Part shown: positions 1 to 59,924 of the stretch, piece after piece | Layout of the letters: every line of letters starts with the position of its first letter | Position numbering within the stretch: position 1 is the first letter of the stretch | From: Candidatus Omnitrophota bacterium | GTDB lineage: Bacteria > Omnitrophota > Gorgyraeia > JACQQV01 | Assembly (NCBI GenBank): GCA_016206785.1 | Contig: JACQQV010000005.1 | Span: 1 to 59,924, forward strand | Length of the DNA: 59,924 bases | Reading direction: 5' to 3' | The notes under the pieces: generated by a model | What the model was told of the DNA's origin: nothing | The model's database searches: none | What the model saw: the letters and a program-made list of their open reading frames with translations, nothing else | Made by a program: the position numbers and the translations under genes

Positions 1-635
<635 letters not shown>

Positions 636-715
636 AGGGATACCCCTCGCCTGGCGGCTCGGGGTTATTCTTGAGACGGACATACGTCCATGAACTCAGG
701 ATCCGCTTGGCTATT

Positions 716-730
716 CAGTTTTCAAAGAAC
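716..730 (-). promoter_or_regulatory. boxA-like antitermination site in the rRNA leader
   Basis: The minus strand reads GTTCTTTGAAAACTG about 80 nt before the 16S 5' end. This matches the boxA core (TGCTCTTTAACA-type) found in rRNA leaders, where the NusB/NusE antitermination complex binds. The position between promoter and 16S supports the call. Confidence 0.6.
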
Positions 731-774
731 GATGTTTCGAAAATGTTAAAAATTGCGTGAAAAAAAGTAGAGAC

Positions 775-804
775 AAAAAAAGCATCGTAGCCGATGCTTT
801 TTTG
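775..804 (-). terminator. Terminator-like hairpin inside the rRNA leader
   Basis: A 12-bp inverted repeat, AAAAAAGCATCG-TAGC-CGATGCTTTTTT, gives a GC-cored hairpin flanked by T runs on both strands. In the rRNA direction it ends in seven T residues, the form of an intrinsic terminator. It lies downstream of both rRNA promoters and upstream of boxA. It could be an attenuator, or define a short leader RNA of about 130 nt. Confidence 0.55.
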
Positions 805-914
805 CAACATCCTACGTTTAAAAAGGTTATAAATTATCCAAACCTGTCAAATTGGAAAGTCAAGCCCTTTCCTCGCTCCTGGGAAGACCAATTTCTAGCC
901 TAACCCAAACTGTA

Positions 915-943
915 AGTATAACACAGAGTATGGGTATTGTCAA
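915..943 (-). promoter_or_regulatory. rRNA promoter, proximal (P2)
   Basis: The minus strand shows a perfect -35 TTGACA (938-943), a 17-bp spacer and -10 TATACT (915-920). It lies about 280 bp before the 16S 5' end, so the start site would be near 908. This is a near-consensus sigma-70 promoter, fitting a stable-RNA operon. Confidence 0.85.
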
Positions 944-975
944 GAGGAACAATCGGGCCTGGACCGATTAGTTTT

Positions 976-1004
976 GTTTTAGCATGCCCCGGCCGGCTTG
1001 TCAA
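976..1004 (-). promoter_or_regulatory. rRNA promoter, distal (P1)
   Basis: The minus strand shows -35 TTGACA (999-1004), a 17-bp GC-rich spacer and -10 TAAAAC (976-981), 61 bp upstream of P2. Tandem promoters are usual for rRNA operons. The G/C-rich spacer with a weaker -10 contrasts with P2, so the two may respond differently to growth rate. Confidence 0.75.
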
Positions 1005-1023
1005 GTATTTTTCAATGAGGCCA

Positions 1024-1052
1024 TGACTTACAGAGTGAAGCGATGTAAGTCA
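1024..1052 (-). other. Inverted repeat between tyrS and rRNA promoter P1
   Basis: TGACTTACA (1024-1032) and TGTAAGTCA (1044-1052) form a perfect 9-bp inverted repeat around an 11-nt loop. It lies 11 bp past the tyrS stop and about 20 bp upstream of the P1 -35 box. No T run follows on the minus strand, so it is a poor intrinsic terminator. It may be an operator or a rho-independent end of weak type. Confidence 0.45.
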
Positions 1053-1063
1053 CGCGTCTTCAT

Positions 1064-2251
1064 CTACGAAATTCCCGAAACTTCAACCGATTTTTTCCCA
1101 ATCTGAAAGATATCCCCCACCTTCACCTGATTGACGGGAATCGTGTAATGGGTCCAAGAAATTCCATTATACTTTAAGGCCCTTTCATCGATCTTACGTC
1201 TCGCTTCAGCACGACTTACCGTCATTCCACTCGAGGCTAAAAAAACTGGTAATTGATATTCGAGCCCATTCTCTGTTTTCATCTCTGAAGCAAATGGGAA
1301 TTTTGGATTTTCTTGAGGGAGACCTTTCCCGGTGCTCCGCTCGAATTCTTCTTCTGCTTTCTGCGAAGCGTTGGGACCATGATACTGTGCGACGATGATC
1401 CTTGCGAGCTCTTTCTTTGCTTCCCGAGGATGAAGTTTTTTTATCGCAGGAAGGGACTCGTCGGTGAGGAGCTCGTAGTATTTCCACATCATCTCATCCG
1501 AAATCGACATGACCTTTCCAAACATCTCTTTCGGAGATTCGTTGATCCCGATCTGATTTCCGAGTGACTTGGACATCTTCTGGACGCCATCCAGGCCTTC
1601 TAAAAGCGGGGTTGTGAGGACCACCTGTTCTTCCTGGCCATACCGTTTCTGTAGGGTGCGTCCCATGAGCATGTTGAGTTTTTGATCCGCCCCACCCAAC
1701 TCGACATCCGCCTTCAGCGCCACAGAATCATACGCTTGAAAAAGAGGATACATAAACTCAAGAAGCGTAATGTCTTGGTCACCTTCAATTCTTTTTCTGA
1801 AATCTTCTCTTTCGAGAACGCGGGCAACGGTCTGTTTGGAGGTTAGTTCAATAATGCCTTCTAATTTCATCTTGCCTAACCACTCGCTGTTGAATCTCAC
1901 CTCTAATTGCGAGCGATCAAGAATTTTAGAGACCTGAGCGACATAGGTCTTGGCATTTTCCTGCACCTCTTTTTCGGACATCGGCTTTCTCACCTCGGAA
2001 CGCCCCGTGGGATCCCCGATCCTTCCTGTGTAATCCCCGATCAAAAAAATCACGCGGTGCCCGAGGTCCTGAAAATGGCGCATCTTGCGCAGAAGGACGG
2101 TGTGACCGAGATGAATGTCCGGGGCGGTCGGATCGAACCCCGCTTTGACGATGAGCTTCTTTTTCTTACGGAGTTTTTCCAGGAGTTCTTTTTCCTGGAT
2201 GATCTCTACCGCGCCACGTTTGATTTTTTCGAGTTGCTGTTCAGGGGTCAT
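1064..2251 (-). CDS. tyrS: Tyrosyl-tRNA synthetase
   Basis: Class I aminoacyl-tRNA synthetase that charges tRNA-Tyr with tyrosine in the cytoplasm. The 395-residue product has the HIGH-type signature HLGH at residues 47-50, the GGADQ tyrosine-binding region at 186-190 and KMSKS at 225-229. A C-terminal S4-like RNA-binding domain covers about residues 335-395. The length fits the longer bacterial TyrRS subtype. The ATG start has only a weak Shine-Dalgarno sequence. An intrinsic terminator of rpsA sits about 40 bp upstream, so expression depends on read-through or an unseen promoter. No T-box element is visible. Confidence 0.96.
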
Positions 2252-2288
2252 GAGGATTCTTAAGTTCGCCGGTTCGCGAGTTTTCGGG

Positions 2289-2322
2289 TTAAAAATAAAA
2301 GGGCAAGCGTTTGCCTGCCCTT
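2289..2322 (-). terminator. Intrinsic terminator after rpsA
   Basis: On the minus strand, AAGGGCA and TGCCCTT pair across a short loop and are followed by TTTTATTTTT. A shorter alternative stem, GGCA/TGCC, is nested inside. It lies 25 bp past the rpsA stop and closes the pheA-to-rpsA gene run. Confidence 0.8.
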
Positions 2323-2346
2323 ATTCTAACATAAAAAGAGTGGAAA

Positions 2347-3957
2347 TTACTTTTCTTCGACGTTTTTAAGGCTTAAGCCGATGCGACGCAGATCCGTATC
2401 GATTTTGATAATCCGTGCCTTGACGGCGTCACCCACCTTGCAACTCTGCTCAAGATTTCCGCTTCGCTCCGGCCCGATTTCCGAGATGTGGACAAGTCCT
2501 TCTACCCCTTGTTCCAATTCAAGAAAGATCCCGAACTTCGTCGCTTTGGTGATCTTTCCCGAGAGGACCATCCCCACCGAATAACGGGAAACAATGTCCG
2601 GCCAAGGGTCGGAGGTGAGCTGTTTCAAGCCCAACGCGACCTTGTGATTCTTGGCATCAATAGAAAGGATGGCCGCTTCGACCTCCTGTCCCTTCTTTAA
2701 AATATCCCGAGGGTGATTCACCTTCCGTGTCCAGGACATATCTTGAATACCGACGAGACCGTCGAGACCCCCTTCCAATTCCACGAAGGCACCGTAGTCG
2801 GTCAAGGAGCGGACCTTCCCCTGAACTTTTGAACCCACAGGATATTTTTCCTCAACCGACAGCCAGGGATCTTGGTCCGGGCTTTTCATTCCGAGTGCAA
2901 GCTTTTGGTTTTGACGATCTACATGAAGGACAACCGCCTCGACCTCCTGTCCGATCGACACCACTTCTCCTGGATGGGTGACCCGGCGGTTCCAAGAAAG
3001 CTCTGAAATGTGCACCAGTCCCTCAAGCCCTTTCTCAATTTCTACAAATGCGCCGTAAGGAAGAAGATTGACGACCTTTCCTCTCACCTTTGAGCCGACC
3101 GGATATTTTTCCTCAACATTTTCCCACGGGCTCGGCTGGGTCTGTTTGAAGCCGAGGGAAACCTTCATTGTCTCCTTATCAAAATCGAGAATCATCACAT
3201 TCACTTTTTGTCCGACTGAAAGAAGTTCGCTGGGATGAGAGATGCGACCCCAACTCATGTCGGTGATATGGAGAAGCCCATCCACACCCCCTAGGTCAAT
3301 AAAGGCGCCGAAATCGGTAATGTTCTTGACCGTCCCGTTCCGCACTTCGCCCGTCTTCAGTTCTAAAAGAATTTTCTCTCGCTGTTTGTCCATTTCCTCT
3401 TGGAGAACTTCCTTGCGAGAGACCACGATATTTTTCCGGGCCTTATTGATCTTGATGACTTTGCATTTTAAGGTTTGGCCGAGAAATTGGTTGACATTGG
3501 TAAATCCTTTGAGGGAGACGAGTGAGGCGGGAAGAAAGGCTTCCACTCCGATATCCACCATGAGGCCTCCCTTCACCTTCTTTGTCACTTTCCCTTCCAC
3601 CAGATCCCCTTCGTGGCATCGGGAGATGACACGGTCCCATCCTTGGCTTCGTTCCGCCTTTCTCTTGGAAAGAACGATCCGTCCTTCTTCATCCTCTTTG
3701 GATTCCAAAAGGACTTCGACCTCATCCCCTACCTTCAGGGTCCCTGCATCCAAAAATTCATGAAGGGGGATGTACCCTTCGGATTTATATTTCACATCCA
3801 CAAGGGCTTCTTTGGAGGTTAAGGCGATAATCTTCCCTTTCACCACCTGGCCCTCCTTAATATCGCGAAGGCTTTCTTCATAAGCCTTTGATAAATCCAC
3901 GCTTATGCTTTCGTTCCTATCTTTGTCCAATGTTTTAACGCTAAACTCCTCAAACAT
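2347..3957 (-). CDS. rpsA: 30S ribosomal protein S1
   Basis: RNA-binding ribosomal protein that brings mRNA to the 30S subunit during initiation. The 536-residue product is a chain of S1 (OB-fold) repeats, about six, beginning near residues 32, 118, 204, 289, 376 and 463. The later repeats carry the typical GAFVELE/GLVHISE pattern (for example YGAFVEIEKGLEGLVHISE). The length is close to the 557 residues of E. coli S1. A GAGGG ribosome-binding site precedes the ATG by about 8 nt. The gene follows plsC by 50 bp and ends in a strong terminator. Confidence 0.96.
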   Translation of the reverse strand: MFEEFSVKTLDKDRNESISVDLSKAYEESLRDIKEGQVVKGKIIALTSKEALVDVKYKSEGYIPLHEFLDAGTLKVGDEVEVLLESKEDEEGRIVLSKRKAERSQGWDRVISRCHEGDLVEGKVTKKVKGGLMVDIGVEAFLPASLVSLKGFTNVNQFLGQTLKCKVIKINKARKNIVVSRKEVLQEEMDKQREKILLELKTGEVRNGTVKNITDFGAFIDLGGVDGLLHITDMSWGRISHPSELLSVGQKVNVMILDFDKETMKVSLGFKQTQPSPWENVEEKYPVGSKVRGKVVNLLPYGAFVEIEKGLEGLVHISELSWNRRVTHPGEVVSIGQEVEAVVLHVDRQNQKLALGMKSPDQDPWLSVEEKYPVGSKVQGKVRSLTDYGAFVELEGGLDGLVGIQDMSWTRKVNHPRDILKKGQEVEAAILSIDAKNHKVALGLKQLTSDPWPDIVSRYSVGMVLSGKITKATKFGIFLELEQGVEGLVHISEIGPERSGNLEQSCKVGDAVKARIIKIDTDLRRIGLSLKNVEEK

Positions 3958-4007
3958 GCGAAAACCCTCTAAAGTGAAATTTAAAAGTGTATTATGACGA
4001 AAGAGGC

Positions 4008-4658
4008 CTATTCTGTCAAGTCTTTTATTTGGCGGATCGCTTGCATCAACTGATCCGCAATCTTCTGATAGGTGTCGTGGCGGCTTTTGAGAAGTTTGTC
4101 TGAGGATTCCCCTTTCCCCAGAGGAGGCTCTGTGAAGTGATGGAAGGAGAGGGGTTTCCCAAAATGAACGGAGATCTTCTTGGGGCGAATCATTTTTGCA
4201 CCGCGGGGAAGGGCCTCATGGCTTCCTTGAATATAGACAGGAAGAACCGGCACCCTGGATCTTACCGCAAGGAGTCCTGCCCCTGTATGACCCTGACGCA
4301 AGGAACCGTCCCAACTCCGGGACCCTTCTGGAAAGAGGACCACCGTTTTCCCCTCTATCAGTTTCTCGATCGATTCGAGAATTGCCTCTTTGTCTGTCCG
4401 ACCGACACGGACCGGAAAGGCGTGAAGGGCGCGGATCAAGGCACCAAACAAAGGATTCTGAAAAAGCCCCCACCGTGCGAAAAAATAAAGAGGACGCGGA
4501 CAGGCGACGCCAAGAACGACAGGATCCACATAGGAGGCATGATTGCTCACGAGGAGGAGACCCCCTTTTCTGGGAATAAACTCCCGACCGGTTACTTCAA
4601 TTCGGAAAAGGAGTTTCACAAGAAGGATGGCCAATGGACGAAGAAAAGAATAGAGCAT
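4008..4658 (-). CDS. plsC: 1-acyl-sn-glycerol-3-phosphate acyltransferase (PlsC family)
   Basis: Membrane-associated acyltransferase that adds the second acyl chain to lysophosphatidic acid in phospholipid synthesis. The 216-residue product has an N-terminal hydrophobic segment (about 5-19), the catalytic NHASYVD motif with H40 and D45 (HX4D), and the FPEG substrate-binding motif at 109-112. The start overlaps the tyrA stop by one base (TAATG), so translation is probably coupled. In many genomes aroA and cmk lie between tyrA and plsC-rpsA; here both are missing. The exact acyl acceptor cannot be read from sequence. Confidence 0.9.
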   Translation of the reverse strand: MLYSFLRPLAILLVKLLFRIEVTGREFIPRKGGLLLVSNHASYVDPVVLGVACPRPLYFFARWGLFQNPLFGALIRALHAFPVRVGRTDKEAILESIEKLIEGKTVVLFPEGSRSWDGSLRQGHTGAGLLAVRSRVPVLPVYIQGSHEALPRGAKMIRPKKISVHFGKPLSFHHFTEPPLGKGESSDKLLKSRHDTYQKIADQLMQAIRQIKDLTE

Positions 4659-5491
4659 TATCGTACGAGACGGTCTCGAAGGTGCTTTGCCTTTTCAAAC
4701 AGATGAAGGATCGCTTCGGCATCCTTTTTTTCAAGATGCCGCGTGACGCGATCGAATCTCTTTCGAAACTGACGGGAGGATCTCAAGATTTCCCGCTGAT
4801 TGGAAAGGAGGATATCCCGCCAAAGCCATGGATCGGAAGAGGCGATCCGCGTCATGTCTTTAAATCCTGTTCCGGCCCATTCAATCCCCTCGGCATTGAG
4901 GACGAGAAGGGCCGCCAAGAGATGGGGCAGGTGACTCAACGAGGAGACGATCCGGTCATGTTCTTTGAGTTTAACCACCTTGACCCGGCATCCGATCCGC
5001 CTCCAGAATTCACGAATCGTTCGAAGAGAAGAAGAAGAGGTGTGCCGGGTGGGAGTGACGAAACAGATGTTCCCTTCAAAGAGGGTCGGGATCGCATGAG
5101 AGACTCCCCTTGTCTCCCGCCCCGCCATCGGGTGAGACCCTACGAAGGAGACATGGGAAGGGAGGAGTTCTTCGATTTCCATCGTCAGAGATCCCTTGGT
5201 GCTCGCCACATCTGTGAGAAGACATCCCGGCTTCAATCGCCGAGCAATGCTCCGAACCAGGTGCGGAATGACCCGTATCGGTGTCGCCAAGATGACGAGA
5301 TCCGCCCCTTGGATCGCGCGCAACGGGAGGGTTGTTCCCCAATCAATCGCCCCCCTCCTTTTCGCGAGGGCGACGGAACGGGATGTCTTACAGACCCCCA
5401 CCACCTCTTTGGCCAACCGCTTTTTACGGATGGAGAGCCCCAAAGATCCACCGATGAGCCCTACTCCAAGAATCGCGACACGATGAAACAT
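4658..5491 (-). CDS. tyrA: Prephenate dehydrogenase
   Basis: Converts prephenate to 4-hydroxyphenylpyruvate with NAD(P)+, the tyrosine branch of aromatic amino acid synthesis. The N-terminal Rossmann motif GVGLIGGSLG is at residues 9-18 of the product begun at the chosen start, followed by the helical dimerisation domain of the TyrA family. The chosen ATG at 5491 lies 2 nt past the aroF TGA (TGAAAATG). A TTG two codons upstream would overlap that stop and cannot be excluded. The gene is single-domain, without fused chorismate mutase or ACT domain, and is flanked by aroF and plsC. Confidence 0.92.
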   Translation of the reverse strand: MFHRVAILGVGLIGGSLGLSIRKKRLAKEVVGVCKTSRSVALAKRRGAIDWGTTLPLRAIQGADLVILATPIRVIPHLVRSIARRLKPGCLLTDVASTKGSLTMEIEELLPSHVSFVGSHPMAGRETRGVSHAIPTLFEGNICFVTPTRHTSSSSLRTIREFWRRIGCRVKVVKLKEHDRIVSSLSHLPHLLAALLVLNAEGIEWAGTGFKDMTRIASSDPWLWRDILLSNQREILRSSRQFRKRFDRVTRHLEKKDAEAILHLFEKAKHLRDRLVR

Positions 5492-5493
5492 TT

Positions 5494-6516
5494 TCAAATT
5501 TCCCGTCCGATGGCGTGACCGACCTTTTTCAACTCTTCCATCAGATCCGAGAACATCGACGGCAGAAGCGACTGAGGCCCATCAGACTTGGCGATCTCCG
5601 GGTTGGTGTGAACTTCGATGATGAGGCCGTCGGCACCGGCCGCGAGCGCCGCCTTGGCCACAGAGGCGACCAGTGACCGCTGACCGGTGGCATGACTCGG
5701 ATCAGCGACCACCGGGAGATGACTGAGCTGTTTGATGACAGGAATTGCATTAATGTCGAGGGTAAACCGGGTTGCACTCTCAAAGGTACGGATCCCTCTT
5801 TCGCAGAGGATGACATGGGGGTTTCCCTCCGAGACGATATACTCGGCAGACATGAGGAGTTCTTCGACGGTCGAACCCATTCCCCGCTTAAGCAGCACCG
5901 GTTTTTTGGAACGACCTACCTCCTTTAACAGATCAAAATTCTGCATGTTGCGTGCGCCGATTTGAAGAATGTCCGCGTATTTTTCAACCAGAGCGATCTG
6001 TCGCGGATCCATGAGTTCCGTCACGATGGGAAGTCCTGTTTTCTCCTTCGCCTCGTGGAGATACTGCAACCCCTCCTCGCCGAGCCCTTGGAAGCTGTAA
6101 GGAGAGGTGCGGGGTTTGAAGGCCCCTCCCCGCAAAATCCTCGCCCCCGCCAGTTTGACCTTCTTCGCCACTTCCAGCATGATTTCACGGCTCTCGACCG
6201 AACAGGGTCCCGCCATCACCACGACTTTTTTTCCACCAATCTTGATCCCTTCGATATCGATCACTGTATCTTGAGGCTTGTACTGTCTTGAAACGAGCTT
6301 GAAAGGGGCTGAGATGCTAACCACCTTTTCGACGCCGGGAAAGGCTTCAAAAGGTTGGATCCGAAGTCTCGCCACCTGATCGATCTTTCCCTTAATGCCA
6401 ATAATCGTCCGCTCCGCCCCTCGGTTGATATCGACGGGGAACCCAGATGTTTTTACCTTTTCCAGCACATGCTGGATCTGTTTTTCTGTCGCTTCAGGTT
6501 TAAAGACGATGATCAT
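5494..6516 (-). CDS. aroF: 3-deoxy-7-phosphoheptulonate (DAHP) synthase with N-terminal regulatory domain
   Basis: First step of the shikimate pathway: phosphoenolpyruvate plus erythrose 4-phosphate to DAHP. Residues 1-70 form a ferredoxin-like domain as in the Thermotoga-type enzyme, where it mediates tyrosine feedback inhibition. The catalytic barrel follows with GPCS at 103-106 (metal-binding Cys) and [11 protein letters not shown] near 138-148. This is the type I-beta subfamily. A GGAG ribosome-binding site lies 6 nt before the ATG. It sits between hisC and tyrA in one operon, so pathway entry and the tyrosine branch are made together. Confidence 0.95.
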
Positions 6517-6531
6517 GAAACGCTCCTTTGG

Positions 6532-7614
6532 TTAGAGAATTTTTTTGAGGACCCGGATCAGCCGTTTGTTCTCATCGCTTTTCCCGATGGTGACCCGGAT
6601 AAAGGCGTCTAATTTCCACGCCCCCATGTCGCGCACGATCACTCCAAATTTAAGGAGTTTCTCATAGAGGGGTTTGCCATCCCCGACATTCACCAAAATA
6701 AAATTGGTCTGGCTCGGGATATACCGGAGGCCTAACTCATCGAAGTGACGATAAAGATAATTTTTCCCTTCCCTTACAAGTCTTCGAGTCCGTTCTAAGT
6801 GAGTCCGATCCTCTAGGGCGGCCAGGGCCGCTGCCTGAGCGAGTGAATTCACATTGAACGGTTCCCGTACCCGGTTCAAATAATCGATGATCTCTGGATT
6901 CGAGATGCCATAACCGATCCGAACCCCTGCGAGTCCGTAGGCCTTTGAAAAACTCCGGGTAATGATCACGGAGTGCTTTGAAAGATATTTCCGTGTGTCC
7001 GGATACTCCTTCTCCTGGACAAATTCAAAATAGGCCTCGTCAAAGAAAACGATGACCTCTTTCGGAAGATCCTTCAAAAATGCTTCCACCTCTCCCCGGG
7101 TGACATAGGTTCCCGTTGGATTATCAGGATTGGCGATAAAGACCATCTTGGTTCGGGCACTCACTGCCTCTCTCATCCGGGGAAGATCGTATCGAAAGTT
7201 TTTAAGCGGGACCTCGATGACTTTTGCGCCAGCGACGCGAGAGGCGATCTCATAAATGAGGAAGGTGGGATTCGCCACGACAACTTCTTCCCCTCCCTCC
7301 ACAAACGCGCGTAGCGCAAGAAGAATAATTTCATCCGATCCGTTCCCCGCAATGACCATCGACTCCTTCACACCGAGACGGGAAGCGAGCTTCTTCTTAA
7401 GGAGGTGGGCGTCGGAATCCGGATAGCGGTTGAGGTCTCGAAGTGTTTTCTGAATCGCCTTGAGCGCTTTGGGGGAAGGTCCCAACGCGTTCTCGTTGGA
7501 GGCGAGTTTAATCACCTCTTTTAAGCCCAATTCCCTTTTGAGTTCTTCGATCGGTTTGCCCGGCTTATACGGCGTAATGAGATCGAGAGACTTTCGTGCC
7601 AAAGCAATAGTCAT
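6532..7614 (-). CDS. hisC: Histidinol-phosphate aminotransferase family (HisC-like)
   Basis: Fold-type I PLP aminotransferase of the HisC family. Visible motifs in the 360-residue product are SNENALGPSP near 39-48, NPDNPTG near 162-168, FFDEAYFEF near 190-198, and SFSKAYG with PLP lysine K224. The ATG at 7614 overlaps the pheA TGA by 4 nt; 13 codons upstream in the same frame lie inside pheA and are not used here. Its place among pheA, aroF and tyrA suggests it transaminates phenylpyruvate and 4-hydroxyphenylpyruvate, perhaps as well as imidazole-acetol phosphate. No other histidine gene is nearby. Confidence 0.9.
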   Translation of the reverse strand: MTIALARKSLDLITPYKPGKPIEELKRELGLKEVIKLASNENALGPSPKALKAIQKTLRDLNRYPDSDAHLLKKKLASRLGVKESMVIAGNGSDEIILLALRAFVEGGEEVVVANPTFLIYEIASRVAGAKVIEVPLKNFRYDLPRMREAVSARTKMVFIANPDNPTGTYVTRGEVEAFLKDLPKEVIVFFDEAYFEFVQEKEYPDTRKYLSKHSVIITRSFSKAYGLAGVRIGYGISNPEIIDYLNRVREPFNVNSLAQAAALAALEDRTHLERTRRLVREGKNYLYRHFDELGLRYIPSQTNFILVNVGDGKPLYEKLLKFGVIVRDMGAWKLDAFIRVTIGKSDENKRLIRVLKKIL

Positions 7615-8681
7615 CGGGCGGGATAGGACCCCAAAATCTTCAAAAAGGTGCAATGTTTCTCAAGGGAAGTGATCGCCTGTCTCACCTTCTTCTCTTCCTT
7701 GTGCCCTTTCAGATCCACGAAGAAATAATACTCCCAAGGTTTCTTTCGGGAAGGCCTCGATTCGATCTTGGTGAGATTGATCCCATTTTTCTTGAAGGGA
7801 ACGAGGATATCATGAAGTGCCCCGATTCTATCTTTGATGGAAAACATCACGGAGGTTTTGTCCCGCCCTGTTCGACCCGATCCATTTTTCCCAACGAGAA
7901 GAAAACGGGTCACGTTGCGGTGGCTCTCTCCGATCGATCGGGCGAGGACCCGTAGCCCATACTGACGTGCCGCGTCCTCATGGGCGATGGCGGCGCTGTC
8001 CGCGTGATGGGAGGCCATGGACGCGGCCATACTGGTACTCAACGCCTCCACAGAGTCTCGAGGTTTCAAGTGGTAAAGATTTTCCTCCAGCCAACTGCGG
8101 CACTGGGCGAAAGCCTGCGGATGAAAATAAAGTTTTTTCACCTTGTTCATCGTCTTCGCACGACCAATGAGACAATGGTCGATCTTTAGGAAAACTTCTG
8201 AACAGATCGTCAGTTCCGTATCGGTGAAACGGTCCAGGGTATATCCCACTGTTCCCTCAATAGAATTCTCAATCGGAACCGTCCCGTAATCGGCCCGGTC
8301 CCGCTCCACTTCGGTGAAGACATCCCCAATGGTCATGACGTCGGTGTAAGAGACCTGAGAGCCAAACACCTTTTGAGCCGCCAAATGGGCGTAGCTTAAG
8401 GGGGGGCCTTGGTACGCAATCACGAGCGACTTCTCTAACGCCCTCGCGCCGGAGATCACCTCTCGATAGATCGCCCGTACCGTCTCTGCGGAGAGTGGTC
8501 CTCGACTGAGACGGCTTACCTTTTCATAAATCTCCCGCTCGCGAGTGGGGTCAAAGACATTCCCCCCCTCTCTCGTCTTCAAATGGCCGATGCGGAGGGT
8601 AAGTCCTGCCCGCCGGTTCAGAAGCAACAGGATTTTTTCATCAATCTGATCAATCTCACGACGTAATTTCTTTAGACTCAT
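7611..8681 (-). CDS. pheA: Bifunctional chorismate mutase / prephenate dehydratase (P-protein)
   Basis: Makes phenylpyruvate from chorismate through prephenate, the phenylalanine branch. The 356-residue product has an AroQ-type chorismate mutase (about 3-85), a prephenate dehydratase domain (about 87-265) with the TRF catalytic motif at 258-260, and an ACT regulatory domain (about 277-350) with the ESRP phenylalanine-binding motif at 307-310. The ATG at 8681 is preceded by GGAG at good spacing and overlaps the end of scpB by 26 bp; a longer in-frame extension into scpB is rejected as it has no family match. Confidence 0.95.
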   Translation of the reverse strand: MSLKKLRREIDQIDEKILLLLNRRAGLTLRIGHLKTREGGNVFDPTREREIYEKVSRLSRGPLSAETVRAIYREVISGARALEKSLVIAYQGPPLSYAHLAAQKVFGSQVSYTDVMTIGDVFTEVERDRADYGTVPIENSIEGTVGYTLDRFTDTELTICSEVFLKIDHCLIGRAKTMNKVKKLYFHPQAFAQCRSWLEENLYHLKPRDSVEALSTSMAASMASHHADSAAIAHEDAARQYGLRVLARSIGESHRNVTRFLLVGKNGSGRTGRDKTSVMFSIKDRIGALHDILVPFKKNGINLTKIESRPSRKKPWEYYFFVDLKGHKEEKKVRQAITSLEKHCTFLKILGSYPAR

Positions 8682-9264
8682 CAGGTTTCTCCGGTGAGGG
8701 TGAAAGCGCTTCCTGTGGAAGTGCCGCCTCCTCCATTTTCTCACTTTGTTGAACAAACTCTTCGAGGGGCGGAAGTTCCTCGAGACTATTGAGGCCGAAA
8801 TACTCCAAAAACTCCCGACTCGTTCCATAGAGAAGCGGGCGCCCAATGATTTCCTTCCTCCCTGCAATGCGAATCAGCCTTTTTTCGAGAAGAGACTTTA
8901 AAACTCCCTCAACATTCACCCCTCGAATAAATTCAATTTCTTGACGGGTGACCGGTTGTTTATAGGCGACGATCGCAAGGGTCTCAAGCGAGGGTCCAGA
9001 GAGTTTCTCCCCCCGTGTCTTCTTCAGAAACTTCCTGAGCCATGGCGCATAGAGAGGATTTGTGGTCATCTGGTACCCTCCCGCCACCTCTTGAATCACA
9101 AGGCTCCGTTTGGAACCTTCATAGTCTTTCTTTAAGGCTTCGATCAACGAACGGATCTCCGAAGGCTCAAGGTCTTCAAGGACCATGCCGATCTGCTCGG
9201 CCGATACGGGGGATTCGCTCACAAAGAGAAGGGCTTCGATGATACTCTGAGCATGTTCATTCAT
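8656..9264 (-). CDS. scpB: Segregation and condensation protein B
   Basis: Winged-helix subunit of the SMC-ScpAB chromosome condensation complex. The 202-residue product begins MNEHAQSIIEALLF, typical of ScpB, and contains the conserved AYKQPVTRQEIEFIRGV core near residues 98-114 and the GRPLLYGTS segment near 141-149. The C-terminal tail after about residue 165 is acidic and variable, as is usual. The start overlaps scpA by 4 nt (ATGA), so the two subunits are likely translationally coupled. The last 26 bp overlap the pheA start. Confidence 0.94.
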   Translation of the reverse strand: MNEHAQSIIEALLFVSESPVSAEQIGMVLEDLEPSEIRSLIEALKKDYEGSKRSLVIQEVAGGYQMTTNPLYAPWLRKFLKKTRGEKLSGPSLETLAIVAYKQPVTRQEIEFIRGVNVEGVLKSLLEKRLIRIAGRKEIIGRPLLYGTSREFLEYFGLNSLEELPPLEEFVQQSEKMEEAALPQEALSPSPEKPDESKEITS

Positions 9265-10016
9265 GCTTGGGTCTCGCCTTCCCTCACCCCTGATTCGATT
9301 TTATCTTTGTTGCGTAGAATTTCGACTTCCCCAAAAACTGTTTTTTGCCTCACCAGAATCTCCTGGAGGCGAATGAGCTCCAGGATTGCGAGAAAGGTCG
9401 CCACGACCTCAAGGCGATTTTTGGCCTTCTCGAAGAGTTTTGAAAAATAAAGAACCGGTTCCGTGACCAAAAGATGAAAAATCTCGTGAACTTTTCCTTC
9501 CACTGTAAATTCGTCCTTCACAATTTCATAGAGCATCTTCTTCGGCATCCGCTGGAGAATCTTGGAGAAAGCGGAAAGGAGATCAAAGATGCCGGTTTCA
9601 AAATAGGTCTCCCCTTCTTCATCCACCTCGCTATATTTTTGAAAGGGCCGGGTAAAGATCTCTTTCTGGCTCGCCTCAAGGTGCCCTAAACGGTTGGCTG
9701 CTTCCTTGAATTTCTGGTATTCCAAAAGTCTCCGGACCAGTTCTGCGCGGGGATCCTCCTCTTCTTCCTCCTCAACAAGCTGCTCTTCCGGAGGAAGAAG
9801 CATCCGCGATTTGATCCGCATCAGTTCCGCCGCCATCACGAGAAACTCTCCGGCAATCTCCAGATCGAGAAGCTTCATGACTTCCAGATATTCCAGATAC
9901 TGTCCGGTGATTTTTGCGATCGGGATGTCCGTAATATCCACTTCTTCTTTTTTAATCAGATAAAGGAGAAGATCGAGCGGCCCTTCAAAGAGTTCCAACT
10001 TGACTTTATAAGTCAT
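9261..10016 (-). CDS. scpA: Segregation and condensation protein A
   Basis: Kleisin subunit that bridges the SMC heads. The 251-residue product starts with the family hallmark FEGPLDLLLYLI near residues 9-20 and continues with the LVMAAELMRIKSRMLLP helix near 59-75, followed by an acidic EEEEEDP stretch. The C-terminal winged helix (VATFLAILELIRL near 204-216) contacts SMC. The start lies 11 bp inside the end of trpS. Together with scpB it forms a standard pair; smc itself is not in the window. Confidence 0.95.
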   Translation of the reverse strand: MTYKVKLELFEGPLDLLLYLIKKEEVDITDIPIAKITGQYLEYLEVMKLLDLEIAGEFLVMAAELMRIKSRMLLPPEEQLVEEEEEEDPRAELVRRLLEYQKFKEAANRLGHLEASQKEIFTRPFQKYSEVDEEGETYFETGIFDLLSAFSKILQRMPKKMLYEIVKDEFTVEGKVHEIFHLLVTEPVLYFSKLFEKAKNRLEVVATFLAILELIRLQEILVRQKTVFGEVEILRNKDKIESGVREGETQA

Positions 10017-11001
10017 GCTTCCACACCAGATGCCGCACTTCCTTCATCGTCTCTGAGGCGATAGCACGCGCCTTCTCTTTCCCCTCCTTGAGGAACTTGG
10101 CAATCTCCCCGCTCTCTTTGAGAAGGGCGGTGCGTTTCTTGCGAATCTCCTCGGTCGCCTCAATTAGTACTTCTGCGAGTTCTGTCTTATTCTCGACGCA
10201 GCCGCGCTTGGCACTTCTACATTCCTCCCAGACGATCGCGGCTCGCTCAGGCGCAAAAACTTTATAATAGTTACAAACATTGCACGTTTCGGGGTGCCCC
10301 GGATCGGTCATTTTGATCCGGAGGGGATCGGTAAACATCTTCTGCGTCGCTTTCCGGATCGCCTCCGGAGATGCTGAAAGAGCGATGGCGTTTTGATAGC
10401 TCTTCGACATCTTCCGCCCATCAATCCCAAGGAGTTTCGAACTTTCGGTTAACAGTTCTTTCGGTTCCGGAAAGGGACTCTCCTTGTAAAGAGATTTGAA
10501 GCGTCTCACGATTTCGCGCGCCAACTCCAGATGGGCCACCTGGTCCTCTCCCACCGGAACCACTTCAGCCTTGTAAAGGAGAATATCTGCAGCCTGAAGC
10601 ACCGGATAGCCCAAAAATCCATAAGTGGTAAGATCCCTTCCCTGAATTTCTCGCAGCTGTTCTTTATAGGTCGGAACGCGCTCCACCCACCCGAGGGGGG
10701 TGATGACCGAAAGGATCATGTAGAGCTCCAAATGTTCTGGGACATCGGACTGACGAAAGATGACGCTTCGGGTAGGATCGATGCCACAGGCGATCCAGTC
10801 GGCCACATTCTCCTTGACCGTCCGTTCAATCTCCGAAGGTGCTTCGTACTCACTCATGAACGCATGGTAGTCCGCGACCATGAAAAAGCAATCGTAGGTC
10901 TCTTGCAGTTTCTTCCAATTTTGAAGCGCCCCCACCCAGTGACCTAGGTGGAGTTCGCCGGTGGGCCGCATCCCGCTTAAAACGCGCTTTCTAGTAGACA
11001 A
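10006..11001 (-). CDS. trpS: Tryptophanyl-tRNA synthetase
   Basis: Class I synthetase charging tRNA-Trp. The 331-residue product has HLGH at 18-21, GEDQVAHLELAREI near 151-164 and KMSKS at 197-201, in the usual order and spacing. The only workable start is TTG at 11001; a strong AAGGGGG ribosome-binding site lies just upstream, and an overlapping GTG is in another frame that stops at once. The C-terminal part has CNVCNYYK near 238-245, a Cys pair seen in some TrpRS lineages. The gene precedes scpA and follows a palindromic repeat. Confidence 0.95.
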   Translation of the reverse strand: MSTRKRVLSGMRPTGELHLGHWVGALQNWKKLQETYDCFFMVADYHAFMSEYEAPSEIERTVKENVADWIACGIDPTRSVIFRQSDVPEHLELYMILSVITPLGWVERVPTYKEQLREIQGRDLTTYGFLGYPVLQAADILLYKAEVVPVGEDQVAHLELAREIVRRFKSLYKESPFPEPKELLTESSKLLGIDGRKMSKSYQNAIALSASPEAIRKATQKMFTDPLRIKMTDPGHPETCNVCNYYKVFAPERAAIVWEECRSAKRGCVENKTELAEVLIEATEEIRKKRTALLKESGEIAKFLKEGKEKARAIASETMKEVRHLVWKHDL

Positions 11002-11023
11002 ACAACACCCCCTTGTGAATTAA

Positions 11024-11143
11024 AAATAACCAAATACCAAATCACAATAACCAAATAAGCTCCAAACACCAATATCCAATAATCAAACCTGGAGTTTGGT
11101 CATTGGTGATTATTTGGTGTTTGGAATTTGGTTATTGATGATT
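11024..11143. repeat. Long imperfect palindromic repeat, family A, copy 1
   Basis: The intergenic region between infB and trpS is filled with an AT-rich imperfect inverted repeat. The left arm is rich in CCAAA words and the right arm in TTTGG words (for example AATAACCAAAT against ATTTGGTTATT). Base composition differs sharply from the flanking genes. Related copies lie at 32502-32629 and 59626-59753. It could fold into a long hairpin and act as a terminator for infB or an mRNA-stabilising element. No coding capacity is seen. Confidence 0.85.
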
Positions 11144-11151
11144 GCCACTGA

Positions 11152-13206
11152 TTAGACTTCAAGTTTCCGAGCCACCTTCTCCAATTGATACAGTTCGATG
11201 AAGTCACCCACCTGGTAGTCTTTGAAATTCTCGATGGAGATGCCGCATTCCTGGCCCTCTGCGATCTCTTTCACATCATCTTTAAAGCGCTTCAGTGCCG
11301 CGAGTTTTCCTTCAAAGACGGTCTCTTTATTCCGGATGATGCGGACGACAGGAGTGCCCGCCCGAACCAGTTTCCCCTTGACGGCAAGACATCCTGCAAT
11401 ATTCCCAACTTTTGAAATTTTAAAGACCTGTTTAACCTCTGCACGGCCGAGGAAGGTCTCCTTGGTCGTTGGCTCCAACAACCCTTCCATGGCAAGTTTG
11501 ATGTCAGAGACGATTTCATAAATAATCGTGTACCGCTTGACCTCGACCCCTTCTTCCTTGGCGATCGCCTCGGCCCTTGGGAGCTCGCCCACATGGAAAC
11601 CGATGACGACGGCGTCCGAGGCGGCCGCAAGCATGATATCGGACTCATTGATGTCACCCATGCCACTATGGATAATGGTGAGTTTGACATCTTTAGAGTC
11701 GATCTTGGAAAGTTCTCCCTTAAGGGCTTCCAAGGATCCTTGAACATCGGCCTTCAAAACAAATTTGACCTCCTTCACCTTTCCTTCTTGAATGCGGGTG
11801 TGGAGATCTTCAAGGGTGATGTGACGGGCAGGGCCGACCCTCTCTTCCCGCCGTTTCTCCTCCTGGCGTACCGTTGTAATTTCTCTTGCCCTTCTCTCAT
11901 CTTGGACGACGTAGAAATGCTCCCCCGCCTTGGGAACACCGGAAAGACCTGAGATCTCCACCGGCTGGGAGGGGGGTGCTGTTTCAATCCGATGTCCTTT
12001 ATGATCGACCATCGCCCGCACTTTCCCATAATAGGGACCGCAGACGACGAAATCCCCTATCTTGAGCGAGCCGTTTTGGATGAGGACCGTTGCCACCGGT
12101 CCTTTCCCCTTCGAAAGTTCACTTTCAATGACCGTCCCTTTTGCGAACCTCGTCGGGTCTGCTTTCAGTTCAAGAAGTTCTGCTTCGAGCAATAACATTT
12201 CAAGAAGGTTCGGAATCCCCTCTTGGGTCTTCGCAGAAACAGGAACCATGATCGTCTTCCCTCCCCATTCCTCCGGCACCAGTCCCCGTTCGGTCAGTTG
12301 TTTTTTCACCCGATCCAGATTCGCACTGGGAAGATCACATTTATTGATCGCCACGACAATAGTCACTCCAGCGGCGCGGGCATGGTCAATCGCTTCTTCT
12401 GTCTGGGGCATCACCCCGTCGTCGGCAGCCACCACAAGTACCACCACGTCCGTCACGTTCGCCCCCCGAGCCCGCATGGCCGTGAAGGCCTCATGTCCCG
12501 GCGTATCCAAGAATGTCACATGACCCTTTCCCAAGTCCACCTCATAGGCACCGATATGTTGGGTAATCCCGCCTGCCTCTCCTGCCGCGACTTCACTTTT
12601 GCGGATCGCATCCAAGAGCGAAGTCTTCCCATGATCGACGTGACCCATGAGCGTCACGACCGGTGCCCGCGGTTTTAAATTTTTCGCATCTTTCGTTTCA
12701 TGCTCAAGAATGAGCGCTTCTTCCATCGTGGGAAGCTTCTCGAGCTGGAATCCGAATTCCTTTCCAAGTTCTTTGGCAACTGTTTCATCCAACGCTTGGT
12801 TGATGGTGACAAAGATCTTTCGCTGCATGAGCGATTTGATGAGTTCGCTCGGTTTAACCCCCACTTTGATAGAAAGATCCTTGACCGTGATTGGAAATTG
12901 GACCTGCACCGGTTGAAGGACTTTCGGTCTCTCAGGTTCCTTGACCTCTGGCACTTTCACGACGGTGGGGACGGGGGCTTTGGCGACGGGGGGAGGAGGC
13001 GACACTTTTTGAACCGGTGGAACAGTCGGCTTCACCGGCACCTTCGGCGCTTCCTTGACCTCTTTCTTTTTCAGAAGCTGGACCGCCTCGGGAGGAACGA
13101 CGCTCATGTGACTCTTGACCTCCACTTTCATCCGGTGCAATTTCTCAATGAGTTCTTTGCTGGAGAGTCCGAGTGTCTTTGCCAATTCATGGACGTGAAT
13201 GTTCAT
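11152..13206 (-). CDS. infB: Translation initiation factor IF-2
   Basis: GTPase that places fMet-tRNA on the 30S subunit. The 684-residue product has an IF2_N domain at 1-50, a Pro/Val-rich linker (about 52-100), a second IF2_N domain (about 104-155), and the G domain with G1 GHVDHGKT at 188-195, DTPGHEAF and NKCD further on. Domains II to IV follow to the C-terminus. It is shorter than E. coli IF-2 (890 residues) because the linker is short. The start overlaps nusA by 4 nt, the standard nusA-infB arrangement. Confidence 0.97.
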   Translation of the reverse strand: MNIHVHELAKTLGLSSKELIEKLHRMKVEVKSHMSVVPPEAVQLLKKKEVKEAPKVPVKPTVPPVQKVSPPPPVAKAPVPTVVKVPEVKEPERPKVLQPVQVQFPITVKDLSIKVGVKPSELIKSLMQRKIFVTINQALDETVAKELGKEFGFQLEKLPTMEEALILEHETKDAKNLKPRAPVVTLMGHVDHGKTSLLDAIRKSEVAAGEAGGITQHIGAYEVDLGKGHVTFLDTPGHEAFTAMRARGANVTDVVVLVVAADDGVMPQTEEAIDHARAAGVTIVVAINKCDLPSANLDRVKKQLTERGLVPEEWGGKTIMVPVSAKTQEGIPNLLEMLLLEAELLELKADPTRFAKGTVIESELSKGKGPVATVLIQNGSLKIGDFVVCGPYYGKVRAMVDHKGHRIETAPPSQPVEISGLSGVPKAGEHFYVVQDERRAREITTVRQEEKRREERVGPARHITLEDLHTRIQEGKVKEVKFVLKADVQGSLEALKGELSKIDSKDVKLTIIHSGMGDINESDIMLAAASDAVVIGFHVGELPRAEAIAKEEGVEVKRYTIIYEIVSDIKLAMEGLLEPTTKETFLGRAEVKQVFKISKVGNIAGCLAVKGKLVRAGTPVVRIIRNKETVFEGKLAALKRFKDDVKEIAEGQECGISIENFKDYQVGDFIELYQLEKVARKLEV

Positions 13207-14468
13207 GAAGTCTCAGTCCCTTCTGTCTTTTCTTTTCCCGCCTTTGACTGCGCCTCTTCTTCCGCGGCGACCTCTTTCATCCGTTCACTCAAAATATCTC
13301 GCGGAGGTGTCGCTGCCTTTGGCACCCACCGCAACTTCTCGACCATCTTTTTCGCATTATTCAAAAGTTTTTGAGCGGTCTTTTCTCCAACCCCCTTGAC
13401 CTTCATGAGCGTCTCAGGAGTGGCCGAAGCGATGGAAGAAACAGTCGCAAACCCTGCCTCTGTGAGTGCGGCTTTCATTTTGGGGCCGACGCCGGAAAGC
13501 TCTTCAACCCCGACGTCCTTTTCCTTCGCCAGTTCAGACTTCGATTTAATGTCAATGTCCCAGCCGGTGAGCTTCGCAGCCAACCGCACATTTTGCCCTT
13601 TCTTTCCGATCGAAAGAGAAAGCTGGTCATCCTCAACGATCACGAGAGCCTTTCCGTGCTCCTTATCGATTTCCATGTCGTGCACCTTGGCCGGAGAAAG
13701 AGAGGCCCCGATGTACTCACGGACATCGTCACTGTATCGGACAATATCGATTTTCTCCCCGTGGAGTTCTTTGATAATCTCCTTGACGCGGGAACCGCGC
13801 ATCCCCACGCAAGCTCCTACACAATCGACCCTCTCGTCTTTGGAATAGACCGCGATTTTCGTCCGTTCTCCCGGCTCACGCGAAATCGACTTGATTTCCA
13901 AAATTCCCTCGTCAATTTCAGGAACCTCCAGTTCAAAAAGTCGACGGACGAGATCCGCATGGGTCCTCGAAAGAATGATCTGAGGCCCGCGAGCCGTTTT
14001 CTTGACCTCTAGCACGTAGGCCCTAATGCGATCCCCCTGGCGGTACTCGTCATTGGGAGGAAGTTCCCGCCGGGGAAGAAGCGCCTCGGTCTTTCCGAGG
14101 TCAACGATGACATTCCCATTCTCAAGACGGTGGACGCTGCCGCTTACAATACTCCCTACCCGATTCTGAAAATCGTTGAAGACCACATCCCGTTCCGCCT
14201 CACGGATTTTTTGAATAATGACCTGTTTGGCGGTCTGGGCCGCGATCCGGCTGAACTCTTGGGAGGCCACTTCGGTTTCTCCGGAAAGGATCTTGATCTC
14301 TCCGGTCTTTGGATTGATCTTCACGGTGATATCATCGGTTGTCTTTTTTCCAACCACCTTTCGGGCTGCAGAAATAAGGGCAGCCTCCACCGCTTGGATC
14401 AAGACTTCTCGCTTAATCCCCTTCTCCCGCTCAATATGATCTAAAACGGATAACAATTCTCCATTCAT
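13203..14468 (-). CDS. nusA: Transcription termination/antitermination protein NusA
   Basis: Binds RNA polymerase and nascent RNA, acting in pausing, termination and rRNA antitermination. The 421-residue product has the N-terminal polymerase-binding domain (1-125), an S1 domain (about 130-200), and two KH domains (about 205-345, with GMRGSRVKEI and SIGKKGQNVRLA). Residues 346-400 carry helix-hairpin-helix motifs (LSGVGPKMKAAL, VKGVGEKTAQKL), a compact C-terminal extension. A boxA-like site in the rRNA leader of the same window is a plausible target. Confidence 0.96.
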   Translation of the reverse strand: MNGELLSVLDHIEREKGIKREVLIQAVEAALISAARKVVGKKTTDDITVKINPKTGEIKILSGETEVASQEFSRIAAQTAKQVIIQKIREAERDVVFNDFQNRVGSIVSGSVHRLENGNVIVDLGKTEALLPRRELPPNDEYRQGDRIRAYVLEVKKTARGPQIILSRTHADLVRRLFELEVPEIDEGILEIKSISREPGERTKIAVYSKDERVDCVGACVGMRGSRVKEIIKELHGEKIDIVRYSDDVREYIGASLSPAKVHDMEIDKEHGKALVIVEDDQLSLSIGKKGQNVRLAAKLTGWDIDIKSKSELAKEKDVGVEELSGVGPKMKAALTEAGFATVSSIASATPETLMKVKGVGEKTAQKLLNNAKKMVEKLRWVPKAATPPRDILSERMKEVAAEEEAQSKAGKEKTEGTETS

Positions 14469-14480
14469 GGTGAAGTCGCC

Positions 14481-16226
14481 TCAGAATTCAATGATTCTTT
14501 TTCCTCTTGAAAGGGCTTCAAGGGGGAGTTCAATCTTTCTCTGTGGCGCGATCCGTAAAATAATCTTTCCGTCCACCACCTCTTCCAACACCCCTTCAAA
14601 ATCGGTCTTCCCCAAAAAAGGTTTTTTAAGTACGAGGCGAACCGATTGGCCGATCACTCTCCGAAAATCACGTTCACTCACGAGAGGTCGATCCAAGCCC
14701 GGGGAACAGACTTCCAAAAGATAACTCTCTTCGATCAGGTTTCTTTCATCGAGCAGCTGACCGATCTCCTGATTCAAGAGGGCGCACTCATTCAAAGTGA
14801 TCCCCCCCGGCGTATCTACAAGGAGGCGGAGGACATGCTGCGGACCTTCTCGCCGGTAAGTCATCTCAATCAGTTCCGCCTGTTTCTCTTCAAGGATTCC
14901 GGAAATCGCTTCCCGAAGTGTCAGAAGGAGCGTTGCCGTAGTCCCTTGAGAGGCGATGCCGGTGTTACTTTCCGCATTGGAAGTCCGCAATAAAGCATCT
15001 AATTTTTCAAAGAGTTCTGTGCGAGAGACAGTGAACGTCTTCCCATCGTCCCGCCGCTTCATCTCAATTTTCCCCTCTTTGAGAAAGGTCTCTCCGAGGA
15101 CGACCTGAATCGGAATCCCGATCAGATCCCCGTCTTTGAATTTGATGCCGGGCCGTTCGGGTCGGTCATCCAAAAGGACCTCCCATCCCCGCCGGGTCGC
15201 TTCCTCATAGATTTCCACCGAAAGCCTCACGCAAGATTCCTCTGAAACGAGGGGAAGAATGAGGATTTGAAACGGTGCCACCGACCGCGGCCAAATGACT
15301 CCATTTTCGTCATGGTGCTGCTCAATGATGGAAGCGACGACGCGGTTCACCCCGATGCCGTAACAACCCATGAGCATCGGCCTGCGATTCCCCTCATGAT
15401 CGAGATAGGTGGCACCGAGAGGTTCCGTATATTTTGTCCCGAGCTGAAAGATATGGGCGATCTCGAGGCCCCGCTTCGTCACGCCCTTGTTGTGACATTT
15501 CGGACAGATGGCCGAAGTCTCCTCTCCCAGAGGCCAGGTGGACTGACAGGACTCGCAATATCCGACAACCTCCTCCCCGCTCTCGGTCGGAACCAGAAAT
15601 TCATGGGATCGACTCCCCCCCATGATGCCGGGATCTGCCTCCACGAGAAGTGTTGTGACTCCGCAGCGACTAAAAATTCTTCGGTACGCCCCTAACATCT
15701 TCTCGTAACTTTCTGAGAGGCTTTTCTCGTCCGCATCAAAGCTATAGGCATCCTTCATGATAAATTCACGACTCCGGACGACCCCGAATCGGGGTCGCGC
15801 CTCGTCCCGGAATTTTGTCTGAATCTGGTAAAGCATTAAAGGAAGCTGTCGGTAACTTTTTACCTCTTTCCTCACAAGGTCTGTAATGACCTCTTCGTGG
15901 GTTGGTCCGAGGACGTTCAGTTTTCCATGACGGTCTTTGAAAGAGATCATATCTTCTCCCAAGACCTCAAAACGGCCGGTCGCCTCCCAAAGCTCTGCCG
16001 GCTGAAGCGCTGGAAGAAGTAGTTCCGCCGCCCCCTCACGGTTCATTTCCTCCCGGATGATCGTCTCCACTTTCCGGAGGGCCCGAAGACCGAGCGGCAG
16101 ATAAGAATAGGTCCCTGAGGCGAGTTGACGGATGAGGCCCGAGCGGATCATGAGCCTGTGGCTGACCGCCTCCGTATCGGAAGGGTTTTCTTTCTGCGTC
16201 TGGATAAAACTATTGGACCACTTCAT
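14481..16226 (-). CDS. proS-rimP: Prolyl-tRNA synthetase fused to ribosome maturation factor RimP
   Basis: One 581-residue frame carries two normally separate proteins. Residues 1-412 are class II prolyl-tRNA synthetase: TKFRDEARPRFGVVRSREFIMKDAYSF (138-163 region) is motif 2, and MGCYGIGVNR (286-295) is motif 3 with the anticodon-binding domain after it. The editing (INS) domain between motifs 2 and 3 is missing; the Cys pairs that flank it in other bacteria are brought together (C224/C227 and C241/C244). Residues 430-581 are RimP, with YRREG (457-461), DTPGGITL and VCSPGLDRPL (506-515), needed for 30S maturation. The linker 413-430 has no ATG or GTG for separate RimP. The order ProRS-RimP-NusA-IF2 matches the usual separate-gene operon. 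Confidence 0.9.
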   Translation of the reverse strand: MKWSNSFIQTQKENPSDTEAVSHRLMIRSGLIRQLASGTYSYLPLGLRALRKVETIIREEMNREGAAELLLPALQPAELWEATGRFEVLGEDMISFKDRHGKLNVLGPTHEEVITDLVRKEVKSYRQLPLMLYQIQTKFRDEARPRFGVVRSREFIMKDAYSFDADEKSLSESYEKMLGAYRRIFSRCGVTTLLVEADPGIMGGSRSHEFLVPTESGEEVVGYCESCQSTWPLGEETSAICPKCHNKGVTKRGLEIAHIFQLGTKYTEPLGATYLDHEGNRRPMLMGCYGIGVNRVVASIIEQHHDENGVIWPRSVAPFQILILPLVSEESCVRLSVEIYEEATRRGWEVLLDDRPERPGIKFKDGDLIGIPIQVVLGETFLKEGKIEMKRRDDGKTFTVSRTELFEKLDALLRTSNAESNTGIASQGTTATLLLTLREAISGILEEKQAELIEMTYRREGPQHVLRLLVDTPGGITLNECALLNQEIGQLLDERNLIEESYLLEVCSPGLDRPLVSERDFRRVIGQSVRLVLKKPFLGKTDFEGVLEEVVDGKIILRIAPQRKIELPLEALSRGKRIIEF

Positions 16227-16236
16227 TGTGTCGTCG

Positions 16237-16290
16237 CTCGTCGTTCGTGAAGCGTGAAGCGAAATACGAGATACGCTTCACGAGGTACGT
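16237..16290. repeat. Short repeat, family B, copy 1
   Basis: The stretch TCGTTCGTGAAGCGTGAAGC followed by GAAATACGAGATACGCTTCACGAGGTACG occupies the gap between ispG and proS and runs 13 bp into the ispG 3' end. It contains inverted halves (CGTGAAGCG / CGCTTCACG). A reverse-oriented relative lies at 36593-36672. It may be a small mobile or REP-like element. Confidence 0.75.
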
Positions 16291-17381
16291 TCTATATTCA
16301 ACATCTCCTGCACGAGGGCTTCGACCATCTCACTTTCCTTGACGCGCCGGATCATTTGCCCCTTTTTAAAAATCATTCCCTGACCTTTTCCTGCGGCGAT
16401 GCCGATATCCGCATCCTTCGCCTCCCCGGGACCGTTCACTTCGCACCCCATGAGGGCGATCTTCACTCCAACGAGATCTGCTTGAGATTTTCCCAGCTCG
16501 CGCAAACGCTTCTCCGCCGCCTCCACGAGTTGAATGAGATCGATGTCCGCCCGGCCGCAGGAGGGACAGGCGATCAGTTCCGGACCAAAGTCCCGAAGTT
16601 CGAGGAACTGCAAAATGCGCTTCCCAACCTCCACTTCCTCAACCGGATCTCCCGTGAGGGAGACACGAAGGGTATCGCCGATCCCTTCGAGAAGAAGGGC
16701 ACCGATCCCGAGCGCCGATTTGATCGCCCCGTCGCGCGGGAGTCCCGCTTCTGTCACACCCAGATGAAAAGGATAATCGGAAACCTTTGCCATCCGACGG
16801 TAAGATTCAATCGTATCTTGAACATTTGAAAGTTTCATCGAAATCTTCAGTTCCGTAAAATGATGTCTTTCAAAAAAGCGAAGGTACTCCACTCCCCGAT
16901 GGATCATTTTTTGGATAAAGGCCTCTCTCGCCTCATGGCGAAGAGGCCCTTCTTTCGGATAGACCGCATCGACCGAACCGGCATTGACGCCTATCCGGAT
17001 AGCGACCTTGTGCGCCTTTGCCGCATCAATGATTTGTCGAATACGATCTTCCTCCTTGAGGTTTCCGGGGTTTAAACGGATCCCGTTTGCGCCTCCCTCA
17101 AGGGCCACAAGAGCCAGGCGGTGATCATAATGGATATCTGCGATTAAAGGGATTTTAATGGCCACCTTGATTTTCTTGATCGCCTCGGCCGAGGGCTTAT
17201 CGGGAACTGCAACCCGAACGATGTCACACCCCGCCTTCTCCAACTCACGAATCTGCCGGACCGTTCCCTCGACATCATGCGTATGGGTTTTGGTCATCGA
17301 TTGGATCGAGATCGGTGAGCCTCCTCCAATGGCGACAGGCCCCACATGGATCTGTCTCGTTTTTCTCCTTTCAATCGGCAT
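16278..17381 (-). CDS. ispG: 4-hydroxy-3-methylbut-2-enyl diphosphate synthase
   Basis: Iron-sulfur enzyme of the MEP isoprenoid pathway, converting MEcPP to HMBPP. The 367-residue product has the TIM-barrel part first (IQSMT near 26-30, RVAVPD near 56-61) and the cluster ligands C272, C275 and C313, with E320 in NGPGE at the spacing known for the fourth ligand. It overlaps the rseP stop by 1 nt (TAATG). The last residues (about IERTS) are encoded by the flanking family B repeat. It stands with dxr and uppS in one isoprenoid/envelope operon. Confidence 0.95.
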   Translation of the reverse strand: MPIERRKTRQIHVGPVAIGGGSPISIQSMTKTHTHDVEGTVRQIRELEKAGCDIVRVAVPDKPSAEAIKKIKVAIKIPLIADIHYDHRLALVALEGGANGIRLNPGNLKEEDRIRQIIDAAKAHKVAIRIGVNAGSVDAVYPKEGPLRHEAREAFIQKMIHRGVEYLRFFERHHFTELKISMKLSNVQDTIESYRRMAKVSDYPFHLGVTEAGLPRDGAIKSALGIGALLLEGIGDTLRVSLTGDPVEEVEVGKRILQFLELRDFGPELIACPSCGRADIDLIQLVEAAEKRLRELGKSQADLVGVKIALMGCEVNGPGEAKDADIGIAAGKGQGMIFKKGQMIRRVKESEMVEALVQEMLNIERTS

Positions 17382-18472
17382 TAGAAACCTCCAAAAAAGT
17401 CGAACATTTTTTCAAATACCTTGAATCGTGAAAAGTCGTTGTAAAAAACAATGAGCATGAGTCCGATGAGAAGCGTCATCCCCACCTGCCGCGATAATTC
17501 TTGAATCCGCTCACTCACCGGTTTTCCCTTCAACCGTTCAAGCACCAAGAAAAACAGATGCCCGCCATCCAAGACCGGGATCGGGAGGACGTTAAAGATG
17601 GCCAGTGAGGCGCTCAAGACGCCGATCATCTGCAAGAGGTAGCGGATGCCGAGACGTGCCGCCTGTTCTGTGATGACAAAGATCCCGATCGGTCCCGTGA
17701 GCGATTCTTTCATCGCCAGATGTCCTGTGAGCATCCGGCCGATCGCCTTGAAGGTTAAAAACGTTAATTGACCCATCTGTTTTCCTGCCATGCCGATCGC
17801 CTGAGGAAGCGGATAATGCACAAGGATCACCTCATCGGAGGCAGAGATGCCGATGAGAGAAAATTTTTTCTTCTCTCCAAAAAGGTTTTTCTCTTCGACG
17901 CGCTTTGGGCGGAGCGTGAAAGTGAGTTCTTTGCGATCCCGCAAAACCGCCACCCGGATCACCCCCTCCTCTGGGGTTCCGTGAATGAGGGAGGTAACCT
18001 CTTCCCAATACTTTACCTTTTGATCGCTCACCGAAAGAACGCGGTCCCCCTCCTGGATCCCCGCTTCTTCGGCAGGATATCCCTCCATCACTTTCCCAAT
18101 CTTGGAGGTTATCTGCGGATTTCCAACTACAAAAACGACCGTAAAAACAAAAAAGGCCAAAGCATAATTGAGAAAAGGACCCGCAAAAACGACGGCAAAC
18201 CGCTCCCAGACCGAACGGGAAAGATATTCCCATCTCTCTCCCTTGAGGGGCTCGTCCCTTGTCTCCCCCGCCATCTTGACATAGCCGCCCAATGGAAAAT
18301 AGCAGAGTTGATACTCCGTCTCTTTTCCTTTGATGCTGAAAACCTTTGGCCCAAATCCGAGGGAGAATCGTTCCACCCGAATGCCGAGCCGCTTCGCTAC
18401 AAAGAAATGGCCCCACTCATGGACAAGGATGAGAATACTCAAAACAGCCGCAAAAAGGATGATGGAAAACAT
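17381..18472 (-). CDS. rseP: RIP metalloprotease RseP (site-2 protease)
   Basis: Inner-membrane zinc protease that cleaves membrane-bound regulators in envelope stress control. The 363-residue product has HEWGH (18-22) in the first membrane segment, a PDZ domain (about 115-190), and LDGGH (301-305) in a later membrane segment, giving the third zinc ligand. Hydrophobic segments lie near 3-17, 95-117, 275-297 and 335-350. Only one PDZ domain is evident, against two in E. coli. The usual order uppS-cdsA-dxr-rseP is kept. Confidence 0.94.
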   Translation of the reverse strand: MFSIILFAAVLSILILVHEWGHFFVAKRLGIRVERFSLGFGPKVFSIKGKETEYQLCYFPLGGYVKMAGETRDEPLKGERWEYLSRSVWERFAVVFAGPFLNYALAFFVFTVVFVVGNPQITSKIGKVMEGYPAEEAGIQEGDRVLSVSDQKVKYWEEVTSLIHGTPEEGVIRVAVLRDRKELTFTLRPKRVEEKNLFGEKKKFSLIGISASDEVILVHYPLPQAIGMAGKQMGQLTFLTFKAIGRMLTGHLAMKESLTGPIGIFVITEQAARLGIRYLLQMIGVLSASLAIFNVLPIPVLDGGHLFFLVLERLKGKPVSERIQELSRQVGMTLLIGLMLIVFYNDFSRFKVFEKMFDFFGGF

Positions 18473-19624
18473 CTAAATGGTTTTGAGCAGCCGGTGGGCT
18501 TCTTCTCTAGCCCATTGATCGTCCGCCAGAATTTCCTCCAACGTCGGTGCGTTCATGTTCTTATGTTTCGACAAAACCTTTTCAATCAGAGCCGGGATCT
18601 TGACGAAAGGAAGCCCTCCGGACAGATACGCCCGTACCGCCTCTTCATTGGCTGCATTCAAGGCGCAAGGAGTGCTTCCCCCTTCATGCGCCACTTCATA
18701 CGCAATACGAAGACACGGAAATTTGTCCACGTCAGGATTTTCAAAATGGAGTGCCCCCACCTCCTTGAAATTGAGACTTGGGACACTTCCCGGAAGACGG
18801 TCCGGATAACTTAAGGCGTATTGAATCGGCAACTTCATGTCTGTCACCGCCAGTTGTGCGAGAACAGATCCATCTACAAATTCCACCATCGAATGGATCA
18901 CCGCCTCGGGATGGATCAGCACTTCGATCTGATCGACGGCGAGATGGAAAAGGTGCCGCGCCTCGATGACTTCCAACCCCTTGTTCATGAGTGTGGCAGA
19001 ATCGACGGTGATTTTTCTCCCCATCTTCCACTTCGGATGCTCCAGCACTTCTTCTTGGGTCAAAGAACCGAAACTTTCCTTGGAACGCTTCCGTAAAGGT
19101 CCTCCCGATCCTGTGAGATAAATCCGCTGAAGAAGAGTCCGATCTTTCCCCTCCAAACACTGAAAAATCGCGTTGTGTTCACTGTCAACGGGGAGAAGAA
19201 AGGCCCCCGATTTCTTTGCTTCTTGAATCAGAAGATCCCCTGCCATGACCAACGACTCCTTATTCGCAATGGCGACCCGCTTCCCCTTCCGAATCGCCTC
19301 TAGCGTTGGAGGCAATGCTTCGGCCCCGCCGATCGCGATCAAGACCAAGTCGCTTTCCCTAAGTCCGCCCAGAAGTTCAATCTCTTTCTGTCCGACAAGG
19401 ATCTCCACTCGTGAATCGAGTTTTTCTTTCAGATGAGCGACTTGGGATTCATCGACAATGCCGACATAGTGGGGATGGAAGCGTTTCGCCTGCTCTGCCA
19501 AAAGCCCTGCATGCTCTCTGCACGCGAGCGCGACGACCTCAAACTCCTCCGGATGCGCTGAGATGACTTCCAGGGCATTGACACCGATGGAACCGGTTGA
19601 ACCGAGAATTGAAATCCGTTTCAT
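18473..19624 (-). CDS. dxr: 1-deoxy-D-xylulose 5-phosphate reductoisomerase
   Basis: Second enzyme of the MEP pathway, making 2-C-methyl-D-erythritol 4-phosphate with NADPH. The 383-residue product begins with the nucleotide-binding loop GSTGSIG (8-14). It has ANKESLVMAG near 119-128, the metal-binding PVDSEHNAIFQ near 145-155, and TVDSATLMNKGLEVIEA near 206-222, all diagnostic for DXR. The start overlaps cdsA by 4 nt, and the stop directly abuts the rseP ATG (TAGATG). Confidence 0.96.
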   Translation of the reverse strand: MKRISILGSTGSIGVNALEVISAHPEEFEVVALACREHAGLLAEQAKRFHPHYVGIVDESQVAHLKEKLDSRVEILVGQKEIELLGGLRESDLVLIAIGGAEALPPTLEAIRKGKRVAIANKESLVMAGDLLIQEAKKSGAFLLPVDSEHNAIFQCLEGKDRTLLQRIYLTGSGGPLRKRSKESFGSLTQEEVLEHPKWKMGRKITVDSATLMNKGLEVIEARHLFHLAVDQIEVLIHPEAVIHSMVEFVDGSVLAQLAVTDMKLPIQYALSYPDRLPGSVPSLNFKEVGALHFENPDVDKFPCLRIAYEVAHEGGSTPCALNAANEEAVRAYLSGGLPFVKIPALIEKVLSKHKNMNAPTLEEILADDQWAREEAHRLLKTI

Positions 19625-20451
19625 CGAAAAAACCTCACCACCGCATAAAAAAGAGGTGTCGTGAAAAGGAGACTGTCGATCACATCCAGGATACCTCCCA
19701 TCCCCGGAATAAATTCTCGGGCATCCTTGGTTTGACAGTCCCGCTTGATCAAAGACTCTGCCAGATCGCCGAGAAGTCCCACGATCCCTAAGAGGAGCCC
19801 GAGTGAGGCAAACGCGACCCAGAGGAACGCCTCTCCGACCGCAAACGGGAGATGGCCTCTTAAGAGAAATTGAAACGCAAAAAGGCTCACCACGACACTC
19901 GTGAAAATTCCCGCGATGGACCCCTCAATGGTTTTATTGGGACTGACCCGAGGGGTCAGCGGATGTCTTCCCACTGCTGACCCGACAACGTACGCCCCGA
20001 TATCTCCCCCTTTCGTCACGAGCAATAGATACGCCACCCAATGGCTCGCTTCGATGCGAAGGGGAATGAGAAAACTGAAAAGAACCGACACATACACAAT
20101 TCCCGCAACGGTGACTGAAAGGCCGGCAAGAGAACCTTCATTCTTTCCCTTCGCAAACTGGTAGCCGAAAAAAACCAGAAAAAAGAGAACTGAAAAAAAG
20201 GGATACGCGGCCAACGTCTTTGGCGTCAGATCTTGCTGATAGGCCAAAAGGGGAACAAGCACCCCCATCGCCGTCGCAAAATATTTTCCGACCCGAAATC
20301 CCTTTTTTTCCGCCAGCGAATAAAATTCAAAGAGCCCGAGCCCCACCAGGGCCGTCACCACCAGACGAAAGACCCATAGCGGGAAAAGGTAAATGACCGC
20401 ATAAGAAAACGCGAGCCAGGCGACCGAACTCAAGAACCGCAGGATAAACAT
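19621..20451 (-). CDS. cdsA: Phosphatidate cytidylyltransferase (CDP-diacylglycerol synthase)
   Basis: Integral membrane enzyme forming CDP-diacylglycerol from phosphatidate and CTP. The 276-residue product has about eight hydrophobic segments. Diagnostic parts are VSPNKTIEGSIAG near residues 166-178 and the C-terminal CTP-transferase signature GDLAESLIKRDCQTKDA, followed by PGMGGILDVIDSLLF. It lies between uppS and dxr, with the 4-nt overlap at its 3' end. Confidence 0.94.
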   Translation of the reverse strand: MFILRFLSSVAWLAFSYAVIYLFPLWVFRLVVTALVGLGLFEFYSLAEKKGFRVGKYFATAMGVLVPLLAYQQDLTPKTLAAYPFFSVLFFLVFFGYQFAKGKNEGSLAGLSVTVAGIVYVSVLFSFLIPLRIEASHWVAYLLLVTKGGDIGAYVVGSAVGRHPLTPRVSPNKTIEGSIAGIFTSVVVSLFAFQFLLRGHLPFAVGEAFLWVAFASLGLLLGIVGLLGDLAESLIKRDCQTKDAREFIPGMGGILDVIDSLLFTTPLFYAVVRFFR

Positions 20452-20457
20452 GGGCGT

Positions 20458-21180
20458 TTATTTTCGGCTGATGGCCTCCGTGGCACCGAATCTCCGTTCC
20501 CGACTTTGAAACTCCTGAATCGCCTTTTCAAGATCGCTTCTGTCAAAATCGGGCCAGAGTTTCTTCGTGACCACGATCTCACTGTAAGAAATCTGCCAGA
20601 GGAGAAAATTGGAGATCCGCATTTCCCCACTCGTCCGAATCAGAAGGTCGGGATCCGGTATCCCGTCCGTATAGAGAAATTTTGAGAAGGATTCTTCATT
20701 AATGGCGTCGACCGACATCTTCGCTTCTTTCACATTTTGAACAATTTTTTTCGTCGCATCGATAATTTCGGAACGCCCTCCATAATTCAGGGCGAGGTTA
20801 AGCACGAGACCCGTATTTTGAGAGGTGGCCTGAATGGTCTTCCAGAGACGCTCCCGAACAAAATCGGGGAGTTCCTCCAGGCGACCGATCGCCATAAAGC
20901 GGATGTTGTGTTCATTCATCTCATCGATCTCTTTTTCGAGGAATTCGCTTAAGAGCCGCATGAGGAGGCCGATCTCCTTTTTAGGCCGTTTCCAGTTCTC
21001 GACGCTGAAGGCGTAGAGGGTTAAGACCGGAATCTTCATTGCGACGCACGCCTCCACCACCCGTCGGACAGACTTGATCCCCGCGCGGTGTCCCATCGTC
21101 CGGGGAAGTCCGCGATGTTTTGCCCATCGTCCATTGCCATCCATGATGATGGCGATATGTTTCGGTAAGTTATTCTCCAT
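20458..21180 (-). CDS. uppS: Undecaprenyl diphosphate synthase (cis-prenyltransferase)
   Basis: Makes the C55 lipid carrier precursor for peptidoglycan and LPS by adding isopentenyl units. Starting at the ATG at 21180 gives 240 residues, typical for the family. IIMDGNGRWAK (11-21, catalytic D14) and the C-terminal IRTSGEMRISNFLLWQISYSE are clear signatures. An upstream in-frame extension of 26 codons has no family similarity and crosses a terminator hairpin, so it is not used. It is the first gene of the uppS-cdsA-dxr-rseP-ispG run. Confidence 0.95.
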   Translation of the reverse strand: MENNLPKHIAIIMDGNGRWAKHRGLPRTMGHRAGIKSVRRVVEACVAMKIPVLTLYAFSVENWKRPKKEIGLLMRLLSEFLEKEIDEMNEHNIRFMAIGRLEELPDFVRERLWKTIQATSQNTGLVLNLALNYGGRSEIIDATKKIVQNVKEAKMSVDAINEESFSKFLYTDGIPDPDLLIRTSGEMRISNFLLWQISYSEIVVTKKLWPDFDRSDLEKAIQEFQSRERRFGATEAISRK

Positions 21181-21188
21181 CGCTTCAC

Positions 21189-21224
21189 CACAAAAACAAA
21201 GGGGGATCGCCTTTCGTCCCCCTC
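21189..21224 (-). terminator. Intrinsic terminator after the OmpA-like lipoprotein gene
   Basis: The minus strand has AGGGGGA and TCCCCCT arms around a loop of about 10 nt, followed by TTTGTTTTTG. It lies about 80 bp past the lipoprotein stop and ends only about 10 bp before the uppS ATG. It could therefore also act on uppS expression. Confidence 0.75.
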
Positions 21225-21302
21225 GCTTGTCTAACCTGTCACAAGGTAAATGCCTCAACCGTTACATTGAATTGCCCAACGCCTGTACCAGAGAACCCTT
21301 CG

Positions 21303-21965
21303 TTATTTGACGGTGTCTTTGGAACCCCACGTATACGACTGCTTGGGTCTCTTTGTCTCCTTGGAAAGGATAATGATTTCGACCCTTCGGTTTTTCTGAC
21401 GTCCCTCTTTGGTATCATTGGAAGCAACCGGCCGGGTGTCTGCATAGCCGCTGGATGAAATGAGAGAAGAGGAAATTTCCTGCTTGGTCAGAAAATTCGC
21501 CACACTCCCTGCGCGGGCCTCGGAAAGTTCCTGATTCGATTTCCAACCGGAATACTTGATCGGCTGATTGTCCGTATGTCCCTCCACACTCACCTTCCGG
21601 CCTCCGCTCAACTCTTTGATCGCTCCCGAAATCTTCTTTAAGATCCCTTCCGCTTCTGGCCGGATCTTCGCCTTTCCTGAATCGAAGTAGACTTCCGCCA
21701 AAGAGGTGATGGTGATGCCGCGATCCCCAACTTCAAGGCCTATTTCTCCTTTTTCAATTTCACTTTTCAATCTTCGATCGAGGTCCCGTTTGATGGATGC
21801 CAGTTGGTCGAGTTCGCGGTTTAATCTTGAAACCTCGCTCTCCAGCTCACCGATTTTCCGGACATCCTTCGGGCTTCTTTTATGAAAAACAAAAGAACAT
21901 CCTGTCACAAAAAATGTTGTTGCAATGACCGTTACGCCAATGACAAGCCCCGACCTCCGGATCAT
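21303..21965 (-). CDS. OmpA-family peptidoglycan-associated lipoprotein
   Basis: Probable outer-membrane lipoprotein that binds peptidoglycan. The 220-residue product has a signal peptide ending in the lipobox FVTGC (C23), a heptad-like coiled-coil segment (about 37-72), and an OmpA/MotB domain with VEGHTDNQPI near 127-136 and an NQELSEARA helix near 144-152. The C-terminal tail after RRVEIII is short and basic. A strong GGAGG site precedes the ATG, and a near-consensus promoter and a terminator show a single-gene unit. The specific role (Pal-like or MotB-like) cannot be settled. Confidence 0.88.
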   Translation of the reverse strand: MIRRSGLVIGVTVIATTFFVTGCSFVFHKRSPKDVRKIGELESEVSRLNRELDQLASIKRDLDRRLKSEIEKGEIGLEVGDRGITITSLAEVYFDSGKAKIRPEAEGILKKISGAIKELSGGRKVSVEGHTDNQPIKYSGWKSNQELSEARAGSVANFLTKQEISSSLISSSGYADTRPVASNDTKEGRQKNRRVEIIILSKETKRPKQSYTWGSKDTVK

Positions 21966-22008
21966 CCCAACCTCCTTTTTTTTATAACAAGTTATCTAAT
22001 ATTCACTC

Positions 22009-22037
22009 ATCTTAACATTTGAAGAAAAAGAAGTCAA
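22009..22037 (-). promoter_or_regulatory. Sigma-70 promoter for the OmpA-like lipoprotein
   Basis: The minus strand has -35 TTGACT (22032-22037), a 17-bp spacer and -10 TAAGAT (22009-22014). The expected start site lies about 35 bp before the ATG, with GGAGG between. The region 21966-22115 holds no other feature that I can support. Confidence 0.75.
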
Positions 22038-22115
22038 GCGGTTTTTCCTGTCAAGAGGGTAATAGAAAGAACCGTAATTCCTTGTGAAAAAATGAGTTGG
22101 ATGCGATTTCGCTTT

Positions 22116-24218
22116 CTATTTAAAGAAGGAGTGATGCATGATGAAGCTGGCAAAGACGATCGAGACAATCGACATCAGTTTAATGAGGATATTGAGAGAT
22201 GGACCCGCGGTGTCTTTCAAAGGATCTCCTACAGTATCTCCCACAACAGCCGCCTTGTGCGCTGGGGACCCTTTCCCTCCAAACTCTCCTCCTTCGATAT
22301 ATTTTTTGGCATTGTCCCAGGCGCCGCCGCAGTTGGCCATCATAATCGCCAAGATAAATCCGGAAACGGTGGCACCTGCCAAAAATCCAACTTCACTGGA
22401 GAGACCCATAAAGAGCCCCATGGCCAGAGGGACGAGGATGGCCAGAAGCGACGGCAAGATCATCTCCTTGAGGGCTGCGCGCGTTGAGATATCGACGCAT
22501 CGCGCATAGTCCGGCTTACCTGTCCCTTCCATAATGCCTTTGATCTCTTTAAACTGGCGGCGCACTTCGACGACAATGCCGCCGGCCGCGCGCCCGACGG
22601 CCTTCATGCAGAGGCTGCAGAAAAGAAAGGGGAGCATCCCCCCAACAAACAGCCCGATGAGAACGGGCGGATTCAAGAGAGATAGACTCAGCCGGCCTCC
22701 CAAGAATTCAATTTGATCCGTATACGCCGCGATAAGGGCGAGCGCCGTCAGCGCCGCTGAACCGATGGCAAATCCCTTCCCAGTCGCAGCCGTTGTGTTG
22801 CCGAGTGCATCGAGGGCATCCGTTCTCTCGCGAACGACGGGGGGCTGATGAGACATTTGGGCGTTTCCGCCGGCATTATCCGCCACAGGGCCGTAGGCGT
22901 CTGTGGCCAGTGTGATGCCCAACGTCGAAAGCATTCCGACCGCGGCGATGGAAACCCCGTACAATCCCAGACTAAAACTGTGCGCTCCCCCCGAAAGATA
23001 AAAACTTGCCAGCACCGTAGCACCCACAACGAGAACGGGGGCAACAGTCGAAAGCATTCCGACGGAAAGACCTTCAATAATCAACGTGGCATGCCCGGTC
23101 AAAGCCATCTTCGCGATATGCCGGGCCGGCGGATAGCTGTTGGAGGTGAAAAATTCCGAAGCGAGTCCGATGAGGATCCCCGCCACGAGTCCCGACAGGA
23201 TCGCCCAATAGATACCGAGATAAGCCGTTCCCAATTGAAATTTGATAATCAAGAAAGAGACGACCGCAATGAGAAAACCGCTCACAAACACCCCGCGGCG
23301 AAGGGCCGCAAGGAGCGCGGCCTGTTCCAATTTCTCGCCCGTTCTTACAAAAAAAGTCCCGATGACAGAAGCGAGCACTCCGACAGCCGCAATGACCATG
23401 GGAAGGATGATCCCTTGCATCGTCAATCCCAATTTGCCAAAGGCCGCGACCCCGAGCGCCATGGTGGCCACAATAGAGCCGACGTAGGACTCATAAAGAT
23501 CGGCCCCCATCCCGGCCACATCTCCTACGTTGTCCCCCACATTGTCTGCAATGACCGCAGGATTCCGAGGATCATCCTCCGGAATCCCCGCTTCCACTTT
23601 ACCAACGAGATCTGCTCCGACATCCGCCGCTTTGGTGAAGATCCCACCGCCTACCCTTGCAAAAAGGGCAAGGGAGGAGGCGCCCATGCCGGAGGTCAGA
23701 AGGGTACTTGTAATATTCCGGATTCTTTCTGTTTCTTCGAGGTGACGGTAGTACCATTCCAGCACACAGTACCAAAGGCTCACCTGCAAAATACCAAGAC
23801 CCACTACCGTAAATCCCATCACCGCACCGCTCGAGAAAGCGACGCGAAGTCCTTCGTTCAAACTCGACTTGGCCGCCGCTGTGGTCCGATGACTGGCACG
23901 GGTGGCGATGGAAAGCCCGATAAACCCTGCGAGCCAAGAGAAAAATCCGCCGCTTAAGAAACCGAGGGGAACAAAATAGGTGAAGTAACCGCTCTGGACC
24001 AGGGCAAGCAAAATGACAAAGACGACCAGAAAAAACAGAGAAACCGCCATCGATTGTCGCCGGATATAGGCCTGGGCCCCCTCCCGGACCCATCCTGAAA
24101 TCTCCTGCATGTCTTTCGTTCCTTCATCACGCTTGAGAACCGAACAAGCCAAATAGGCCGCAAAGCAAAGTACAAAAATGCCGCTTGCAGGAACTCCCAT
24201 GAATAAATTTAATCCCAT
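22116..24218 (-). CDS. hppA: Membrane-bound, ion-translocating pyrophosphatase, K+-dependent type
   Basis: Couples pyrophosphate hydrolysis to H+ or Na+ pumping across the inner membrane. The 700-residue product has many membrane segments and the substrate loop DVGADLVGKVEAGIPEDDPRNP followed by NVGDNVGDVAGMGADLYES. The segment GNTTAATGKGFAIGSA has Ala and Gly where K+-independent enzymes have Lys and Thr, so I class it as K+-dependent. Whether it pumps protons or sodium is not decided here. A GGAGG site lies 10 nt before the ATG. It follows purA by 28 bp. Confidence 0.95.
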   Translation of the reverse strand: MGLNLFMGVPASGIFVLCFAAYLACSVLKRDEGTKDMQEISGWVREGAQAYIRRQSMAVSLFFLVVFVILLALVQSGYFTYFVPLGFLSGGFFSWLAGFIGLSIATRASHRTTAAAKSSLNEGLRVAFSSGAVMGFTVVGLGILQVSLWYCVLEWYYRHLEETERIRNITSTLLTSGMGASSLALFARVGGGIFTKAADVGADLVGKVEAGIPEDDPRNPAVIADNVGDNVGDVAGMGADLYESYVGSIVATMALGVAAFGKLGLTMQGIILPMVIAAVGVLASVIGTFFVRTGEKLEQAALLAALRRGVFVSGFLIAVVSFLIIKFQLGTAYLGIYWAILSGLVAGILIGLASEFFTSNSYPPARHIAKMALTGHATLIIEGLSVGMLSTVAPVLVVGATVLASFYLSGGAHSFSLGLYGVSIAAVGMLSTLGITLATDAYGPVADNAGGNAQMSHQPPVVRERTDALDALGNTTAATGKGFAIGSAALTALALIAAYTDQIEFLGGRLSLSLLNPPVLIGLFVGGMLPFLFCSLCMKAVGRAAGGIVVEVRRQFKEIKGIMEGTGKPDYARCVDISTRAALKEMILPSLLAILVPLAMGLFMGLSSEVGFLAGATVSGFILAIMMANCGGAWDNAKKYIEGGEFGGKGSPAHKAAVVGDTVGDPLKDTAGPSLNILIKLMSIVSIVFASFIMHHSFFK

Positions 24219-24250
24219 GATGTTTCTTTCCTCCTTAAGTCGCTCAACTG

Positions 24251-27084
<2,834 letters not shown>

Positions 27085-27104
<20 letters not shown>

Positions 27105-28173
27105 ACGCAATTTCCTTTTCGAGAACGCTTAGGCAAAGGTCGATTTCTTTCTTTTGGATATAGCCCATATGGGCGATGCGGAAGATCTTTCCCGCAAGCT
27201 CTCCCTGTCCTTCCGCCACCCATATGCCATATTTCTCGCGGAGGGTTCGGACCAGTTGCTTCCCGTCGATCCCCTGAGGCACCAAAACCGCGGTCAAGGC
27301 ATTGGAGGGGGCCTTGGCAAAAAGGGAAAGCCCCAACCGCGTCACCGATTTCCGAGTCGATTCAGCCAGTTGGGCGCATTCTTTCCAGATCTTTTCCATC
27401 CCCTTTTTGTGAATGCGTTTGAGAGTTTCGCGAAGCGCAACGACCAGAGGGATAGCAGGGGTAAAAGGAGAATCAAATTTCTGCCACGCCTTTTTCGCCT
27501 TTAAAAGATCGAAATAAAATTTAGGGAGACGCGCGCCCTTCGCCATTTCCCAGGCCTTGGCGTTCACACTGATAAAACTTAAGCCCGGAGGAAGCATGAG
27601 GGCCTTCTGGGATCCGGAGACAACGATATCGACTCCCCATGAGTCTGTAAGAAGTGGATCCGCCGCAAGACCGCTGATCGCATCGACGACGAGGATCGCC
27701 CCGTGGTCGTGGGAGACCTGCGTCAACCGCTGAATGTCATGGCAGACCCCTGTCGAAGTTTCGCAAAGCGTGGCGTAGACCGCCTTCACATCCTTTGACT
27801 GTTTCAAGACTCCTGAGAGCGCTTCCGGAGGACACGCCTCCCCCCACGTGACCGGAAGAAGAATCGTGTTCAGGCCATAGGCGCTGCAGATCTCCCCGAA
27901 GCGTTCCCCAAATTTTCCGCTGACGATCACCACCACCTTATCCTCGGGAGAGAGGAAATTGACAATGGAGGCTTCCATGGCGCCTGTCCCGCTGGAGGTA
28001 AAAATAAAAAGATCGTTACGGGTCTGAAAAACTTCCTTCAAAGCCTCCACGACTTCTTTAAAGATTTCCTGATAGACCGTCGTGCGATGGTGAATGATCG
28101 GCCGAGCCAGGGCTTCTCGCACCTCTGCGGGAAGCGGTGTGGGTCCCGGAGTAAGGAGTATTTGTCTTTTCAT
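27085..28173 (-). CDS. Class V aminotransferase (alanine-glyoxylate / serine-pyruvate type)
   Basis: PLP enzyme of the AGXT/serine-pyruvate aminotransferase family. The 362-residue product begins KRQILLTPGPTPLP, typical of the family, with SGTGAMEASI near 61-70, DAISGLAADP near 164-173 and PLP lysine K190 in VSGSQKAL. The in-frame extension upstream of 28173 is noise over clpP. Directly upstream of serA, it probably supplies the phosphohydroxypyruvate transaminase step in place of serC, or serine-glyoxylate exchange. That is inference; sequence alone does not fix the substrate. Confidence 0.88.
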
Positions 28174-28184
28174 CCTAAGTCGTC

Positions 28185-28826
28185 CTATTTTTTCTTTTTT
28201 CCGACGATGACTTCGTCCACGATCCCGTATTCCTTCGCTTCCTCGGCCGACATAAAGTAATCGCGGTCCGTATCTTTCTCCACCTTCTCGAGGGACTGTC
28301 CGGTATGATGGGAAAGGATCTGGTTCAATTTCTCGCGAAGACGTAAAATCTCCTTGGCCTGGATGCTGATATCCGTAGCAGCTCCCTGGACCCCGCCCCA
28401 CGGCTGGTGAATCATGATGCGGGCATGCGGGAGGGCAAACCGTTTTCCCTTTGTTCCCGCAGAAAGAAGAAGCGCCCCCATGCTGGTCGCCTGCCCAATG
28501 CAATAGGTCGCCACGTCGGGTTTCACAAACTGCATGGTGTCGTAAATGGCAAGACCCGACGTCACAGCACCTCCCGGCGAATTGACGTAGATATTGATGT
28601 CTTTGTCGGGATCCTCCATCTGTAAGAAAAGCATCTGGGCGATCACGAGATTCGCAATGGTATCTTCCACGACGGTACCAATGAAGACGATTCTGTCCTT
28701 TAAAAGCCTCGAGTAAATGTCATAAGCCCTTTCTCCCCGACCCGTCTGTTCCACCACCATCGGAACCAATGTGGTCATCTCTTCTTCCTCCATCTCTTCT
28801 TCGTCGTTGTTACGCCACGGCATCAT
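28185..28826 (-). CDS. clpP: ATP-dependent Clp protease proteolytic subunit
   Basis: Serine protease barrel that works with ClpX or ClpA. The catalytic triad is S115 (ATSMGA), H140 (MIHQP) and D189 (TDRDY) in the 213-residue product. Two starts are possible. ATG at 28826 overlaps the upstream stop (ATGA), has GGAG in front and gives a 16-residue acidic leader like a propeptide. ATG at 28778 has a strong GGAGG and starts at the conserved [11 protein letters not shown]. The tail ends in four lysines. No clpX is in the window, though tig lies one gene away, recalling the tig-clpP-clpX order. Confidence 0.95.
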
Positions 28827-29749
28827 TCAAGCTCCGTTTTAAACGTCATCTCCATGTTCGAAACGGTCTGAATCGTTTGAGGGGCTGTCCCTTCTGCCGG
28901 CGGCAGGGTGAGGGATTGTGTCGAATGGGCGAGGGTACTCCCCTCCGTCTTCACCACCACCCCCTCCGACACATCGAAATACTGAATGACTTCTCCCTGA
29001 CCCTCCATCTTGACGGATACATCAATCGTCTCCCCTTCTGCCAATCCGCCGGGAGGGGTAAAGGCGCCCTCGGGAAGCGAGAGGCTTAAGGTACTTTTGA
29101 TCTTGGCGCATTTCCGTTGTCCGACCATTTCAAAGGATTCAAGTTTATTTTGAAAACTCGCTTTGACCCGCTGAGCAATCCCTGCGATCGGCAACTGAAG
29201 TTCCCTCGTCCAACTGTCTCCCACCTGGACGGGATGGTCAGGGAAAATTCCTTCCATCTGTCCAAAAATCTGTTTGAAAGAAGGATCCATCTGACCGGCG
29301 ACCGGCTCACCCTCTACCTCTAACATCTTTCCATCTCGGGTCAGCCGAACCGACATGGTTTTCCCAATGAGGTCCTTAAAGGGAGAATCTTGTGTCGCTC
29401 CCGCTGTACCGCTTTCTTCTCCTTCCTGACCGGTTCCCTGCGAAAACTCAAGGGTATCGTATCGCACATCCATCCGGGCAGAACCATCTTCCCCCACTTC
29501 CTTCACTTCCATGGTAATCCGGGAGCTCACCTTTGATGAAAAACTCTGGGGAACTTCCCCCTCCAGATTTCCTCTCATGGAGACCTCATGACGGTAATGG
29601 AGAACCTGACCCGGCGTGTAATGGTACTCAAGGATTACCGGCGCTTCTTCCGCATAAAGGAAACTCGAGAGACCTAAGACACAAGACAAAACCATGCCTG
29701 CCGGCAGGCAGGGACAAAAGACCCTCAAGGAAAAACGCTTCACTCTCAC
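28823..29749 (-). CDS. Secreted protein of unknown function, DUF6263-like
   Basis: I do not recognise a named function. The 308-residue product starts with GTG that overlaps the tig stop, and has a basic N-terminus, a hydrophobic core (about 17-32) and a likely signal cleavage near SFLYAEE. The mature part is beta-rich, with the pattern of proteins that fold as a closed beta-sheet over repeated VRYDTLEF-like strands. It carries no metal or catalytic motif. A GCCTGCCGGCAGGC palindrome (29696-29709) encodes part of the signal peptide. It sits between tig and clpP, where a gene of this type is not usual. Confidence 0.7.
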
Positions 29750-31008
29750 GCGACCTCCTGAATATGGGCGAACTCCACCACCCTTGAAAGGGCTTTTTCT
29801 AAAAGGAGATCGCCCGCCATCCTCCGCCTAAGCGATTCATTGGAAAGGTCCTTCGCCTTTGCCTCGTCGTTTTTCTGTAACTGCGTTCCGAGGGTCTTGA
29901 TGCCCTCATCGATTTCCTCTGCATGCACCTCAATCTTTTCGAGCTCCGCAATTTTCTCGAGGATGAGCGAATTCTTCACGTGGGCCTTTGCTTCTTCGAG
30001 AAGACGTCCTTTGTCCTGGGCGATTTTTGTTTCGATCTCCCGGTCCTTAAGGCCCAGGAGTTTAAAATGGAAGCGTTCCTCATCGGAAAGCCGGCGTGCC
30101 TCCTCTTCCACGAGAAGTCGTGGGAGCTCAAAGGAACACTCCTTCTGAAGCTGGGTCAGGAGTTCCCTTTCCAATTGCTTCCGAGCCTTTTGTTCCTTCT
30201 CACGCTGAATGTCTTTGGAAAGGGTTTCTTCCAGTTCCTTCAGCGTTCCAAACCGGCCAACCATCTTCGCAAAATCGTCATTGAGTTCCGGAAGGGTTTT
30301 CTGTTTTACCTCGTTGATGGTGATGCGATAGCGGGCCTTCTGCATAACACCGCCGGGACTCTCCAGGGTCACTTCCACCTCCCGTACCTCTCCGATCTTC
30401 GCCCCCCAGAGCGCTTTTGCCACCTCGGGATGTCTTTGGGCTTTTAAGGAGGCGGAGAGAAGGACATTTTTCCGACTCTCCGTCGGTTTCCCATCCATCG
30501 CCCCTTCGAAATCGCACACCGCAAAATCGTCCTCTTCCACAACACCCTCCTTGGGCGCCAGTTCTGCCCATTCCTCCCGGAGTCTCTGGAGGCTCTCCTG
30601 GATCTCCTCGGGGGTGACGGTGGCTCTCTTTCGGGACGCCTTAAGCCCCTTGTATTTTCGGAGAGGAACGGACGGTTTCGTTTCGATCTTCGCCTTGAAG
30701 GAGAATTGGCTTTTCTCAAAGAGGACGTCGGTAATTTCGGGAAGACCCAGCACTTCAAGACGAGACTCTTGAAGGACTTTTTCATAAAGATCGGGGATAA
30801 AGCGTCTTAAAAGTTCTTTACGGACGGATTCGCTATAATGCTTTTCCACCAGATCCCGCGGTGCCTTTCCGATGCGGAAACCGGGCACATGGGCCACCCG
30901 CTGAATGTCCCCGAAGACTCCTTCGAGGGCCTCTTGGACCTCCTTCGGCTCGGCCTTGATTTCGAGAAGCCGTGCGCATCCTTCAAGAGCCTTGACCTGA
31001 TATTTCAT
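29746..31008 (-). CDS. tig: Trigger factor (ribosome-associated chaperone/prolyl isomerase)
   Basis: Binds near the ribosome exit tunnel and helps nascent chains fold. The 420-residue product has the N-terminal ribosome-binding signature as VPGFRIGKAPR (41-51; most bacteria have GFRPGKVP), a PPIase domain in the middle (about 160-240) and a long helical C-terminal part. The PPIase part looks diverged, lacking the clear aromatic pocket residues of FKBP-like domains, as is common in such lineages. It lies 27 bp downstream of lptB. Confidence 0.93.
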   Translation of the reverse strand: MKYQVKALEGCARLLEIKAEPKEVQEALEGVFGDIQRVAHVPGFRIGKAPRDLVEKHYSESVRKELLRRFIPDLYEKVLQESRLEVLGLPEITDVLFEKSQFSFKAKIETKPSVPLRKYKGLKASRKRATVTPEEIQESLQRLREEWAELAPKEGVVEEDDFAVCDFEGAMDGKPTESRKNVLLSASLKAQRHPEVAKALWGAKIGEVREVEVTLESPGGVMQKARYRITINEVKQKTLPELNDDFAKMVGRFGTLKELEETLSKDIQREKEQKARKQLERELLTQLQKECSFELPRLLVEEEARRLSDEERFHFKLLGLKDREIETKIAQDKGRLLEEAKAHVKNSLILEKIAELEKIEVHAEEIDEGIKTLGTQLQKNDEAKAKDLSNESLRRRMAGDLLLEKALSRVVEFAHIQEVA

Positions 31009-31035
31009 AAACTTTTTTATCCTATCATAAAACCG

Positions 31036-31758
31036 TTACATTGTAAATTTCTCGCCAAGGTAAATTTTCCGCGCCTCCGAACTCCTTAACAACTCCTCCG
31101 CGGTTCCAGAAATCAGGATCCGACCGTCCGCCATGAGGTACGAACGGTCGGTGACGGAGAGGGTTTCCCGGACATTGTGGTCTGTGAGAAGTATCCCGAG
31201 GCCTTTTCGTTTCAGTTCATGAATAATCTGCTGGCATTCGGAGACGGCAATCGGATCGACCCCGCTGAAGGGCTCATCCAGAAGAAGGAAAAGAGGATTG
31301 GTGACAAGGGCACGGGTGATTTCAAGCCGCCTCCGTTCCCCGCCGGAAAGCATGTACGCCTTCTGCTTGGCAAGAGGCGTGATATGAAGTTCGGAAAGAA
31401 GTTCACCGAGTCGTCTCTCCCTTGTCTTGGGAGGGATGTGGAGGGTTTCAAGGACCGCCATGATATTCTCCGCTACGGTGAGCCTTTGAAAAATAGACGG
31501 TTCCTGCGAGAGGTATCCGATGCCACACCGGGCCCGACGGTACATCGGTAAAGAGGTGATGTCCTGTTGGTCAAAGATGATCTCTCCGCTGTTCGGCAAC
31601 ACAAGCCCCATGATCATATAAAAGGTGGTCGTTTTCCCTGCCCCGTTCGGTCCCAAAAGGCCGACAATCTCTCCGCGCTTGACCGTAATGGCCACATCCC
31701 TCACCACCGGCCGGCCGTTATACGATTTAACGAGGTGCCTGGTCTCTAATAAATGCAC
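31036..31758 (-). CDS. lptB: LPS export ABC transporter ATP-binding protein LptB
   Basis: Cytoplasmic ATPase of the LptB2FGC complex that extracts LPS from the inner membrane. In the 240-residue product, Walker A GPNGAGKT is at 36-43, the signature LSGGE at 137-141, Walker B LLLDEP at 158-163 and the switch His in LTDHNVRET near 193-201. The start is GTG, preceded by GGAGG at 11 nt, and lies 32 bp inside the LptC/LptA gene. Walker A to signature spacing and the NVRETL segment are characteristic of LptB rather than LivG. Confidence 0.95.
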   Translation of the reverse strand: MHLLETRHLVKSYNGRPVVRDVAITVKRGEIVGLLGPNGAGKTTTFYMIMGLVLPNSGEIIFDQQDITSLPMYRRARCGIGYLSQEPSIFQRLTVAENIMAVLETLHIPPKTRERRLGELLSELHITPLAKQKAYMLSGGERRRLEITRALVTNPLFLLLDEPFSGVDPIAVSECQQIIHELKRKGLGILLTDHNVRETLSVTDRSYLMADGRILISGTAEELLRSSEARKIYLGEKFTM

Positions 31759-32620
31759 GTTTTTCTTTTTCCTCCGGCTTGATCAAAAGTTTTGGTTTGC
31801 CGACAAGGGTCACTTTCCCGAGCAGGGCATTATAGATCGCCTTGTCGCTATAGGAGACATTGTCTCCCCGTGTGATCCGGACATTCCCGGTTGCGATGAG
31901 TTCTTTCACATGATTCGTTTCCGGCTCAAAGGTGATATCCATCCGATCCGCCAGAAGTTCCCCTTCTTTGTCGATCGCTCTGACTTCGTCGTGGAAGACA
32001 GCGATATTGTGGGTATAATCGAGTTCCATCGGGCCTCTGGAGGTAATTTGAATGTCGGGCGCCATATGGACCTTGACCTCTTCCTTGAGGGCCACCTTTT
32101 TCAGATCGGGATAAGCCTCTGCGCCTTTTCCTTCCGTCATTAGAGTTCCTCTTTCGATCGTGAGCCTGTCTTCCGTCGAAAGTTTTTTCGAAGACCCGTT
32201 CCAATCGAGCGAATCCGTTTTGAGAGTGGCCCCATCGCTCGTCTGTGCAAACACATTCTCTTCAAGGTGCGCCTGTGCCGTGTGGCGGTCATAGGTGCCC
32301 CGTTCGGAGGTCACCGTCATCGTCGTCTTCCCTTCCATGGCAAGTTTCGGCTTTTCAAGTCTGGCAAGATCCCCTTCCAATGAAGCCTTCGTCCCCTGAA
32401 CCTCCCACTCCCGTTTTCCCTCCCTGGAGTATCCTGTAAATGAAAAGGTGTGGACCTCTTGTTCTGGAATGGTTTCCTCCGCAAAAGCCATCTGTCGAGT
32501 CGACAATGACAAATGACAAAGCACAAAATTCAAAATAAATCCAAAGCACAAATACCAAATGACAAAACCCCGTTTTGGAATTTGAATTTTGAATTTATTT
32601 TGTGCTTTGAATTTTGTCAT
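31727..32620 (-). CDS. LPS transport protein combining LptC-like and LptA-like domains
   Basis: Periplasmic bridge proteins for LPS transport appear joined in one 297-residue product. Residues about 53-190 resemble LptC (FSFTGYSREGKREWEVQG, then SERGTYDRHTAQAHLEENV), and residues about 190-290 resemble the LptA/OstA beta-jellyroll (MELDYTHNIAVFHDEV, IATGNVRITRGDN). The N-terminal 43 residues are encoded by a palindromic repeat (32502-32629): its A-rich arm gives a basic, polar n-region and its T-rich arm gives the hydrophobic segment VIWYLCFGFILNFVL. Without it no membrane anchor exists. It precedes lptB and follows lpxL. Confidence 0.82.
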   Translation of the reverse strand: MTKFKAQNKFKIQIPKRGFVIWYLCFGFILNFVLCHLSLSTRQMAFAEETIPEQEVHTFSFTGYSREGKREWEVQGTKASLEGDLARLEKPKLAMEGKTTMTVTSERGTYDRHTAQAHLEENVFAQTSDGATLKTDSLDWNGSSKKLSTEDRLTIERGTLMTEGKGAEAYPDLKKVALKEEVKVHMAPDIQITSRGPMELDYTHNIAVFHDEVRAIDKEGELLADRMDITFEPETNHVKELIATGNVRITRGDNVSYSDKAIYNALLGKVTLVGKPKLLIKPEEKEKRAFIRDQAPR

Positions 32621-32629
32621 TTGTCATTA
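32502..32629. repeat. Long palindromic repeat, family A, copy 2 (inside coding sequence)
   Basis: CAATGACAAATGACAAAGCAC at one end mirrors GTGCTTTGAATTTTGTCATTTGTCATT at the other, with further CAAA/TTTG-rich inverted sequence between. The element spans the junction of lpxL and the LptC/LptA gene. It encodes the last residues of LpxL (MTNDKIQSTK) in one frame and the signal anchor of LptC in another. Composition is unlike the flanking genes and like the copies at 11024 and 59626. Confidence 0.85.
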
Positions 32630-33524
32630 CCTTCTCGGGCCTCGTCTTCCACCGACGATGCATCCAGACCCATTGATCTGGAAACCGACGGATATACGAT
32701 TCTGTGACGGACATCCACCGTTCTGTAAGGCGATTCACCGCCTCTTCTTTATCCGATCCATTGGCCGGCCAGAGGGGTTCTTCGACGACGAGCCGATGCC
32801 TTCCATTTCCTTCCCGGATCATGAAACAAGGAATAACAGGTGCCCCTGAGGCAATGGCAAAACGGGCAGGGGCAACCGGGGTGTACGCCTCCTTCCCAAA
32901 AAAAGGAACAAAAATACCGTCGACAGAGTCAATATCCTGATCGGCGAGAATCCCGAGGAATTGATTTTGGTGAAGAATCCGAAGCATCTGTTTCGGAGAC
33001 TCATCGCGGTAAAGGTACTTCAGCCCTTCGCTTTGACGGATTTCGCTCAAGAGACGGTCAAACCGTTCATCGTAGACCTTCCGGATGACAATGATCCCTT
33101 GATATCCCTTGAGGGATAAGGCTCGGGCGAGAAGCTCCCAGTTCCCAAAATGGGCGACCAAGAGGACGCCCCCTTTCCCGCTTTGAAGGACTGTATCCAG
33201 TTTCGAAAGTCCCTCGAAGGAGACCCATCGGTTTAGCGTCTTTTGAGTGATTTTTGGAAAATAGATAAGTTCCGCAACCGTTTTTCCTAAATTTTGGAAG
33301 ACCGATTCCCCGACTTTAAAAATTTCGTGTGGCGTTTTTTCCTTGCCAAAAGCAAGCGTCAGGTGCTGAACGGTCTTCCGTCTTTCTTTCCCAAGAACCC
33401 AGAAAGCACTCCTCCCCAGGAAAGCACCAAGCGCGATGCCCCACGAAGAGGGCAGTTTCCTCAAGAGAAAGCGGATAAAAAGGGTCAGGCGATAAAGGAT
33501 TTTCCTCCGAAGGCGATTTTTCAT
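32595..33524 (-). CDS. lpxL: Lipid A acyltransferase, LpxL/HtrB family
   Basis: Inner-membrane enzyme adding a secondary acyl chain to Kdo-lipid A. The 309-residue product begins with a hydrophobic segment, and has HFGNWE with H125 and E130 (HX4E), LADQD near 194-198 and the C-terminal WVWMHRRWKTRP. The ATG at 33524 is used; a TTG two codons upstream is alternative. The final ten residues (MTNDKIQSTK) come from a palindromic repeat and are not family sequence. A clear promoter precedes it, so it probably opens the lpxL-LptC/A-lptB-tig-clpP transcript. A second LpxL domain lies at 49547-51496. Confidence 0.92.
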   Translation of the reverse strand: MKNRLRRKILYRLTLFIRFLLRKLPSSWGIALGAFLGRSAFWVLGKERRKTVQHLTLAFGKEKTPHEIFKVGESVFQNLGKTVAELIYFPKITQKTLNRWVSFEGLSKLDTVLQSGKGGVLLVAHFGNWELLARALSLKGYQGIIVIRKVYDERFDRLLSEIRQSEGLKYLYRDESPKQMLRILHQNQFLGILADQDIDSVDGIFVPFFGKEAYTPVAPARFAIASGAPVIPCFMIREGNGRHRLVVEEPLWPANGSDKEEAVNRLTERWMSVTESYIRRFPDQWVWMHRRWKTRPEKVMTNDKIQSTK

Positions 33525-33547
33525 GAACAATTATCCCCAAACTTATT

Positions 33548-33577
33548 ATTCTACAATATGTTATGCGGGATTGTCAA
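33548..33577 (-). promoter_or_regulatory. Sigma-70 promoter upstream of lpxL
   Basis: The minus strand has -35 TTGACA (33572-33577), an 18-bp spacer and -10 TAGAAT (33548-33553). The start site would lie about 15-20 bp before the lpxL ATG. The rest of 33525-33647 shows no other feature. Confidence 0.75.
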
Positions 33578-33647
33578 GAAAATTTGGAGGGATTGGGATG
33601 ACTAAGATTGAAAAAGGAAAAAATTGGATAATCGAATGACTTTACTC

Positions 33648-34757
33648 TTAAAAATCCAGACAAACAGCCGCAGCCTCAGCTAGCGCATCCGCATCATTAT
33701 CTGCTCTTGCGCAAACTCTCCAATTACGAACGTTAGATATCACAGTCTGCTCGACCCAACAATAACCTGAATCATTATCGATATGATACATCCTGCAGTA
33801 ACTAAGAGCGCAAAAATCATGTGGTTGGTAACCGGTGCAGATCACGTTATGAGTAATAGGGACGCCCATGCCTGATATGGTAGAGTTTAACCGAGGAATT
33901 CCCACATTTCCAAAACCATCCATGCGTATCCCTCCCGCAGGCACACTATTAATCCATGGAGCGATGACGAAATTAGAAGTGTTACTATTTCCATCTGTCT
34001 GGTTGCTGTAAATGATCCCCATATCTCCCGCTTGAGTTATTTGGTTCCATTGTAAATTAGCTGTTAAGCCAGAAACAAATCCCATCCAATTCACCCCCGG
34101 GGCCGGATTTCCATTTGTCATATACATGGTAGGGGCTGCTCCATTACTCGCCATCACATGAAACTTAGCGGTTGGGTTAGCAGTCCCAACTCCGACATTG
34201 CCGGTATTATTAACAACAAAATCATCCGCACCGACCGCAGACATACCAATACTGAAGAACCCCTGATCATCAACTCGGCTTAAACGTAAAGTGTTACCGA
34301 TAATTGGCCCGTCAGTCGTGTAAAATTTGTATGCTCGTGTACCTCCTGTTGAACCTTGAAGACGAAGCAAATCTGAAGAACCAAGAATGTCCAACTTCGC
34401 CCCCGGACTCGGCGTCCCGATACCGACATTCCAGGTGGCATCATTCGGATAGAGGTTAGGCGCGCTCAGCGTCCAGTGATTACTCCCCCCTGCCGCACCT
34501 CCCACAATGTCCCAGGTGAAGGTTGCTCCATTACAGAGAAGGAGCTGATTGGTTCCGCTATCATAGTACGTGAGACCGCTGCGGGTGGCATCACAAATGC
34601 CCGGGCTTGTTGTGGGAACGAATCTCACATTCTGATACTCCCCGAAAGGAGCGGGATAATAGGTCGTTAAGGTAATCTGTTCCTGGGCAATGGCAACAAG
34701 GCTACAGGTGAGAAGCAAAAGGAGAAGAAGGAAAAAGATTCTTTTATCGGAGTTCAT
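33648..34757 (-). CDS. Secreted surface protein with VGIGT repeats, paralogue 1
   Basis: Function unknown. The 369-residue product has a clear signal peptide (about 1-24, long leucine run) followed by QITLTTYYPAPFGEYQNVR, a motif that I link with large families in uncultured lineages. The mature part has repeats of the form NVGIGTxxPxxKLxV (near 110-126 and 186-202), as in tail fibres and trimeric surface fibres. The C-terminal 70 residues have eight cysteines, suggesting a disulfide-bonded head. A GGGAGG site precedes the ATG. Its 5' 147 bp are almost identical to those of the next gene. Confidence 0.8.
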   Translation of the reverse strand: MNSDKRIFFLLLLLLLTCSLVAIAQEQITLTTYYPAPFGEYQNVRFVPTTSPGICDATRSGLTYYDSGTNQLLLCNGATFTWDIVGGAAGGSNHWTLSAPNLYPNDATWNVGIGTPSPGAKLDILGSSDLLRLQGSTGGTRAYKFYTTDGPIIGNTLRLSRVDDQGFFSIGMSAVGADDFVVNNTGNVGVGTANPTAKFHVMASNGAAPTMYMTNGNPAPGVNWMGFVSGLTANLQWNQITQAGDMGIIYSNQTDGNSNTSNFVIAPWINSVPAGGIRMDGFGNVGIPRLNSTISGMGVPITHNVICTGYQPHDFCALSYCRMYHIDNDSGYCWVEQTVISNVRNWRVCARADNDADALAEAAAVCLDF

Positions 34758-34773
34758 GGCGTGCGCCTCCCTT
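34627..34773. repeat. Duplicated 5' cassette, copy A
   Basis: This 147-bp block (ribosome-binding site, signal peptide and the first 44 or so codons of the secreted protein) matches 35805-35951 at all but one base that I can find. Sequence similarity drops away on both sides. It points to recent duplication or gene conversion. Confidence 0.9.
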
Positions 34774-34810
34774 CAATGAGACAATGACTTTAAGTTTTTA
34801 TACTATTGAT

Positions 34811-35935
34811 TTAGAGACAGATACAATGCTCGCCTGATCCCCACATAGACAAACAACCGCCGATATTAAAATTGCCGCTGGCATCTTCGGAAAAAAGACA
34901 TCCTCTACCGATCTGTGCACAGCGAGTTGCACAAGGCGTACCGTTAGGGGACCAAACATATACTAAAGCATTTCCATAGTCTGTGTTCGCGGCATTGTAA
35001 AATCGAATATTCCACCCTCGATACGCTCCGCTACCCATCATTCCAATATCACCGCCTTGTACCATAATAGAAAGAGGATCAGAAGGTACAGGGGGGTTGC
35101 TAAAACCACTTTGTTGCGCAAATAGCATAGGAGTGGTTAAAGCGCCTCCAATAGTGAGCCTCGCAGACGGTTTTATTCCCCCTATACCAATACCCACATA
35201 TCCATCCCCATAGACCACAAATTGATCGATGCCGGCGTTGTTCACGGCAAGGGCCTTGGTGTTCGCTCTATTCGCAGTACTTAAGATACCGTAATTCCAG
35301 TCGGTGGCATAAGGAGCATTCACGTTAAGTTTCACATTGCCGGGGGAAGAAGTTCCGATCCCGACATTGCCGTTTACACCGGATATTGTTGGACCAGATG
35401 ATCCTAGCTTGATATGCCCTTGAGTAGCATCTGGGATCCCGTAAAGACCCATTGTGTTGGCTATATCAATATCCACCAACTTTGTATCGTTACCGACAAT
35501 TAAAGCATCCCCAGAGAAAGTATCGGATTTAACCAGCGCTGTACCAGCAACATTAAGTTTGTATACAGGATCCGTCGTTCCAATCCCCACATTCGAGCTT
35601 AAAGTTGTGGGATAGAGGTTACTTCCCGACAGTGTCCAGAGACTACTCCCGCCCCCTCCACCCCCCCCTCCCAAAACAGCCCAGGTGCTACTTCCCCCGT
35701 TACAATAAAGGATTTCGTTGGTGGTAGAGTTGTAGAACATAAGACCCGTTTGGGTCGCCGTACAAGACGTTCCTGAGGTTGCTCCTGTGGTTGGGACAAG
35801 TCTTACATTCTGATACTCCCCGAAAGGAGCGGGATAATAGGTCGTTAAGGTAATCTGTTCCTGGGCAATGGCGACAAGGCTACAGGTGAGAAGCAAAAGG
35901 AGAAGAAGGAAAAAGATTCTTTTATCGGAGTTCAT
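34811..35935 (-). CDS. Secreted surface protein with VGIGT repeats, paralogue 2
   Basis: Function unknown. The 374-residue product shares the first 45 residues with paralogue 1 almost exactly, then diverges. It has NVGIGTTDPVYKLNVAG and NVGIGTSSPGNVKLNV type repeats, a glycine-rich linker near 90-98 and a C-terminal Cys-rich end (seven Cys in the last 45 residues or so). This layout suggests an exported, fibre-like surface protein with a variable tip. It has its own promoter with an extended -10 element and lies downstream of the kdsC terminator, so it is a separate transcription unit. Confidence 0.8.
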   Translation of the reverse strand: MNSDKRIFFLLLLLLLTCSLVAIAQEQITLTTYYPAPFGEYQNVRLVPTTGATSGTSCTATQTGLMFYNSTTNEILYCNGGSSTWAVLGGGGGGGGSSLWTLSGSNLYPTTLSSNVGIGTTDPVYKLNVAGTALVKSDTFSGDALIVGNDTKLVDIDIANTMGLYGIPDATQGHIKLGSSGPTISGVNGNVGIGTSSPGNVKLNVNAPYATDWNYGILSTANRANTKALAVNNAGIDQFVVYGDGYVGIGIGGIKPSARLTIGGALTTPMLFAQQSGFSNPPVPSDPLSIMVQGGDIGMMGSGAYRGWNIRFYNAANTDYGNALVYVWSPNGTPCATRCAQIGRGCLFSEDASGNFNIGGCLSMWGSGEHCICL

Positions 35936-35951
35936 GGCGTGCGCCTCCCTT
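35805..35951. repeat. Duplicated 5' cassette, copy B
   Basis: Partner of 34627-34773 with one base difference (GGCGACAAGG here against GGCAACAAGG). Both copies end at the same point before the promoter region, in CTCCCTT on the plus strand. Confidence 0.9.
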
Positions 35952-35970
35952 TTTTATGGCTTCATTGACA

Positions 35971-35979
35971 AGTATACCA
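35971..35979 (-). promoter_or_regulatory. Extended -10 promoter for secreted paralogue 2
   Basis: The minus strand reads TGGTATACT, that is TGnTATACT, about 30 bp before the ATG of the secreted protein. No good -35 box is present at 17 bp, which is acceptable for an extended -10 promoter. It lies just past the kdsC terminator. Confidence 0.5.
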
Positions 35980-36001
35980 TATGGAAAACGGGGGGACGTT
36001 T

Positions 36002-36048
36002 AAAAACAAAAAGGTTGTGCAAAGGGTGAATTGGCACTTTGCACAACC
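36002..36048 (-). terminator. Strong intrinsic terminator after kdsC
   Basis: GGTTGTGCAAAG and CTTTGCACAACC form a perfect 12-bp stem with a 12-nt loop, followed on the minus strand by TTTTTGTTTTT. A T run also follows on the plus strand, so it may work both ways. It lies within 10 bp of the kdsC stop and ends the long LPS operon. Confidence 0.92.
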
Positions 36049-36054
36049 GTTTTT

Positions 36055-36588
36055 TTACCGGTGATTGGTGTACTCGGCGACGAGGGCGTCGTACTTCTCC
36101 TGACTCTTCAAAATGAGATCTACCACCTCCCGGACCGCCCCCCGCCCCCCTTTGCGCTGGGTGACATAGCCGCTTCGCGTACGCACCTCCTCGACGGCGT
36201 TCGGGACACTGACCGGGAGCCCTGCCTCCACAAGGATCGGGAGATCCAAAAGGTCATCCCCGATAAAGCAGACCTCCTCGTCGGTCACACGAAACTTTCG
36301 CTTCACCTTTTGGTAGACTTTCCATTTGTCCAATGCATTTTGGTAGACCTTGGACACATGGCTGTCGCGCGCCCGTCGCTGGACGACCGGTGATTTTTTG
36401 GCGGTGATGATGACCGTCTTGATACCGGCCTTTGAAAGAAGATAGATCCCGAAACCATCTTGAACGTCAAAACATTTGAGTTCATCCCCTGCATCGCCGT
36501 AGATGATCCGTCCGTCGGTTAAGACCCCGTCGACATCGAGGATGAGTAGCTTCACCTTTTGGGCGCGTTCTCTGATAGCTGAGTCCAT
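36055..36588 (-). CDS. kdsC: 3-deoxy-D-manno-octulosonate 8-phosphate phosphatase
   Basis: HAD-family phosphatase (C0 type, no cap domain) that removes phosphate from Kdo 8-phosphate. The 177-residue product has DVDGVLTDG with nucleophile D18 and D20, the IITAKKS motif near 60-66 (Ser/Thr and Lys), and GDDLLDLP near 115-122. The length fits the family. The gene is last in the run from the sugar transferases to kdsC and is followed by a strong terminator. Confidence 0.95.
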   Translation of the reverse strand: MDSAIRERAQKVKLLILDVDGVLTDGRIIYGDAGDELKCFDVQDGFGIYLLSKAGIKTVIITAKKSPVVQRRARDSHVSKVYQNALDKWKVYQKVKRKFRVTDEEVCFIGDDLLDLPILVEAGLPVSVPNAVEEVRTRSGYVTQRKGGRGAVREVVDLILKSQEKYDALVAEYTNHR

Positions 36589-36592
36589 TATG

Positions 36593-36672
36593 GGATTTCG
36601 TATCTCGTATCTCGTGAAGTGTATCTCGTATTTTGTTCGACGAACGACGCTTCACGCTTCACGAACGACGAT
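36593..36672. repeat. Short repeat, family B, copy 2
   Basis: The whole gap between kdsC and the PilB-like gene is CGTATCTCGTGAAGTGTATCTCG-type sequence followed by CTTCACGCTTCACGAACGACG. Its reverse complement matches 16237-16290, with an extra ACGAACGACG unit. No coding capacity is seen. Confidence 0.75.
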
Positions 36673-37998
36673 TTAACTTTCTCGGGTGACACGGAGCACC
36701 TCCTCGATGGTCGTAACACCGGCCCTCGCCTTGTCCAAACCGTCATCCCGAAGGGTGCGCATCCCTCCTCGTAGCGCGGCCGCATTGATCGCGTCCGTCG
36801 CACTCTTGGCAACAATGAGATTCCGGATCTCATCGTTCATTTCCATCAGTTCAAAGATCCCGATCCGGCCCCGGTAGCCGATCTGACGACAGGTCGCACA
36901 CCCTTTCCCCCGGTAAAAAGGAGCACTTTGTGGAACCTCTTTTTTACTTTCCACTTCTTTCTCTGGCTCCATGATATAGAATTCTCCTTTCCGTTCCGGG
37001 CTCCATTTCCCCCGTTTCTCCGAAGGCGTGGGCGGGGCAAATTCCTGAAGGACCGCCTCGGGAGGGGCGTAGTCTATTTTACAACCGTTGCAAATCTTTC
37101 GAACGAGCCGTTGGGCCAAGACGCCGATGAGCGATGAAGAAATAAGGAAAGGTTCGATGCCCATATCGACGAGGCGGGTCACCGCCCCTGCGGCATCATT
37201 GGTATGAAGGGTGCTAAAAACAAGATGACCGGTGAGAGAAGCGCGGATGGCGATCTCCGCCGTTTCAAGATCACGAATTTCCCCGACGAGAATAATGTTG
37301 GGATCCTGCCGCAGGACGGAGCGAAGGCCATTGGCAAAGGTGAGTCCTACTTTTGGGTTGACCTGCCCTTGATTCACCCCTTTCAACTGATATTCCACCG
37401 GATCCTCCAGGGTAATGATATTCAGTTGCGGAGAATTAAGAATGGAGAGGACCGCATAAAGGGTGGAGGTCTTGCCACTATTCGTAGGACCTGTCACAAA
37501 GATCATCCCATTCGGCCGTTTGATGAGTGTCTCAAATTTCGATTGAACAGCCTCCGAAAGGCCCAGTTCGTTCAGGGTCCGGAAGGTGACCTCCTTATCC
37601 AGGATGCGGACGGCAATCTTTTCCCCCAAGATCGTCGGGAAAGTAGAAACACGGACATCCACATCCCGCGTCCCGGCCCGGAGACCGAACCGCCCATCCT
37701 GAGGGGTGTGGGTCCTGCCGACATCTGGATCAAGTTCTGCCATCACCTTGATGCGGGGAATAATCGGAAGGGCGTCCCTTCGAAGGGTGAGCATGTCATA
37801 GAGAATGCCGTCGATCCGATAACGGACACGGAGGGAGTCTTTGGTCGGTTCGATATGGACGTCGCTTGCCCTTTCCTCGATCGCCTGCGCCAGGATCAAA
37901 TCGACCACCTGAATCACAAGAGGATTGTCCAGACTGGCCCCCTTGGCACCACTCGTAAAAACGAGTTCATCGTATTTCTCTTTAAGTGTCTTGATCAT
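36673..37998 (-). CDS. Type II secretion / type IV pilus assembly ATPase (GspE/PilB family), short form
   Basis: Hexameric ATPase that powers pilus or pseudopilus assembly. The 441-residue product has Walker A GPTNSGKT (170-177), Walker B ILVGEIRD near 236-243, the ASDVHIEP motif (44-51), and four zinc-binding cysteines (C303, C306, C367, C370). It lacks the usual N-terminal domain of about 120-150 residues. The 60-residue stretch between the two Cys pairs holds a charged insertion. The start overlaps kdsD by 4 nt. No other pilus gene adjoins it; a prepilin peptidase lies at the far end of the window. Confidence 0.9.
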   Translation of the reverse strand: MIKTLKEKYDELVFTSGAKGASLDNPLVIQVVDLILAQAIEERASDVHIEPTKDSLRVRYRIDGILYDMLTLRRDALPIIPRIKVMAELDPDVGRTHTPQDGRFGLRAGTRDVDVRVSTFPTILGEKIAVRILDKEVTFRTLNELGLSEAVQSKFETLIKRPNGMIFVTGPTNSGKTSTLYAVLSILNSPQLNIITLEDPVEYQLKGVNQGQVNPKVGLTFANGLRSVLRQDPNIILVGEIRDLETAEIAIRASLTGHLVFSTLHTNDAAGAVTRLVDMGIEPFLISSSLIGVLAQRLVRKICNGCKIDYAPPEAVLQEFAPPTPSEKRGKWSPERKGEFYIMEPEKEVESKKEVPQSAPFYRGKGCATCRQIGYRGRIGIFELMEMNDEIRNLIVAKSATDAINAAALRGGMRTLRDDGLDKARAGVTTIEEVLRVTRES

Positions 37999-38974
37999 GT
38001 GAGATCTCTAAAAGAAGGAGACACAAGACCGACCCGCAAAAGGTCCTGAACATCGAGAAGTCCGATGGGACGGTGTGAAGCATCGACAACCGGCATCTCG
38101 TCGATCCGTTTCTCCTCGAGGATCCGGAGCGCCTCGGTGGCGAGCCGCTCAGGGGAAATGGTGACCGGATGACGCGTCATGACCGACCGGATAGGCACCT
38201 TGGAGAGATCCGCTTCCTTTTCCAGGTGGCGTCGTAAGTCTCCGTCGGTAAAGATACCGACAAGCCTTCCCTTTGGGTTCACGATCGAGGCACTCCCTGC
38301 CCGCGCGCGGGTAATGGCAAAAAGGGCCTCACGGACCGTCGCAGATTCCTTAACGATCGGATTGGCCCGACCGGTCCGCATCAAATCCTTGACCTTCAAA
38401 AGCTGTTTGGCAAGATTTCCTCCCGGATGATAAAAAGCGAAATCATCCGCTTTGAAACGCCGTCTCTCCTGAAGTTCCACGGCGAGGGCATCTCCCATCG
38501 CCAGCATCGCCGTCGTCGACGCCGTGGGGGCAAGTCCGAGGGGGCAGGCCTCCCGTCGGATCGTGACATCTAAGACATAGTCACTATTTTTCGCAAGGGT
38601 TGAACGCACACTTCCCGTAATGGCAATGAGTTTCGCTCCAATTTTTTTGATGAGCGGAAGGAGCCTCACAAGTTCCTCTGTCTCTCCACTATTGGAGAGG
38701 GCGACGACCACGTCTGATTTGGTCACGCGGCCAAGATCTCCATGAAGGGCCTCCGCGGGATGAAGCCAGAGACTCGGACTCCCTGTTGAGGAAAGGGTCG
38801 CGGAAAGTTTCTGGCCGATAATCCCCGGTTTGCCCATGCCGGTCACGACAATCCTCCCTTTGACCGAAAGGAGTGCCTTGACCGCCTCTTCAAAAGAATG
38901 ATTGAGTCGCGGAATGAGAGAGCGGACCGCATCCGCTTCAATCTTCAACACCTCTTTGGCCCGACGTAGAGACA

Positions 38975-38975
<1 letters not shown>
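37995..38975 (-). CDS. kdsD: Arabinose-5-phosphate isomerase (SIS and CBS domains)
   Basis: Interconverts ribulose 5-phosphate and arabinose 5-phosphate, the first committed step to Kdo. The 326-residue product has a SIS domain (about 35-170, with VTGMGKPGIIGQKL near 44-57 and SNSGETEELV near 95-104) and two CBS domains (about 205-326). The PTASTTAMLAMGDALA segment near 149-164 is typical of the KpsF/GutQ family. Overlaps are TAATG with kdsA and ATGA with the PilB-like gene. Confidence 0.94.
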
Positions 38976-42205
<3,230 letters not shown>

Positions 42206-42218
<13 letters not shown>

Positions 42219-43207
42219 CGGAGCTCTTCGATCCTCTGCAGAAGTTCGGAGGGGGTCACCACCGCGATCCCTACCTTTCCGACCACAATGCCGGCCGCCA
42301 CATTGGAAAGGACCGCTGCATCGATCAGCGAAGAGCCAGCGGCAAGTGCGGCGGTAAAGGTTCCAATGACGGTGTCCCCCGCCCCGGAAACATCGAAAAC
42401 CTCCTGGGCCACCGTCGGAATATGGGTGATCTTCCCGTTCTTCTCAAAGAGGACCATCCCCTCTTCACCCAGAGTGATGAGTACCGCCTGACACTTCAAT
42501 CGTCTTAAGAGGTCCCCCCCTACCTTCTTAAGTGGAATACGGTCGGTATTTCTCTCTCCGATCATCTCATACGCCTCTTTCCGGTTCGGGGTGAGAACCG
42601 TAACGCCGCGATAATGCTCAAAATGTTCTTCTTTCGGATCCACCGCCACAATTAAGGAACGTTTTTTGGCCCAGTTGATCACTTCCTGGATTAAATGGGG
42701 CGTCACAACCCCTTTTCCATAGTCTTCAAGGAGGATGGCATCCACGCCCTTCAGGGCGCCTCGTACGCCGGAGAGAAGGCGACGCAACAGACGATGAGAA
42801 AGGGGGTCCTGATTTTCCCGATCGATCCGGACCAGTTGCTGATGATGGGCCACAACACGTGTTTTGAGGGTGGTGGGGCGAGCTGGATCGGTGATCACAT
42901 GCGTGAGCCCGATCCGCCGTCTCTTAAGAAGTGTTTTAAGGCGCCTTGAGGCTTCGTCTTTCCCCACGACACCACAGAGGGAAACCTGACCGCCCAAGGC
43001 GGCGATGTTATTGGCCACGTTCGAAGCCCCTCCCGGCATATAGGAATGGCGTTTCTCCCAAACCACCGGCACCGGGGCTTCCGGCGAAATCCTTGAAACA
43101 TCCCCCCAGATAAACTCATCCAACATGAGATCCCCTATCACAAGGAGGTGGGCACGCTTAAACTGTTGGATGAGATTCCTGTAAAAGGCGATCGGTTTGG
43201 CGTTCAC
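42206..43207 (-). CDS. rfaE1: D-glycero-beta-D-manno-heptose 7-phosphate kinase (RfaE1/HldE N-terminal type)
   Basis: PfkB-family sugar kinase of the ADP-heptose pathway. The 333-residue product has GDLMLDEFIWGDVSRISPEAPVPVV-type N-terminal sequence (about 25-49), the family hallmark of HldE kinase domains, and the ribokinase signature DVSGAGDTVIG near 260-270. The cytidylyl/adenylyltransferase half of HldE is absent, so that activity must be separate. The start is GTG without a clear Shine-Dalgarno sequence, so it is less certain. It fits the downstream need of the four GT9 domains for ADP-heptose. Confidence 0.92.
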
Positions 43208-43260
43208 TACGATGGGATTTTCACTCTACGGCTTTATTCTAATAGGGATGGGGGAAAAAT

Positions 43261-44076
43261 TCAAGATTCTTTTTTGAGCACCACTTCGATGATGCCGAAA
43301 GGGACCCTTGCCTTCATATAAAGAGGGGTTCTTTTTTGATCGAGGCTGAACCAGATCCACATCCTCCCTTTTCGAATAAAAACGCCGTGGAATTGGGCAA
43401 GGGGTTCTACCAGAAGCGCGGGGACCTCTTTTTTGCCGAAGAGTTTCAGGAGCCCCGCTTTGAGTACCTTCACTTCCAGACGCCAGTTCTTTTCATCTGC
43501 ATTCACGTCGATGAAAACGGATTGGCCGGTCTCAAGGGGGAGGGTGCGGAAATAGAAGAGGGTGCTTAAGGAATCCTGAACGCTGGGAGGAATTTCCATC
43601 TCTTTGGTGCTGTTGTTTAAGAAAGAACGGTAAGTCGCCTTGCGGCTGGTTGGGTCATAGACCATCTCCTCATGGGCACGGTAGCGGCCTTCACGCTGGC
43701 GTTTCTCAAACCGATAAGGAGTAAGGGTCTCTACATCGACGTAACTATGGATTTCGTCTTCAACAGGATAAAAGGTGGAGAGAAACCGGTTCGAGCGGGC
43801 AGAGACGACGAGGTGATAGACCTGATGGTCTTGGTAAGTGGTGACCTCTCTCACCTCCAGCCGCCCGCTTCCGACATTAAGACCCATCCAATTGACATCG
43901 TAATCCAAGGTTTCCCCCACACGGAACTTTTTTTCTGGGACTTGCATCTCTTGGGTCAAGGCTTTTGTCTGCCGGAGTTTCCCCAAATCCTCCCTGTGGG
44001 TAAAATAGGTGAGATTCGAGCATCCTGAAAAAGTAAAAATTAAAAAGGAAAAAGTAAAAAGTTTAACGGAGGTCAT
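43261..44076 (-). CDS. DUF3108-like periplasmic lipoprotein
   Basis: The 271-residue product has a signal peptide with lipobox FSGC (C19) and a mature domain with the DUF3108 pattern: GETLDYDVNWMGLNVGSGRLEV near 54-75, a segment around DEIHSYVDVETLTPYRF, and a C-terminal DxxRTPLYM-like part. Its function is not established; members often sit with LPS genes. The hydrophobic core LFTFSFLIFTFS is encoded by a T-rich ACTTTTT repeat (44027-44066). The start overlaps the neighbouring GT9 gene by 4 nt. Confidence 0.8.
   Translation of the reverse strand: MTSVKLFTFSFLIFTFSGCSNLTYFTHREDLGKLRQTKALTQEMQVPEKKFRVGETLDYDVNWMGLNVGSGRLEVREVTTYQDHQVYHLVVSARSNRFLSTFYPVEDEIHSYVDVETLTPYRFEKRQREGRYRAHEEMVYDPTSRKATYRSFLNNSTKEMEIPPSVQDSLSTLFYFRTLPLETGQSVFIDVNADEKNWRLEVKVLKAGLLKLFGKKEVPALLVEPLAQFHGVFIRKGRMWIWFSLDQKRTPLYMKARVPFGIIEVVLKKES
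44027..44066. repeat. A/T-rich short repeat, family C, copy 1 (in signal peptide)
   Basis: AAAAAGTAAAAATTAAAAAGG continuing as AAAAAGTAAAAAG on the plus strand is a run of GTAAAAA-type units. It encodes the hydrophobic part of the lipoprotein signal peptide. A similar run lies at 58449-58489. Confidence 0.6.
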
Positions 44077-45101
44077 CTTTTTTTCTCGAGAATCTTTCGG
44101 GCAGCGTCAAGGACCTCCTCCACCGTGAGGGCTCGTAAACATTCGAAATTGATTTGGCAGTCATCGGCAAGACAGACCGGACATCCCACATCCTTTTGAA
44201 GGACGACATTTCTTTCCCCTAAGGGTCTCCATCTTTTCTGGGAAAGACCGGGTTGGCTCCTTCCGAAAATGGAGATGACCGGTATCCCTACCCCTACCCC
44301 GATATGGACCGGCCCACTGTCATTGGAGATGAGGAGTTCTGTTTTTTTCAAAAGAGAGGCAAGTTCTCGTACCGTTGTTCTCCCGCACGCATCGATGGGA
44401 GAGCGCTTCATCGCCTGAATGACCGCCTGGCCTGTTGCAACATCCGCAGGTCCCGATACGATAACGACCTTGTAGTTCCACTCTTGCAGGACATCCGCCA
44501 CTTTTGCGAAGCGGTCGCTCATCCACCGTTTTGAAAGAGAACTCGCCCCCGGATGGATGGCCACGAGGCGGTCTTCTGCCGTGACCCCTTTTTCTTTTAA
44601 GAAGCGGTCGATCCGGAGTTCCGACTCGAAGGTGGTCGGCATGTAGACGCGACCTTCTTTGAGATCGATCCCTAAGGCACGCACCACCTCAAGGGTATAT
44701 GCCGCCTCGTGTTTCTCCCCTCGAACCTTGACATCTTTGAGACGCCTTGTCAAGAGAAATCCCCACTTCCGGTTATAACCGACCCGCTCGGGGATACCGG
44801 CAAGGGCGAGTGCAAGGTGAACCCGGCACGTTCCATGAAGGACGACCGCTGCGTCGAACCGATAGGCTTTCAATTCCCGCACCAACCGGGTCATTCCCAA
44901 AAGACCTTTGTGTCTTCCCTTCTTCTCGAATATAAAAATTCGGTTAAGATAAGGATTGAGATCGACGATCTCGCGGGCGTGGGGGGCGACGAGGGCAACA
45001 AGATACGCATCGGGAAGCGCTTTCCGGAGCGCCTCAATCGCCGGCGTGGAAAGTAGAACGTCGCCGAGGCGGTCTGGACGAACCAGAAGGATCCGTTTCA
45101 T
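44073..45101 (-). CDS. Heptosyltransferase family glycosyltransferase (GT9), first
   Basis: Transfers heptose from ADP-heptose to the LPS core or a related acceptor. The ATG at 45101 gives 342 residues beginning KRILLVRPDRLGDVLLSTP, typical of GT9; the in-frame extension upstream overlaps the next gene and is not used. IHPGASSLSKRW and ISNDSGPVHIG near the C-terminal half form the donor site. The tail has CxxC-x4-C-x5-C. It lies 2 bp after the stop of the second GT9 gene. WaaC, WaaF or WaaQ identity cannot be settled. Confidence 0.88.
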   Translation of the reverse strand: MKRILLVRPDRLGDVLLSTPAIEALRKALPDAYLVALVAPHAREIVDLNPYLNRIFIFEKKGRHKGLLGMTRLVRELKAYRFDAAVVLHGTCRVHLALALAGIPERVGYNRKWGFLLTRRLKDVKVRGEKHEAAYTLEVVRALGIDLKEGRVYMPTTFESELRIDRFLKEKGVTAEDRLVAIHPGASSLSKRWMSDRFAKVADVLQEWNYKVVIVSGPADVATGQAVIQAMKRSPIDACGRTTVRELASLLKKTELLISNDSGPVHIGVGVGIPVISIFGRSQPGLSQKRWRPLGERNVVLQKDVGCPVCLADDCQINFECLRALTVEEVLDAARKILEKKR

Positions 45102-45103
45102 GA

Positions 45104-46078
45104 CTAAAGGAGTTTGCAGCACGCTTGATAGACCTCTTCCGCTTCCAGTTCTTCCATACATTCATGATGATAAGGACATTGCGCCTTTTCGCACGGCGAA
45201 CAGAAAAGTTCTTTCCGGACGACCTCGCTCCGGGGTGAGCGCGGACCGTATTTTTTCGGATCGGTCGGTCCAAAAATAGCAACGGTCGGCGTTCCAAGAA
45301 GAGTTGCCACGTGGAGAGGGGCGCTATCGTTCGTGATCAGAAGCTTCGCCTCCCGAATCAAGACGGCAAGGTCCAGAAGAGAGGTTTGACCGACAAGAGA
45401 ATGGACGGGTCCTTGGAGAGAAGCGGTAATGGTTTCAACCGCGGCCCTATCCTGTGGATCCCCCACAAAAAGGAGAGGCATCCTCTTTTCTCGCAGAAGA
45501 CGGTCAGAGAGTTCCCTAAACCCCGCCGTTCTCCATCGTTTGAGGTCACTCTTCGAACCGGGGCTTACAACAATGAAGGGATCTTCGAGGCGGACTCCTA
45601 AGGGGCTCAGCTTATTTCTCATCTGATCTTCCACTCCTGACGGAATCCAGAGATTTTCCTTTCGCCAACCGTCCGTCGGAATCCCTAATGCGTTCAGCTT
45701 CCAGAGATGGCGGTCGATCTTGTGGCGGAGTTCCGAAGGGGCCTGGGTGAAAAGGCGTGTATGGTGAGGGGCACCGATGAAGAGAGGAAAAAGGGAATTC
45801 CTAAGGTCCACAACAAGATCAAACCTTTTTTTCCGGAGAGACCGGATAAGATCCCATTTCTCCCGCAAAGAAGCCTCTTTGTCATAGAGGATCACTTCTC
45901 GAAGACGGGGATCCTGTAAGAAGAGGTCGCCTCCCGCTCGACCGACGAGGAGACTCACCTCTGCCGATGGAAAGGCGCGCCGGAGAGAACCGAGTACCGG
46001 TAGGGTAAGAAGCATATCTCCGATATTCGAAAGGGAGATGATGAGAATCCGTTTTAAGTCATCCTCTTTCAATCGCAT
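45104..46078 (-). CDS. Heptosyltransferase family glycosyltransferase (GT9), second
   Basis: The 324-residue product has the GT9 start KRILIISLSNIGDMLLTLPVL near residues 9-29, VVSPGSKSDLKRW near 169-181, and ITNDSAPLHVATLLGTPTVAIFGPT near 249-273, the acceptor and nucleotide sites of the family. The Cys-rich tail (CSPCEKAQCPYHHEC) follows the same CxxC-x4-C-x5-C pattern as its neighbours. The start overlaps the third GT9 gene by 20 bp. Confidence 0.88.
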   Translation of the reverse strand: MRLKEDDLKRILIISLSNIGDMLLTLPVLGSLRRAFPSAEVSLLVGRAGGDLFLQDPRLREVILYDKEASLREKWDLIRSLRKKRFDLVVDLRNSLFPLFIGAPHHTRLFTQAPSELRHKIDRHLWKLNALGIPTDGWRKENLWIPSGVEDQMRNKLSPLGVRLEDPFIVVSPGSKSDLKRWRTAGFRELSDRLLREKRMPLLFVGDPQDRAAVETITASLQGPVHSLVGQTSLLDLAVLIREAKLLITNDSAPLHVATLLGTPTVAIFGPTDPKKYGPRSPRSEVVRKELFCSPCEKAQCPYHHECMEELEAEEVYQACCKLL

Positions 46079-47069
46079 CTAAAACATCCTCGACTTGGAT
46101 CGCCTTCATGCAGATATTGTCCGGACAATGCACATAATAACAGGGGGGATCGTCATTGCAGCCGACCTCCTTTCGGAGAATCACTTGCGGATGCGTTCCT
46201 GAAGGACCTGTCAGACGCGGATGCGTCGGTCCAAAAAGAGCGATCACCTTTGTCCCCTGACTCTGAGCCACATGCATCGCCCCGGTATCCCCCGAGATGA
46301 CAAGCGTGGCGCGTTTGAGGAGAGCGGCCAATTGTTTAAGAGTCGTCTCGCCGCAAAAGAGGACCGCCCTCTCCCGCATGGAAGAGAGGATCTCCTCTCC
46401 CAAAGGAATATCTTTCTTTTCCCCTGTAATTACGATCTTCTGGTGGTGCTTCCGGATCAACTGATCGGCCAACGCGGCAAACCGCTCGGGGGGCCAACGT
46501 TTCTGATCCCAATTTCCGGCGGGACAGAGGGCGATAAAACGTTCCCCCTGCTTAAGCCCCTTCTCTTGGAGGCGTCGTGCAAGGCGTTTTTCCTCTTCCT
46601 CCCCGATCTGCAATGTATAATTTCGGCTGACGGTCCGGTTCTCCGGGGGGAGAAGTCCCAAGAAATACTCCACCTTATGAAGCGGAGAGGGCGGCAGGGG
46701 AACTTTCTGGGTGAGAAGTAACCCTCCCCATTTGACCGCATAGCCGATCCGTTCCGGAATCCCTGCCAAAACGGTGAGGAGTCTTCGCGTGAAGGAACGA
46801 TGAAGAAGATAGACTTTGTCAAATCGTTTGGCACGAAGGGTTCGAATCAATCGGAGTTTCCCGAAAAAGGAGCGATGGAGGGATTCCTCTTCATAAAGAA
46901 GAATTTCGTCGAGGTGGGGATTTCCTTCCAAGACCTCCCGGCAACGGGGGACCACCAGACAGGCGATGAAACTGTCAGGGAAATGGGCGCGGAGCGCTTC
47001 CAGAAAAGGGGTCGAGAAAAGAACGTCCCCGACCCAATTCACATTCACGACAAGAATCTTTTTCTTCAA
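46059..47069 (-). CDS. waaF: Lipopolysaccharide heptosyltransferase II-like (GT9), third
   Basis: The 336-residue product most resembles WaaF: NVNWVGDVLFSTP near 9-21, CPAGNWDQKRWPPERFA near 175-191, and ISGDTGAMHVAQSQGTKVIALFGPTHP near 261-287. The start is TTG, overlapping the preceding stop as TTGA, with AGAGG upstream. The tail Cys pattern is Cx5C-x4-C-x4-C, a variant of that in its neighbours. The gene symbol is a best guess from the N-terminal motif. Confidence 0.82.
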   Translation of the reverse strand: MKKKILVVNVNWVGDVLFSTPFLEALRAHFPDSFIACLVVPRCREVLEGNPHLDEILLYEEESLHRSFFGKLRLIRTLRAKRFDKVYLLHRSFTRRLLTVLAGIPERIGYAVKWGGLLLTQKVPLPPSPLHKVEYFLGLLPPENRTVSRNYTLQIGEEEEKRLARRLQEKGLKQGERFIALCPAGNWDQKRWPPERFAALADQLIRKHHQKIVITGEKKDIPLGEEILSSMRERAVLFCGETTLKQLAALLKRATLVISGDTGAMHVAQSQGTKVIALFGPTHPRLTGPSGTHPQVILRKEVGCNDDPPCYYVHCPDNICMKAIQVEDVLDAIERG

Positions 47070-49174
47070 CGCAGGACCTCTTCATAAGGCGTTTGCACCC
47101 ACCGTTTGACCTCTTGATACACCTCTTGAGGTGTAATCCGAGTCATGCAAATGAGACCGATGGGACAACGTCGGAGGTAACAGGGATGGCATTTCACCTT
47201 TTTGTTCAACACGATCCCTTTTCCAACCGGCGGAAAATGACGTTTCGGATCGGTCGGTCCAAAAAGGGCGATCACAGGGGTATCCATGCTTGCCGCCAAA
47301 TGCAAAGGAGCACTATCCACCGTCACAAAGGCGCGGCAGCGTCGAATCAAGGAAGCGAGTTGAGGCAGTGTGGTCTTTCCAATCGCCACAATCGGTTTCA
47401 CATGCACCTGAGAAAGGAGTTTCTGGGCAAGGTTTCTTTCTTGCTCCGTTCCTGTCAGGACAACCCTGATTTTATCCTGCCCCAGACGGTCGCAGAGTTC
47501 GGCAATATATTCGACAGGCCACCGTTTCGTCTCCCATCGGATGCTTCCTCCCAGATTCACGCCGACGAGGGATTCGTTTCCAGCCAACCACTCCTGTTGC
47601 AAGAGCGTTCCCACATACGCTTCGTCCTTGGGTTGGGGCCAGAGTTCCAGCCGTGGGTCAACGGTTTCGATCCCCAGAAGACGAAGGAGTTTCCCCTGAT
47701 GTTCCACAGGAGGCAGGGATCCCGGATCCTTGAGTTTCCTATTGACGAGAAAACGGAAAAGGCCCCGGTCAAACCCGAACCGTTTCGGGGCAAGGGAAAG
47801 ATAAGAAAGAAGCTGGCTTGTTTTGTTATTCTGAAGGTCGATCACCTGATCAAATCCGCGCCGGCGTAGTTCAGAGGCGAGTTGGAGACGGCGGCTTCCC
47901 CTTTTATCCTTCCGTTTGGAATCATAGACCACGATGTCATCCAAATAGGGAGAATGTTGCACGAGTTCAAAGGCATCCCGGCCGACAAGAAGGGTGATAT
48001 GGGATTTTACAAATTTCTTCCGGATCGCACGGAGACTCGGGACGGCCAACACAACATCTCCCACCGCACCGAGTTTGACAACCAAGATACGATCCTTTTT
48101 GAGGGCCTCCTCATAGACCATGAGGGTCTTGTCAATCATCCCTCCGAGAGAATACTCCTTTTCCACTTTCTCCCGAAGGCGTTTTGCAAACGCTGAGGCG
48201 AGAGACGGATCCTTGAGGATCCGAAGGATCGCTTCGGCAAGGGCCAGCGGATCTTCCGGCGGAACAAGGAGTCCTTCTTTCCCGTCTGTAACGACATCGA
48301 CGACGCCGCCGACCCGCGTGGCGACCACCGGCACGCCGCATGCGCCTGCTTCGATCATGACGCGACCAAAGGCCTCCGGCGTTTTGGAAGCGAGGACCAA
48401 AAGATCCATCTCCGAAAGAATCTTTGGAATGTCATAAGAGGTCCCTGCCCATTGAACGGTCTGGTGAAGTCCCAGCCGCTTCACCAAAAGTTCCAGTTCT
48501 TGTCGGTACTTTGTTTTTCCCGGCGGCGCATCTCCTACGATGAGTACCTTTATTTTTGGAAAGGCTCGCACCACCCTGGAAATGGCACGGATAAAATCGA
48601 GGTGGCCTTTCAGAGGGGTGATCCTTCCGATCATGCCGATGGTAAACTCCCCCTGAGGATTCCGGCGGGGACTCCGATAGGTGAAGACGTCGAGGTCCAC
48701 CCCCCGCGGAATGAGACGAATGCGTTCTGGAGAGACCTCGAAATCTTCGAGCATATGTCTGCCGATCGCCTGGCTCGAAACGATCACCCGCTTCCCCCAT
48801 CCCATGCAGTAACCGAAGAAATTCTTCCGATAGTATCCATGACAGGTCGTGACAAGGGGACGCGATGTTTTGCGACAGGCGAGGAATGCAATGAGTCCCG
48901 GCACGCGGCTTCGGGCATGAACCACATCGATATGCTCTTCCTCAATAATGCGACAGACCCGCCGCACCATCTGAAAGATTGTCCAGGGATTTTTGGCGCC
49001 GACCGGAAGGGTGTAATGTTTGGTGCCATACGTGTCCAGGTAACGGACCAGTTCCCCGCCTCCCGAGATGACCACCGAGCGGTGCCCGCGCGCCACAAGG
49101 CCCCGCGCGAGTTCCACCGTCCCCCGCTCCGTCCCTCCCAATTTCAGTTCCGGAATGATTTGAAGAATGTTCAT
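47066..49174 (-). CDS. GT4 glycosyltransferase fused to GT9 heptosyltransferase
   Basis: Two transferases in one 702-residue frame. Residues 1-357 are GT-B family 4: GGTERGTVELARGL (13-26), the GMIGRITPLKGH segment (180-191) and the EAFGRVMIEAGACGVPVVAT nucleotide site (267-286). Residues 361-702 are GT9: RILVVKLGAVGDVVLAVPS (362-380), VNLGGSIRWETKRW, TVDSAPLHLAAS and a CHPCYLRRC-type tail. The linker is only a few residues. The protein could add two core sugars in sequence. The ATG lacks a good ribosome-binding site, and a 299-nt hairpin-rich leader precedes it. Confidence 0.9.
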   Translation of the reverse strand: MNILQIIPELKLGGTERGTVELARGLVARGHRSVVISGGGELVRYLDTYGTKHYTLPVGAKNPWTIFQMVRRVCRIIEEEHIDVVHARSRVPGLIAFLACRKTSRPLVTTCHGYYRKNFFGYCMGWGKRVIVSSQAIGRHMLEDFEVSPERIRLIPRGVDLDVFTYRSPRRNPQGEFTIGMIGRITPLKGHLDFIRAISRVVRAFPKIKVLIVGDAPPGKTKYRQELELLVKRLGLHQTVQWAGTSYDIPKILSEMDLLVLASKTPEAFGRVMIEAGACGVPVVATRVGGVVDVVTDGKEGLLVPPEDPLALAEAILRILKDPSLASAFAKRLREKVEKEYSLGGMIDKTLMVYEEALKKDRILVVKLGAVGDVVLAVPSLRAIRKKFVKSHITLLVGRDAFELVQHSPYLDDIVVYDSKRKDKRGSRRLQLASELRRRGFDQVIDLQNNKTSQLLSYLSLAPKRFGFDRGLFRFLVNRKLKDPGSLPPVEHQGKLLRLLGIETVDPRLELWPQPKDEAYVGTLLQQEWLAGNESLVGVNLGGSIRWETKRWPVEYIAELCDRLGQDKIRVVLTGTEQERNLAQKLLSQVHVKPIVAIGKTTLPQLASLIRRCRAFVTVDSAPLHLAASMDTPVIALFGPTDPKRHFPPVGKGIVLNKKVKCHPCYLRRCPIGLICMTRITPQEVYQEVKRWVQTPYEEVLR

Positions 49175-49546
49175 TTTTTCAAAGCCGCCGTCGCTTGCTT
49201 CATCCTGACCCGTCCCCTTTAAAGGCGGTATCTTGGGACCGAGTCCCGGTCACGGTGAGACCCTTCCCCTTTAAAGGCGGGACTAAGTCCCGCCTTCCTC
49301 GGGGGAAAGTCTAAGGCGAAAAGGGACTTAGTCCCTGCTCTGACGCTCGGTGCATTAAAAGGGGACAACGCCCTTTTATTCCTCCGCCACGACACCCACT
49401 CCCTGCCCGCCCCTATTTCACGGGCGGGCAGGCCCTATTGATCATGCCCAATAGGGAATAAAAGAAATATAAAGTAAATATTATAACTTGTTTAATAACA
49501 GTAAGTTATAGATATACCGTGGAAGAGGTAAATATAAGAAATTTCT
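49175..49546. other. Hairpin-rich 372-bp intergenic region
   Basis: No gene is visible. Six inverted repeats lie in a row: GGGAC/GTCCC (49235-49247); GGCGGGACTAAGTCCCGCC (49276-49294); GGGACTTAGTCCC (49323-49335); AAAAGGG/CCCTTTT (49357-49377); CCTGCCCGCCC/GGGCGGGCAGG, an 11-bp stem (49402-49432); and CCCTATTG/CAATAGGG (49433-49456). The part 49457-49546 is AT-rich and holds a possible promoter. Together they may form a structured mRNA leader for the GT4-GT9 gene or mark the end of the upstream LpxL-ELM1 unit. Confidence 0.8.
49480..49485 (-). promoter_or_regulatory. Possible -10 element upstream of the GT4-GT9 gene
   Basis: The minus strand has a perfect TATAAT in an AT-rich stretch. The matching -35 region is poor (TAACTT at 17 bp). 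If active, transcription would begin near 473 positions into the region (about 49473) and include all six hairpins. Confidence 0.35.
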
Positions 49547-51496
49547 TCACACGATCCTCCTTAAGGCCTCTTCAATCCGCTTCGCATCATCGAGTCTGGA
49601 CCGAGGCCCTTTTGCTTCAAACGCTTTTTGAATCGCCCCTCCGAGGTTTTCTCCCTCCGTCAAAATCGCCTGATGTTCCTTGGCCAGTTGTGAGAGGGTC
49701 TGTTCGATCTTCGACCCCTTCTTCCTACCCGAAGGGAGAAAAACGATCAGCCGGTCCGCGGCAGATGCAGCCTCGGAAACCATCGAGATGCTTTCACCTG
49801 TTACAATCACAACATTCGAAAGCCCCAGAATACCAGGGACCACGCCGTCAAAATTCATCCGGTTCGCAAGGACAAGGAGCTTGCAATGGGGATCGTTCTT
49901 CCAGGATTTCTCCAACATCTCTTCGATCTCCTTGGAAGTCCTGCGGGAGGAACTCACGAGAAGTTCAAGATTTCGCTTTTTTGCCTCCTGAGTCACCGTT
50001 TCGATCATTAAGGTGAATTCTTCCTGGCGGAATGGAAATTCCTCCGTGCTTCCTCCGATGAGGAGCCCCAGACAACGCGTAAGCGGCCCTCCGATCCGTT
50101 GCGCAAGACGGGATGCCTCCTGCCGAATCTTTTCCTCTGTCAGGGCATGAGGGGCGCCACGTGTGGCCACAATCTGGGAAGAGAGAGGAGGCTTGTCATG
50201 ATGCGGAATGACCGCAAGGTCGAAGGAAGAAGCGGGGGGAAAGACCGGATCCATGACCACAATGGAGCGCGCAGGATGATCATAAGAAAGAATCCGATTG
50301 AGGGGCGCTACGCTGGATCCCGTCGATATCACGAAATCGTGATGGGACCGAATGACCTTTTCATAAGAATCCTTTGTGAGTGCAAACCGGACACACTTTA
50401 GACACCCCTGGCAGGAGCGATTCGCCTGGAGACTCAAGGCGGCAAGAAACATCCTCCGCCACTTGTTTTTGTAACGGATCCCGATGGGTTCCTCATGCAC
50501 AACGTGCAACCCTTTTTCTTGAAGCACATGCTGAAGAGAGGAAGCCACCCCCAAAGATTGATTCAGGTGGCCTGCCTTACCATCATTCAAGATCGCCACA
50601 TGCCGGGTCGGACTCGACTTCCATCTTTTGTGAAGCCAGAGCCACTGATCCGGATATTTCCGGATAAAATTTTCAAGACGCTCGGCAAATTGCTGGAGTC
50701 CTTGCTTAAGATCCTCTTCTTCGTTGCCACTTTTTGTAATGTTGAGCGGTTCTGTGATCTCAATCACGTGATGGGCATGCCGTTCTCGTCGGGCGAAGCA
50801 GGGGATAACCTCGCAGCCCGTTTTCAAGGCAAAAGCGATCGCCCCAGGAGCAAAAGAGGTCGGGCGGCCAAAGAAATTGACAAAAACCCCATTCCTTCCC
50901 GCATCCTGATCGGTGAGGATGCCGACAAGTCCATTCTCTCGAAGAGCTCGTATGATTTCGCGGATCATTAAGCCTTTGTGGATGACTTTGCAGCCGGTCA
51001 GTTCTCGATACCGGTTAAGGAGAGCATTTGTCTTCGGAAACTTTTGTTGGCGGGCGAGGACCTGTTCCGGATATCCCCGGATCGCCGCGCCAACACTTTG
51101 AAGCTCCCAGTTCCCAAAATGGGCGGTAAGGGCAATCGTCCCTTTTCCTCTTTCTTTGGCTTTTGCCAATCGGTCCATCCCATGAAACGTGACGTAGCGG
51201 GAAAGATACCCTTCGTTCACCTTTGGAAATCGGAGCACTTCGACGGCGGTTTGCATGAGATTCTGAAAAACCTTCCGTTCAAGGCGAAGGAGTTGGGAAG
51301 GAAAATATTTTCCTCCGAGACATGATTTCAGATTCGCATAAGCGATCTCCCCGCGCTTTCGATAAAACAAAAAAGCAATATCCCCCACCCTCCGGCCGAT
51401 CCACAGGCACAGGGAAAGCGGGAGAAGGCAGAGGAGTGCTGAAAGTCCCCTAGCGAGAAAATAGAGCGTTGAGTCGCCGAAAGAGTTCGTCTTCAT
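49547..51496 (-). CDS. LpxL-type lipid A acyltransferase fused to ELM1-family domain
   Basis: One 649-residue frame. Residues 1-296 are a lipid A acyltransferase with HFGNWE (H126, E131), LTDQDAGRNGVFVNFFG near 194-210 and the WLWLHKRWKSSP end. Residues 299-649 match the ELM1 (mitochondrial fission, DUF1022) family: HVAILNDGKAGHLNQSLGV (299-317), a CxxCxxC segment near 374-380, LLIGGSTEEF, and VTGESISMVSEA. The joint has no spacer. ELM1 proteins in bacteria look like GT-B-fold enzymes of unknown substrate, so a role in LPS modification is plausible. The start lies 47 bp inside lpxK. Confidence 0.88.
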   Translation of the reverse strand: MKTNSFGDSTLYFLARGLSALLCLLPLSLCLWIGRRVGDIAFLFYRKRGEIAYANLKSCLGGKYFPSQLLRLERKVFQNLMQTAVEVLRFPKVNEGYLSRYVTFHGMDRLAKAKERGKGTIALTAHFGNWELQSVGAAIRGYPEQVLARQQKFPKTNALLNRYRELTGCKVIHKGLMIREIIRALRENGLVGILTDQDAGRNGVFVNFFGRPTSFAPGAIAFALKTGCEVIPCFARRERHAHHVIEITEPLNITKSGNEEEDLKQGLQQFAERLENFIRKYPDQWLWLHKRWKSSPTRHVAILNDGKAGHLNQSLGVASSLQHVLQEKGLHVVHEEPIGIRYKNKWRRMFLAALSLQANRSCQGCLKCVRFALTKDSYEKVIRSHHDFVISTGSSVAPLNRILSYDHPARSIVVMDPVFPPASSFDLAVIPHHDKPPLSSQIVATRGAPHALTEEKIRQEASRLAQRIGGPLTRCLGLLIGGSTEEFPFRQEEFTLMIETVTQEAKKRNLELLVSSSRRTSKEIEEMLEKSWKNDPHCKLLVLANRMNFDGVVPGILGLSNVVIVTGESISMVSEAASAADRLIVFLPSGRKKGSKIEQTLSQLAKEHQAILTEGENLGGAIQKAFEAKGPRSRLDDAKRIEEALRRIV

Positions 51497-52496
51497 TTTT
51501 GGTCATCACAAGTTCTACTTCAAGAGCCAAAAGTCTTGTTGAAGGAAAGAGGCGAAGGGCCTTTAATCGTTCAAGGTCTTTCCCCGTCGTCAAAAGGAGA
51601 CTTCCCCCGAGAGAGGCGGCGGTCTGGTCGAGTTGCTCAAGATCCTCCCGTCGATAACGATGGTGATCCATAAAGGAGATGGATCGGAGAGGGTGGATGC
51701 CGTTTCTTTCCAAAAGATGTTCAAAAGAACGAGGATTTCCGATCCCGCAGAAAGCAATCCCCCTCTCTCGTCTCACCTGTTCAAAGGACACCTCCTCTTG
51801 GGTGCGTGCCTCAACGAAACGTCGAGGACGGTGAGCGGAAAAAAGGAGCGGAGTCTCTGGAGCGCACCCTTTCAAAAAGCGTTCGAGTCGGTTGGATTTC
51901 TCTGCCTCTCCATCCGTCCTTGTCAATACCAAAAGATCTGCCCGCTTTAGAGCAGAGGGCCTCTCACGCAAGATGCCTCGCGGGAGCACCCTCCCATTCC
52001 CGAAAGGGTTGGTCGCATCGATGAGAACGATGTCAAGATCCCGTTCTAAGTGCCAATACTGGAACCCGTCGTCCAGGACCACCGCATCCATATGGGCTGA
52101 AATCGCTTTCTCGGCAAGGGCGACCCGATCCTTGCCGACCCAGACCGGAACATCCGGAAAGGCGCTCCGCAATTCCAACGCTTCGTCCGCCACATCTTCT
52201 CCAAGTTTCCGATAACCCCGTGTGAGAACCGCCACTTTTTCCCCTCGAGAGAGGAGTTGGCCGACGAGCCATTTCACGAAAGGGGTTTTTCCTGTCCCTC
52301 CCCACGTGATATTTCCGACGCTGATGACCCTCAAAGGAAGTTTCTTTCTTCGGTACAGTCCGATCCGCCAGAGAGTCTTCCGGCATCCCAGAAGGAGGTG
52401 GTACGGAACCGTCAAAAGGAAGAGAAGCTTTTTCAAGAAAGAAGAAAGTGGATCATTCAACTGATCGGTCATCAAGGAATAGAGATAGCGCCTCAT
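51450..52496 (-). CDS. lpxK: Tetraacyldisaccharide 4'-kinase
   Basis: Phosphorylates the 4' position of the lipid A disaccharide at the inner membrane. The 348-residue product has an N-terminal hydrophobic segment (about 20-36), the P-loop GNITWGGTGKTP (61-72), VLTRGYRK, VVLDDGFQYWHLERDLDIVLID, and SFMDHHRY. The ATG at 52496 overlaps the waaA stop (TGATG); a GTG one codon earlier is also possible. It lies between waaA and the LpxL-ELM1 gene, completing a Raetz-pathway block. Confidence 0.95.
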   Translation of the reverse strand: MRRYLYSLMTDQLNDPLSSFLKKLLFLLTVPYHLLLGCRKTLWRIGLYRRKKLPLRVISVGNITWGGTGKTPFVKWLVGQLLSRGEKVAVLTRGYRKLGEDVADEALELRSAFPDVPVWVGKDRVALAEKAISAHMDAVVLDDGFQYWHLERDLDIVLIDATNPFGNGRVLPRGILRERPSALKRADLLVLTRTDGEAEKSNRLERFLKGCAPETPLLFSAHRPRRFVEARTQEEVSFEQVRRERGIAFCGIGNPRSFEHLLERNGIHPLRSISFMDHHRYRREDLEQLDQTAASLGGSLLLTTGKDLERLKALRLFPSTRLLALEVELVMTKNEDELFRRLNALFSR

Positions 52497-53764
52497 CACT
52501 TCACCAGGAACTCCCTCAAGACTTCAAGATACCGCCGGACCACCCCTTGATGATCTTCGAGCACCTTTTTTGCTTTCTCCCCCAACGATTTTCCTAAACG
52601 CTCATTTTCAAGAAGCGTCCGCGTCACATGAGCCAATTCTTCTTCCCCCTGCACTTGTTTGACAGCCCCTTCTTTAAGAAACAGATGAACGATATCTTGA
52701 AAATTGTCCATATGGGGGCCGAAAAGGATCGGTTTTGCGAAAAGGGCCGGCTCCAAAGGATTCTGCCCTCCTTTGGGAACAAGGCTCCCCCCAATAAAGA
52801 CGAGGTCGGCTACTGCGTAAATGGAACGGAGGATCCCGATCGTATCCAAAACAAGAACCGAAGAAGGAACCCCTTGTTGCTTGTTCCTCTCTGAGACAAG
52901 CGACGCCTCTCGGTGAAACGTCTGAATCAATTTCACGACTTCCCTTTTTCTTTCAGGATGTCTGGGGGCAATGAGGAGGCGGAGATGCGGATAATCCTTT
53001 GAAAGGCCGTCATAGATCTGAAGGAGAGACTTCTCCTCCCCCGGGTGAGTGCTCCCCGCCACCCACAGTTTCTCCCCTTTGGCCAAACCGAGTCTTTCCC
53101 TCATCCCGTCGGAGGAGGTTTCTTGCCCTCGCACCGCCACAAGATCGAATTTCATATTCCCCAAAATGCGGATGCGCGTTGGATCGGCGCCAAGGGCACG
53201 GATCCGGTCTCCATCTAAAGCGTGCTGCATGCAGAAAAGATCGATCCTTTGTAAAGGGCCTTTGAGCGCCCACCGGATCCAGCGGTACCCCCGGAAAGAC
53301 TTCTTGGAGATCCTTCCATTCAAAAGAACGATCGGGATGTTCGCCTTTTTGAGAACGAGAATGAGGTTGGGCCAGATCTCTGTTTCCATCGTTACAAAAA
53401 GGTGGGGCTTTACGGTGCGAACGACGCGGTGGACCACCCCACTTAAATCAAAGGGGAAATAAAAAAGAAGTTCGTCTTCCTTACGGATCCCTTCCAGGAT
53501 CGTTCGACCTGTCTTTGTCGTTGTTGAAAAGGCGAACTGAACATTTGGAAAGCTTTTCCGGATCTCCTGAATCAGAGGAAGGGCCGCAAGGGCTTCTCCG
53601 AGCGAAACGGTATGAAGCCAGAGGATTTTTCCTTCCGATCTTTTGACCTTTGGGAGAAAACCGAAGCGTTCCCGGAGATGATCGTGCGATTTCTTCTTGA
53701 GGAAGAAGGTGGGCAGATAGAGCAGTGCAAAAAGGAGAAAGGCGATATTATAAAGGAATACCAT
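52496..53764 (-). CDS. waaA: Kdo transferase (WaaA/KdtA)
   Basis: Transfers Kdo from CMP-Kdo to lipid IVA. The 422-residue product has an N-terminal membrane anchor (about 3-22), catalytic E57 in HTVSLGEALAA, TTTKTGR near 81-87, METEIWPNLI near 126-135, and SFVPKGGQNPLEPA-like GGSLVPKGGQNPLEPA further on. The family length is about 420. It is downstream of xerC and upstream of lpxK with a 1-nt overlap. Confidence 0.95.
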   Translation of the reverse strand: MVFLYNIAFLLFALLYLPTFFLKKKSHDHLRERFGFLPKVKRSEGKILWLHTVSLGEALAALPLIQEIRKSFPNVQFAFSTTTKTGRTILEGIRKEDELLFYFPFDLSGVVHRVVRTVKPHLFVTMETEIWPNLILVLKKANIPIVLLNGRISKKSFRGYRWIRWALKGPLQRIDLFCMQHALDGDRIRALGADPTRIRILGNMKFDLVAVRGQETSSDGMRERLGLAKGEKLWVAGSTHPGEEKSLLQIYDGLSKDYPHLRLLIAPRHPERKREVVKLIQTFHREASLVSERNKQQGVPSSVLVLDTIGILRSIYAVADLVFIGGSLVPKGGQNPLEPALFAKPILFGPHMDNFQDIVHLFLKEGAVKQVQGEEELAHVTRTLLENERLGKSLGEKAKKVLEDHQGVVRRYLEVLREFLVK

Positions 53765-53766
53765 CG

Positions 53767-54639
53767 TCAGGCCCTCGGATGCGCTTTTTCATACACCTTT
53801 TTCAGGCGCTCGGCCGTCACATGCGTATAGATCTGAGTCGTCGAAAGGTGTTGATGTCCGAGAAGTTCCTGAACGGATCGTAAGTCGGCTCCCCGATCCA
53901 AAAGATGGGTTGCGAAGGAATGCCGAAGGGTATGAGGAGAGATGTGACGGGCAAGACTTGTCCTTTTGATCACACGATCCAAGACCCTTCGAACGCTCCG
54001 CTGGCTGAGTCGACCGCCTGACTTATTGAGAAAAAGGATTTGGGAGGAACGAAGTGATCTTTTCTCTTTCCGTTTCTCCAGATAGGTCTGGATCGCACGC
54101 AACGCCTTCTCCCCGATCGGACTGAGCCTTTCCTTCTTTCCTTTTCCAGAGACCTTAACCACCCCTCCGATAAAATCGACATCGGAAAGATCGAGCTGTG
54201 TCAGTTCACTCACGCGAAGCCCGGAACTATAAAGCGTTTCGAGGATCGCCCCGTCCCTCAACCCTTGAAGATCCCCTGCAGGTTCCTCGAGGAGTCGCGT
54301 CACCTCTTCGACCCCCAAAACCTTGGGAAGCCGTTTCTCCTGTTTGGGGGTACGCAGAGAAAGGGTAGGGTTTGTGTGGAGATATCCTTCTCGACAGAGG
54401 AATTTGAAAAAGGAACGGAGTGTAGAGAGCTTCCGTGCCACCGTGATTTTTTGAAAATTCTTGGTTTTAAGATCGGCGAGAACTCTTCGAAGGACTAAAA
54501 GATCAATTTTTTCAGGAGGGATGTCACCAACAAATTCCTGAAAGGCCTCAAGGTCACTGCGGTAATTCGTCAGGGTGTGGGAGGAAGCATTCTTTTCGTA
54601 CTCCAGGTAACGGAGGAACTTCTCGATATAGCGTTTCAC
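53767..54639 (-). CDS. xerC: Tyrosine recombinase XerC/XerD
   Basis: Site-specific recombinase for resolving chromosome dimers at dif. The 290-residue product has an N-terminal SAM-like domain (1-90) and the catalytic set R142, K166, H236, R239, H262 and nucleophile Y271 (HTLRHSFATHLLDRGA; TTQIYTHV). The start is GTG, overlapping the topA stop (TAGTG). The dprA-topA-xerC order is a standard housekeeping cluster, which favours XerC over a phage integrase. Confidence 0.92.
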   Translation of the reverse strand: MKRYIEKFLRYLEYEKNASSHTLTNYRSDLEAFQEFVGDIPPEKIDLLVLRRVLADLKTKNFQKITVARKLSTLRSFFKFLCREGYLHTNPTLSLRTPKQEKRLPKVLGVEEVTRLLEEPAGDLQGLRDGAILETLYSSGLRVSELTQLDLSDVDFIGGVVKVSGKGKKERLSPIGEKALRAIQTYLEKRKEKRSLRSSQILFLNKSGGRLSQRSVRRVLDRVIKRTSLARHISPHTLRHSFATHLLDRGADLRSVQELLGHQHLSTTQIYTHVTAERLKKVYEKAHPRA

Positions 54640-56852
54640 TAAGCAACCTCTTCTCCTTCCTTCGGTTTTTCTTTAGAAGTCGGGAGTTGACTGGAGGTAA
54701 AGGTGCACTGGGGGTAACGGCTGCAGCCGTAGAAGAAGCGCCCTTTCTTTGAGCGTCGGGCCACCAATTCCCCGCCGCAACCGGGCGAAGGACAGGCAAC
54801 GCCTGTCGTGATGGAACGGGCGTTCTTGCACTCCGGGAAACCAGAACAGCTTAAGAATTTTCCGGACCTTCCCCATTTGATGACCATCGGCCGACCGCAC
54901 TTCTCACATTTCTCTTCTGTCTCGACAACCTCCCGCTTGATCACGACCTTGGCCTCGGAGAGCCTCTCTGCAAAGGGACCATAGAACTCTTTCAAGACCT
55001 CCACCCACTCCGACCGCCCTTCCTCAATACCATCCAATTCTTCCTCCATGGTCGCGGTGAATTGGATATCAAGGATCTTCGGAAAATTTTCGATGAGAAG
55101 TTTTGTCACCAGATTTCCCAATTCGGTGGGGACAAGACTCCCCTTTTCCCGACGGACGTAATCCCGCTGAATGATTGTCTGGAGCGTCGGCGCATAGGTA
55201 CTGGGCCGTCCGATGCCAAGCTCCTCAAGCGCCTTTACAAGAGACCCCTCGGTATACCGAGGGGGCGGTTTCGTAAAATGCTGGCTCGGGAGAAATTCAT
55301 GAAAGGTCAAAGGCTGACCCACTAAAAGTTCCGGAAGGAGTCTCTCTTTGACTTCTTCCTCCTCTTCGGTCGCGTAGACGGAGAGAAATCCAGGGAAAAG
55401 ACACGACTGGTGCGATGCGCGGAAGAGGGCTACTCCGCAGGCAATATCGACGGAGACGACCAAAAAGTTTGCCTTTTCCATCTGGCTTGCGACAAAACGA
55501 CAATAAATGAGGCGATACAGTTTGTACTGATCTTGCGTCAAATAGGGTTTGATTCCATCCGGTTCTCTAAAGACAGAGGTCGGGCGGATTGCTTCATGGG
55601 CCTCCTGCGCGGTTTTTTTGGAGACATACCGATGGGGTGTCTTTGGAAGATATTCTTTTCCGAATTTTTTTCCGATAAACTCTCTCACCTGGGAAATGGC
55701 GGTGTCACTCACCCGCACCGAATCGGTCCGCATGTAGGTGATGAGTCCTACAGGTCCTTCTTTCCCCACCTCGAGCCCTTCGTAGAGCTGCTGGGCAAGA
55801 CGCATCGTTTTTGCGGCCGAGAAATGGAGTTTGTTAAAAGCATCCTGCTGGAGTTTGCTCGTTGTGAAAGGGGCGGGAGGGGATTTTTTCTTTTCACTTT
55901 TCCGGATCTCCTGGACGATGAAAGGGGATCCTTCAAGTTTCTTCGTGACCGCTTCCACTGCTTCCTTATTCCCCAATTCCGCTTTTTCACCATCCAGCTT
56001 TTCGAGTTTTGCAAGAAAATGCTTCTTCGGTTCTTTTTGTGGAGAAAGGTTCGCTTCCAGTTCCCAATATTCCTTGGGGGTAAATCCCTGAATTTCTTTC
56101 TCCCGATCGACGACCAGACGGACAGCGACCGACTGCACGCGGCCGGCGCTCAAGCCCTTCCCCACCTTTTTCCAGAGAAGGGGGCTTAAACTGTATCCGA
56201 CGATACGATCGAGAATCCGACGGGCCTGCTGGGCATTCACCTTCTTAAGGTCGATGTCGGTTGGATGTTTGAAGGCCTCCAAGACCGCCTCGTGGGTGAT
56301 TTCATGAAACACAACCCGATGAATGTTTTGATGATTTCCCAAATAATTTTTGAGGTGCCAGGAGATCGCCTCCCCTTCCCGGTCAGGATCCGGGGCAAGA
56401 TAGATGGCGTCCATCCCTTTGGCCTCTTTTTTGAGATTGTTGAGCAGTTTTTTCTTTCCCTTGATCACCACGTACGTCGGTTCGAAATTTTTTTCGACAT
56501 CGACTCCCATGGCACTGGTCGGGAGGTCAATCACATGACCCATGGAGGGTAAAACGACGTAACGATCTCCAAGAATCTGGTGAATCGTTTTCGATTTGGC
56601 AGGAGATTCCACAATCACCAATGACTTTGTCGCTCCTCCACCGACAAAATGGATGATTTCCACAACGTCCCTTTCTTTAAGTGCTCTCTCGGCATAACAT
56701 TCTCTGGGAAGGATCGTTTCATTCACCTCGACAACCACCCTTCGAGGATTAATCTTAAGCTCCGTGAGAAGTGAGGCCACGGAAGTTCCCCTCGGAATTC
56801 TCCTCCGTTCCCCATTGACCTTTATTTCAAGACCGACCAGAGTCTCTTTCAT
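54639..56852 (-). CDS. topA: ThiS-like sulfur-carrier domain fused to DNA topoisomerase I
   Basis: One 737-residue frame. Residues 7-73 are a ThiS-like beta-grasp domain: LEIKVNGERRRIPRGTSVASLL, VVVEVNETILPR, and an end at VGGG (70-73), the Gly-Gly terminus of sulfur carriers. Topoisomerase IA follows at once: SLVIVESPAKSKTI (77-90), the Toprim DPDREGEAI (155-163), nucleophile Y373 in GLITYMRTDS, then two C4 zinc fingers near 660-690 and 700-725. A TTG at 56621 (residue 78), 11 nt past GGAGGAG, could start TopA alone. It overlaps dprA by 4 nt and xerC by 1 nt. Confidence 0.92.
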   Translation of the reverse strand: MKETLVGLEIKVNGERRRIPRGTSVASLLTELKINPRRVVVEVNETILPRECYAERALKERDVVEIIHFVGGGATKSLVIVESPAKSKTIHQILGDRYVVLPSMGHVIDLPTSAMGVDVEKNFEPTYVVIKGKKKLLNNLKKEAKGMDAIYLAPDPDREGEAISWHLKNYLGNHQNIHRVVFHEITHEAVLEAFKHPTDIDLKKVNAQQARRILDRIVGYSLSPLLWKKVGKGLSAGRVQSVAVRLVVDREKEIQGFTPKEYWELEANLSPQKEPKKHFLAKLEKLDGEKAELGNKEAVEAVTKKLEGSPFIVQEIRKSEKKKSPPAPFTTSKLQQDAFNKLHFSAAKTMRLAQQLYEGLEVGKEGPVGLITYMRTDSVRVSDTAISQVREFIGKKFGKEYLPKTPHRYVSKKTAQEAHEAIRPTSVFREPDGIKPYLTQDQYKLYRLIYCRFVASQMEKANFLVVSVDIACGVALFRASHQSCLFPGFLSVYATEEEEEVKERLLPELLVGQPLTFHEFLPSQHFTKPPPRYTEGSLVKALEELGIGRPSTYAPTLQTIIQRDYVRREKGSLVPTELGNLVTKLLIENFPKILDIQFTATMEEELDGIEEGRSEWVEVLKEFYGPFAERLSEAKVVIKREVVETEEKCEKCGRPMVIKWGRSGKFLSCSGFPECKNARSITTGVACPSPGCGGELVARRSKKGRFFYGCSRYPQCTFTSSQLPTSKEKPKEGEEVA

Positions 56853-57940
56853 ACCCGTGTGTACCGTTTTCCAGGATGTTCCTTGACCAACTTCTTCACT
56901 TCCAGTTGAACAAGGGTCGAGAGGGTTTCCTGGGCAGAAAGGCGGGTCTCCTCGACAATCGTATCAATCGATTTGGGAGAATCGGTGAGATGTTCATAGA
57001 TCACCTCTTCTCCCCCCGCAAGCGTTGGAGCAACACCTCTGGCGGAAGGGTGCTTCGCCACACCTTCTGCGATGGGAATCTTGAGCTCCTCAAGGATGTC
57101 AGTCACCTCTTGTACCAGTTTGGCCCCCTGCTGAATCAGACGGTGAGTTCCTCGAGAAAGAGATGAATCGATCCGGCCCGGAATCGCAAAGACCTCTCGG
57201 CCCTGCTCCATGGCAAAATCTGCGGTAATCAAAGCGCCGCTCCTTTCATCCGCTTCTACCACAAGGACGCCTAAGGAAAGACCGCTGATCACACGATTCC
57301 GGCGGGGAAAATTTTCAGGGAGTGCAGGATAGGTCATCGGAAATTCACTCACGAGGGCTCCCGAAAGAGACACCTCTTTTGCAAGGGTTTTGTTTTCCGA
57401 CGGATAAATCTCCAAGAGGCCGCTCCCGAACACAGCCACGGTCCTCCCCTTTGCGAGAAGCGCCCCTCGGTGCGAGGCGGTATCGATCCCTCTTGCAAAT
57501 CCTGAAACGATGGTGAACCCATACCCAGCAAGTTCCCGCGAAATTCTTTCCGCCGTCTCTAACCCATAAGGAGAAGCCCTTCTTGAGCCCACGATGGATA
57601 AACAGAGGGTACCCTCCGATGGAAGTTCACCCTTTACATAGAGGAGGACCGGGGCATCATGGATCTCTCTGAGCGACTTCGGATACATCTCGTCCAAAAG
57701 GGTCACCATCATTACCCCTTCCTTCTCGGCAGACGCCAGCTCGTTTTGAAAATCGCTTTTTCTCGGTGCATCCAGAATGGATTGGGCGAGTTGCTCTGAG
57801 AGACCGAATTCCCTAAGAACTGCCGCAGAAGCCCCAAACAGATCTTGAGGAGAGGAAAAATGGGAAAGAAGGGTGTGCAATCGGATCGTCCCCAGTCCCT
57901 TCACACCATTTAAAATCAGAAGCGCTTCACGCCCGTCCAC
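56849..57940 (-). CDS. dprA: DNA-processing protein DprA
   Basis: Binds single-stranded DNA entering by transformation and loads RecA. The 363-residue product has an N-terminal HhH/SAM-like part (1-60), the Rossmann-like DprA core (about 80-285) with IVGSRRASPYG near 115-125, SGFARGIDTASHRGAL near 145-160, PRRNRVISGLS near 213-223 and a C-terminal winged helix (about 305-360). The start is GTG, 14 bp inside aroK. Presence of dprA does not by itself prove natural competence. Confidence 0.94.
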   Translation of the reverse strand: MDGREALLILNGVKGLGTIRLHTLLSHFSSPQDLFGASAAVLREFGLSEQLAQSILDAPRKSDFQNELASAEKEGVMMVTLLDEMYPKSLREIHDAPVLLYVKGELPSEGTLCLSIVGSRRASPYGLETAERISRELAGYGFTIVSGFARGIDTASHRGALLAKGRTVAVFGSGLLEIYPSENKTLAKEVSLSGALVSEFPMTYPALPENFPRRNRVISGLSLGVLVVEADERSGALITADFAMEQGREVFAIPGRIDSSLSRGTHRLIQQGAKLVQEVTDILEELKIPIAEGVAKHPSARGVAPTLAGGEEVIYEHLTDSPKSIDTIVEETRLSAQETLSTLVQLEVKKLVKEHPGKRYTRV

Positions 57941-58448
57941 GGTCTTTCCCTTCTAAAAACGTGCAGATCTTCGCGACAACCTCATGGACACTCAACTCGC
58001 TCGTATCGACGTTAAAATCGGCCTGCGCGTAAAAGGCTTCCCTTTCCTTTAAGAGACGGCTGATCGCCTCCTTCGGATCGTCGACATTGAGAAGCGGCCG
58101 ATGACGATGACCCTTTACCCGTTCGTAAATGACAGAGGGGCTCGCCGAAAGAGAGACGACAGGACCCTTTTTCTTCAGATTTTTAACGTTCTCTTCTTTG
58201 AGAACCACTCCGCCACCGCAGTCGATCACCACATTTTCCATCTCCGAGGCCTTCTTCACCATTTCGGATTCGACCTTTCGGAAATAGGGTTCTCCCTTTT
58301 CCTTGAAAATATCATGAATACTCTTATCTTCCTTCATCACGATAAGATCATCGGTTGATACGTACGATTTGTGAAGTTTCTCTGTGAGAGCGAGCGCCAC
58401 AACACTCTTTCCGGTCCCCATGAATCCCACTATGGCAACATTTCCCAT
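57927..58448 (-). CDS. aroK: Shikimate kinase
   Basis: Phosphorylates shikimate at the 3-hydroxyl. The 173-residue product has Walker A GFMGTGKS (8-15), the DD motif STDDLI near 31-36, the substrate-binding FRKVESEMVKKASE region near 56-69, and GGGVV near 78-82. The length matches the family. It follows aroC by about 37 bp, separated by a T-rich repeat, and overlaps dprA. Confidence 0.94.
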   Translation of the reverse strand: MGNVAIVGFMGTGKSVVALALTEKLHKSYVSTDDLIVMKEDKSIHDIFKEKGEPYFRKVESEMVKKASEMENVVIDCGGGVVLKEENVKNLKKKGPVVSLSASPSVIYERVKGHRHRPLLNVDDPKEAISRLLKEREAFYAQADFNVDTSELSVHEVVAKICTFLEGKDRGRA

Positions 58449-58489
58449 TTTTCCCTACCTTGTACTTTTTACTTTATACTTTGTACTAA
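58449..58489. repeat. A/T-rich short repeat, family C, copy 2
   Basis: TTGTACTTTTTACTTTATACTTTGTACT fills the gap between aroC and aroK. It is made of TACTTT-type units, like the repeat at 44027-44066. No gene is present. Confidence 0.55.
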
Positions 58490-59610
58490 AATTCTCTAAC
58501 CTGTTTCAGGTATCCTTCATAGTTGCGTTTAATTTCGGTTATGGAATCACCGCCGAATTTTTCGCGGAAGCAGTCGGCGATTTCAAAGGCAACGACCGCT
58601 TCCCCGATCACCCCTGCCGCTGGCACCGTGCAGACATCGGACCGTTCAATCGTCGCCTTGACCGGCTGTTTCGTGAGAATATCCACGGAAGGAAGGGGAT
58701 TTAAGAGCGTTGAAATCGGCTTCATGTAGGCTCTCACAATAATCGGTTCCCCACTCGACATCCCTCCTTCGATCCCTCCAGAACGATTACTTCCCCGGTA
58801 AAATCCTTTTTTGGGATCGTGATAGATGGCATCGTGAACTTCGGAGCCCCGCTTCCGGGACCCTGCCACCCCATCCCCAATCTCCACCGCCTTCATCGCC
58901 TGAATCGAAAGGATCGCCCGAGCAAGCCGACCATCCAGTTTCCGATCATAATGAACGAAACTCCCAAGCCCTACAGGGATGCCGATGGCCATCACCTCAA
59001 AAACGCCGCCAAGGGTGTCTTTCCCCTCTTTCGCTTTCGTGATCTCTTCGATCATCCGTTTGCTCGCCTCTTTGTCCGCGCATCGCACCTCGGAGGCTTC
59101 CGCATTTTTCCGGATTTCCTCAAAAGAGAGCCTTTCGGTATTTGCTTCAACATTCCCTATGCGAAGGACGTGACTGATGAAGTCAATCCCAAATTCCTTC
59201 AAAAAAATTTTGCAAAGCGCACCGACCGCGACCCGCGCAGCGGTCTCCCGGGCGCTCGCCCGTTCTAACACATTCCGGATATCGGTGTGGGCATACTTCA
59301 GCGCCCCTGTCAAATCCGCATGCCCCGGCCGCGGCTGGGTCACTTTCGGAAGTTCATTGATTTTGAAATCCTTGTTCTGAATCATGAGCGCAATGGGGCT
59401 GCCCATCGTGAAACCGTCCTTTACGCCGGAAAGGATTTCCACTCGGTCCTGCTCGATCTGCATCCGCCCCCCACGGCCAAACCCCATCTGCCGACGGGAA
59501 AGCTCTGCATTGACGACCGCCCCATCCACTTTGAGCCCGGCCGGCATCCCTTCCACCGTCGCCACAAGACACTTCCCATGACTTTCCCCACTCGTCAGAT
59601 ACCGTAACAT
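58486..59610 (-). CDS. aroC: Chorismate synthase
   Basis: Last step of the shikimate pathway, using reduced FMN. The 374-residue product begins with LRYLTSGESHGKCLVATVEG (His in GESHG at 8-12), has GRGGRMQIEQDRVEILSGV near 44-62, RASARETAARVAVGA near 125-139 and SGGIEGGMSSGEP near 285-297. A GAGGTG ribosome-binding site precedes the ATG. It is the first intact gene of the aroC-aroK-dprA-topA-xerC-waaA run. Confidence 0.96.
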   Translation of the reverse strand: MLRYLTSGESHGKCLVATVEGMPAGLKVDGAVVNAELSRRQMGFGRGGRMQIEQDRVEILSGVKDGFTMGSPIALMIQNKDFKINELPKVTQPRPGHADLTGALKYAHTDIRNVLERASARETAARVAVGALCKIFLKEFGIDFISHVLRIGNVEANTERLSFEEIRKNAEASEVRCADKEASKRMIEEITKAKEGKDTLGGVFEVMAIGIPVGLGSFVHYDRKLDGRLARAILSIQAMKAVEIGDGVAGSRKRGSEVHDAIYHDPKKGFYRGSNRSGGIEGGMSSGEPIIVRAYMKPISTLLNPLPSVDILTKQPVKATIERSDVCTVPAAGVIGEAVVAFEIADCFREKFGGDSITEIKRNYEGYLKQVREF

Positions 59611-59625
59611 GTCACACCTCGATCA

Positions 59626-59753
59626 ATGAAAGTTCCAATAACCAAATTACAAACACCAAACAAATTCCAAGTTTTCAATAACCAAACCCATGTTTGATTA
59701 TTGGAATTTGGTTCATTGGTGATTGTTTGGTTATTGAGATTTGGTGATTGGTG
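59626..59753. repeat. Long imperfect palindromic repeat, family A, copy 3
   Basis: An AT-rich palindrome between pilD and aroC. The left arm is rich in CCAAATT/CCAATAACCAAA words; the right arm has the matching TTTGGTTATTG/AATTTGGTT words around a central CCCATGTTTG. It resembles 11024-11143 and 32502-32629. No coding capacity is seen in it. Confidence 0.85.
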
Positions 59754-59766
59754 ATTTCGTAATCTC

Positions 59767-59924
59767 CTATCGTATAAAGCCCAGATAGGCTAAAATGCGG
59801 TCTCCCCAGAAAAGGGCCACGATACTTCCCAAAGAAAGGAAAGGACCGTAAGGAATGACTTCGGCTCCTCTCCTGATTTTAAGGATAATCCCGACCACCG
59901 ATCCGAAAAAAGGAGCGATGAAGA
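59767..59924 (-). CDS. Prepilin peptidase (A24 family), C-terminal fragment
   Basis: The last 158 bp, read on the minus strand, encode an open frame of about 52 codons ending in TAG at 59767-59769. It runs on beyond the window. The product has two hydrophobic segments around IRRGAEVIPYGPFLSLGSIVAL, the PYGPFLSLG signature of type IV prepilin peptidases (PilD/GspO). It links with the PilB-like ATPase at 36673 to a type IV pilus or type II secretion system elsewhere. The membrane aspartates are outside the window. Confidence 0.85.
   Translation of the reverse strand, partial: FIAPFFGSVVGIILKIRRGAEVIPYGPFLSLGSIVALFWGDRILAYLGFIR

Follow-up and report, generated by a model that had tools for sequence, protein, structure and literature searches.

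A near-identical export cassette on two diverged tail-fibre-like genes of an Omnitrophota bacterium and the tagged family to which they belong

Layout of the gene pair and its surroundings

The window, which is the whole stretch of 59,924 nucleotides analysed here, carries two tandem open reading frames on the minus strand, gene 1 (33648-34757; P0001, 369 amino acids) and gene 2 (34811-35935; P0002, 374 amino acids), with gene 2 located upstream of gene 1 across a gap of 53 bases. Both are predicted to encode tagged, tail-fibre-like exported proteins, and the tail of P0002 is homologous to that of P0001. Residues 1-24 of the two proteins are the same signal peptide (34686-34757 in gene 1 and 35864-35935 in gene 2, minus strand), which by inspection is of the signal peptidase I type without a lipobox and which was modelled as a hydrophobic helix in P0001. 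The signal peptide is followed at residues 25-45 by a constant tag, which reads QEQITLTTYYPAPFGEYQNVR in gene 1 (34623-34685, minus strand) and occupies 35801-35863 (minus strand) in gene 2. A mini-domain with a pair of cysteines, whose pattern C..GL.YY...L..CNG..W is common to both genes, comes next. In gene 1 (C...GLTYY...LLLCNG...W, approximately residues 50-85; 34503-34610, minus strand) it was modelled with three strands at a pLDDT of 85-89 and recurs in relatives, and in gene 2 (approximately residues 50-88; 35672-35788, minus strand) it was assigned by homology to the gene 1 region. The shaft contains two VGIGT/VGVGTxxP repeats in gene 1 (34068-34460, minus strand) and two VGIGTxxP repeats plus one degenerate copy in gene 2 (35156-35638, minus strand), as read from the sequence, and each protein ends in a Cys-rich tip (33651-34067 in gene 1 and 34814-35155 in gene 2, minus strand) without a relative in the sampled family beyond about residue 260 and residue 275, respectively.

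Searches of P0001 and P0002 against Pfam and NCBIfam matched no domain. AlphaFold monomer models of P0001 and of one family member from another genome (G042) were of low confidence (mean pLDDT 53-54), with only the signal helix and either the Cys-pair mini-domain or the first shaft strands fairly modelled; the mini-domain was the best-modelled part of P0001 after the signal peptide. A Foldseek search with this low-confidence P0001 model (mean pLDDT 53) returned no significant fold match.

The pair interrupts a KDO/lipopolysaccharide cluster (31727-44076), which contains genes for a DAHP/KDO-8-phosphate synthase-like protein, a cytidylyltransferase, a SIS-CBS isomerase, a HAD phosphatase, a lipid A acyltransferase and LptC/LptA-like proteins, the names of the KDO steps being inferred from Pfam domains. 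A type II/IV secretion ATPase is located in the middle of the cluster. These Gram-negative envelope neighbours fit a surface role for the pair, and no recombinase was found among the ten neighbours scanned. Two short elements were also observed nearby. A long imperfect inverted repeat (32490-32645, AATGACAAATGACAAAGCACAAA...), located close to where the genes for the lipid A acyltransferase and LptC adjoin, is one of a dispersed family with 21 matches, counted in both orientations, on 8 contigs of the same genome at up to 91% identity, and its appearance suggests a mobile or REP-like element that does not code for protein. The second dispersed element (36590-36690, TATCTCGTGAAGTGTATCTCGTATTTTG...CGAACGACG) is flanked by the HAD phosphatase and secretion ATPase genes and had 8 matches in the genome.

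Identity and divergence of the cassette pair

The 5' parts of the two genes are alike at 146 of 147 bases (34627-34773 in gene 1 and 35805-35951 in gene 2, both on the minus strand), with a single mismatch. This cassette extends from about 16 bases 5' of the ATG through codon 44 and takes in the ribosome-binding region (GGGAGGCGCACGCC) together with the codons for the signal peptide and for the TTYYPAPFGEYQN tag. Its edges are sharp. A two-breakpoint fit placed the identical block from -15 to +131, numbered from the A of the start codon, again with 146 of 147 bases matching, and was favoured over a single rate with a log-likelihood ratio of 65.6; the flanks (~64 bases upstream and 16 downstream) were 35% identical in an ungapped comparison. 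The first-pass annotation had reported this match, and both copies were found where it had placed them. The interval that it gave (34627-35951) runs from cassette to cassette, whereas the genes themselves occupy the positions given above.

We compared divergence along the gene pair codon by codon. The nucleotide identity fell from 98.5% in codons 1-45 to 57% across the following 80 aligned codons and 53% across the following 148, and the corresponding dS values were 0.07, 1.80 and 1.69. Only two synonymous changes were present in codons 1-45 (codons 21 and 44), and 43 of these 45 codons were identical, fourfold sites included. The tails nonetheless remain homologous, with 37% identity across 173 amino acids. 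The jump in dS from 0.07 to ~1.8 at the cassette edge indicates that the cassette was exchanged recently, and its low dS next to saturated tails indicates that the cassettes became identical long after the tails had split. Among 151 family members, the fourfold third bases of the tag agreed at 31% of sites between genomes and at 60% within genomes; because agreement between genomes is so low, the near-identity in one pair points to recent exchange and not to codon constraint.

The two cassette copies are direct repeats 1178 bases apart, and both belong to genes with complete open frames. Genes 1 and 2 are the sole family members in their own genome (1.6 Mb, 50 contigs), in which neither a third cassette copy nor any inverted, silent or partial copy was found. 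One weak third match (C36:22892, E 0.014) contained a stop and was discarded. Gene conversion and tail replacement after a recent duplication predict the same pattern of cassette and tail. The first-pass annotation had proposed a constant export module joined to a variable display module and kept uniform by gene conversion or recent duplication; the union of constant and variable modules, and a recent homogenisation of the cassette through exchange, were borne out by the dS jump at the module edge and by the recurrence of the pattern in other genomes. The further cassettes that it had suggested searching for were absent from the window's own genome, and the module itself turned up across the phylum.

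The tagged family in Omnitrophota

The module, in which a Sec signal peptide precedes [EQ]xIT[IL]TTYYP[SA]P[YF]GxYxxLR, was detected by profile search (E 0.001) in 69 of 145 sampled Omnitrophota genomes, with 1-21 tagged copies per carrying genome and varied tails. A protein search with a loose cut-off found relatives in 39 of the 59 sampled genomes of the class, including the window's own. A scan of the contigs of named genomes, in which the alignment used was tighter than the 26 diverse modules, confirmed 334 tag loci. Nearly all of the best 80 of these 334 loci were labelled Candidatus Omnitrophota, among them the predator Ca. Velamenicoccus archaeovorus, and the other labels among these 80 were a few Elusimicrobia, one UBP3, one Deltaproteobacteria and a few uncultured organisms. 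No tag relative was confirmed in 2.9 million viral contigs, P0001 had no match among 50,697 phage records, and a literature search for the tag motif found no paper. The tag apparently marks a large family of exported proteins that has so far gone undescribed. One pattern match (L084:1701) proved to be a false member, and its "tandem pair" was therefore not counted.

The consensus of the tag is E-x-[IL]-T-[LI]-T-T-Y-Y-P-[SA]-P-[YFR]-G-x-Y-x-x-L-R, in which the second tyrosine and both prolines, partly imposed by the search pattern, were invariant in all 151 members. In the collected members, which had been selected for a hydrophobic stretch, pattern matching and inspection showed a hydrophobic N-terminus and then the tag. 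By inspection this stretch ended with an A-x-A-like site in front of the tag, unlike a class III prepilin signal, which is cleaved ahead of its hydrophobic helix, and a lipobox-like site was present in only 2 of the 151 members. Nothing C-terminal of the tag was common to all members, whose median length was 272 amino acids. VGIGTxxP-type repeats were found in 77 of 143 members (0.55 expected after shuffling), the first of them starting a median of 60 amino acids after the tag (quartiles 39-72) and only a few amino acids after it in many G042 members; such repeats may occur in functionally unrelated proteins too. The last 60 residues contained a mean of 2.4 cysteines, compared with 0.77 per 60 residues elsewhere in the family. 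The VGIGT repeats and Cys-rich tips named in the first-pass annotation are therefore real.

The tails were heterogeneous and included S74, Gly-rich, dockerin, bactofilin-like and intein-containing forms. Among 142 members, Pfam matched S74 in 19, H_lectin in 2 and Collar, C1q and YadA_head in one each, and also Gly-rich domains; no YadA-type C-terminal anchor was among the families matched. S74 was absent from the window pair and, at the cut-off, from its own genome. The tails are related to tail fibres: one phage tail-fibre PHROG was matched by 48 of the 142 members, P0001 matched a tail-fibre PHROG at 6e-5, and the N-domain of the phage major tropism determinant gave weak matches to two family members. 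P0001 also matched the sequence of the Bdellovibrio fibre Bd2133 (PDB 8ond; E 2.2e-9), a mosaic adhesive trimer (MAT) with a solved structure (PMC10769870), and the family profile found Bd2133 as well. Since the strongest single stretch of the P0001-Bd2133 match reached only an i-E of 0.0098, and no single stretch is strong alone, this match rests on the repeated shaft motifs. In one tagged relative (L039:2543-4207) the protein ends in YDITVEDTHNYFGKNNLLIHNK, an intein/Hint-like C-terminus, and Hint and intein domains were scored in one family member, which suggests that self-processing tails may exist in the family.

Family members were often tandem neighbours, and a near-identical cassette over diverged tails was found in at least three genomes besides the window's. 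A tandem pair in JAQUNK shared a cassette 100% identical in DNA over tails 22% identical in protein, the cassettes were 95% identical in a G042 tandem pair and 94% identical between G042 L125 and L128, and those of a JAPLLS pair were 89% identical. In the JAQUNK, G042 and JAPLLS pairs identity dropped no more than some tens of bases from where the tag ends, and in two further pairs it reached further into the tail. Cassette pairs of G042 that lie on different contigs are near contig ends, and we therefore do not claim dispersal from them. G042 contains 21 tagged proteins (L025, L113, L117-L133), several of them in tandem arrays with 2-base gaps, and their tails are patchy, one pair being 95% identical over 175 residues before diverging and another 96% identical over 114. 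Mantel tests among the 20 complete G042 members longer than 200 amino acids, comparing how similar their signal peptides, proximal shafts and tips are, gave r values of 0.09, 0.13 and -0.02, none significant at 0.05. The nearest signal peptide, shaft and tip of L121_2198 were found in three different neighbours. These essentially uncorrelated modules fit recombination among modules and not simple duplication.

Interpretation and comparison with known fibres

We consider it likely that the pair encodes export-tagged mosaic adhesive fibres that belong to a phylum-wide family and have been diversified by module exchange. The constant part would be the Sec signal peptide and the short tag with which the mature protein begins (E-x-I-T-L-T-T-Y-Y-P-S/A-P-Y-G-x-Y-x-x-L-R), and the tag would most likely export the protein or fix it at the outer surface by way of a putative partner. 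The shaft of phage-tail-fibre-type VGIGTxxP repeats is predicted to trimerise, and the variable, often Cys-rich tips may bind the surfaces of other cells, as Bdellovibrio MATs do, and so could recognise prey or hosts. Recombination between copies would replace or homogenise the 5' cassette, with the tips being swapped or diverging, and for the window pair the outcome would be a cassette 99% identical over saturated tails. More tentatively, and with appreciably less confidence, we suggest that TTYYP[SA]PYGxYxxLR may be a hitherto unrecognised Omnitrophota sorting or attachment signal for unrelated tails, whose shuffled modules could provide a predator or parasite with a recognition repertoire.

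The alternative that comes closest is that the tag is a secretion or attachment signal on many kinds of exported protein and that the pair encodes surface-layer or structural proteins instead of adhesins. The very heterogeneous tails, the restriction of VGIGTxxP repeats to 77 of 143 members, and neighbourhoods of varied housekeeping genes without a constant secretion system would suit it; because family neighbours are so mixed, no dedicated secretion partner was identified. We nevertheless regard it as rather unlikely, since the recognisable tails are mostly tail-fibre, S74 or lectin-like and P0001 matches Bd2133. Active antigenic or phase variation, in which recombination of the direct cassettes swaps the expressed tail, for instance through a deletion or through conversion with silent copies as donors, seems less probable again. 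Recombination between the direct 147-base repeats, which are 1178 bases apart, would leave a single fusion gene, and cassettes have been exchanged in several genomes, but the own genome holds no silent, partial or inverted copies, the ten scanned neighbours include no recombinase, both frames are complete, and the exchange observed is on an evolutionary scale. Of the antigen or adhesin diversification suggested in the first-pass annotation, the adhesin part is upheld by tail-fibre, lectin, C1q, Collar and Bd2133 matches, whereas active antigenic variation or a silent repertoire is not supported for the window's own genome, with its two copies that are direct and both open.

Three further explanations carry little weight. 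Strong purifying selection on the protein could have kept the cassette after a single tandem duplication while the tails drifted, as the strongly conserved tag protein and the frequent tandem arrangement of members might suggest. This is very improbable, given 43 of 45 identical codons, fourfold sites included, beside saturated synonymous sites in the tails, tag fourfold sites that are about random between genomes (0.31), and an identity that covers 16 untranslated bases and ends abruptly. That the genes are remnants of phage tail fibres from a prophage or tailocin, to which the many tail-fibre PHROG matches might point, is hardly credible when signal peptides occur family-wide, the viral contigs and phage records gave no confirmed tag and no P0001 match, respectively, and the locus is an LPS/KDO cluster and not a set of phage genes. 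An assembly artefact that duplicated the cassette in the metagenome bin would need a near-exact repeat in a genome of 50 contigs, and both are present; we find it similarly hard to credit, because both copies are contained in a single 59.9-kb contig, have unlike flanks and differ by one base, and because independent assemblies show the same anatomy.

Omnitrophota are widespread and uncultured in pure form, and their predicted lifestyle is predation on, or parasitism of, other microbes. In about half of the sampled genomes, among them that of Ca. Velamenicoccus archaeovorus, in which predation has been reported, one short tag flags diverse candidate recognition fibres. The tag makes partner recognition testable from gene lists, and likewise the anchoring of fibres, which for MATs on the Bdellovibrio cell is still an open question (PMC10769870).

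The preferred reading, adhesive fibres diversified by module exchange, recalls several known systems. YadA-type trimeric autotransporters share the logic of a fibrous trimeric adhesin, and the YadA head repeat occurs in one family member, but these autotransporters have a C-terminal membrane anchor that was not matched in the 142 members. In PilV shufflons and mycoplasma Vsp-type families, a constant 5' segment is joined to variable 3' parts, and the tagged family is built alike. The window pair differs from these systems in having neither inverted segments nor silent copies and no recombinase among the ten scanned neighbours, and exchange in the family is on an evolutionary scale. Phage tail fibres, with a constant N-terminus and swapped tips, resemble the family in shaft repeats, S74 chaperone, Collar domain and mosaic evolution, whereas the family is cellular, carries Sec signal peptides and has a tag that was not confirmed in viral contigs.

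The MATs of Bdellovibrio bacteriovorus are fibres of the cell surface, conserved at one end and diversified at the tips, and are proposed to act in prey recognition (PMC10769870), and a predatory or parasitic way of life has been argued for Omnitrophota (PMC10066038). Together with the Bd2133 match, this biology and this lifestyle led us to liken the family to MATs. Both have a signal peptide, a conserved N-terminal end, several members per genome, and repeats, those of the family resembling the published capping-loop motif; the S74 or otherwise varied C-terminal tips seen in part of the family may be a further likeness. They differ in that a MAT is ~1,000 amino acids long, compared with the much shorter median of the family, and that the window genome has 2 copies compared with 21 in Bdellovibrio. 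The MAT N-domain, moreover, is beta-rich, comprises ~130 residues and directly follows the signal peptide, whereas the constant part of the family has ~20 residues. Judged by length, with the first repeat a median of 60 amino acids past the tag, most members have too short a stretch between the tag and the shaft to accommodate a 130-residue N-domain, and we therefore did not classify the family as MATs. By analogy, the family most probably works like MATs but with a different, much shorter N-terminal module.
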